DNA of 35,326 bases, taken from Candidatus Woesearchaeota archaeon CG1_02_57_44. Its GTDB lineage: Archaea > Nanobdellota > Nanobdellia > Woesearchaeales > CG1-02-57-44. The notes beneath the pieces are model-generated. The model was given only the letters and a program-made list of their open reading frames with translations. It was not told the origin of the DNA and ran no database searches. Positions 1-35,326 of the stretch are shown in pieces (position 1 is the first letter of the stretch; each line of letters starts with the position of its first letter). The stretch is from NCBI GenBank assembly GCA_001871415.1, contig MNWW01000036.1, positions 1 through 35,326 of the forward strand, read 5' to 3'. Made by a program: the position numbers and the translations under genes.

Positions 1-11
1 TATTGAAATAA

Positions 12-29
12 ATTCATTCATTCATTCAT
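12..29. repeat. Short ATTC tandem repeat
   Basis: Four consecutive ATTC units lie in the A+T-rich stretch upstream of orc1. They sit next to the ORB-like element and could belong to an origin, but the rest of the region is outside the window. Confidence 0.5.
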
Positions 30-36
30 ACTAACC

Positions 37-58
37 CTTCCACACGAAATCAAGGGGT
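37..58 (+). promoter_or_regulatory. Origin recognition box (ORB)-like element upstream of orc1/cdc6
   Basis: TTCCACACGAAATCAAGGGG followed by T resembles the archaeal ORB consensus, which has a TTCCA half, a GAAA core and a terminal run of four G then T. The G-run points toward orc1. ORBs bind Orc1/Cdc6 and typically lie beside that gene. A related element occurs at 27230-27250. Only one copy is visible here because the window begins at this point. Confidence 0.6.
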
Positions 59-75
59 GGGCGCGATTTAACAAA

Positions 76-85
76 CTATTTATAC
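76..85 (+). promoter_or_regulatory. TATA box of the orc1-polD operon
   Basis: CTATTTATAC is centred near 81, so transcription should begin near 108. That leaves room for the Shine-Dalgarno sequence GGAGGTG at 113-119 before the GTG start at 127, and makes the upstream in-frame GTG at 97 unlikely. Confidence 0.6.
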
Positions 86-126
86 CACCGTTTCTTGTGC
101 AGAATTTCCTGTGGAGGTGTGAGAAC

Positions 127-1341
127 GTGGGGGACCGTAACCTATCAGACTTTTTTCAGTCATACATAAAAAAGCAGAGCATCTTCATCAACAAGAAGGT
201 TTTACAGGATCAGCATACCCCGTCTGAGATCCTGCACCGTAAGGAGCAACTGGGCCAGATTGCAAGTGTCCTGGCCCCCTGCCTTCGCGGCGAAAAGCCA
301 TCCAATCTCTTCATCTACGGCAAAACGGGCACAGGAAAGACCCTTGCGATGAAATATGCGCAAGGCGAGCTTGAGTCAGTAGCAAAAGACAACAACCTGC
401 CTTTGCAGATAATCTATACTAATTGTAAGATGAAAAAGATAGCTGCGACAGAATATCGGCTCATTGCGGAGCTGGGCCGTGCGTTGGGCGTCGACATACC
501 ACCAACAGGCCTGCCGACTGATGAGGTCTATAATATCTTCTTCAACCGCGTCGTGCAGGCAAAGGCGCTCATTCTGGTCATCCTTGATGAGATTGACGTG
601 CTCGTGGCAAAGAACTCTGATGAGGTGCTATACAACCTGACGCGCATGAACGCGGATCTGCAGGGCGCGAGTCTTTCTATCATCGGCATCAGCAATGACC
701 TGCGCTTCACTGAGTTATTAGACCCGCGGGTGCGCTCAAGCCTGAGCGAAGAAGAACTGGTGTTTCCTCCCTATAATGCAGTGCAGCTGCAGGACATCTT
801 GCGCAAGCGCTCAACCGAAGCGTTCAAGACCAACGCGATAGGGCCTGGTGTCATTGAGAAGTGCGCCGCCTACGCGGCCCGCGAGCACGGCGATGCGAGA
901 AGAGCCCTGGAGCTCCTGCGTGTGGCGGGCGAGATAGCTGATAGGGCTGAATCCGAGCAGGTAGGCATAGAACATCTGGACCTTGCGGAAGACAAGATAG
1001 AGCACGATCGCATGCTGGAAGTGGTGCAGACACACCCCAAGCAGCATCAGGTCGTCTTGCTCTCCATGCTGCGCAGCCCCACCCATCAAGGTGTCGTGCA
1101 GACCGGAACTGTGTATGATACCTACCGCGAGCTCTGCGCGCCCGTAGGGCTGCGGCCATTGACCCAGCGCCGCGTTTCAGATATCATAGGGGAGTTTGAC
1201 ATGCTGGGTATCATCAACGCCAAGGTGCATAGCTTCGGTCGTTATGGCAGGACGCGTAACATCTCTGTGCAGATTCCTTCCAGCCTGCTGCCCACGGTCA
1301 ATGCTATCTTGCAGGACGCCTTGCATCTACCCAGGATATAG
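127..1341 (+). CDS. orc1/cdc6: Orc1/Cdc6 replication initiator
   Basis: This is the AAA+ initiator that binds origin DNA and loads the MCM helicase. The 404-aa protein has Walker A GKTGTGKT at about residues 65-72, Walker B with D154-E155 in LVILDEID, a sensor-like stretch SIIGISND, and a C-terminal winged-helix region from about 300 to the end. This is the usual length for archaeal Cdc6. I chose GTG at 127 because GGAGGTG lies 7 nt upstream and the TATA box at 76-85 would place the transcript start after the alternative GTG at 97. It is the first gene of an operon with both PolD subunits, an order also known in Thermococcales near the origin. The ORB-like site at 37-58 supports an origin-proximal position and possible autoregulation. 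Confidence 0.95.
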   Translation: MGDRNLSDFFQSYIKKQSIFINKKVLQDQHTPSEILHRKEQLGQIASVLAPCLRGEKPSNLFIYGKTGTGKTLAMKYAQGELESVAKDNNLPLQIIYTNCKMKKIAATEYRLIAELGRALGVDIPPTGLPTDEVYNIFFNRVVQAKALILVILDEIDVLVAKNSDEVLYNLTRMNADLQGASLSIIGISNDLRFTELLDPRVRSSLSEEELVFPPYNAVQLQDILRKRSTEAFKTNAIGPGVIEKCAAYAAREHGDARRALELLRVAGEIADRAESEQVGIEHLDLAEDKIEHDRMLEVVQTHPKQHQVVLLSMLRSPTHQGVVQTGTVYDTYRELCAPVGLRPLTQRRVSDIIGEFDMLGIINAKVHSFGRYGRTRNISVQIPSSLLPTVNAILQDALHLPRI

Positions 1342-1344
1342 ACC

Positions 1345-2763
1345 ATGAAGCAGCTGGTAGCGCAACTGATGGACCGCGGTATTATTGTGACAAGCGATCT
1401 GCTCGAGCGCCTAGCTGATGAGGGCGCAAGAGTGCGGGTGGCGGAGTATCTACGCAAGAACCCGCACGCATCAAGCATCGAGCCTGCGTTCGATCAAGAA
1501 GACGGCAGCTACGTCAATCCCATCATCATCATAGCGCCCGAGATGTTTACCACAGACCCGCAGCCATTCACGTTGCAGGGATTCACCTCCTATTTTCGCT
1601 CGCGCTACAAGACGCTGGCAGGCATGCTATCGCATCATCCTGCGCTGGCGTCCGCGGTATCGATCGCGAAGCTCGCGCCGGGCCGCCAGGGAGCAGTCAT
1701 CGGCATGCTGGCAAATAAGCGCGTGGCAAAGACAGGCAGCATCATCTTGGATGTGGAGGATCTGACCGGCTCGCTCAAATGCATGGTGAAGGCAGACGCT
1801 GCCTGCGCCAAGAAAGCAGCGAACCTGACGGAAGACACGGTCGTTGGCCTCGTGGGGCACGCGGGCAAGGGAGTGCTGTTCTGCAATGATATCATCTTGC
1901 CGGATCTTCCTGTCACAACAACCATCAAGAAAGGGCCAAGGGAATCCTATGCCATTTTCCTCTCTGACCTGCACGTGGGCTCGAACAATTTTCTCGCTGG
2001 CGAGTTTGATGCGTTCCTGGATTGGATGGCGGGCAAGGAAGGGACGCCAGAGCAGCGCCGCATAGCGTCGCTCGTGCGCTATGTCTTTATCGCAGGGGAT
2101 CTTGTTGACGGCGTCGGGGTCTATCCGAACCAGGAGGACGAGCTCGTCATCAAGGATATCCGTGAGCAATACGAAGAATGCGCGCGCTTGCTCTCGCGCA
2201 TACCACAGGACAAGACCATTGTCGTATCACCCGGCAATCACGACTACGTGCGCATAGCGGAGCCCCAGCCGCGCCTGGATGAGCGCTACGCGGCCTCATT
2301 GCTGGCGATGCCGAATCTTATCAGCGTGACCAACCCTGCCTATCTCTCATTTGAGCGCATGTCGGGCTTTCCAGGTTTTGACATCCTGCTCTATCATGGC
2401 AATAGCTTTGATCATTACTTCGCGAACATGGATGTCATACGCATGGCCGGCGGCTACGACCGCTCGGATTTGCTGATGCGTTATCTGTTGCGCGTGCGGC
2501 ATCTTGCGCCTACTTACAGTTCGACACAGCTCATGCCGCTCGCCGACCGTGACCCGCTGGTCGTGCGTCGCGTGCCGGACTTCTTTGTCACCGGTCACAT
2601 CCATAAGAGCAACGTGTCAACCTACCGTGGGGTGACCATGATATCCGGCTCTTGCTTCCAGTCGACGACCGCGTTTCAGGAGCGCGTCGGTCACAAGCCC
2701 GAGCCAGGGTACGTGCCCTGCGTCAATCTGCAGACGAGGCAGATAACAGTGATGAGGTTCTAA
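1345..2763 (+). CDS. polB (DP1): DNA polymerase D small subunit DP1 (exonuclease)
   Basis: This is the 3'-5' proofreading subunit of the archaeal replicative polymerase PolD. It has an OB-fold region at about 110-190 followed by a calcineurin-like phosphoesterase domain. The metal-site motifs are visible: D208-x-H210 in SDLHVGS, GD252, GNH299D, H351-G-N and GHIH with H418 and H420. All ligands are present, so it should be catalytically active. At 472 aa it is shorter than the Pyrococcus protein and has only a short N-terminal region before the OB fold. It starts 3 nt after orc1 and is followed 2 nt later by the large subunit, so the three are co-transcribed. Confidence 0.95.
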   Translation: MKQLVAQLMDRGIIVTSDLLERLADEGARVRVAEYLRKNPHASSIEPAFDQEDGSYVNPIIIIAPEMFTTDPQPFTLQGFTSYFRSRYKTLAGMLSHHPALASAVSIAKLAPGRQGAVIGMLANKRVAKTGSIILDVEDLTGSLKCMVKADAACAKKAANLTEDTVVGLVGHAGKGVLFCNDIILPDLPVTTTIKKGPRESYAIFLSDLHVGSNNFLAGEFDAFLDWMAGKEGTPEQRRIASLVRYVFIAGDLVDGVGVYPNQEDELVIKDIREQYEECARLLSRIPQDKTIVVSPGNHDYVRIAEPQPRLDERYAASLLAMPNLISVTNPAYLSFERMSGFPGFDILLYHGNSFDHYFANMDVIRMAGGYDRSDLLMRYLLRVRHLAPTYSSTQLMPLADRDPLVVRRVPDFFVTGHIHKSNVSTYRGVTMISGSCFQSTTAFQERVGHKPEPGYVPCVNLQTRQITVMRF

Positions 2764-2765
2764 CG

Positions 2766-5700
2766 ATGTCTGTGCAATCCTACTTCAAGGCGCTCTCTGA
2801 GGAAGTGGCGATGTGCTATGGCATCGCCAGCAGCGCGCGCGCGAAAGGATTCGACCCCGACACCAAGGTGGAGGTCCATCTGGCGCGGGACATGGCTGAG
2901 CGCGTTGAAGGGTTGGTCGGTTCTGTCGCGCCCCAGATTGTCGGCTCGGGCATGACCGCGCGCATCAAGGAGCTCGAGAAGCAATATGGGGAGCAGGACT
3001 GGCGCGTGGCGCTGGTCATCGCGGCAGAAGTGGCAAAGCAGAGCTTCTGTAAGTTCGCTGACGAGCGCGAGGCCATGGAAGTGGGCATCCGTGTGGGCTT
3101 CGCGTATCACACCGTGGGTGTTGTCGCGGCCCCGTTAGAGGGCTTCATCGAGCTGGCGATAAAGCAGCGCCGTGATGGCAAGGCGTATCTCGCGGCAAAG
3201 TACGCAGGGCCGGTGAGAGGTGCGGGCGGCACTGCCGCCGCGGTCTCTGTTGTCATCGCCGACTACGTCGGCCGTCAGATGGGATACGCGCAATACGACC
3301 CTGATGACAAGGAGACCGAGCGCATGATAACCGAGCTGACTGATTATCATGAGCGCGTGACCAATCTGCAATACAAACCCTCTGATGACGAGATTCGCTA
3401 TTTGGTGCAGCACCTGCCTGTGGAGGTTGACGGCGATCCGACCGAGCAGCGTGAGGTTTCCAATTACAAAGATCTGCCGCGCGTCGCGACCAATCGCATC
3501 CGTGGGGGGGTCTGTCTCGTGGTCTCCATGATAGCGCTCAAGGCCCCAAAGTTAAGGACGAACATGCTCTCCTGGGGGAAGGACATGGGCATGGACTGGT
3601 CCTGGCTCACGGACTTTGAGAAGATTCAGAAAAAAGCCAAGGCAGGCAAGAGTGCCGGCAAAGGCGGCATGCTCCCTGACTTCACATACATTGCTGACCT
3701 GCCTGCGGGCAGGCCGGTGCTTGGTTATCCGCTGCGCGCGGGCGGCTTTCGTTTGCGCTACGGTCGCAGCCGACTTTCAGGATTCAGCGCTGTGGGTATC
3801 CATCCAGCCACGCTCCAGGTGCTCAATGATTTCATCGCTGTGGGAACACAGCTGAAGACCGAGCGTCCGGGCAAGGCGGCGTCAGTGACGCCGTGCGATA
3901 GCATCGAAGGTCCTGTGGTCAGGCTGCAGGATGGAAGCGTCCTGCACCTGCAGGATGAGGCAGAGGCTAAGCGTGTCGCCGCGAGCGTCACGGATATTCT
4001 GTTCCTGGGGGACATGCTCATCAGCTACGGCGACTTCTTCGACCGTGGGCATCCTCTGATTCCAGCGGGTTATTGTGAAGAATGGTGGTTCGCTGAGCTC
4101 AAGGGAAAGGCCAAGCAAGGTGATGGCCTGCAGGCCGTGGCAAAAGCGCTCTCCTGTGAAGAGCGCGAGCTTCGTGCGCTGGGCGCCACAATCAAAAACC
4201 TTGATTTTAATGTCTCGCTCGCGCTCGCCGCGTCGCGCTGGCTTGGCGTGCTGCACCCACGCATGACGCACTGGTGGAAGCTGCTTGACGAGCCAGCGTG
4301 GAAAGCATTGCTGGAAGGCCTGCGAAAAGCAAAGGATGCGAAAGAAGCGATAAACAATGAGTTCTCAGACATCATCGTCCCCTATGGCAGTGCCTTCAAG
4401 GCCGCTTGCGAAAAAGCGCGGCTCCCGCACAAGGTGCAGCTCAATGAGTTCGTCATCTTCTCTGGCGCTGATGCTGCGGCATTGCGCCTGCTCTTCTTGA
4501 GTCCAAAGGGAGTATTGCTTGACGCGCAGTCGCTCGCGCAGGATCCGCTCGCGGCGCTCAGCCATACAGTGCAAGTGCGCGACAAGACAGGGACATTCAT
4601 CGGTGCGCGCATGGGTCGCCCGGAGAAGGCCAAGATGCGGCGCATGACCGGAAGTCCCCATGGGTTGTTTCCGGTAGGAAAAGAGGGCGGCAAGATGCGC
4701 TCCTTGCAGGCGTCGCTGGAAAAAGGCGCGGTGACAGCAGATTTTCGTGCGTATCTGCGCGACGACGGGAGCGCGTCATTCTTCCCCGGCGATGGCAAGC
4801 CTGCGATGTGGTGCAATACCTGCGGCAAGGTCGTGCTGGAATCATGCAACCTGGGTTGTGACCTGGCGACGCACTATCGCTCAAGCGTTCCCATAACCGA
4901 GCATTTCAAGCAGAGCCTTGAGCGTCTGGGCATGTCATCGTTTCCAGACCTCATCAAGGGCGTGCGCGGCACCATGAACGCGGACCACGAGGTGGAGCAT
5001 GTCATGAAATCCATCCTGCGCGCCAAGCACAAGGTCTATGTCAACAAGGACGGAACGACCCGTTATGACATGACAGAATTGCCCATCACACATTTCACTC
5101 CGAAAGAGGTGGGCACCAGCGTCGCCCGCCTGCGAGAGCTCGGCTACACTGAGGACATGGATGGCACGTCCCTCGAACACGAGACACAGGTGCTAGACCT
5201 GTTGCCCCAGGATGTCATCCTGCCTGTCAATACTGATACAGCGGACTGCGCTGACGAGGTGCTCATCAACATAGCGGGTTTCATCGATGACCTGCTCGAG
5301 CGCATGTACGGCCTTGAACCTTACTACAACATCAAGACGCGCGAGGATCTGGTCGGTCATCTGGTGATCGGGCTTGCGCCGCACATCTCCGCGGGCATCA
5401 TCGGTCGCATCGTGGGCTTCTCCGGCACCCAAGGATGCCTCGCGCATCCGCTCTGGCACGCTGCCCAGCGCCGCGATTGCGACGGTGACGAGAATTGCAT
5501 CCTGCTGCTCCTTGACGGGCTCATCAATTTCTCCCGCAAGTTCCTGCCTGACCGCAGAGGCAGTCGCACCATGGACGCGCCATTGGTTTTGACAGACATC
5601 CTGGTCCCTTCAGAGGTCGACGACATGGTCCATAAGCTCGACATCGCGGGGGAGTATCCGCTTGAGCTCTGGCAGAAGGGCCTGCTGCTGGAGTCGCCAA

Positions 5701-6227
5701 AGAAGGTGAAGGTCGCGCAGCTGGGAGACTTCCTAGGCACTGATAGACAGTACATAGGTATGCGCTACACAAACACGGTGACGAGCGTCAACGCGGGTGT
5801 GCTCTGCAGCTCATACAAGACCCTGCCCAGTATGGAAGACAAGCTCAAAGGGCAAATGGGCCTGGCCGAGAAGCTCTGGAGCGTCGAGGCGAGTGATGTC
5901 GCGCGCCTGGTCATCGACAAGCATTTCATGAAGGATATCATCGGCAACCTGCGTCAGTTCAGCATGCAGAAGTTCCGCTGCGTGGACTGCAATGAGAAAT
6001 ATCGCAGGCCGCCGCTGGCAGGAAAGTGCAAGTGCGGCGGCAAGTTGTTGTTCACCGTGACCGAAGGGACTGTCATAAAATACCTGATCCCCAGCATCAG
6101 CCTTGCGCAGAAATACAACCTGCCGCCGTATTCGCAGCAGCGCCTGGAGATAGTGCGCGAGCGCGTCGAGTCCATGTTCGGCAGGAGCAGAGATAAGCAG
6201 GAAGCGCTCGGGAGATGGTTCGGGTGA
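2766..6227 (+). CDS. polC (DP2): DNA polymerase D large subunit DP2 (polymerase)
   Basis: This is the catalytic subunit of PolD, with a fold of the two-barrel RNA-polymerase type. The protein is about 1153 aa. The catalytic aspartates are D906 and D908 in DCDGDENCILLLLD. Zinc-binding cysteine clusters are at about 682-700 (CNTCGKV..CNLGC) and 1071-1095 (CVDC..CKCGG). No intein interrupts the catalytic motif, although DP2 is a common intein host. The last residues, QEALGRWF before a final G, form a PIP-box-like peptide for binding PCNA. The ATG at 2766 follows DP1 by 2 nt and has a weak GAGG 9 nt upstream; an upstream in-frame extension inside DP1 is rejected. Confidence 0.95.
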   Translation: MSVQSYFKALSEEVAMCYGIASSARAKGFDPDTKVEVHLARDMAERVEGLVGSVAPQIVGSGMTARIKELEKQYGEQDWRVALVIAAEVAKQSFCKFADEREAMEVGIRVGFAYHTVGVVAAPLEGFIELAIKQRRDGKAYLAAKYAGPVRGAGGTAAAVSVVIADYVGRQMGYAQYDPDDKETERMITELTDYHERVTNLQYKPSDDEIRYLVQHLPVEVDGDPTEQREVSNYKDLPRVATNRIRGGVCLVVSMIALKAPKLRTNMLSWGKDMGMDWSWLTDFEKIQKKAKAGKSAGKGGMLPDFTYIADLPAGRPVLGYPLRAGGFRLRYGRSRLSGFSAVGIHPATLQVLNDFIAVGTQLKTERPGKAASVTPCDSIEGPVVRLQDGSVLHLQDEAEAKRVAASVTDILFLGDMLISYGDFFDRGHPLIPAGYCEEWWFAELKGKAKQGDGLQAVAKALSCEERELRALGATIKNLDFNVSLALAASRWLGVLHPRMTHWWKLLDEPAWKALLEGLRKAKDAKEAINNEFSDIIVPYGSAFKAACEKARLPHKVQLNEFVIFSGADAAALRLLFLSPKGVLLDAQSLAQDPLAALSHTVQVRDKTGTFIGARMGRPEKAKMRRMTGSPHGLFPVGKEGGKMRSLQASLEKGAVTADFRAYLRDDGSASFFPGDGKPAMWCNTCGKVVLESCNLGCDLATHYRSSVPITEHFKQSLERLGMSSFPDLIKGVRGTMNADHEVEHVMKSILRAKHKVYVNKDGTTRYDMTELPITHFTPKEVGTSVARLRELGYTEDMDGTSLEHETQVLDLLPQDVILPVNTDTADCADEVLINIAGFIDDLLERMYGLEPYYNIKTREDLVGHLVIGLAPHISAGIIGRIVGFSGTQGCLAHPLWHAAQRRDCDGDENCILLLLDGLINFSRKFLPDRRGSRTMDAPLVLTDILVPSEVDDMVHKLDIAGEYPLELWQKGLLLESPKKVKVAQLGDFLGTDRQYIGMRYTNTVTSVNAGVLCSSYKTLPSMEDKLKGQMGLAEKLWSVEASDVARLVIDKHFMKDIIGNLRQFSMQKFRCVDCNEKYRRPPLAGKCKCGGKLLFTVTEGTVIKYLIPSISLAQKYNLPPYSQQRLEIVRERVESMFGRSRDKQEALGRWFG

Positions 6228-6279
6228 GGCGCGTCATACGACATTGCAGTCGGATGCACTACTGGATGGATGCGTAGGG

Positions 6280-6291
6280 TTCTCCGGAGAA
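6280..6291. other. Palindrome between convergent genes
   Basis: TTCTCCGGAGAA is a perfect 12-bp palindrome lying just outside the stop codon of the minus-strand acylphosphatase gene and about 50 nt after the polD stop. It could end transcripts or bind a protein. There is no clear T-tract, so the role is uncertain. Confidence 0.3.
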
Positions 6292-6292
6292 T

Positions 6293-6568
6293 TCAACCCT
6301 TCACCCAGAACCCTTCGTATTCGTCGTCGGGGACATCAATATACTCAACATCGACCTTGTCCACTTTCGCCAGCAGCGGCCCGACCTTGCAGAACTCGAT
6401 AAGCTGCTTGGCCTTGGCTTCATCGCCGCAGGCAAGCACCTCTACTGTCCCATCCCGTTTATTTTCCGCATACCCTGCGAGCCCAAGCTTCGCTGCCTTT
6501 TGCCGGGTCTCTTCGCGGTAGAACACGCCCTGCACTTTGCCGGACACTTTCAACCTGACCGCCTTCAT
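6293..6568 (-). CDS. acyP: Acylphosphatase
   Basis: This small 91-aa enzyme hydrolyses carboxyl-phosphate bonds such as acyl phosphates. The family signature is clear: GKVQGVFYRE at about 10-19 holds the phosphate loop and catalytic Arg, and GYAENKRDGTVEV at about 32-44 holds the catalytic Asn. Length and alpha/beta pattern are those of the family. It is the third gene of a three-gene unit after aIF2-beta; its ATG overlaps the preceding stop by 4 nt. It converges on the polD large-subunit gene. Confidence 0.93.
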   Translation of the reverse strand: MKAVRLKVSGKVQGVFYREETRQKAAKLGLAGYAENKRDGTVEVLACGDEAKAKQLIEFCKVGPLLAKVDKVDVEYIDVPDDEYEGFWVKG

Positions 6569-6852
6569 GCTTCCACCAGTATGGCATACGGGATGCCGTC
6601 TATCTTCTTGACGCTGGATAGGCCAATCTTCTCCTCTACTAGTGCGATTGTCTTCTCGCCAGCGACGATAGCGTGATGTGCGAGCTTCACAGCGGCGATG
6701 ATCTCATCAGGTGTCGCGTCAGCGCCTGCGAAGAATCCTGCGGAGAAATCCAGCACCTTGTCGTCTTCCTCAAAGCTCCTGCCCGCGAGCGCAGCGTCGA
6801 TGGCAGTGACCAATAGGCGCTTGCCCGGAAGCTCTTTTTTCGTGAGTCTCAT
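6565..6852 (-). CDS. Conserved-looking small protein of unknown function (95 aa)
   Basis: I do not recognise this protein. The start MRLTKKELPGK is chosen because its ATG overlaps the aIF2-beta stop by 4 nt (ATGA), and its own stop overlaps the acylphosphatase ATG in the same way. It is a soluble alpha/beta-type sequence without cysteines, membrane segments or a signal peptide. It has a charged N-terminus, a central acidic stretch EEDDKVLDFSAGFF, and a helical region DEIIAAVKLAHHAIVAGEKTIALVEEK. The tight translational coupling suggests it is made with aIF2-beta, but no function follows from that. Confidence 0.75.
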   Translation of the reverse strand: MRLTKKELPGKRLLVTAIDAALAGRSFEEDDKVLDFSAGFFAGADATPDEIIAAVKLAHHAIVAGEKTIALVEEKIGLSSVKKIDGIPYAILVEA

Positions 6853-7256
6853 AGTCTGGCGCGTACCACTTGCCTTGCGCCGCAGGCCTGGCACTTGAGG
6901 GTGTTGATGTTGCTATCCTTGGAAAGCGTCGTGTCCGGCTTGCCGCACTCGCGGCAGATGACGAAATCATGCGCGAACTGCCGGACCTTGCCATTGAATC
7001 TGCTGGCGGATATCTTGGTGCCCATGATGAGCGCGTTGCCGCGAAGATCGCCTGGTGTCGCGAGCTCGCGCAGGATGTATTTCTGCAATTGATTGACAGG
7101 CCTGCCCAGCGCGTCTGCTACCTGCTTGAAATTACCGATGACGGTCTTGTTGCCTTCCATGTGCCCAGAAGCCTTGGGTATCTCGAAGCGCTCGAACTGC
7201 GTGGCCGAGTCCGGCAGCCGTTCGCGCGCCTTGTCGAGCATAGTATCGTAGTCCAT
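6849..7256 (-). CDS. aif2b: Translation initiation factor aIF2 subunit beta
   Basis: This is the beta subunit of the heterotrimeric factor that delivers initiator tRNA to the small ribosomal subunit. The 135-aa protein has the family core (VIGNFKQVADALGRPVNQLQKYILRELATPGD) and a C-terminal zinc ribbon with C101, C104, C122 and C125. The start MDYDTML is preferred over an ATG 12 nt upstream because the TATA box at 7280-7288 is centred about 28 nt before it, giving a leaderless mRNA. It is the first gene of a unit with the 95-aa protein and acylphosphatase, divergent from tyrS. Confidence 0.95.
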   Translation of the reverse strand: MDYDTMLDKARERLPDSATQFERFEIPKASGHMEGNKTVIGNFKQVADALGRPVNQLQKYILRELATPGDLRGNALIMGTKISASRFNGKVRQFAHDFVICRECGKPDTTLSKDSNINTLKCQACGARQVVRARL

Positions 7257-7279
7257 AGCATGCCACAAATCGCAGGTGG

Positions 7280-7288
7280 TATATAAAT
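7280..7288 (-). promoter_or_regulatory. TATA box of the aif2b operon
   Basis: On the minus strand this reads ATTTATATA, centred about 28 nt before the aif2b ATG. It lies back-to-back with the tyrS promoter. Confidence 0.65.
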
Positions 7289-7316
7289 CCTGCCGACATG
7301 CGCGTTCTCCACAAAC

Positions 7317-7324
7317 CTTTTATT
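7317..7324 (+). promoter_or_regulatory. TATA box of tyrS
   Basis: CTTTTATT is centred 26-27 nt before the tyrS ATG at 7347, consistent with a leaderless transcript. Confidence 0.55.
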
Positions 7325-7346
7325 CCCTCCACCCTTCCGTGAAGCC

Positions 7347-8399
7347 ATGGATACGCAATCACGCATGGACCTCATCAGGCAGGTGGGTGAGGAGATACTG
7401 ACGGAAGATGATCTGAAGGCGCTTCTGGACTCTAACGAGCATCCTATCGCCTATGACGGCTTTGAGCCCTCTGGCAAGGTGCACATAGCGCAAGGCGTCA
7501 TGCGCACCATAACCATCAACAAGATGCTCAAGGCGGGCTGCAAGTTCAAGATGCTGGTCGCGGACTGGCACGCATGGGCCAATAACAAGGTCGGCGGTGA
7601 TCTTGAGAATATACAGACTGTCGGCAACTACCTTATCGAGACCTGGAAGGCCGCGGGCATGGATACCGACAAGGTGGAGTTTGTCTGGGCCAATGATTTC
7701 ATGGCGGACAGAGACTATTGGAAGACCGTCATGAATGTCGCGCGTTCGAGCACGGTGAGTCGCATCCTGCGCTGCAGTCAGATAATGGGGCGCAAGGAAT
7801 CAGACGCACTGAACGCATCGCAGATATTTTATCCCTGCATGCAGGCAGCGGACATCTTCAAGCTCGATGTCGATATCTGCCAGCTGGGTCTTGACCAGCG
7901 CAAGGTCAATGTGCTGGCAAGAGAGCTTGCGCCAGGCCTTGGCTTCACCAAGCCCGTCGCCGTCCACCATCACATGCTCGCCGGATTGCACGAACCCAAG
8001 GGTGACGCGCTCGAGGCGAAGATGAGCAAGTCAAAGCCCGACTCCGCTATCTTCATGACCGATCCGGTAGAGGAGGTCGAGCGCAAGCTGAAAAAGGCCT
8101 TTTGCCCGGAGAAGCTGGTCGAGCAGAATCCTGTCATGGAATACTGCCGCTACATCCTGTTCGAGCGATTCCCGACCTTGGATATCGAGCGGCCAGAGAA
8201 GTTCGGTGGCGACATCTCCTATTCCTCCTACATGGAGCTTGAATTAGACTACACCGCAGGCAACCTGCATCCGGCAGATCTCAAGACCGCGGTGGCAAGG
8301 CAGCTCAATGAGCTGCTTGAGCCGGTGAGAAAGCACTTCGCCTCCGGCAGGCCAAAGGAGCTGCTCGAGCAGGTGCAATCATTCCAGGTAACGCGATGA
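7347..8399 (+). CDS. tyrS: Tyrosyl-tRNA synthetase
   Basis: This class I synthetase charges tRNA-Tyr with tyrosine. The HIGH-like motif is HIAQ in FEPSGKVHIAQGV (about 40-52) and the KMSKS loop is KMSKSKPDS (about 226-234). The N-terminal YDGFEPSGK stretch and the 350-aa length are those of archaeal TyrRS; the related TrpRS is the main alternative and is less likely. The Rossmann insertion WHAWANNKVGGDLENIQ is typical of the archaeal form. The ATG is about 27 nt after a TATA box. The M24 peptidase gene begins inside its stop codon (ATGA), so the two form an operon. Confidence 0.93.
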   Translation: MDTQSRMDLIRQVGEEILTEDDLKALLDSNEHPIAYDGFEPSGKVHIAQGVMRTITINKMLKAGCKFKMLVADWHAWANNKVGGDLENIQTVGNYLIETWKAAGMDTDKVEFVWANDFMADRDYWKTVMNVARSSTVSRILRCSQIMGRKESDALNASQIFYPCMQAADIFKLDVDICQLGLDQRKVNVLARELAPGLGFTKPVAVHHHMLAGLHEPKGDALEAKMSKSKPDSAIFMTDPVEEVERKLKKAFCPEKLVEQNPVMEYCRYILFERFPTLDIERPEKFGGDISYSSYMELELDYTAGNLHPADLKTAVARQLNELLEPVRKHFASGRPKELLEQVQSFQVTR

Positions 8400-9430
8400 A
8401 GCTGCCAAAGCAGGTCAGGGCTGCGTTGTTCATCTCGCGCGAGGACTGGAGGGACTACACGGTCCAATGGGCGACAGGCATCAGCGCAGGATTTGCTGCG
8501 CTGCTCGTCACGCAGCGCTCCAGGCGTCTGTTCTGCTCCCGCCACGAGATTAGTATGTTGCAGTCGCAGGTGAAGCCGGGCATCCGGCTCATCCCACTGA
8601 AGAAAGGCCAGCGTCTCACCGATGCCATCGGTGTCATCAACGGCCCGCTGGGTATCAATGCGACCTCTCTTTCCTACTCAACAGCGCGTGCCATACAGAG
8701 GTCCTGCAAGGCAAGGCTTATGGATATCAGCGCTGAGCTCGCGCTGCAACGCGAAGTCAAGACGCGAGAGGAGATAGCACTCATCGCCCGTTCCTGCGCC
8801 ATAGCGTCGCGTATCGTGGGCGAGGCGATGCGCCGGGCCAAGGGCAGGACCGAGCGGGAGCTGGCGCGCTTTCTGGTCGAGAGGGCGCAGGAGCTGGCCG
8901 ACGGCACGTCCTTTGATCCCATCGTGGCATCAGGCCCGAACGGCGCGAACCCGCATCACCTCCCGTCGGCAAGGAAGCTGCATGGCATGGTGGTTCTTGA
9001 CTTCGGCGTGCGTCACAAGGGCTATTGCTCTGATATCACCCGCACCTTCTGCGTGGGCAGGCAGCCCACAGGAAAGGAGCGTGAGGCCTACGACCGGGTG
9101 CTGGCAGCTGAGCTGGCAGGTGTGCGTGAGTGCGTCGCAGGCAATAACGCGAGCAAAGTCGTGACTGAAGCAGTAGAGCAACTAGGTGATATGGCGCCCT
9201 ATTTCATCCATCGCATCGGCCACAGCGTCGGCGTGGAGATTCACGACCCAAGCAGGACGCAGTTGCTTGAAGATTCCAAAGACCTGCTACAGGCGAACAG
9301 CACCTTCACGGTCGAGCCGGGCGTCTACTTCCCCAGCAGGTTCGGCATACGCATTGAGGACACGGTGCTGATAGGCGAGCGGCCCAAGCGCCTCACCACA
9401 GTGGGGAGGGAATTAGTTGTGGTGCGATAG
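8396..9430 (+). CDS. pepQ: M24-family metallopeptidase, Xaa-Pro aminopeptidase/dipeptidase type
   Basis: This cytosolic dinuclear metal peptidase releases amino acids next to proline. The C-terminal pita-bread domain holds all five metal ligands: D202 and D213 in LDFGVRHKGYCSDITRTF, H276 in HRIGHSVG, E307 in VEPGVYF and E321 in IRIEDTV. The N-terminal creatinase-like domain is short (about 120 aa). At 344 aa it matches small archaeal prolidase-like proteins; prolidase and aminopeptidase P activity cannot be separated from sequence alone. It is translationally coupled to tyrS by a 4-nt overlap. Confidence 0.9.
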   Translation: MKLPKQVRAALFISREDWRDYTVQWATGISAGFAALLVTQRSRRLFCSRHEISMLQSQVKPGIRLIPLKKGQRLTDAIGVINGPLGINATSLSYSTARAIQRSCKARLMDISAELALQREVKTREEIALIARSCAIASRIVGEAMRRAKGRTERELARFLVERAQELADGTSFDPIVASGPNGANPHHLPSARKLHGMVVLDFGVRHKGYCSDITRTFCVGRQPTGKEREAYDRVLAAELAGVRECVAGNNASKVVTEAVEQLGDMAPYFIHRIGHSVGVEIHDPSRTQLLEDSKDLLQANSTFTVEPGVYFPSRFGIRIEDTVLIGERPKRLTTVGRELVVVR

Positions 9431-9472
9431 TGGTGGGGATTTCTTTACTGATTTCCTAGTTGAATCTTTCTG

Positions 9473-9487
9473 GTGATATCTTATCAC
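9473..9487. other. Small palindrome in the 3' intergenic region
   Basis: GTGATA-TCT-TATCAC is a perfect 6-bp inverted repeat between the convergent pepQ and antitoxin genes. The surrounding sequence is A+T-rich with T-runs and may hold transcript ends for both genes. No gene is seen in 9431-9533. Confidence 0.3.
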
Positions 9488-9533
9488 GAATGAATTGTCT
9501 GTCGTCTGTTGTATTCATTTGACTCCCATAACT

Positions 9534-9833
9534 TCACACCTTCACGACTTTTATTCCATCTCCTTCGACCGTGATGCTCACATCCTCGCCCTGCTCCAGG
9601 TTGAGCGCCATCTCGATGTCTTTCGGGAGCCGAAGGATGAGGTTGCTGCGAATCCTCCCTAATTTTGCCTTGACTGATTGCTTCTTCAATGTATTGAGCA
9701 ATAGGATGCGCTGCGCTTGCTCTGGTTCATAATATTTCTCTCCGCACGTGCAGACCCATCCGTCCACGGTGTACTCATTGAACCTGATTCCTTTCTGGGG
9801 TTTCATGGTCTTATCGCAGTTGGGGCATTTCAT
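9534..9833 (-). CDS. Putative antitoxin: zinc-finger N-terminus plus AbrB-like C-terminus
   Basis: The 99-aa protein begins with a YgiT/MqsA-like zinc finger (C3-x2-C6 and C28-x-C30) and ends with a SpoVT/AbrB-type swapped-hairpin region (about 57-99), with RIRSNLILRLPKDIEMALNLEQGEDVSI resembling AbrB DNA-binding sequences. It starts 5 nt after the putative toxin gene, the gene order of mqsRA modules. The expected role is to neutralise the toxin and repress their shared promoter. The function is inferred from domain type and gene pairing. Confidence 0.7.
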   Translation of the reverse strand: MKCPNCDKTMKPQKGIRFNEYTVDGWVCTCGEKYYEPEQAQRILLLNTLKKQSVKAKLGRIRSNLILRLPKDIEMALNLEQGEDVSITVEGDGIKVVKV

Positions 9834-9838
9834 GGTGT

Positions 9839-10108
9839 TTACCTTTTTGTGAATTTTCCGAAGTGTGTGAGCAACCAGATCTCTTCATCATTCGCTACAG
9901 TATATGACTTCACTACTACTGCATTATACGTCTTTTTCCCTTTGTCAAGCCATTTCTCGACAGTCCCTCTTTTTCTCTTCCGTGGGGCATTATGACCGTC
10001 CTCAAGCACTTCGACGACGTCAGAAAGGATTAGGCCTTCTTTCATCAGCTCGCGCATGGCAGCATCGCTGGGCGCGATGCGCAGTCCGTCATATGTTTCA
10101 TCAAACAT
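9839..10108 (-). CDS. Putative toxin, DUF4258/RelE-like small protein
   Basis: The 89-aa protein is small, basic and mixed alpha/beta. Its pattern is that of DUF4258 or RelE-superfamily toxins: a first helix AMRELMKEGLILSDVVEVLEDG, a basic loop RKRKRGTVEKWLDKGKK, then strands YNAVVVKSYTV and EEIWLLTHF. DUF4258 proteins are often paired with YgiT-type zinc-finger antitoxins, as here. I cannot identify catalytic residues, so toxicity is an inference. It is the first gene of the pair, and its start codon lies in an inverted repeat (10092-10109). Confidence 0.65.
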   Translation of the reverse strand: MFDETYDGLRIAPSDAAMRELMKEGLILSDVVEVLEDGHNAPRKRKRGTVEKWLDKGKKTYNAVVVKSYTVANDEEIWLLTHFGKFTKR

Positions 10109-10109
10109 A
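10092..10109. promoter_or_regulatory. Inverted repeat spanning the toxin start codon
   Basis: TATGTTT-CATC-AAACATA is a perfect 7-bp inverted repeat with a 4-nt spacer. On the minus strand the toxin ATG lies in the first arm. It could be an operator or an mRNA hairpin that hides the start codon. Confidence 0.5.
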
Positions 10110-10117
10110 CTGTATCA

Positions 10118-10139
10118 ACATATGTAATAAACATATGTT
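10118..10139. promoter_or_regulatory. Two ACATATGT palindromes in the toxin-antitoxin promoter
   Basis: ACATATGT occurs at 10118-10125 and 10131-10138, 13 bp apart, the second extended to AACATATGTT. They overlap or abut A+T-rich candidates for the TATA box of the minus-strand pair (around 10124-10131 and 10137-10146). This is the layout expected for autorepression by the antitoxin or complex. Confidence 0.5.
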
Positions 10140-10169
10140 AATAAACTTTGCTATGCTCCACCACAACCC

Positions 10170-10177
10170 CTTTAAAC
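10170..10177 (+). promoter_or_regulatory. TATA box of the nucleoside phosphorylase gene
   Basis: CTTTAAAC-like sequence with TTTAAA at 10171-10176, centred 26-27 nt before the ATG at 10200. Confidence 0.5.
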
Positions 10178-10199
10178 CCCTCCCCCAACCACTCCTCTC

Positions 10200-10946
10200 A
10201 TGCCCTACCCCAACTATCCTGGCAAGGACAAGGAGCCGGCGCTCTTCAATGCCAAGGAATTCATCACCTGGCGTAACTACCTCAAGCGTGACTATCGTGA
10301 TGCGCCGAAGAAATACATCATCATCTACTATCCGAACATCCTGCGCCACTTCAGGAAGAACCGTGAGACAAAGAAGATTCGATTATATCGATTAGTGTCC
10401 ATCCACCAGTACCTCGATGTCGGCGTGGTCATGATGACGGGCATCGGTTCGCCCAATGCTGCTGTGGCCATGGAAGAGCTCATCGCGCTCGGTGGCGAAT
10501 ATTTCATCAACATCGGTAGTGCGGGCGGCTTGGAGTCGTTCGGCACGTATCTCTGCGAGAAATCTTTGCGCGACGAGGGAACCAGCCATCATTACCTGCC
10601 GGACGCTGAGTTTGCCTACCCGGACAAGGAGCTCACGTTGCGTCTGCAGCAATCCATGCAGCATCAGGATATCACATTCCAGATAGCGCCGTCCTGGACC
10701 ATCGACGCTCCGTACCGTGAGACCAAGGCAGAGATACAGCGTTACCGCAGGAAAGGTATCAAGACCGTGGAGATGGAATCTGCAGCGATATTCGCCGTGG
10801 CGAGAGCAAGAAAAGTCCAAGCCGCGGCGGCTTTCGTAGTCACGGACCTGGTGAGCAAGGACACCTGGCAGCCGAAGTTTCGCGCCCGTTCGGTCAATAA
10901 GGCGCTCTATGCGCTGTTTGATGCCGCGTTGACGAGCCTGTTGTGA
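10200..10946 (+). CDS. Nucleoside phosphorylase (purine nucleoside/uridine phosphorylase family)
   Basis: The enzyme cleaves a nucleoside with phosphate into base and ribose-1-phosphate for salvage. Family marks are MMTGIGSPNAAVAMEELIALG near 78-98, INIGSAGGL at about 104-112, the TIDAPYRET stretch, and the substrate-binding VEMESAAIFAVA near 195-206 followed by VVTDLV. The VEMES motif contacts ribose in this family. At 248 aa it has the usual length. Purine versus uridine preference cannot be read with confidence. The start follows its own TATA box, divergent from the toxin-antitoxin pair. Confidence 0.87.
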   Translation: MPYPNYPGKDKEPALFNAKEFITWRNYLKRDYRDAPKKYIIIYYPNILRHFRKNRETKKIRLYRLVSIHQYLDVGVVMMTGIGSPNAAVAMEELIALGGEYFINIGSAGGLESFGTYLCEKSLRDEGTSHHYLPDAEFAYPDKELTLRLQQSMQHQDITFQIAPSWTIDAPYRETKAEIQRYRRKGIKTVEMESAAIFAVARARKVQAAAAFVVTDLVSKDTWQPKFRARSVNKALYALFDAALTSLL

Positions 10947-11000
10947 GAGTGTCTATCCTTTGCGGTTGCTATGGGCATTCTACTAGAACTTCCCGAAACC

Positions 11001-11008
11001 CTTAATAA
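11001..11008 (+). promoter_or_regulatory. TATA box of tldD
   Basis: CTTAATAA is centred 26-27 nt before the ATG at 11031, which selects that start over an in-frame upstream start at 10971. Confidence 0.55.
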
Positions 11009-11030
11009 CCCCCAACGAAAAGACAATGCT

Positions 11031-12425
11031 ATGCACGATCTTCCAGAATGGCTGATTAACGAAGCGACCAAGCGCGGCGCGTCCTACGCAGAGGCACGCT
11101 ATGAGAAGGTCAAGGCGTCAGCTTTCCTGCTCAAGAACGGCGAAGCCGAGCTCGGGCATCTGGACGAGTCCGAAGGCGTCAGTGTCAAGCTGATAGCGGG
11201 CGGCAAGGCGTTCTTCTCCACGCGCACGCTCACAAAGGACAATTGCTCGCGCTTGCTGGACAACGCGCTGCGCATGGCGCAGAAGGCGAAGGTCGATATC
11301 AAGCTTTCAGAAGAACAACCTGTTTCAATCAAATGGGAAGTGCCTGCGAAAAAGCCGATAGCGGACATGGATGTCGCTGACAAGCTCTCCTACCTCAAGG
11401 ATCTTGACAAGCTTATCGTAAGCAAGGGGGATGTGCCAGGCAGGTATCTCTCGCTCACCGACGCCCACACAGAGAAGCTCATTCTCACCAGCGACGGAGG
11501 AAAGGTCGAGTGCGTAACGCCGTCGGTCAATATGCTCTATCACATGACCGTGCAGGTAGAGGAGAAGACCGCGCAGCGCTTCTGGCAGTACGCGGGCAGC
11601 GCAGGCTATGAACTCCTTGACGAATGGGACCTGCAGCAAATTCTCAGCGACGAGGTCACCTCCATGACGCGAGCGCTCACCAAAGGCGAGCGCCCACCGC
11701 AAGGCAAGCTTGACCTGGTGGCTGCGCCGCAGGTCGTGGGCATCATGTGCCATGAGAGCGTCGGGCATCCGACCGAGGCGGACCGCATCCTGGGCTTTGA
11801 GGCCGCGCAGGCAGGCAAGTCATTTATAACGCAGGAGAAACTCGACACGCGCATAGGATCCGACGCGATAACCATCGTCGACGATCCAACAGTCTCTAAC
11901 TCATTCGGCTACTACCAGGCCGACGATGAGTGCATGCCGGCAAGGCGCAGATACCTCTACAAGCAGGGCATCATCACTGACCTGCTGCACAACCGCGAGA
12001 CAGCAGCATTGATGGATACGACAACCACTGCATCTGCCCGCGCCTCAGCGGTCGACCGCGAGAGCATGGTGCGCATGGCCAATACCTTCCTGCTCGAGGG
12101 AGATAATTCCGAAGAGGAGCTCATCGAAGGTGTCAGCAAAGGTGTCTTCATGCGCAACTTCATGGAATGGAACATCGATGACTCCCGCCTGAACCAGAAG
12201 TATGTGGGCATGGACGCATGGCTCATCGAGGACGGTGAGCTCACCAAGCCGCTCCTCAACCCATCGCTGGAGATAACCACCCCGCAGCTCTGGTCAAGTG
12301 TCGACGCTGTCGCGAACAACACGGAATTCCATGCAGGAACGTGCGGCAAGGGCGAGCCCATGCAGGCGATTCCGGTCTGGATGGGCGGCCCGAGTATGCG
12401 CCTTCGCCAGGTGATGCTCAAATGA
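11031..12425 (+). CDS. tldD: TldD metalloprotease subunit
   Basis: TldD is the catalytic half of the TldD/TldE heterodimer, which degrades unfolded peptides in its inner chamber and processes some modified peptides in bacteria. The metal motif HExxxH is HESVGH at residues 241-246, within IMCHESVGHPTEADRILG. The 464-aa length fits the family. I start at ATG 11031 (MHDLPEW) because it lies the standard leaderless distance after a TATA box. The partner gene tldE overlaps its stop codon (ATGA), so subunits are made together. The neighbouring PAN suggests a local protein-turnover theme. Confidence 0.92.
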   Translation: MHDLPEWLINEATKRGASYAEARYEKVKASAFLLKNGEAELGHLDESEGVSVKLIAGGKAFFSTRTLTKDNCSRLLDNALRMAQKAKVDIKLSEEQPVSIKWEVPAKKPIADMDVADKLSYLKDLDKLIVSKGDVPGRYLSLTDAHTEKLILTSDGGKVECVTPSVNMLYHMTVQVEEKTAQRFWQYAGSAGYELLDEWDLQQILSDEVTSMTRALTKGERPPQGKLDLVAAPQVVGIMCHESVGHPTEADRILGFEAAQAGKSFITQEKLDTRIGSDAITIVDDPTVSNSFGYYQADDECMPARRRYLYKQGIITDLLHNRETAALMDTTTTASARASAVDRESMVRMANTFLLEGDNSEEELIEGVSKGVFMRNFMEWNIDDSRLNQKYVGMDAWLIEDGELTKPLLNPSLEITTPQLWSSVDAVANNTEFHAGTCGKGEPMQAIPVWMGGPSMRLRQVMLK

Positions 12426-13717
12426 ATCATATTGCGCTCCTGCAGGCGAAAGGTGCGACCGATGTCATTGTCACTAACCACGATTTTACCTTGACCCAAG
12501 TCAAGTTCGCCAACAGCAGCATCTTGACGGCAAAGACCTGGGACAGCAATGATCTGGAGCTCTTCGCAGTATTCGGCAAGAAGATGAGCGCGACGACGCT
12601 CCAGAATCCTGCGGCGATTCCGCTTGCAGCAGACGCTATGGCGTCGCTCGCCAAGCATATGCCGGACAATCCGATGTACGATGGCATAGCGAAGGCGCCG
12701 CAGACCTATGCGAAAGTCGATGGCCTCTATGACCCTGCGATCATCGACGCCGATGTCATGGATATGGTGCATGAGCAACTCAATCTCGCCCAGGAACTGC
12801 TGCCTGGTTGCCAGTGCGCTGGCGTGCTGGAGCTCGCCAACGGAACAGAGCACATCGAAAGTTCTGGCGGCATTGATGTCCAAGACAAGGGTACCACTAT
12901 CTATTTTTCCATGCGTGTGATGAAGGGCGATGCGTCAGGGCATATGGTGACCGCGGGTCGTTCATTTAAGACCGACCTTGCCAAAGCGACATCATTCGCG
13001 GCCGATGTCGCACGTACAGCAGCAGCCCTCCCCGTCCGAAAGCTAAAACCAGGACCCTACCAGACCCTCCTTGCACCACTCCCGGCAGCAAACCTCCTGG
13101 ACCATGTAGGTTCAGCCACTTCGATGTTCCATGTGGAAAGCCAGATGAGTCATCTCGGTGGCAAGCTGGGAAAACAAGTCGCAAGTCCGATATTCACGCT
13201 GAGTGATTGCCCGCACCTATCAGATGGCTATCATAGTACGGCAGTTGATGAAGAGGGTCAGGCAACGGCAGACAAGACCTTGATAGAGAATGGCGTCCTG
13301 AAGCGCTATCTGCATAACACCAGCACCGCGAAGCGCAACAATGGCGAGCCAGGCAACGCCGGTCTGATAGCGCCAGAGCCATTCAATATGGTCGTAGACC
13401 CAGGTGAGCATACTGAGGAAGAACTCCGGCAGGAAGCGCAGCTCTACATGACCAATGTCTGGTACACACGTTTTCAGAACATGGCCACAGGTGACTTCTC
13501 CACCATCCCCCGCGATGGCTGTTTTATCATGGAAAAAGGCGAGCCAGTTGCTACCGTCAAGAACATCCGGGTGACCGAGAACCTGCAAGGCGTCTTTGAA
13601 CGCATCGAGGCTCTGGGGAAGGAGCGCGTGCAGGTGCGTGGTTGGGAGGTCGAGACTCCTTGTGTATTGCCCCAGATATTGGCTAAAGATTTAAATATCT
13701 CAGCTCCTTTTTCCTGA
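12422..13717 (+). CDS. tldE/pmbA: TldE/PmbA subunit
   Basis: This is the partner subunit of TldD: homologous in fold, but it lacks the HExxxH metal site, and none is seen here. The 431-aa protein starts at the ATG overlapping the tldD stop by 4 nt. Conserved-looking stretches are the ESSGGIDVQDKGT region and the C-terminal FNMVVDPGEHTEEEL and GDFSTIPRDGCFIMEKGEPV. The genetic coupling supports a heterodimeric protease. The PAN promoter lies inside its last codons. Confidence 0.92.
   Translation: MNHIALLQAKGATDVIVTNHDFTLTQVKFANSSILTAKTWDSNDLELFAVFGKKMSATTLQNPAAIPLAADAMASLAKHMPDNPMYDGIAKAPQTYAKVDGLYDPAIIDADVMDMVHEQLNLAQELLPGCQCAGVLELANGTEHIESSGGIDVQDKGTTIYFSMRVMKGDASGHMVTAGRSFKTDLAKATSFAADVARTAAALPVRKLKPGPYQTLLAPLPAANLLDHVGSATSMFHVESQMSHLGGKLGKQVASPIFTLSDCPHLSDGYHSTAVDEEGQATADKTLIENGVLKRYLHNTSTAKRNNGEPGNAGLIAPEPFNMVVDPGEHTEEELRQEAQLYMTNVWYTRFQNMATGDFSTIPRDGCFIMEKGEPVATVKNIRVTENLQGVFERIEALGKERVQVRGWEVETPCVLPQILAKDLNISAPFS
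13690..13697 (+). promoter_or_regulatory. TATA-like box for pan inside the end of tldE
   Basis: TTTAAATA is centred about 24-25 nt before the ATG at 13718. PAN could therefore be transcribed on its own as well as by read-through. Confidence 0.45.
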
Positions 13718-14878
13718 ATGGTTTCTATGACGATGAATAAAGAAGAGGACGCTGGCAAGGACGTGAGCAATGTCGTGTTCGGCTACACGGCCAATAACGC
13801 GCAGGTAGAGGAAGAGAACCGCATCCTGCGCGAGACCGTCAACCAGCTCAAGAACGAGCTCACCAAATTCCAGAAGACACCATTGCTGGTCTGCGAGATA
13901 AAGGATTTGCAGGGCGACAAGGCCCTCATGCGCCTGCCCAATGGCAATGAGTTCTTTGTCAATATCGCCGCGTCCTGTGAGCCGCTCACAGCAGGTGATT
14001 CTGCGCTCGTTGAGCAGAAAAATCTGACCGTGGTCAAGAAGATCCCGCTTTCCAAGCGCTTCACGGTCGAGCAGTTTGTCATCATCGAGAAGCCTAACAT
14101 CTCCTGGTCGAGCATCGGCGGTCTTGCCGAGCAGATGACGGAGATAAAGGAAGTAATAGAGCTTCCCCTGAAAAAGCCAGAGCTCTTCAAGGCCATTGGC
14201 ATCACGCCGCCCAAGGGAATCCTTTTGCATGGCCCGCCGGGCACGGGCAAGACTTTGCTGGCAAAGGCGGTGGCATCTTCTACAAAATCAACATTCATCG
14301 AGCTGGTGGGTTCCGAGCTCGTGCAAAAGTTCATCGGCGAGGGCGCCAAGCTCGTCAAGGAGGTCTTTCAGCTCGCGCGGGAGCGCGCGCCATCCATCAT
14401 ATTCATTGATGAGATTGACGCGCTGGCATCAAGGCGCATCGAGATTGGCACGAGTGGCGAGCGTGAGGTGCAGCGCACCTTCATGCAGCTGCTCGCGGAG
14501 ATTGATGGCTTCAAGCATCTGGGCAATGTCAAGGTTGTTGGTTGTACGAATCGCAAGGATATCCTCGACCCCGCGATATTGCGTCCAGGCAGGCTCGACC
14601 GATTAATATACGTCCCTGTACCAAATGTCGAAGGCCGCAAGGAGATTTTTCATATCCATGCAAAGGGCATGGCCACCGGTCGCATGAATGCGCAGAAGCT
14701 GGTCGATGCCATGGACGGGTTTTCCGGCGCTGAAGTGCGCTCGGTCTGCACAGAGGCGGGCTACTTCGCCATCCGCGCGAGCCGTCACAAGGTCACCCAG
14801 GATGACTTCGTCAAAGCCATCGAGAAGGTGCGCCAGGACGAGGAAGCGAGCAAGGATTATCTAGTCATGTTTGGCTGA
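13718..14878 (+). CDS. pan: Proteasome-activating nucleotidase (PAN)
   Basis: PAN is the AAA+ hexamer that unfolds substrates for the archaeal 20S proteasome. Order of parts: N-terminal coiled coil (about 27-52), OB domain (about 58-110), then the AAA+ domain with Walker A GPPGTGKT (172-179), Walker B IIFIDEID (227-234), sensor N278 and arginine fingers in RPGRLDR (289-295). The 386-aa length is normal. The C-terminus is odd: it ends M-F-G, whereas PAN normally ends hydrophobic-Tyr-X (HbYX), the motif that opens the 20S gate. Phe takes the Tyr place. The ATG directly follows the tldE stop; ATGs at 13727 and 13733 are alternatives. Confidence 0.93.
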   Translation: MVSMTMNKEEDAGKDVSNVVFGYTANNAQVEEENRILRETVNQLKNELTKFQKTPLLVCEIKDLQGDKALMRLPNGNEFFVNIAASCEPLTAGDSALVEQKNLTVVKKIPLSKRFTVEQFVIIEKPNISWSSIGGLAEQMTEIKEVIELPLKKPELFKAIGITPPKGILLHGPPGTGKTLLAKAVASSTKSTFIELVGSELVQKFIGEGAKLVKEVFQLARERAPSIIFIDEIDALASRRIEIGTSGEREVQRTFMQLLAEIDGFKHLGNVKVVGCTNRKDILDPAILRPGRLDRLIYVPVPNVEGRKEIFHIHAKGMATGRMNAQKLVDAMDGFSGAEVRSVCTEAGYFAIRASRHKVTQDDFVKAIEKVRQDEEASKDYLVMFG

Positions 14879-14895
14879 ACAGCGGGCAGCTGTTT
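14879..14895 (+). terminator. Possible hairpin terminator after pan
   Basis: ACAGC-GGGCA-GCTGT begins right at the pan stop and is followed by TT. It is short and the T-run is weak, so this is a tentative 3' end. No gene is seen in 14879-14948. Confidence 0.3.
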
Positions 14896-14948
14896 GCCTC
14901 GTCTTCTGTCACAGGGCACGCATGTTGTGCTGAACGAAGCGATGTGTT

Positions 14949-15986
14949 CTATCGCATCCACGCGCCTGAATGGTATTGCTCCGCAAGCTCCCTCACGCTC
15001 CTCTCGCCGATACCGAAGATGACCGGCTCATGGAACATATTGCGCGTGTCGATTGATTCCTCGATGCCGAGCGCTCGCAGGGCATAGTCTGGCGGGGCGG
15101 GCTGCTCGGTCCATGAGAGCGTGCCCTGATAGAGGCCGCTGGCATCGAGGGGGCGAAGCTCTATGCGATAGTGCTGGGATGCCCCCGGAACCGTCATGTC
15201 TGTGAGTGTGAGCGATACGCTGATATCGCCGTCTCCTTCAGCATCACTGCTGGCCATGCCATCCCTGTCTAGCGTGTGCACACCGATGTTTTCATCCTGC
15301 CGGAACAGTTCGATGTAGGACGCGAGAGGATTAAAAACATTCAGCACGCCGGTGTACAGGATACGCTCTTTGCTGATGTGTCCAGTCTGCGCCAGCAGCG
15401 CCCGGCGTTCAGTGATCCTCGCTTCCCTGGCAATCTCCAGGTCCACTTCTGACGAGATCACTTGTCGTTGCACTTCTTTCTGGAGCGACAGTCCCTGCCT
15501 ATAGGCGATGTCGTGGGCGAGCAGTGGAGATGCCACGACGAGCGGGATGTCCTGCGTCTGCAGCGCGCCTTTTAGCCGATGCAGGCTGCGGGCGTAGCAG
15601 GCATCATCAATTCGTCCCTGCTGCATGCCTGTTTTGATGGCGTAGTCGGCGACTGCCTGCCCATCATGGACGTCGGGATGAGGAATGTCCGGCATCATCC
15701 GGGATGCATTCAGGTAGTCTCCATAGTCACCAGCATTGGTGAGCCACGCGACAGAAGTGCCAAGGGCCTCGCAGGACTCCCTGACCTGGCCCCAGTAGCG
15801 CTGGTTCAGGCGCATGCGCTCGTGCAGGATGTGTGCATCATCGTCGCGCAGCATCCTTGCCGCTTCGTGCTCATCCTCTTCGCTCATCCACGCGATGGCG
15901 GCAGTCTTGCCGGGCTCCACAGCGGAGAGCAGCGCTATGAGTCCTCTGCTGGGTGTTGGGTCTGTCCTGGCGCTGACAATCATCAT
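14949..15986 (-). CDS. Protein of unknown function (345 aa)
   Basis: I do not recognise this protein. The start MMIVSARTDP is chosen because a TATA box at 16009-16016 is centred 26-27 nt upstream; longer in-frame starts would lie before the transcript start. It looks soluble, with no signal peptide or membrane segment. An N-terminal half rich in acidic and basic helices (about 30-200) includes SLHRLKGALQTQDIPLVVAS. A beta-rich C-terminal region (about 215-345) includes SVSLTLTDMTVPGASQHYRI and a terminal helix RSVRELAEQY. Two Cys residues in the first half do not form an obvious metal site. It stands alone, with its own promoter, between PAN and trm5. Confidence 0.75.
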   Translation of the reverse strand: MMIVSARTDPTPSRGLIALLSAVEPGKTAAIAWMSEEDEHEAARMLRDDDAHILHERMRLNQRYWGQVRESCEALGTSVAWLTNAGDYGDYLNASRMMPDIPHPDVHDGQAVADYAIKTGMQQGRIDDACYARSLHRLKGALQTQDIPLVVASPLLAHDIAYRQGLSLQKEVQRQVISSEVDLEIAREARITERRALLAQTGHISKERILYTGVLNVFNPLASYIELFRQDENIGVHTLDRDGMASSDAEGDGDISVSLTLTDMTVPGASQHYRIELRPLDASGLYQGTLSWTEQPAPPDYALRALGIEESIDTRNMFHEPVIFGIGERSVRELAEQYHSGAWMR

Positions 15987-16008
15987 ACTGCAGAAAATTT
16001 TTTGTCGG

Positions 16009-16016
16009 TTTATAAA
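16009..16016 (-). promoter_or_regulatory. TATA box of the 345-aa gene
   Basis: TTTATAAA is centred 26-27 nt before the ATG at 15986. The stretch from here to the trm5 stop at 16250 (about 230 nt) holds no gene or structured element that I can support. Confidence 0.6.
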
Positions 16017-16249
16017 ACTGAGCATGATGAGGCGTAGCGCGTGCAAAGTGATCCGCAATGATGCATCGATGGTACAGAGAAGAGCACAGCTCCCAAGTTA
16101 CATCCGTCGCTCATCGCCGAGGCTCGCTGGGTGTTCACACGGTCATCGCTGTGCAGAACCTAATAATCCCGTGGTGTATTTCAACCTTCGCTTTTGCCAG
16201 ATCAAAGCGCGTGTAAACGACAGCCAGACTCCTGTGGTACGAATAGCGC

Positions 16250-17293
16250 TCAGTTGTGTCGCTTCCGCTTCACGGCGATATCGATGCACGTCCTCGTGAT
16301 GCCCGGGCTATAGCCGCCGCAAGCGACGCAGCGCACGATGCTGCAATCATAGCCCTCGGTCGGCAGCTGCGTCAGCTCATACGCGCAGTCTGCCTGCAGC
16401 TCTTTTTCTCTGCAGAAGAAGTAGTAATGTATCATGGCCGAGTCTTTGCACGCGGCAAGCGAGGTGCTGAAGAATCCCGCCGCCCCTTTCGGCAGCGGCA
16501 TGACTATCCTGTCGAACTGCCCCAGCGTCGGGACCACCTCGTTGGCATCGCCGCAGTGGAGCGCTATCCTGCCCGCCGCGGCCTTGTTGCGCTGCGCGTT
16601 CTCCTCTGCCAGCGCGTGCGCGTCAGCATTCAGCTCCACGCCGACTATTTTGCCTGCTTCGCTGTTCTTGGCGAGGGTGAGCACATAAGGCCCGCTGCCA
16701 GAGAACATGACGAGCACGTCCTCGCCTGGCTTGACGAGTGATGCCACGCGCATGCGTTCCCCTGCGGAGCGTGGGGAATAGTAGGTCTTCCCCAGTGTCA
16801 GCTTGAGCCTCGCGCCGTTTTCGTGGTGGACGGTCGTGAGGTTGTCCTCTCCCGCGATGACCCGGACGGGCTGCAGCCGATGTTCGCCAACGTGCATGCC
16901 TGCTTTCGCGGCAATGGCGCGTATGCCCTTATGGAACTGCAGGTAGCATTGGCCGATGGCGGCTGATTTCTGCTCAAGTTCCGGCGGCAGCTCTATGAGT
17001 ACGATGTCGCCGATGATGTCATAGCTGCTGCCCAGCAGCGAGAGTTCATCCGCGCTCAACACTTCAGAAAGCAGCTCCTTGACCTCACGCGGCTTTGCAA
17101 TGATCCTGTCTGGCAAGTCGCGCATGATTGCAGCAATGCCCGCCAGCGACTCAGCAACCTCGCCTGCCACCGGCAGGCACACTTCATCGTCTTGTGTAGA
17201 GAACCGTCGTCGCCGGTCCAGCAGCCCAACGTGCGCTAGTCGCTCGCGCGCTTTCTGCGCGTCTTCTGGCCTGACACAGCAATAGAGACCCAT
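16250..17293 (-). CDS. trm5: tRNA (guanine37-N1)-methyltransferase, Trm5 family
   Basis: Trm5 methylates G37 next to the anticodon using S-adenosylmethionine, which prevents frameshifting. The 347-aa protein has the N-terminal tRNA-recognition domain, the family's YDIIGDIVLIELP stretch (about 90-102), the KTYYSPRSAGERMRV segment (about 170-185), the SAM-binding loop MFSGSGPY, and a PLPKGA catalytic-loop motif in place of the usual NLP/NPPY. The family is clear; the subtype (Trm5a, b or c) is not. The ATG lies 26-27 nt after a TATA box. It lies downstream of fen1 on the same strand but has its own promoter. Confidence 0.9.
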   Translation of the reverse strand: MGLYCCVRPEDAQKARERLAHVGLLDRRRRFSTQDDEVCLPVAGEVAESLAGIAAIMRDLPDRIIAKPREVKELLSEVLSADELSLLGSSYDIIGDIVLIELPPELEQKSAAIGQCYLQFHKGIRAIAAKAGMHVGEHRLQPVRVIAGEDNLTTVHHENGARLKLTLGKTYYSPRSAGERMRVASLVKPGEDVLVMFSGSGPYVLTLAKNSEAGKIVGVELNADAHALAEENAQRNKAAAGRIALHCGDANEVVPTLGQFDRIVMPLPKGAAGFFSTSLAACKDSAMIHYYFFCREKELQADCAYELTQLPTEGYDCSIVRCVACGGYSPGITRTCIDIAVKRKRHN

Positions 17294-17315
17294 GGTGGGG
17301 AATAATCCCTATCAC

Positions 17316-17323
17316 AATATAAT
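17316..17323 (-). promoter_or_regulatory. TATA box of trm5
   Basis: On the minus strand ATTATATT, centred 26-27 nt before the ATG at 17293. Confidence 0.55.
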
Positions 17324-17385
17324 CTTTGCGTCGGAACCATGGACATCGGACAGCAAAGGAGCTATATGCTGCTGAATGCCACCCT

Positions 17386-18420
17386 TCAGAAGAACGCGTC
17401 AAGCCCCCGCTGTTTGGGGGTCATCTTGGCAAGCGATGCTTCGATGCGCTCGAGAGAGAATTCATGCTGCCCGACAAGGATGCGAAGCACGGCCTGTTTG
17501 TCAGGCGCCTTCCAGGCCAAGGAGTAGTCGTCAGTGACCGCAGGATGGGCGAGCAGCGTATAGACGTCATGCCAGTCCTGCTCAAAATATTCTTCCCACT
17601 TCACCGCGGCGAAGAGCGCGCGTCTGCCGTCGTCGCTGACACCATCGCCAGTGACATGCTCTTTCACCAGCTTGAGCGCTTTTTTCGGGCCGATGCCCTT
17701 GATGCCTCCCTGGTTGTAGTCTGTGCCGATGAGCATGCCCAGCAGTATCAATTGCTCTTGCGTGAGTCCCTGCTGCTCGAGCATGACTGATAGTTCGACA
17801 AGCTCAGGCGGTGTCTGTCGTGTGCCAAGCCCTTGTCGTCGTCGTTGGCTGGCTGATAGATTCCTTGCCAGCCGCGGCGCGCCGAAGAGCAAGGTGTCAG
17901 CGTCCTGGCTGGCGACAGCCCACGCCTTGCTTTGTTTGACCATGTGCGCTGCCTGCGCTTCTGCTTCCGCTGGCGCGGCGATAACAGGCATGCCGAGTGC
18001 GGCGACAAGCGTCATGGCTTCTTCTTTCATCTCGCGTGTCAAGCGTACTGTTCTTCTGGCGTACTTGGCCATGGCGTCGATGTCCTTCTCAGCGGCAGCT
18101 TTCTGGTACGCCGCCGCGGCCTCCTCTTTTGCGACACGCCGCCGGGTGAGTTCCGCCTGCTTGAGTCCGGGAGGTGTCCCGTCAAAGACCCATGCCGGTC
18201 GCGCGCCAAGTGACATCAACCAGGCGCTGCGATTGAGGACTCCTGCGAGATGGCTGGTGATAGAGCCGTGGCTGTCCATGAGCGGCGTCCCGTCCTGTTG
18301 CCTGATGCTGCTCAGGAACTGGTAGAGGAAGAGCGGAGCGTCCACAGCCAGAATCTTGCCTTTGAGAGCCTCTTCTGAGAGTTCTCTGGCCTGCCACAGC
18401 TCCGTGATGTTGACGCCCAT
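17386..18420 (-). CDS. fen1: Flap endonuclease FEN1
   Basis: FEN1 removes 5' flaps during Okazaki fragment maturation and base excision repair. The 344-aa protein starts MGVNITEL, the family start. Nuclease acidic residues are in AVDAPLFLYQF, WVFDGTPP, APAEAEAQAA, SQDADTLLFG and GTDYNQGG, and the helix-hairpin-helix is GGIKGIGPKKALKL. The C-terminus QRGLDAFF is a canonical PIP box for PCNA. The in-frame upstream extension is rejected because the TATA box at 18443-18451 is centred about 27 nt before this ATG. Confidence 0.95.
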   Translation of the reverse strand: MGVNITELWQARELSEEALKGKILAVDAPLFLYQFLSSIRQQDGTPLMDSHGSITSHLAGVLNRSAWLMSLGARPAWVFDGTPPGLKQAELTRRRVAKEEAAAAYQKAAAEKDIDAMAKYARRTVRLTREMKEEAMTLVAALGMPVIAAPAEAEAQAAHMVKQSKAWAVASQDADTLLFGAPRLARNLSASQRRRQGLGTRQTPPELVELSVMLEQQGLTQEQLILLGMLIGTDYNQGGIKGIGPKKALKLVKEHVTGDGVSDDGRRALFAAVKWEEYFEQDWHDVYTLLAHPAVTDDYSLAWKAPDKQAVLRILVGQHEFSLERIEASLAKMTPKQRGLDAFF

Positions 18421-18442
18421 GTGAAGCGGTATCCTGCGGGCG

Positions 18443-18451
18443 CTTATAAAA
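18443..18451 (-). promoter_or_regulatory. TATA box of fen1
   Basis: On the minus strand TTTTATAAG, centred about 27 nt before the fen1 ATG. It shares the 18421-18551 intergenic region with the divergent metalloprotease promoter. Confidence 0.6.
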
Positions 18452-18518
18452 TTGGCCCTGTCTGTCCCTGTGGTCTTCCTGCTCTTCCTGTTCGCTGTAC
18501 AGTCGCTCAGAAATGATA

Positions 18519-18527
18519 CTTTTATTA
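18519..18527 (+). promoter_or_regulatory. TATA box of the M64-like protease gene
   Basis: CTTTTATTA is centred 28-29 nt before the ATG at 18552. This selects that start over ATGs at 18513 and 18528, which lie before or within the box. Confidence 0.55.
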
Positions 18528-18551
18528 ATGCAGCCCCCACCAGTACAGTTC

Positions 18552-19706
18552 ATGCGCGATGCTCAATTGCACAGGCCTGTCATATTGGCCATGGTCGCTG
18601 TCATCATGGTGCTGGGGCTTGGTCTGGCCTACTCGTCCATGGGCCGTCTGCAGAATCTGCGTATGGAGGAAGAGCAGGTCTCGCTCACCGCGAGCATGCA
18701 GGCGACCATCGATAACCTGCTGCGAAGTTCTGAGACAGGCTCTGCCATCGAGCGCTCCTTCCAGGTGGCGCCAGGCATATCTGAGATATGCTTCGCGGAT
18801 GCGAACGCCCCTTTGGATAAGTTTGTCTCGGCTGAGCTTGCGCGTAGGGTGACAGATGGTTCTGTAGTGGCCGCTAAATCAGGCAAAAGATTTCTGCTCT
18901 CTCCTGTGGAGCATCTGCAGCTCAATCGCAATCCGCTGTGCATAGCGACTGACGGCTCGCTTGATGTGCGGCTCGTCTCGCGCAGCAGAGGGGCCGACAT
19001 CATGCCGCTCGACCAGGGGCAGCAGCGCGCTGATTGCACATCCGTGCTCTACAATGGCGCGGAGCAATCGAGCGTCGATGTGACTTTTGTCAGCGACAAC
19101 TACGGCGATGAGGAGGACTTTGCCAGGGACGTCGCGGAATACACGCTCTACCTCATCCAGCATGAGCCCTTCAAGTCGCGCCAGGACGTGTTCAATTTCT
19201 ATCGTGTCTTCACCCAAGCACCGCTTGACTGCATGCAGCAGGGCATCCTCGCCTGCGACCCTTACGCAGCGAAGCGCGAGGCGGCCAAGTGCCCGTCAGA
19301 TTATGTCATCGTCATGCACAGCAGGTCAAAGACGCAGAACCTGGCATCGCCCATCCGTTCGAGCAGCCGAGGGACGCTGGTGTCACTGAACGCGGCTGAT
19401 GACAAGGCGATATTCATCCATGAGTTCGGTCATGCCTTTGGCGAGCTTGGCGACGAGTACGTCGACGAGCGTTACTACAGCGCGGCGCGCATCGACCCGT
19501 TGGATTATCCGAACTGCGACAGGGCGCCCTGCGCGCGCTGGTCAGGCATGAACGCGACCGGATGCTATTCTGGGTGTATGCTGGGCGCCTACAGCAGACC
19601 CACCGCTGATTCCGTCATGCGTTCTCCCTACAGGACCACTGACTTTGGCGCGTTCAACGAGCAGGAGCTGATGCAGCATCTTGCGCGTTATGGAGGTGAG
19701 CGTTGA
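18552..19706 (+). CDS. Membrane-anchored M64-like zinc metalloprotease
   Basis: The 384-aa protein has one N-terminal membrane segment (about 9-30, VILAMVAVIMVLGLGLAYSS), so the rest should face the cell exterior. The zinc site is HEFGH at 290-294, with a following GELGDEY; HExxH with a downstream DEY is the pattern of peptidase family M64 (IgA peptidase type), in which the Asp is a zinc ligand. The C-terminal part holds several Cys (CDRAPC, CYSGC) that could form disulfides outside the cell. A short coiled region follows the membrane anchor. The next gene overlaps its stop and encodes another exported protein, suggesting a joint surface function. The substrate is unknown. Confidence 0.78.
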   Translation: MRDAQLHRPVILAMVAVIMVLGLGLAYSSMGRLQNLRMEEEQVSLTASMQATIDNLLRSSETGSAIERSFQVAPGISEICFADANAPLDKFVSAELARRVTDGSVVAAKSGKRFLLSPVEHLQLNRNPLCIATDGSLDVRLVSRSRGADIMPLDQGQQRADCTSVLYNGAEQSSVDVTFVSDNYGDEEDFARDVAEYTLYLIQHEPFKSRQDVFNFYRVFTQAPLDCMQQGILACDPYAAKREAAKCPSDYVIVMHSRSKTQNLASPIRSSSRGTLVSLNAADDKAIFIHEFGHAFGELGDEYVDERYYSAARIDPLDYPNCDRAPCARWSGMNATGCYSGCMLGAYSRPTADSVMRSPYRTTDFGAFNEQELMQHLARYGGER

Positions 19707-20251
19707 TGCGTGCAAGGACTCAGGGCGCATTCCATATGCAAAGGGCACTGTTGGCATCATTGCTCCTGGCAATCGCGTTGTCATCACTCCCAGCCATACG
19801 CGCGGGCATCATCGGTCAGGCGCCTGATGAGCTATTGCTGGTCAAGGTGCAGGCGGCAGACAGCAGCACAGGAGGGTATCGCGTGCTTGAGTCCGTGACC
19901 TTGACTGGCTTTCTGCCTGACTACAGAAACCCCCCTGCAAAGCCCTATCAGGCCGTGCTGCGCGACCATGACATGGTGCAGTTCACTCTGGGTTTCCATG
20001 ACCCGCGCCTTATCCTGACTGACGCTATCGTCGGAGAAGAGATGCAGGGGGGCGTGGAGAAGCTTGATGAGGCAAGCTTCGCGCTGCTCTTGCCCACGAC
20101 CAACGCGACAGACCTGGACATCTACGACAATGAAGGCGCGCTGGTGCTCACGCACCCGTTGCGGAAGCGGGCGGTGTCATGGTCATGGTTGTTGCTGCTG
20201 GCGCTGCCGCTGCTCGCGTGGATTGTCTACGCCATGAGAAAGGAAGCGTGA
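19706..20251 (+). CDS. Exported protein with signal peptide and C-terminal membrane anchor
   Basis: I do not recognise this 181-aa protein as a family. It has an N-terminal hydrophobic signal (ALLASLLLAIALSSLPAIRA), an extracellular beta-rich domain of about 110 aa, and a C-terminal membrane helix (SWSWLLLLALPLLAWIVYAM) ending in RKEA, a typical cytoplasmic stop-transfer tail. The ATG overlaps the stop of the metalloprotease gene by 1 nt, and GGAGGTGA lies 6 nt upstream. The pairing suggests a partner, inhibitor or chaperone of the protease, which is inference only. Confidence 0.75.
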   Translation: MRARTQGAFHMQRALLASLLLAIALSSLPAIRAGIIGQAPDELLLVKVQAADSSTGGYRVLESVTLTGFLPDYRNPPAKPYQAVLRDHDMVQFTLGFHDPRLILTDAIVGEEMQGGVEKLDEASFALLLPTTNATDLDIYDNEGALVLTHPLRKRAVSWSWLLLLALPLLAWIVYAMRKEA

Positions 20252-20272
20252 TGCTGTCGGAGATTCATTCAA

Positions 20273-21436
20273 TCATTCGGCTGCCAGGTAATCCACGGCA
20301 ATGCCGAATTCTTTGAGCATGGTCTCGGCGCGCTTGGTCAGTCCTTTCTGGCAGACAAAGAGCACCGGCATGTTTCTTTTCTGTCCAGTAGCGTATGCCA
20401 TGCCTAAATCGCCGTCATTGCCTTTGGCCTTGTTCTTGGCTTTGCAATAGTAGGTCATGGTGCCGACCGCCGAGGGGACCCTGACAATAAGGTCCAGCTC
20501 TTTTCCTTTGCGCACGCTCCTGAGCTCAGCCACGCCGACGCCCTTGCTGGCGAAGTGCGCAGTGACCTGCGCCTCGAAGCTGCCAGGGATGATGTCAGGT
20601 ATCGTTGGTGTATCAGCGGCTGCTGCGGCTGTTCCGCTGATTGCGTGTTGTCTTTTGCTCGGCTTTGGTCTTGCGGGCTTGCTCTTGGCCGCAGGAGTGG
20701 TCGCTTCTTTGTTTGTCATCGGTAGTGGCAGCTGTTCCTGGCTTTCCTTGACCGCATGCGTTGCGGATTGTGACGTTGACGCAAGAACCTCGGGCGTGTC
20801 CTGCTCGTATCTGCAATCAGGAGTCCTCGCAGAAACTGGTGTTGCGGGGGCTTTAGGGATTGCTTGCGTAGTGGGCTGCTGCTCTGGTTTCGCATCTTGC
20901 GAAGCAGATGCTACCCGCTCCTGTATCACTGCTTCTGTTGTCTCCTGCACCGGGGGCTGCATTATTTTCCGCATTGGCTCCCGTGTAGGTGCTGCCGACA
21001 AAGTGGGCGCGAGAGGATTGAGCGCGCGCAGTGCCTCATCATCATTGAGCAGGAACCATCTGAAGTAGAGCGCGCCGTCGTGCTGGAAGGGCTTGGCAAA
21101 ATCCGGGATGTTCGTGAGCGCGACGCGCTCGACCGGCTGCAGCTCAGAGGCCTTGAGCACCTTGCGCTCCAGCAGCAGATCATACGCGTGCTTATCGACG
21201 CTGCCGAGCTTGTCGCAGAAATTGCAGAGCGCTGCTTCCTGTCCGGGGATGTAGTAGAGTGGGCTGCCCCCGACCTTCAGCCGCGTGATGCGCACCAGCC
21301 CTGACGCGGCAAGCTCGCTGAGTATCGCGCCAGCGATCATGGTGTTGCTGTTCATCCTGCTGGCGATGGTCATGGGGACCGTGGGCCCGGACTGGCGGAG
21401 GATCTCCAGTGCCTGGTCGCGATGCGTCGTGGCCAT
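20273..21436 (-). CDS. Winged-helix protein with C-terminal PD-(D/E)XK nuclease-like domain
   Basis: This 387-aa protein has three parts. Residues 5-65 form a winged-helix region ending with the wing KVGGSPLYYIPGQE; residues 66-140 form a second small domain with C71-x2-C74. Residues about 141-280 are a low-complexity linker rich in Ala, Pro, Thr, Gln and Lys. Residues 284-387 look like a restriction-endonuclease fold: a first helix FEAQVTAHFASKG, E313-x-D315 in GKELDLIV, then K332-x-K334 in YYCKAKNK. That E/D...KxK layout is the PD-(D/E)XK active-site pattern. I know no assigned function. It lies 4 nt after endA, so it may act in RNA or DNA processing. Confidence 0.72.
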   Translation of the reverse strand: MATTHRDQALEILRQSGPTVPMTIASRMNSNTMIAGAILSELAASGLVRITRLKVGGSPLYYIPGQEAALCNFCDKLGSVDKHAYDLLLERKVLKASELQPVERVALTNIPDFAKPFQHDGALYFRWFLLNDDEALRALNPLAPTLSAAPTREPMRKIMQPPVQETTEAVIQERVASASQDAKPEQQPTTQAIPKAPATPVSARTPDCRYEQDTPEVLASTSQSATHAVKESQEQLPLPMTNKEATTPAAKSKPARPKPSKRQHAISGTAAAAADTPTIPDIIPGSFEAQVTAHFASKGVGVAELRSVRKGKELDLIVRVPSAVGTMTYYCKAKNKAKGNDGDLGMAYATGQKRNMPVLFVCQKGLTKRAETMLKEFGIAVDYLAAE

Positions 21437-21440
21437 GCGC

Positions 21441-21950
21441 CTACGGCCTCATCCACCGCACTTCCCAGTAGGATACGCCATTCTCGTCATCGACCACGCC
21501 CATGAGCAGGCGCTTTCTCGTGCTGTGCGCGACGCGGTTCTTGGCAGCGAAGTCCTGCCACGTGAGCGCGTTGCCTTCCGCGACCGGGTACACGACCCAT
21601 TTCGCGTGGTCATCGCCCGGCTTGACCCCGCGATCATACACGCGAAAGTCAGCGCCGAACTTGAGCGCGGTCTTGACGATGTAGCCGCGGCTGCGAAGAT
21701 CAGAGAACACGATATAGCGGGTGCGAAACTGCGGGTCTGTCTTGCTGAACATGCGCAGCATGCCGCGCGTGGTGAGCGTCCTGCCTCTGGTGTCCCTGAC
21801 CGTGAGGCGTCCTTTCTCTGTCAGGAACAGTCCTTCGAGCAACGAGAGCTGCAAGGTGCCGTCAGGATTCGGCTCACCATAGCCGGCCTGCTGGTGAAGC
21901 TCGTCATTCTCCGCGATGATGCTCTCTCCAAGGTAGGTAGCCTGGTGCAT
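21441..21950 (-). CDS. endA: tRNA-splicing endonuclease
   Basis: EndA cuts bulge-helix-bulge introns from archaeal tRNAs. The catalytic triad is visible: Y105 in FRVYDRG, H115 in DDHAKWVVYP and K146 in HSTRKRLLM. The C-terminal strand VSYWEVRW matches the family. At 169 aa it is the short homotetramer-type subunit. The start MHQATYLGE is fixed by a TATA box 26-27 nt upstream; the longer in-frame extension would cross that promoter. It heads an operon with the winged-helix nuclease-like gene and is divergent from RNase Z, another tRNA-maturation enzyme. Confidence 0.93.
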   Translation of the reverse strand: MHQATYLGESIIAENDELHQQAGYGEPNPDGTLQLSLLEGLFLTEKGRLTVRDTRGRTLTTRGMLRMFSKTDPQFRTRYIVFSDLRSRGYIVKTALKFGADFRVYDRGVKPGDDHAKWVVYPVAEGNALTWQDFAAKNRVAHSTRKRLLMGVVDDENGVSYWEVRWMRP

Positions 21951-21971
21951 GGGCGATTGAAATGCTGCGGT

Positions 21972-21979
21972 GTTTATAA
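21972..21979 (-). promoter_or_regulatory. TATA box of the endA operon
   Basis: On the minus strand TTATAAAC, centred 25-27 nt before the ATG at 21950. Confidence 0.6.
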
Positions 21980-22017
21980 GCGATGCGGTGGGGGGCGACC
22001 AACATGATGTGGTAATC

Positions 22018-22025
22018 CTTATATA
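22018..22025 (+). promoter_or_regulatory. TATA box of rnz
   Basis: CTTATATA is centred about 27 nt before the ATG at 22049. Confidence 0.6.
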
Positions 22026-22048
22026 CGCTCCCTGCCTTTCCTGCCCGT

Positions 22049-22942
22049 ATGCCGACCGTAACCTTCCTGGGCACAAGCTGCATGCAGCCGACCAAGGAGC
22101 GCAACCACAGCGCGCTCTTCTTCCCTCATGATACAGAGGGCATCCTCTTTGACTGTGGCGAGAACACGCAGCGTCAGCTCAAGATAGCGGGCATCAGGCC
22201 CACCAAGATAACGCGCATCTTCCTGACCCATTGGCATGGCGATCATGTGCTTGGCCTGCCCGGGCTGTTGCAGACCATGGCAGCCGCCCCCTATGTTGGG
22301 ACGCTGCACGTCTATGGTCCGAAAGGATCCAAAGAGCGCTTCGGTTATATGTTTCGCGCATTTGACTTCGACGCCAAGCTTGACCTGGTGGTCCATGACA
22401 TCGAGCCCGGCGTGGTCTGCGATGCTTCCTTGTTCGAGGTGCATGCCGCGATGCTTGACCATGGTGTGCCCTGCTTCGGGTATCGATGGGTGGAGAAAGA
22501 TAAACGGCGCATAAAGGTCGCGGCAGTCAAGAAGCTGGGCATCCCCGACGGTCCCTTGCTCGGCGAGCTGCAGCGCGGCAGGTCCATCGAGTGGAAGGGT
22601 AAGAGGGTCCCTGCTGATGAGCTGACCTTCCTGCAGAAAGGAAAGGTCATCGCCTACGTCGTGGATACAGCACCCTGCAAAGGCGCTATCGACCTCGCGC
22701 AGGGCGCGGACCTGCTCATCTGCGAGGCCGCCTATGCCAATGCCTTGGAGGACAAAGGTGAGCAGTACAAGCACCTGACCGCAAGGGACGCAGCGACCAT
22801 CGCCCGCAAGGCCGACGCGAAGCAGCTCGTGCTCACGCACTTTAGCCAGCGCTACGCATCGACTGAGGACATCGAGGAGGACGCGAAGGAGATATTTCCT
22901 GATGTCGTGTGCGCGTATGATTTCCTGAAAGTCAAGTGCTAA
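22049..22942 (+). CDS. rnz: Ribonuclease Z (tRNA 3' endonuclease)
   Basis: tRNase Z trims 3' trailers from pre-tRNA. It is a metallo-beta-lactamase fold with H61-x-H63-x-D65-H66 in LTHWHGDHVLGLPGL, further ligands in CDASLFEVHAAMLDHG and VVDTAPCKG, and a final LTHFSQRY motif. The start MPTVTFLGTSC and the length of 297 aa are typical of the short archaeal form. The flexible-arm region is the segment after LPGLLQTMAA. It is leaderless and divergent from endA. Confidence 0.94.
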   Translation: MPTVTFLGTSCMQPTKERNHSALFFPHDTEGILFDCGENTQRQLKIAGIRPTKITRIFLTHWHGDHVLGLPGLLQTMAAAPYVGTLHVYGPKGSKERFGYMFRAFDFDAKLDLVVHDIEPGVVCDASLFEVHAAMLDHGVPCFGYRWVEKDKRRIKVAAVKKLGIPDGPLLGELQRGRSIEWKGKRVPADELTFLQKGKVIAYVVDTAPCKGAIDLAQGADLLICEAAYANALEDKGEQYKHLTARDAATIARKADAKQLVLTHFSQRYASTEDIEEDAKEIFPDVVCAYDFLKVKC

Positions 22943-22977
22943 GGCCGCAGCGATAGTCTTCTCAGGACAATAGCAGT

Positions 22978-23196
22978 TCAATCCTTCTGTGTCACCGACG
23001 AGAGCGCAAGCGCGACATCTTCCGCCTGCACCGTGCGCCGGCCTGCGTGCAGGGCGAGCGACGAGGATTTCTCAGCGACCTTTCTGCCAACAGCGACGAG
23101 ATGCGCCGCCATGGCAGCTTTCGCGTCTTCGCCTACGCGTATGCCTGGATGCGCTTCCTTGATGAACGCTTCCATTGCGTGAAGGCTTGGTTTCAT
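22978..23196 (-). CDS. Archaeal histone
   Basis: This 72-aa histone-fold protein wraps DNA. The fold is recognisable from the N-terminal helix (about 5-13), the central helix VGEDAKAAMAAHLVAVGRKV and the motif GRRTVQAEDVALAL at about 52-65, matching the RTVKAEDI-type motif of archaeal histones. It has no long tail. It is leaderless, with a TATA box about 28 nt upstream. Its promoter shares the 143-bp region with the divergent sigma-like gene. Confidence 0.93.
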   Translation of the reverse strand: MKPSLHAMEAFIKEAHPGIRVGEDAKAAMAAHLVAVGRKVAEKSSSLALHAGRRTVQAEDVALALSSVTQKD

Positions 23197-23220
23197 GTTG
23201 GTGTGGTCGGTGCAGGGGGT

Positions 23221-23228
23221 ATTTTAAG
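23221..23228 (-). promoter_or_regulatory. TATA box of the histone gene
   Basis: On the minus strand CTTAAAAT, centred about 28 nt before the ATG at 23196. TGCAGGGGGTAT at 23211-23222 overlaps it and resembles the 11-bp repeat at the sigma-like promoter. Confidence 0.5.
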
Positions 23229-23284
23229 GTTCGTGCCACAGAGCGAGGGAACGGGGGCAGGTGCTGGCGCATCATGGCGTGTCC

Positions 23285-23306
23285 TGCAGGGTGATTGCAG
23301 GGTGAT
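23285..23306 (+). promoter_or_regulatory. Perfect 11-bp tandem repeat upstream of the sigma-like gene
   Basis: TGCAGGGTGAT occurs twice in direct tandem (23285-23295 and 23296-23306), ending 3 nt before the TATA box. One repeat spans about one helical turn, so a dimer or two monomers could bind one face of the DNA. The position suits an activator or a repressor competing with TFB. Confidence 0.6.
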
Positions 23307-23309
23307 AAT

Positions 23310-23318
23310 ACTTTTAAG
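23310..23318 (+). promoter_or_regulatory. TATA box of the sigma-like gene
   Basis: ACTTTTAAG is centred 27 nt before the ATG at 23341, fixing that start. Confidence 0.6.
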
Positions 23319-23340
23319 TGGACCAGTTATTCCCTTGCTG

Positions 23341-24657
23341 ATGGCTCCGGGCATGGACTCCTCTCACGTGGATCAGATGCAGGGGTTTCTGCATTTTCTG
23401 GCAGGCCGGATCGCGAGATCAGATGCGTATCTGTTCCAGGATCTGGTCTCCGCAGGGACGCTCGCCATCCTCGAGCATGGGGGCGAATATGAGTCGTGGC
23501 GCAGCGTGTACAGGTCTGCCGACGGGCGAGCTGATGAGGAAGTGATGCTCACGCAGTTCTTCGTGCCTGTGGTGAGATATGCCATGCTTGACCAGTGCAG
23601 GGCCTGCAAGGCCCGGCCTCAATGGGGCGCAACCTTCCTCAGGGAGCAGGAGCAGGCGATGCTGGACATGGGCACATCAGATACCGCGGTAATCGCGATG
23701 CGCATGGGGCTCTCGCGTGATGAGTATCAAAGGCGCGCGCGGCTGGTTGATCCGTCTGGCACAGTATCCATCGACGATAGTGAGGCGGGCCTGCTGGATG
23801 TTGTGGGAGATGCAGATGCTGCGTATGATGCAGTCCTTGAGCACGACCAGGGCGCGCGGTATCTGCGCGGGCTCGATGCGCTGCCGGTGAGAGAGCGCAG
23901 GCTGCTCGTGGAGGTCGGTCTGAGGGGCCAGACCTTTGCCAGCATGGCGAGCAATATGAGGTTATCTCCGGGACGAGCCGACCAATTATACCAGCAAGCT
24001 AAAGACCGGATGCGTGAGCAGGTCGATGGCGCATCCAGCAGCAATGGCGCTTGCCATCATCCCAGTCTGCCCAGTTCGTTGGCGTACTCCTATGCGGGAT
24101 TCGATGAGTGGCATCCGGGTCCGGCGGCAAAAGACTTTTTCTGGCGACGGCCGATGGAATATTTCTCATCGATGATTGGCATTGATTTCTATCTTCAGCA
24201 CGCGACAAGGGACGCTTCGCTGTTGCGTCCCGCGGTCGTGGGGTACGCGGATCGTTTTGACCCCTTGGTGCATGGCACCATGGAGGCGCTGCTGCTTGAT
24301 GCGAATGGCGTCCGGGGCGAAGATGCGCGTGACGCAGTGACCGTCCATGCGAATCCGTATGGCAGGAACGATTCGTTCCTCAACATATTCGCGTTCGCAT
24401 TGGAGACCATAGCAGCGTATCAGCTCAATCCCTGGTGGCGGGGGGATGAGGCCGACGAGTCGCTCGGCCGGGCGCAGGCACTGGTGGAAGCCGTATTTGA
24501 GCGCTCAGCGCCAACAGAGGCGATAGTGCTCGCCAGCAGGCACTGCCTGGGTCTTGAGACTCGGGTGGCGGCATGGGCGCTTGGCATGCCGTATGATGCC
24601 GTGCGAAACGCAATGCTCGCCGCCCAGGACAAGGCGCAGGACTTGATGAGGGGCTGA
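23341..24657 (+). CDS. Sigma-28/FliA-like protein with extra C-terminal region
   Basis: The 438-aa protein has the order of parts of bacterial sigma-70-family factors, closest by eye to FliA. Region 2: FLAGRIARSDAYLFQDLVSAG (about 19-39), then RYAMLDQCRA at 79-88, compare RGAMLDELR in FliA. Region 3: VIAMRMGLSRDEYQ (117-130) and TVSIDDSE (141-148). Region 4: LDALPVRERRLLVEVGLRGQ (178-197) and the helix-turn-helix MASNMRLSPGRADQLYQQAKDRM (202-224). After a Ser-rich joint, residues 240-370 are unfamiliar. Residues 376-436 again resemble region 4 (LGLETRVAAWALGMPYDAVRNAMLAAQDKA). Archaea initiate transcription with TBP and TFB, and TBP is in this window, so the role is unknown. The start is set by the TATA box; an in-frame upstream extension through the histone gene is rejected. 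Confidence 0.8.
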   Translation: MAPGMDSSHVDQMQGFLHFLAGRIARSDAYLFQDLVSAGTLAILEHGGEYESWRSVYRSADGRADEEVMLTQFFVPVVRYAMLDQCRACKARPQWGATFLREQEQAMLDMGTSDTAVIAMRMGLSRDEYQRRARLVDPSGTVSIDDSEAGLLDVVGDADAAYDAVLEHDQGARYLRGLDALPVRERRLLVEVGLRGQTFASMASNMRLSPGRADQLYQQAKDRMREQVDGASSSNGACHHPSLPSSLAYSYAGFDEWHPGPAAKDFFWRRPMEYFSSMIGIDFYLQHATRDASLLRPAVVGYADRFDPLVHGTMEALLLDANGVRGEDARDAVTVHANPYGRNDSFLNIFAFALETIAAYQLNPWWRGDEADESLGRAQALVEAVFERSAPTEAIVLASRHCLGLETRVAAWALGMPYDAVRNAMLAAQDKAQDLMRG

Positions 24658-24665
24658 GTCGCTAA

Positions 24666-24687
24666 AAAGTTCTGAATTCCGAACTTT
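24666..24687. other. Inverted repeat after the sigma-like gene
   Basis: AAAGTTC and GAACTTT flank an 8-nt spacer, 8 nt after the stop codon. It may be a transcript-end hairpin or a protein site. No T-run follows. Confidence 0.4.
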
Positions 24688-24726
24688 CGTTATTCCATGA
24701 CGCATAACGCAATCGCATATAGTAAC

Positions 24727-24736
24727 ACATAAATAC
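24727..24736 (+). promoter_or_regulatory. TATA box of the zinc-ribbon gene leader
   Basis: ACATAAATAC is centred near 24731, predicting a start near 24758, just before the first hairpin at 24762 and about 150 nt upstream of the ATG at 24907. Confidence 0.5.
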
Positions 24737-24761
24737 TTGCGCGCCTGCATTTTTTCTCATG

Positions 24762-24860
24762 GTAGCTGCGTCGCACATGAGATCTGTTGGCTGTGCAGCT
24801 ACGTGCGCGACTATTATGTCGGGCACCTGGTAACCAATAATAAAATGGTTCCCGGGTGCT
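24762..24860 (+). ncRNA. Structured 5' leader with two hairpins
   Basis: Hairpin 1: GTAGCTGC (24762-24769) pairs perfectly with GCAGCTAC (24795-24802); the loop also contains GCACA/TGTGC that could pair alternatively. Hairpin 2: 24822-24836 pairs with 24846-24860 over 15 positions with one T/C mismatch and two G-T wobbles, closing a 9-nt A+T loop. A strong Shine-Dalgarno and the zinc-ribbon ATG follow within 47 nt. Most genes here are leaderless, so a long structured leader stands out. It may be a cis-regulatory element or a separate small RNA. It matches no riboswitch or tRNA that I know. Confidence 0.6.
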
Positions 24861-24890
24861 GGAGATTCTTGCTAGTGCTTGGGAACTCAC

Positions 24891-24900
24891 GAGGAGGTGG
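24891..24900 (+). promoter_or_regulatory. Strong Shine-Dalgarno of the zinc-ribbon gene
   Basis: GAGGAGGTGG contains the anti-16S core GGAGGTG, 7 nt before the ATG at 24907. It decides the start against in-frame upstream codons. Confidence 0.7.
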
Positions 24901-24906
24901 GGAAAG

Positions 24907-25218
24907 ATGGATGTATGCCACGTGTGCAGTGAGCCGGTCACAAATCCCTTGTGTCCGCACTGCCTGCACGAGACCGTACGGCAATGGGTCGAAGAAGAGG
25001 ACCAAGACATGGCGAGGAGCATCTGGCGTCTGGACGAGGTGTTCCCTGATATGGCTATGGCGTCTGTCCATTGCATCAGGTGCGGGCGTGGCGTAGAGGT
25101 CTGTCCTCATTGCTATACCAAGGAAGTCCGCGACATCCTGGGCAAGGATGAGCAGCTGCAGGCGCAGTTCACGCGCCTGTTCAATTTCCATCTTCACGCC
25201 CCGCCCAACATGGCGTGA
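24907..25218 (+). CDS. Small protein with two CxxC...CPHC zinc ribbons (103 aa)
   Basis: I do not recognise a named family. Two similar four-Cys zinc sites are present: C4, C7, C16, C19 and C56, C59, C66, C69, each ending in CPHC. An acidic helix lies between them (WVEEEDQDMARSIWRLDEVF), and a basic-to-hydrophobic helix RDILGKDEQLQAQFTRLFNF ends the protein. The build suits a nucleic-acid- or protein-binding adaptor. It follows the sigma-like gene on the same strand at about 250 nt, with its own promoter and a structured leader. A regulatory link to the sigma-like protein is inference from position only. Confidence 0.75.
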   Translation: MDVCHVCSEPVTNPLCPHCLHETVRQWVEEEDQDMARSIWRLDEVFPDMAMASVHCIRCGRGVEVCPHCYTKEVRDILGKDEQLQAQFTRLFNFHLHAPPNMA

Positions 25219-25260
25219 TCCGCTGCGAGTTGCCTGCGATTGATGCGAGGCGCGGTCTTT

Positions 25261-25282
25261 AGCGGCCGCTGTTTTTTCTTTA
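25261..25282 (+). terminator. Hairpin plus T-run terminator
   Basis: The palindrome AGCGGCCGCT is followed by GTTTTTTCTTT, which looks like an intrinsic-type 3' end for the zinc-ribbon transcript, 43 nt after its stop. Confidence 0.6.
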
Positions 25283-25310
25283 TGATCGCGCGAGGCGATG
25301 GTTAAGGTGT

Positions 25311-25491
25311 GGGACTTCTGTGTATGCGTCTCATAGGTGCTTCACGCGGTGGACTGTGCACATGCTGAGCTGCTGTCAGCGTCAAGCATCTTTCGCTTGT
25401 GGGGCAGGTTCGGCAGCCTCTGCCTTGCCCCTGCCCTGCGCCATGCTGCAGGGCGCGGGAACAGACCTTCATGAAGTCAGGTTCTTTTTCC
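25311..25491 (+). ncRNA. Hairpin-rich intergenic region, possible small RNA gene
   Basis: No protein gene is supported between 25219 and 25535. Four hairpins follow each other almost without gaps: 25364-25380 (GCTGA/TCAGC), 25383-25399 (CAAGC/GCTTG), 25401-25431 (GGGGCA/TGCCCC enclosing GGCAG/CTGCC), and 25434-25459. The fourth has two competing pairings, CCCTGC/GCAGGG or CCTGCGCC/GGCGCGGG. A weak TATA-like TTTATGA near 25280 would start a transcript near 25311, and TTCTTTTTCC at 25482-25491 could end it. Strand and boundaries are tentative. It does not match RNase P, SRP RNA or a C/D sRNA by eye. Confidence 0.4.
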
Positions 25492-25503
25492 ATCATCCCG
25501 AAA

Positions 25504-25512
25504 TTATATAAA
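25504..25512 (+). promoter_or_regulatory. TATA box of the cimA leader
   Basis: TTATATAAA is centred about 28 nt before the ATG of the leader ORF at 25536, matching the leaderless pattern in this window. Confidence 0.65.
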
Positions 25513-25535
25513 CTCCCTATGCATTCCCAATAACT

Positions 25536-25613
25536 ATGGTCGCGGCATCAATCGTGGCATGGTCTGTTCCATCTGCCTGCGGCTCTGCCATTATCGGCAT
25601 TATTATTCGTTAG
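25536..25613 (+). CDS. Candidate 25-aa leader peptide rich in Ile codons
   Basis: The ORF starts with ATG at the standard leaderless distance from a good TATA box. It encodes 25 residues, six of them Ile, with five of the last seven being Ile: AIIGIIIR then TAG. It also carries three Val and five Ala. The stop lies 32 nt before the cimA ATG, with a hairpin (25615-25635) between them. Citramalate synthase belongs to isoleucine synthesis, so an Ile-codon run here recalls bacterial ilv attenuator peptides. No such peptide is established for this gene in archaea as far as I know. It could be a chance ORF. Confidence 0.5.
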   Translation: MVAASIVAWSVPSACGSAIIGIIIR

Positions 25614-25614
25614 A

Positions 25615-25635
25615 GCAGCCAGACTTCTGGGCTGC
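25615..25635 (+). promoter_or_regulatory. Hairpin between leader-peptide stop and cimA start
   Basis: GCAGCC (25615-25620) pairs with GGCTGC (25630-25635). The inner CCAGA/TCTGG can extend or shift the stem. It begins one base after the leader TAG and ends directly before GGTGG (25636-25640), the only Shine-Dalgarno-like stretch before the cimA ATG at 25646. A ribosome stalled on the Ile codons could disturb it. Confidence 0.5.
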
Positions 25636-25645
25636 GGTGGTAAAC

Positions 25646-27220
25646 ATGGTACAGATAGCAGTGTATGACACAACGCTTCGGGACGGGGCGCAGAGCCCGC
25701 ATGTGCGCTTTGGCATCAAGGACAAGCTGACCCTCCTGCGGATGCTCGATGACTATGGTATCGACTACGTTGAGCTGGGTTATCCTGCAGCGTCCGAGGC
25801 AGAGATGAAGGTCTTTCAGGAGGGCTCAAAGCTAAACCTTGCGACCAATATCGTCGCCTTCGGTTCTACGCATCGCATGGGTGTGGCGGCGAAGGATGAC
25901 ATAGGCATGCATGCTCTTGTAAAATCAGGCGCGAAGGTGGCGTGCATCTTCGGCAAGGCAAGGCCGAGTCATGTGAGCCTGCAACTCAAGGCGAGCCTTG
26001 ATGACAACTTGGCAGCCATCGCTGATAGCGTCTCTTATCTCAAGTCCCAGGGCATGACGGTCTTCTTTGACGCAGAGCATTTTTTTGATGGCTGCGGGGA
26101 GGACAAGGCCTACGCGTTCTCCTGCCTCAACGTGGCGGCTGACGCTGGCGCGCACACGCTCATCCTTTGTGACACGTCCGGCGGAGCCATGCCCCCTGAT
26201 GTGGAGCTGCTGACCCGTGAAGCGGTCAAGGCATTCCCTGGTACAGTCATCGGCATCCACTGCCACAATGACTGTGGCCTTGGCGTGGCCAACACGATGG
26301 CAGCGGTGCGTGCTGGCGCAAGCCACGTGCAGGGTACTATCAACGGCTTTGGTGAGCGAACAGGCAATGCTGACCTTTGCCAGGTGCTGCCCTTGCTGGG
26401 CCTTAAGCTCGGCTGCGCGCTGGGCACAAGAGTCTGCAAGCCAGGTATCAAGCTGAGCAAGACCAAATCCGTATCAGATCGCATCTTCTCGCTGGCTAAT
26501 GTCAAGCCGGACAAGAGCAAGCCATTCGTGGGCGATTATGCCTTCATGCACAAGGCGGGCATGCACGTTGACGCCATACGCAAGGGCGCGTCCTACGAGC
26601 ACATAGCGCCGGCTGCTGTGGGCAATGATACATACTTTGTGCTCTCTGAGCTGTCAGGCAAGGCTAACGTCCTGGCGCTGCTCGAGAAGCATGGCATCGT
26701 CGTTGATAAGCAGGATCCGCGTGTCAAGGCCCTCCTCATGGACGTGGAGCGCATGGAAGCAGAAGGCTATGGCATCAGTGGTCTTCCCGCGGAGCATGAG
26801 CTGCTGATAGCCAAGCATTTCAAGGCGCTGCCCTTCCAGCTGGACTCCTGGCGCATCGTGACTGAGCACATGCATGGCGAGTTCTCTGAGTGCATGATGA
26901 CAGGCGTGCTTGATGGGGCAAAGATTGAGGCCTTTGTCTCCCTGGATGACAACGGTCCGGTTGACGCCATGTTCGTCGCGCTCAAGAAGCTGCTGGCGAA
27001 ATATCCTGTCAGGGGTATATCGCTCATCAACTACAAGGTCATGATAGCGCAGGACAAGGGCCCGGAATCAAGCGTGCGCGTCTACATTGAGTTCAAGGAT
27101 AATGGTCATGAGTGGGCGACCGCTGGCGTATCGACCAATATCCTGGAAGCGAGCATTGAGGCGCTGACCAAGGGATTTACCTACCACCTCCACAGGAAAC
27201 AAAGCAACGTGTCGACATAG
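25646..27220 (+). CDS. cimA: (R)-citramalate synthase
   Basis: This enzyme condenses pyruvate and acetyl-CoA to citramalate, the first step of the threonine-independent route to isoleucine. The 524-aa protein has the DRE-TIM motif DTTLRDGAQ (8-16), the metal-ligand HCH in GIHCHNDCG (about 204-206), VQGTINGFGERTGNADLC, and a C-terminal regulatory domain (about 390-515). VFFDAEHFFDG and the overall length resemble the Geobacter-type CimA rather than LeuA; isopropylmalate synthase is the main alternative. Related enzymes are inhibited by isoleucine at the C-terminal domain. I start at MVQIAVYD; GTG at 25637 is also possible. An upstream in-frame ATG at 25559 adds residues foreign to the family. 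Confidence 0.88.
   Translation: MVQIAVYDTTLRDGAQSPHVRFGIKDKLTLLRMLDDYGIDYVELGYPAASEAEMKVFQEGSKLNLATNIVAFGSTHRMGVAAKDDIGMHALVKSGAKVACIFGKARPSHVSLQLKASLDDNLAAIADSVSYLKSQGMTVFFDAEHFFDGCGEDKAYAFSCLNVAADAGAHTLILCDTSGGAMPPDVELLTREAVKAFPGTVIGIHCHNDCGLGVANTMAAVRAGASHVQGTINGFGERTGNADLCQVLPLLGLKLGCALGTRVCKPGIKLSKTKSVSDRIFSLANVKPDKSKPFVGDYAFMHKAGMHVDAIRKGASYEHIAPAAVGNDTYFVLSELSGKANVLALLEKHGIVVDKQDPRVKALLMDVERMEAEGYGISGLPAEHELLIAKHFKALPFQLDSWRIVTEHMHGEFSECMMTGVLDGAKIEAFVSLDDNGPVDAMFVALKKLLAKYPVRGISLINYKVMIAQDKGPESSVRVYIEFKDNGHEWATAGVSTNILEASIEALTKGFTYHLHRKQSNVST
27188..27206 (+). promoter_or_regulatory. Partial ORB-like element in the end of cimA
   Basis: CTCCACAGGAAACAAAGCA carries the first two-thirds of an ORB (TCCA, GGAAACAAAG) but lacks the terminal G-run. 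It lies 24 nt before a better match in the same orientation. Confidence 0.4.
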
Positions 27221-27229
27221 TTACTTAAT

Positions 27230-27250
27230 CTCCAGTGGAAATTATGGGGT
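27230..27250 (+). promoter_or_regulatory. ORB-like element upstream of tbp/mcm
   Basis: TCCAGTGGAAATTATGGGGT (27231-27250) matches the archaeal ORB pattern TTCCAGTGGAAACAAAGGGGT closely, including the dyad TCCAGTGGA and GGGGT. It shares TCCA, GAAAT and GGGGT with the element upstream of orc1. Confidence 0.6.
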
Positions 27251-27431
27251 GTTGCCTCATTTAGAGGCGTTTTGAAGGCATTTATTGCTTGTCAAGCCCT
27301 TGGATTGTCATAAATTTGCTTATGTCCAACGTTTCGACTCCTTTTATATTCGGTTTATAACTTGTTTATAAGTGGGGCGCTGTCCCTGATAATACCCGTC
27401 TTATATACGCAACTCGTGGTTTAAAAGCGGA

Positions 27432-27445
27432 GCATTTTTAAATGC
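27432..27445. promoter_or_regulatory. Palindrome GCATTT-TT-AAATGC upstream of tbp
   Basis: A perfect 6-bp inverted repeat with a 2-nt spacer, containing a TATA-like TTTTTAAA core. Its centre is about 39 nt before the tbp ATG, so it may be the tbp promoter with a short leader or a regulator site. Confidence 0.45.
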
Positions 27446-27459
27446 CAAAAAAATTCCGC

Positions 27460-27470
27460 ATATAAAAGGG
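27460..27470 (+). promoter_or_regulatory. Near-ideal TATA sequence close to the tbp start
   Basis: ATATAAAAGGG lies only about 13 nt (centre) before the tbp ATG. Used as a promoter it would begin transcription inside the gene. It may be a TBP-binding site that blocks transcription when TBP is abundant. Confidence 0.4.
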
Positions 27471-27477
27471 ATACACC

Positions 27478-28038
27478 ATGGCCAAAGCCAAGAAACCAGA
27501 AGGAAAGCGTGAGCTTACCGTCGTAAACATCGTGGTGAGCGCTTCGCTCGGGCACGACATCCCGCTTGAGAAGATGGCTGCCACGCTGTCAAACACCGAA
27601 TATAATCCTGAGCAGTTTCCCGGACTAGTCCTCAGGATTAAAGAGCCAAAGACCTCTGCGCTGATTTTCAGCTCCGGCAACATTGTCTGTACTGGCGCGC
27701 GCAGCATGGACAAGGTCGAGGAGGCTGTAAAGAAGATTATCAAGTCCCTGGAGAAGATTGGTATCAAGATCACCATCAAGCCGGAGATCAAGATCCAGAA
27801 CATTGTAGCTTCAGGCACCGTGGGTATGGACCTTAACCTCAACACCCTAGCCATGAAGCTCGATAACACAGAGTACGAGCCAGAGCAGTTCCCCGGTCTG
27901 GTCTATAAGCTGCCTGCCGCGAAAGCCACGTTCCTGCTGTTCTCTAACGGCAAGGTCGTCTGCACAGGTACCAAGAGCGAAACCGCGGTGCAGATAGCGC
28001 TCGAAAAACTTGTGGAAAATCTCAAGAAGGTTATTTAA
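27478..28038 (+). CDS. tbp: TATA-binding protein (TBP)
   Basis: TBP binds promoter TATA boxes with TFB to recruit RNA polymerase. The 186-aa protein is the usual pair of direct repeats: repeat 1 with YNPEQFPGLVLRIKEPKTSALIFSSGNIVCTGA, repeat 2 with YEPEQFPGLVYKLPAAKATFLLFSNGKVVCTGT. It has a short basic N-terminus and no acidic tail. The many TATA boxes in this window fit its use. It lies between the ORB-like sites and mcm. Confidence 0.97.
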   Translation: MAKAKKPEGKRELTVVNIVVSASLGHDIPLEKMAATLSNTEYNPEQFPGLVLRIKEPKTSALIFSSGNIVCTGARSMDKVEEAVKKIIKSLEKIGIKITIKPEIKIQNIVASGTVGMDLNLNTLAMKLDNTEYEPEQFPGLVYKLPAAKATFLLFSNGKVVCTGTKSETAVQIALEKLVENLKKVI

Positions 28039-28043
28039 CCCAG

Positions 28044-28062
28044 TTTCTTTTCCCTTTTCTTC
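28044..28062 (+). terminator. Pyrimidine-rich terminator after tbp
   Basis: TTTCTTTTCCCTTTTCTTC starts 6 nt after the tbp stop; T-rich tracts without a stable hairpin are the usual archaeal terminator. From here to the mcm start I see no convincing TATA box. Confidence 0.55.
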
Positions 28063-28153
28063 GCCTGCGTGGTAGTTTTCGCTATGCGCTGGCAGAGGCG
28101 TGACGCTGGTTCGCAAGGGTCTTTCGTCATGCTGCAATCGTATTTGGGGGTAT

Positions 28154-30169
28154 ATGATGGAGACTGGAGAACAGATAGGGTTATTCAAGGAGTTCTTTGA
28201 GCAGCAGTACTCCCTGGACCTTGCTGAGATACAGCGCCTGGGCAAGCGCCGCATGAGCGTCGACTTTGGCGCCATCGCGACCCACAGTGTTGAGCTGGCT
28301 GAGATGCTCATGGATCAGCCCGAGGAGGTCATCAAGGCCGCCGAGCTCGCTATCCAGGAAGTATTGGGGCTTGATGAGCCGGTGGTGGCTGTCCGCCTCA
28401 TCAATGTTCCTTACACGCAGAAGTACATGGTGCGCTCGGTGCGTGCAGAGCACATAGGGAGGCTCATCTATCTGGAAGGCATCATCAGGCAGAAGTCTGA
28501 TGTGCGCCCGCAGATGACACTCGCGCGCTTTGAGTGCCCTGCTTGCGGCAACGTGACCAGTATCCCGCAGACCGATACGACCCTGAAGGCCCCCGGGCGC
28601 TGCAGTTGCGGCTACAAAGGCACATTCAGGCAGGTGAGCAAGGAGCTCGTTGACGCGCAGAGCATTGTGTTAGAAGAATCCCCTGATGAGCTCGAAGGCG
28701 GCGAGCAGCCAAAAAGAATCAACCTCTTCCTGCGCTCAGACCTCGTGAGTCCATTGAGCGAGAAGCGGACCAACCCAGGAAGCCGTATCGGTGTGGTGGG
28801 CATCCTGAAGGAAAGTCCGCAGATGACGAAAGCAGGGCAGAAGAGCACGCGCTACGACATATTCTTCGATGTCAATAATATCATCCCGAAGGATGAGACT
28901 TTCGAGGACGTGAAGATAACTGACGAGGAGGAAGAGACCTTTCGCGAGCTGGCGGCAGACCCCCATCTCTGGGACCGTCTGGTGGCCTCCCTCGCTCCAA
29001 GCATCTACGGGCATGAGAAGGTCAAGTTGGCGCTGCTGTTGCAGATGTTCTCTGGCGTGCGAAAGCGTAGGGAGGGCGGTGTTGTCATCAGAGGTGACAT
29101 TCACGTCCTGCTGGTAGGTGATCCTGGGGCGGGAAAGAGTCAGCTCCTGCGCAGGGTCGCGGCTGTCGCGCCCAAGGCCCGCTACGTGGCAGGTAAGGGT
29201 GCGTCTGGTGCTGGCCTTACTGCGGCTGTGGTCAAGGATGAGTTCATTCGCGGCTGGGCGCTTGAGGCAGGAGCGCTGGTCCTCGCGAATGAAGGTATGT
29301 GCATGATTGACGAGCTTGACAAGATGAGTACGGAGGATAGAGACGCGATGCACGAGGCGCTTGAGCAACAGACCGTCAGCATCGCCAAGGCGAATATTCA
29401 GGCGACGCTGAGGGCTGAGACGACCGTGCTTGCGGCAGCCAACCCAAAGTACGGTCGCTTTGTCATAACCGAATCCCTGCCCGGGCAGGTGGACCTCATC
29501 CCGTCGCTGCTTTCGCGATTTGACCTGCTCTTCGCCATCAAGGACCTGCCGGATCCGGGGCGCGACGCGGAGATGGCAGGATTCATCCTGAACATGCACC
29601 GCACGACCAAGCATGAGAGCCCGGACATTCCCACTCCTGTCCTGAAAAAATACATCGCCTTTGCCAGACGGTTCCAGCCCAAGCTGACCGAGGCGGCCTT
29701 CAACGAGATTAAGGACTACTATGTCAGCATGCGCTCCAAGGGCCTGGAGGGCGAGACCAAGAGCGTCCCCATAACGCCGCGCCAGCTCGAGGCCCTGGTG
29801 CGATTGTCCGAGGCGGCGGCCAAGGCGCGCTTCTCTGACCTTGTCGAGCAGCAGGACGCGAAGATAGCAACTGACCTCGTGCAATACTACCTCAATGAGT
29901 TTGGCAGGGACTCGAGCACAGGCGTTGTGGATATCGACCGCATCATGACGGGAACGCCAGCGTCCCAGAGAAACAAGCTGCTCATTGTCCGAGACATCAT
30001 CCGCAACCTGCTCTCGCGCTCCGGCGAGAAGGAGGTCTTGGTTACTGACATCTACATGGAGGCGCAGGAGAAGAACCTGGGCGAGCAGGAGATAGACGAT
30101 CTGCTCGTGCAGCTCGAGCGCAAGGGCGACATCTGGAAGCCAAGCAAGAACAAAGTATCGACCATGTGA
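28154..30169 (+). CDS. mcm: MCM replicative helicase
   Basis: MCM is the hexameric helicase that unwinds DNA at the fork. The 671-aa protein has the N-terminal domain with a zinc site (CPACG near 128 and CSCG near 150), the OB and hairpin region, then the AAA+ core: Walker A GDPGAGKS (about 322-329), Walker B CMIDELDKM (about 383-391) and the arginine finger LLSRFDLLF (about 452). A C-terminal winged helix ends the protein. No intein is present. ATGs at 28154 and 28157 are both possible, with GGGGG just upstream. The neighbouring ORB-like sites and the RPA-like gene form a second replication cluster. Confidence 0.95.
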   Translation: MMETGEQIGLFKEFFEQQYSLDLAEIQRLGKRRMSVDFGAIATHSVELAEMLMDQPEEVIKAAELAIQEVLGLDEPVVAVRLINVPYTQKYMVRSVRAEHIGRLIYLEGIIRQKSDVRPQMTLARFECPACGNVTSIPQTDTTLKAPGRCSCGYKGTFRQVSKELVDAQSIVLEESPDELEGGEQPKRINLFLRSDLVSPLSEKRTNPGSRIGVVGILKESPQMTKAGQKSTRYDIFFDVNNIIPKDETFEDVKITDEEEETFRELAADPHLWDRLVASLAPSIYGHEKVKLALLLQMFSGVRKRREGGVVIRGDIHVLLVGDPGAGKSQLLRRVAAVAPKARYVAGKGASGAGLTAAVVKDEFIRGWALEAGALVLANEGMCMIDELDKMSTEDRDAMHEALEQQTVSIAKANIQATLRAETTVLAAANPKYGRFVITESLPGQVDLIPSLLSRFDLLFAIKDLPDPGRDAEMAGFILNMHRTTKHESPDIPTPVLKKYIAFARRFQPKLTEAAFNEIKDYYVSMRSKGLEGETKSVPITPRQLEALVRLSEAAAKARFSDLVEQQDAKIATDLVQYYLNEFGRDSSTGVVDIDRIMTGTPASQRNKLLIVRDIIRNLLSRSGEKEVLVTDIYMEAQEKNLGEQEIDDLLVQLERKGDIWKPSKNKVSTM

Positions 30170-30289
30170 GAGTTATGATGCGAACAGAAAAAGAATCCAT
30201 GATAGCGCGTGCGGCGTGTGCGCGAAGAGGGTCATCTTCTCCTTATTATCCTGCATCGCAACTACGATGCGGTCCCCATGGAGGCCATC

Positions 30290-30976
30290 ATGTCAGAGCA
30301 TGACGTGGACAGTCAACCCGCTGGAAGGCCGACGCAATTCACCTACCCTCCTGCGGTGCCATTGACCGCTGACATGTTTCTCGCAGCGCCGTTCATGCAA
30401 GGTCAGGACATGCAGCCCTCATGCCTGCGCATGAATGTGCCTGCCTATCGCGTCTCCCTGCTGGGTATGATAGTGCTCAGCCAGGACGGCGCTGCGATTC
30501 TCGACGACGGTACAGGGAGCGTGCCGTTGCGTGGTCTTTCCTTTGAGCCCAAGGTCGGCGACATCCTCAATGTCATCGGCAGGCCGCGCGAGTTCGGAGC
30601 CCGCCATTGCTCAGTGGAGATAATGAAAGTACTAGGCGACGCGCGCTGGATAAAAGTGCACCGTGCGAAGGCGCAGCTGCTGCGTATGCGCCCGGGCGAA
30701 GCGCCGCCTCCTGAGCCTGCCCAGGTGATTCCTGACGAGGTGCGCGAGGCCGCATCCGTGCCGCCAGAGTCATTGGACATGGGCGAGGCCGTGCTTGCTG
30801 CTATCAGGAAGCTGGACAAGGGCGAGGGCGCGTCGCTCACGGATGTGGTCGCGGCCGCGGTAGGCGCCGACCATTCCAGCACAAAGGCCGCAGAAGCAGA
30901 GCAGGCAGTGACAGACCTCACCAATGCCGGGGAGATCTTCGAGCTCGCGCCGGGACGGCTGAAGGTGCTGGAATGA
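30290..30976 (+). CDS. RPA32-like single-strand DNA-binding protein (OB fold plus winged helix)
   Basis: The 228-aa protein has the build of archaeal RPA2-type subunits: a flexible N-terminus, one OB fold (about 45-135, with YRVSLLGMIVLSQDGAAILDDGTGSVPL and VGDILNVIGRPREFG), a Pro-rich linker, and a C-terminal winged helix (about 165-228, AVLAAIRKLDKGEGASLTDVV to ELAPGRLKVLE). The expected role is binding ssDNA in replication and repair. The start at 30290 has GGAGG 5 nt upstream; ATG at 30278 is an alternative. No partner RPA41-like gene is in the window. It follows mcm on the same strand. Confidence 0.8.
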   Translation: MSEHDVDSQPAGRPTQFTYPPAVPLTADMFLAAPFMQGQDMQPSCLRMNVPAYRVSLLGMIVLSQDGAAILDDGTGSVPLRGLSFEPKVGDILNVIGRPREFGARHCSVEIMKVLGDARWIKVHRAKAQLLRMRPGEAPPPEPAQVIPDEVREAASVPPESLDMGEAVLAAIRKLDKGEGASLTDVVAAAVGADHSSTKAAEAEQAVTDLTNAGEIFELAPGRLKVLE

Positions 30977-31025
30977 CCGCTTGATATTATATGTTCTTTC
31001 AAGAATGCGTTGCTTGTTTCCTTGC

Positions 31026-32303
31026 CTACTTGCTCGTCGAGTAGAAGAGGCGAAGGTAGGTGTTGTCTGATATTCTCACATATTTCTTTCGCCTGTCTTT
31101 GTCGGACGTTGTTATAGTGATCAGCCCCTTATCGAGAAGATCCTTTATTGGATGTCTGAGATTGGTTGGGAGTATCCCGGTGCGTTGCGCCAAATCTGTC
31201 ATGGTTATCTTTCCGGTGACATCGAGCAGTATGGTAATGATCTTGGTTTCGTGCTGTGTCAGTGTGGAGAATATTGCCTGTTTCTCCTTCTCCTGCACGG
31301 CTTTTATCTCATGCATGGTTATCTTGCAGGGGGCTTGCTGCTCTGTCGAGAGCATGGTGTCTTCCAGGACTTTGAAGGCGAATCTGATGTTGTTTAATGT
31401 TTCATAGAGCCAGGTCACTGTTGTTTCTTCATACGGAGACAGATAGGTCCCTTCTGGAATCGTGAGTGAATTGCAGCGTTTTTTCAGTATCTCCAGCACA
31501 TGGTATGAATTCAGCGGTCCTAGGACAATTGGTTGAGAAAAAGTACTGTGCGCCTGTGGGTATGTCTCCAATGCGCCCAAGCATGAAGGTGGCCCCATGA
31601 ATATAAAATGAATGCCTTCTATCTGGAGGTAGTCGCGTATCATGCGGAAAAAATCAGCTAGGTGCATGCTGTCAATGTTCTCCAAGTTGTCATACGGCAG
31701 TATCAGCTGCTTTCCTTGTGCGAGGAGTTCCTGGCTCAGTGCACGGAGTAACTCTTCATATATTTCCGGACTGATTGCTCCAGGAACGCTCTTTGTTGAG
31801 GAGACTCCTACTCCTGTTCCTGCGATGCTCCCTTGCACTGCCTTCTGTGTCCCGATAGCGACATAATCGCCGATTCTGGCGAGAGCAGGGAGCTTGAGCC
31901 CGTGCTGGTCCCATCGGAAGATTAAACTGGAAGTATAGACTGCAGACAGGGTTGCCAGAAGGAATTCCTTGGATCCCCAAGCGGATTGGGCCTTTATTTC
32001 GGTCGATGTTGTGACGTGATGCGCTTTGGATTGTCGTTCGATGCAGAGCTTCCATCTGATATAGTTGGAGAAGGTTGTCTTGCCTACGCCAAAATTGCCG
32101 CTGATGAATGTCCGTGTGTTGTTGGATGAACAGATGATCCTCAGTAATTTTGTGGTTTCTTCTGTTCTACCTGAAAAGACCTTTCCGATGGGCAGAGAAC
32201 TCAAGAGGGTCGTGGGGCCGGTCGTGAATGGGCTTTCACGAAGTCCATACTTGGGCCAGACTGAATGCGCATCCTCGGGAGAAGTTTCTTCCTGAATTGC
32301 CAT
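31026..32303 (-). CDS. AAA-type ATPase with C-terminal winged helix, possibly acquired
   Basis: The 425-aa protein starts YGLRESPFTTGP near 19-30, then has Walker A GNFGVGKTT (69-77). The expected Walker B is LILPYDNLENI near 198-208, with D-N instead of D-E, so ATP hydrolysis may be slow or absent. The C-terminal 70 residues are a MarR/Orc-like winged helix (MTDLAQRTGILPTNLRHPIKDLLDKGLI). This layout suits a DNA-binding switch, TniB-like or Orc-like ATPase, but no role can be assigned. Codons are visibly A+T-richer than in neighbouring genes, which suggests horizontal origin. The start follows a TATA box by about 27 nt. Confidence 0.75.
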   Translation of the reverse strand: MAIQEETSPEDAHSVWPKYGLRESPFTTGPTTLLSSLPIGKVFSGRTEETTKLLRIICSSNNTRTFISGNFGVGKTTFSNYIRWKLCIERQSKAHHVTTSTEIKAQSAWGSKEFLLATLSAVYTSSLIFRWDQHGLKLPALARIGDYVAIGTQKAVQGSIAGTGVGVSSTKSVPGAISPEIYEELLRALSQELLAQGKQLILPYDNLENIDSMHLADFFRMIRDYLQIEGIHFIFMGPPSCLGALETYPQAHSTFSQPIVLGPLNSYHVLEILKKRCNSLTIPEGTYLSPYEETTVTWLYETLNNIRFAFKVLEDTMLSTEQQAPCKITMHEIKAVQEKEKQAIFSTLTQHETKIITILLDVTGKITMTDLAQRTGILPTNLRHPIKDLLDKGLITITTSDKDRRKKYVRISDNTYLRLFYSTSK

Positions 32304-32324
32304 GTGCTGTAGTATTCCACAGTG

Positions 32325-32332
32325 ATATAAAT
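32325..32332 (-). promoter_or_regulatory. TATA box of the AAA-type ATPase gene
   Basis: On the minus strand ATTTATATC-like sequence, centred about 26-27 nt before the ATG at 32303. The rest of the divergent region 32333-32458 is very A+T-rich and holds no other feature I can support. Confidence 0.55.
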
Positions 32333-32460
32333 AGTTATGCATTTACATATAATTATTTAGTTTTATATAATGATATTATTCTATATCATAATCGCATTAT
32401 TTTCCTGGCTTGGTGCTGTATATTATTTTTACGTATCAAATCACCACTTTAGAGTAATAT

Positions 32461-32468
32461 TCTTAAAG
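32461..32468 (+). promoter_or_regulatory. TATA-like box of the PLP enzyme gene
   Basis: TCTTAAAG is centred about 26 nt before the ATG at 32490. Confidence 0.45.
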
Positions 32469-32489
32469 TCTTCCGAGTTTTCGCAGCCC

Positions 32490-33545
32490 ATGCAGGACGT
32501 CCAGATACTCCACGAGCAGCCATATCCAAGTATGGCCCGGCGCGATGACCTTGAGCGCCTGCTCGATACCATCCCACAAGTCGAGCACGACAACCCTGCG
32601 CGTCCTGAATGGCCGCCAGCGCCGCAGCGCGAGATAGACCTTGCGACATATGGCTGCGGTGCAATCATTGTCCAGGACGAGTCGGTCAATCCGACAGGTA
32701 CGCACAAGGCCCGCTCCGCGCACGAGACCGGTCCGGTCTGGCATAGGGGTTGGGCAGAGCGTATGTGGCTGAGTGGTGTGGATGTCACCCCTTTTCCCAC
32801 CATGAGCATCATCACCACGGGCAATGCTGGCGCCGCCATTGCGCAGGCGCATCAGCAGTATGGCCTGCCGCCCATCCGATGCCTGATGGACAGGGCAACG
32901 CCGGCATCCAACACCGACCGTCTCATCGGGCTTGGCGCGTCAGTCTATCTGACCGACCTTTCTGTAGGAGTCCTCGCTGCCGACGACATCCTGGCGATGA
33001 CCAGCAACAGAGAAGGTCTTGACCTGACCAGCGCGCGTATCGTCGATCGACAGCGTACCTTCTATGACTGGCTTGCGCATGAGTCGTTCAATCATTTTGC
33101 TGACGCGAAGAACGGTTGTCACATCCTGCTGCCCTACGGCTCTGGAGATCTATTCGCGAATCTCCTCTACTGGCAGGCGGAGAACCTGCGTCATGGCCCG
33201 GACCCGCGGCTCCAGATACCGCTCAGCACCCTCGCGTCAATCAACATCATGGCTGCCCAACCAGGTTCCCCCGCAAGTGCCGCCAGATACCTGACAGGAT
33301 GCAAGCCTTTTGAGTACTTCGCCTCTAATGATATTGATGGCGCAATCCGCGCAGGCCTCACCGGATCAAGGACAGGGATATACGCGGTGGATGAGCAGGA
33401 GATAGCGCACGGCGCACAGACCCTTGCGCAATTCATGCGCACGAGCGAGAGCGGTGCCGCGGGCGTCGCATTGTACATGGCGCTCTGGGAACAGCAGGCG
33501 TTCGTGCGTCATGATGATATTCTTGCGATAAATACCGGCGGTTAG
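32490..33545 (+). CDS. PLP-dependent fold-type II enzyme, threonine-synthase-like
   Basis: The 351-aa protein has the PLP lysine in ESVNPTGTHKARSA (about 64-77), the phosphate or substrate loop SIITTGNAGAAIAQ, the second-strand motif MDRATPASNTDRLIGLGASVYL, and the C-terminal ESGAAGVALYMAL and INTGG that close the cofactor site. This is the threonine synthase, threonine deaminase and cysteine synthase superfamily. Threonine synthase fits best, but the exact reaction is not secure. The start at 32490 is set by the TATA box; a hydrophobic in-frame extension from 32370 is rejected. It stands alone between the ATPase and the MATE gene. Confidence 0.78.
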   Translation: MQDVQILHEQPYPSMARRDDLERLLDTIPQVEHDNPARPEWPPAPQREIDLATYGCGAIIVQDESVNPTGTHKARSAHETGPVWHRGWAERMWLSGVDVTPFPTMSIITTGNAGAAIAQAHQQYGLPPIRCLMDRATPASNTDRLIGLGASVYLTDLSVGVLAADDILAMTSNREGLDLTSARIVDRQRTFYDWLAHESFNHFADAKNGCHILLPYGSGDLFANLLYWQAENLRHGPDPRLQIPLSTLASINIMAAQPGSPASAARYLTGCKPFEYFASNDIDGAIRAGLTGSRTGIYAVDEQEIAHGAQTLAQFMRTSESGAAGVALYMALWEQQAFVRHDDILAINTGG

Positions 33546-33593
33546 GGTGCGCGTAAAATAGAGACCGAGCGCAAGAGCGTCGGATCAAGGTCA

Positions 33594-34976
33594 TCATTCC
33601 CCCCTGCTGTGATACTCGACGATCTTCTTATGCTTCCAGTAGCCCCGTCCGAACCACCACCAGCACAGGATGGCCGTGAGTACGTTAGACACAGGAAACG
33701 CCCACCAGAGTCCAGAATACGAGAGCGATGTATATTTCGAGAGCGTGAACGCGACGGGCAATTGTATGACCCAGAAGCTGACGAGCGAGAGTATCATGCT
33801 GGACTTGGTGTCGCCCGCGCCGCGCAGCGCGCCGAGCAGCGCCATCTGGATGCCGAGGAACCCGAACACAGGAGACATGATGCGCAGGAACGCTGCGCCT
33901 GCCCTGATGACCTCTAGCTCGCCAGGGACGAAGAATGCGGTGATGGGCCTCGCGAAGATATAGAACATTGCGCCGATGATGGTCAGTATCCAGAACCCTA
34001 GCTGGTAGCTTGTCCTGGTTATCTCCTCTGCCTCATCAGGCTTGCCTGCGCCCATGCGTTGTCCCACGAGCGTCGAGGTGCCAAGGGACAGTCCGACAGC
34101 GGGGATGATAACGAAACTGAAGATGCGCATGCCGATGCCGTAGGCGGCGACGATTATCGTGCCGAACGTCGCGACAATGACCATCATGGCCACAAGACCC
34201 AATGCCCTGCTGCCTTGTTCGATGCTGCTGGGCAATCCGATGCGAAAGAGCTTTCTGACCACAGGCCAGTCCGGCTTGAGATGCTTGAGGCGAAGCCGTA
34301 TGCCCTGCTTGCCAGACAGCAGGAAGTACAGGCCCGCGATGCTGGCGAGGCCCTGCGTGCCGATGGTCGCGAGCGCGGCGCCTGTGACGCCATAGGCAGG
34401 GATGGGTCCATAGCCGAAGATGAACAAGGGGTCTAGTATGAGATTGAGCAGCACCGTGCCAAGCACGATGTATGCAGGCACCTTGACCTCGCCCACGCCT
34501 CGGACGAGCGACTGATACGCGAAGAACCCGAACAGGAACAGTATGCCCGCGAACGACAACTGCATGTAGGCGACAGTATCAGCGAGGATGTCAGGCCCTG
34601 CGCCGATGGCTTTGGCGACCGGGGCGGAGAGCAGGTATCCGAGCGCGCCGCACACCAGTGATAGCACCAGCATCAGCACCAGGGTCTGTCCGGCAGCATG
34701 GTCAATGGCCTCTGGTTTTTTCGCGCCATAGTACTGCGCGACCAGCACGCTGCCCGCGACGCCGATGCCCATGGCGATGCTCATGACAAAGAAGAACACA
34801 GGAAAGCTCAGGGATACAGCTGCCACAGCGCCAGCGCCGAGCCGTCCTACCCAGAACGTGTCCGTGAGCTGATACGCGGTCTGCAGGATATTTGCAGCGA
34901 CGATGGGCAAGGTCAGTCCCAGCAGCGCCTTGATGGTATCGCCGTCCTTGACCCGCAGGCGCTTTGTTGACGTCAT
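33594..34976 (-). CDS. MATE-family multidrug/Na+ antiporter
   Basis: This 12-helix inner-membrane exporter moves drugs or metabolites using a cation gradient. The 460-aa protein has the two repeated six-helix halves of the family: LTLPIVAANILQTAYQLTDTFWVGRLGAGAVAAVSL near the start and RIGLPSSIEQGSRALGLVAMMVIVATFG at the second half. The conserved pattern QTAYQLTDTFWVGRLG is a hallmark of the NorM/DinF type. The substrate cannot be predicted. Its TATA box overlaps the stop codon of the transposase fragment upstream. Confidence 0.92.
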   Translation of the reverse strand: MTSTKRLRVKDGDTIKALLGLTLPIVAANILQTAYQLTDTFWVGRLGAGAVAAVSLSFPVFFFVMSIAMGIGVAGSVLVAQYYGAKKPEAIDHAAGQTLVLMLVLSLVCGALGYLLSAPVAKAIGAGPDILADTVAYMQLSFAGILFLFGFFAYQSLVRGVGEVKVPAYIVLGTVLLNLILDPLFIFGYGPIPAYGVTGAALATIGTQGLASIAGLYFLLSGKQGIRLRLKHLKPDWPVVRKLFRIGLPSSIEQGSRALGLVAMMVIVATFGTIIVAAYGIGMRIFSFVIIPAVGLSLGTSTLVGQRMGAGKPDEAEEITRTSYQLGFWILTIIGAMFYIFARPITAFFVPGELEVIRAGAAFLRIMSPVFGFLGIQMALLGALRGAGDTKSSMILSLVSFWVIQLPVAFTLSKYTSLSYSGLWWAFPVSNVLTAILCWWWFGRGYWKHKKIVEYHSRGE

Positions 34977-34999
34977 CTATCCAGAACACAAGGAACTGG

Positions 35000-35007
35000 T
35001 ATTTATG
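35000..35007 (-). promoter_or_regulatory. TATA box of the MATE gene
   Basis: On the minus strand CATAAATA, centred 27-28 nt before the ATG at 34976. It overlaps the end of the transposase frame. Confidence 0.5.
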
Positions 35008-35326
35008 TGTGACTGCGGTCTGTGTGATTGTGGTCTGTGTGACTGTGGTATTGGCTCTGTCCTAAGAGTCGGTAGAGCATAAGGAATGCGTTGTAGACGA
35101 TGCACTTCCTGATGATCTCGGCGCGGATGGTTCGTGCCTTGCGGCAGCGTATGCTGCCGCCAAGGGTTCTTTTTATGGCGCTGATGAGAGCTTTTGCTAG
35201 TTCGCGTCGGTGGTAGGTGCGGGTGCGAAAGGCCTTGAGGGCTATCTTGCGGTAGTGCCCTTTTTTGGTGGTTTTGCGGGCTGGTATCATGCTTTGGATG
35301 CCGTGGTCGTGGCAGAGTTCGTGTAT
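35003..35326 (-). pseudogene. C-terminal part of a DDE transposase, running off the window and probably degenerate
   Basis: The open frame continues through the window edge without a stop. TYHRRELAKALISAIKRTLGG followed by IRAEIIRKCIVYNAF matches the end of IS4/IS5-type DDE transposases (Y..R...E..fs..Kr..G ... E...k...YN). The catalytic Glu position appears to be Lys (AAA codon, plus-strand 35192-35194), a one-base change from GAA. The tail is a His-Thr-Asp repeat made by the 15-bp tandem repeats. Whether the frame is intact upstream is not visible. Confidence 0.65.
35006..35050. repeat. Three 15-bp tandem repeats
   Basis: TGTGTGACTGCGGTC, TGTGTGATTGTGGTC and TGTGTGACTGTGGTA lie head to tail. 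In the minus-strand transposase frame they encode a His-Thr-Asp-rich tail. They may mark the IS end or replication slippage. Confidence 0.7.

Follow-up and report, generated by a model that had tools for sequence, protein, structure and literature searches.

A very divergent sigma-28-type protein and its paralog encoded in the genome of a Woesearchaeota archaeon

To our knowledge, sigma factors are regarded as defining bacterial initiation factors and archaea as being without them, and a gene for a sigma-28/FliA-type protein in Candidatus Woesearchaeota archaeon CG1_02_57_44 raises the question whether that protein is a true family member and what it might do beside the archaeal transcription machinery. 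The window, i.e. the whole stretch of 35,326 nucleotides analysed here, is an entire contig (C8, 35 kb) of a 1.53 Mb genome estimated to be 82% complete and 0.1% contaminated. The gene for the divergent sigma-28-type protein (438 aa), recognised by profile searches, AlphaFold/Foldseek and a paralog-pair profile, occupies positions 23341..24657 of the + strand. All of the peptides quoted in a first-pass annotation of this DNA (RYAMLDQCRA, VSIDDSE and LPVRERRLL among them) were found in this reading frame in the order quoted, and the codon-position GC pattern in both halves of the 438-codon frame is that of a coding gene. The mechanical ORF start is GTG 23047; we prefer ATG 23341, because a TATA-like box lies upstream of it and the stretch 23047-23340 has a weaker, lower-scoring coding signal. 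This AT-rich box (CTTTTAAG, 23311-23318, + strand) is positioned ~26 nt 5' of ATG 23341, and its spacing would imply a leaderless archaeal transcript; an archaeal TATA box had been proposed for the gene, and, judged from the sequence, an archaeal promoter appears to drive its transcription. No sigma-70 promoter match was found on the + strand between 22900 and 24900, and no match to the consensus FliA promoter (TAAA-N15-GCCGATAA) within the window. Neighbours of the gene encode RNase Z, a small zinc-ribbon-like protein, citramalate synthase, TBP and MCM; no conserved operon partner was seen. The MCM gene and the gene following it (28100-30976 in the window) also lie near a sigma gene in a relative (locus L138, 11075-12963), but neither the sigma type nor the gene order is the same, and the proximity is perhaps due to chance.

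Profile searches with the single sequence pointed modestly to a remote member of the sigma-70 family. The NCBIfam profile TIGR02937 (sigma70-ECF) matched residues 11-227 at E=2e-8, under its curated cut-off, and TIGR02479 (FliA_WhiG) matched residues 32-228 at E=3.6e-6 with 26.9 bits; the curated cut-off of the latter, 189.6 bits, is missed by the window protein as well as by its paralog on contig C53 (108.5 bits). Pfam detected region 4 at E=0.0012 and region 2 at E=0.08, both under the curated cut-offs, and the window protein alone found FliA in the PDB at E=0.017. With the two-row profile of the window protein and the C53 paralog, FliA (6pmi) became the best PDB match at E=3.4e-20 and the other 18 matches listed were sigma factors as well. 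The AlphaFold model has a mean pLDDT of 65.6, mostly 70-96 over the three sigma domains, and predicts the helices of regions 2, 3 and 4, with the region 2 and region 4 folds. A Foldseek search of the PDB with this model placed only sigma factors at the top of the list, at probability 1.00, with low TM-scores and large rmsd, the low TM-scores arising because the relative arrangement of the domains is not predicted. Because known sigmas were contained in the AlphaFold input alignment, the model does not count as evidence separate from the sequence match. Since the paralog-pair profile and the model add to the single-sequence scores, family membership is firm, and the earlier claim of a sigma-like protein in an archaeal genome is confirmed on profile matches and predicted structure: the protein is a genuine but very divergent member of the sigma-70 family. 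Neither of the outcomes named beforehand as refuting that claim, a lack of significant sigma matches or a structure without the region 2 and 4 folds, was obtained.

The domain layout follows the region order 2-3-4 of the sigma-28 proteins FliA and WhiG (E. coli FliA 6pmi, Aquifex 1rp3, Streptomyces WhiG 6pfv). On the + strand, region 2 was placed by alignment and AlphaFold at residues 7-92 (23359..23616), region 3 by profile, AlphaFold and alignment at residues 93-136 (23617..23748), and region 4 with its helix-turn-helix, shared with FliA/WhiG, at residues 167-231 (23839..24033), where pLDDT is mostly 88-96. A linker and a poorly predicted part of the C-terminal extension follow at residues 232-368 (24034..24444, pLDDT mostly <50), then a predicted C-terminal four-helix domain at residues 369-437 (24445..24651) that is common to the C53 paralog. 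Several archaeal proteins of the FliA clade carry a signature near RIRGAILDYLRSLDxVPRS, of which the window protein keeps a part, RYAMLDQCRA, that pairs with RGAMLDELRS of FliA. The FliA/WhiG subfamily supplies the closest profile and the tree neighbours; unlike its members, however, the window protein, which is ~20% identical to them, has lost the core-binding Gln, carries an ~18-residue insertion between regions 2.2 and 2.3, bears an extra 200-residue C-terminal part, and is encoded in an archaeal host behind a TATA-like promoter. It is the most divergent of the sigma proteins compared, and region 4 is its best-preserved part, by Pfam score and by model confidence. The region 2.2 motif reads DLVSAG, replacing DLIQEG/DLLQAG, and since the core-binding motif D-L-I-Q-E-G is thus not intact we file the protein by homology as a sigma-derived relative, not as a proven working sigma factor. 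By alignment, the counterparts are DAIDYV in the C53 paralog and DIAHRA in the sigma-like protein of contig C40, and the core-binding Gln is absent from all three sigma-like proteins of this genome. It is also absent from most archaeal FliA-type proteins, while many archaeal RpoD-type proteins retain Gln-Glu; Gln loss being usual among archaeal FliA-type proteins, it may not signify lost core binding.

In the data searched, the extra ~200 C-terminal residues are common to the two paralogs alone, and scans of 353 genomes of the order and of the viral and genome contig collections turned up no ortholog of the two-part protein. An hhalign comparison (E=0.024), the predicted four-helix end domain and the PhyR_sigma-like match of the C53 C-terminal part given below are no more than suggestive of a second sigma unit, and the four-helix domain is possibly a second, decayed region 4; a PDB profile search with the C-terminal half returned mostly chance matches. 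As these are hints, a second sigma unit is not claimed here. The C-terminal part of the C53 paralog weakly matches the region-4-like part of the PhyR sigma-like domain (PF22233), at 1.4e-5 for the whole protein and at 0.0017 (18.5 of 27 bits) for the C-terminal part alone, whereas the C-terminal part of the window protein gave no match to PF22233. In contrast to PhyR, there is no receiver domain, and the C53 match stays under the cut-off. A possible two-unit layout of DNA-binding helical domains recalls archaeal TFB by analogy only, but the window protein has no TFIIB-family match; a TFB-like protein, recognised by eye, is encoded elsewhere in the genome (locus L008).

A 35-row tree sets the window protein and its C53 paralog apart from the RpoD type and groups them with archaeal FliA-type proteins and E. 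coli FliA in a clade of ten rows (100/99). The branch of the window protein is 4.65 changes per column long and that of the C53 paralog is also very long, so the exact position of both is unsure, and the sigma-28/FliA-type ancestry proposed earlier is supported with caution. The FliA-type assignment and the archaeal context of the first-pass annotation thus held, but it had missed two further sigma-like genes, the C-terminal 200 residues, the Gln loss and the insertion. The genome holds three sigma-like genes, on the window contig, C53 and C40. The C53 paralog is an evident FliA-type sigma (FliA_WhiG E=3.9e-31) that aligns with the window protein by BLASTP at 5e-10 over residues 118-437, and the full two-part layout is present in both; the C40 protein is above the Pfam cut-offs for regions 2 and 4. 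At locus L058 (G000:C53), the paralog gene adjoins a gene that resembles family B DNA polymerases and has a PHROG match, the two genes occupying 8686-10359 and 10720-12804; an SRAP-domain gene lies farther along, and the neighbourhood is possibly a mobile element or a remnant of one. At locus L060 (G000:C40), the third sigma-like gene and rpo7 occupy 7307-8083 and 6205-6756 on one strand, the sigma-like gene being ~550 bp upstream.

The gene is real, but it is not an isolated case. At E<=1e-10, sigma genes were found in 99 of 353 genomes of the order (over a quarter), and in 59 of 180 when the same search was confined to good genomes; FliA_WhiG matches at 1e-3 occurred in 29 of 60 genomes of the order and in none of four archaeal control genomes, and sigma genes are also present in other orders of the same class. 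Sigma-70-family genes on DPANN archaeal chromosomes, among them those of Woesearchaeota (fam00359), were already described by Castelle et al. 2021 (PMC8204110), where mis-binning was excluded and no anti-sigma factors were found; archaeal sigma genes as a general phenomenon were therefore already known. A FliA-type pair with a C-terminal extension is not named in the part of that report considered here, and what we regard as new is this strongly modified FliA-derived pair, which the window gene adds to the archaeal sigma set, together with the single-polymerase, clamp-helix, TFE and promoter results below. Many relatives' sigmas are RpoD-type with near-canonical regions, some of them on large contigs of nearly complete genomes. 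Such proteins retain DLIQEGN, FSTYATWWIRQ and TRERIRQIE, and other sigmas of the order have an almost intact region 2.2 along with nearly unchanged melting aromatics and recognition helix; this conservation suggests binding to some RNA polymerase by the group as a whole.

Exactly one archaeal RNA polymerase largest subunit, RpoA', was found per genome in 29 genomes, 15 of which have strong sigma matches (PF04997 gave one match in 29 of 30 genomes and none in the remaining one). A second, bacterial RNA polymerase for the archaeal sigmas to serve was not found with PF04997 in those 29 genomes. Among 27 readable RpoA' rows, the clamp helices of sigma-bearing genomes did not differ systematically from those of genomes lacking sigma, and hence showed no sign of co-adaptation of the clamp to sigma. 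The general sequence pattern of the bacterial clamp helices is retained in archaea, and the residues of E. coli beta' at 275, 295 and 302, positions to which we ascribe a role in sigma binding, are replaced by others. TFE in archaea binds the same clamp region as sigma would; TFE-type matches were present in 54 of 60 genomes, the source genome included, which rules out sigma as a TFE replacement. Exact consensus sigma-70 sites (TTGACA-N16-18-TATAAT) numbered 142 against 116 for the control in the 99 sigma-bearing genomes, and 235 against 125 in 136 genomes without sigma, i.e. without a match at E<=1e-10 (136 of 254 such genomes, taken in list order); in this low-power test the sites were not enriched in sigma-bearing genomes and were, if anything, fewer. 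Many-sigma archaea with one archaeal-type RpoA', wherever found, offer a direct test of whether two initiation systems can share one enzyme.

The reading we favour, to which we give a little short of an even chance, is that the window protein is a sigma-28-derived DNA-binding regulator working beside TBP/TFB, with no classical holoenzyme contact or with an altered one. A chromosomal sigma-70-family protein derived from FliA/WhiG, which has diverged far from the bacterial form, would bind DNA through the region 4 helix-turn-helix, perhaps also through regions 2/3, and would modulate a small gene set that is still transcribed by the TBP/TFB/RNA polymerase machinery, while the classical sigma-core contact would be gone or made differently. 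In favour of this reading are the sigma homology by profile, structure and tree, the well-kept region 4, the loss of the Gln in all three sigma-like proteins of the genome, the one RpoA' per genome with a clamp that is alike with and without sigma and lacks the beta' 275/295/302 residues, the retained TFE and the TATA-like box upstream. No target genes or binding sites of the window protein were identified. Formation of a classical holoenzyme by the window protein is less likely, while a real initiation role for its near-canonical relatives is plausible, and their near-intact regions, which suggest that the group binds some RNA polymerase, speak against the regulator reading, as does the commonness of Gln loss among archaeal FliA-type proteins.

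The same relatives are an argument for a working alternative initiation factor that would dock on the clamp helices of the archaeal RNA polymerase and use its own promoters independently of TBP/TFB, since the conservation of their three motifs is hard to explain without polymerase and promoter binding, and both the bacterial-like pattern of the clamp helices and the single polymerase fit it; however, the clamp is the same with and without sigma, the consensus promoter is not enriched and the window protein itself is far off the canonical form, and we consider this role rather unlikely for it. A wider proposal, that the class runs sigma-based initiation on a single archaeal polymerase parallel to TBP/TFB, with the window pair as a tandem-domain version evolved in archaea, seems to us doubtful. 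The very long branch and the failure to find an ortholog in 353 genomes of the order would suit a gene gained by horizontal transfer that is now decaying and has no function, but the 438-codon frame is intact and coding-like in the codon pattern of its two halves, a TATA-like box is present and the diverged, full-length C53 paralog keeps an identical layout, and we find such decay improbable. A PhyR-like sigma mimic, in which the protein or its C-terminal domain would titrate a regulator of other sigma proteins and not be promoter-bound, would accord with the degraded region 2 and the PhyR_sigma-like match of the C53 paralog; yet the C-terminal similarity is weak, no anti-sigma gene was seen next to the window gene, no receiver domain was detected in its product and the earlier survey found no anti-sigma factors (PMC8204110), and we regard mimicry as quite improbable. 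Export of the protein as an effector that would target the RNA polymerase in a bacterial partner is far-fetched: no bacterial polymerase was found in the genome and a symbiotic life has been proposed for members of such lineages (PMC8204110), but nothing points to export or to a bacterial host and the window protein, too far from canonical, would be the wrong copy. Bacterial contamination or a binning error, for which only the bacterial family name speaks, has a negligible chance and is already refuted in practice by a 35-kb contig with TBP, MCM and archaeal-type genes, the contamination figure of 0.1% and sigma genes on large contigs of nearly complete related genomes, as the first-pass annotation had expected from the archaeal neighbours.

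Furthermore, a small conserved protein with a GDSRDVVVD-like motif is encoded near sigma genes of three genomes, at L095 (3490-4077), L098 (5425-5877) and L103 (2188-2805), with no Pfam match above cut-off in the two copies scanned. In three genomes (L129, L131, L139), a sigma gene has a GHKL-type ATPase-like gene nearby on its own strand; two of these were identified by Pfam as HATPase_c_3 and the L131 copy by BLAST similarity only. Some bacterial anti-sigma factors are GHKL proteins, which makes these genes a lead for a regulator and possible anti-sigma partners. Moreover, sigma genes stand in tandem arrays of two or three at L142, L137 and L131, and a single open frame at L136 (4695-9347) encodes a protein of 1550 aa in which sigma region 2 is matched three times.
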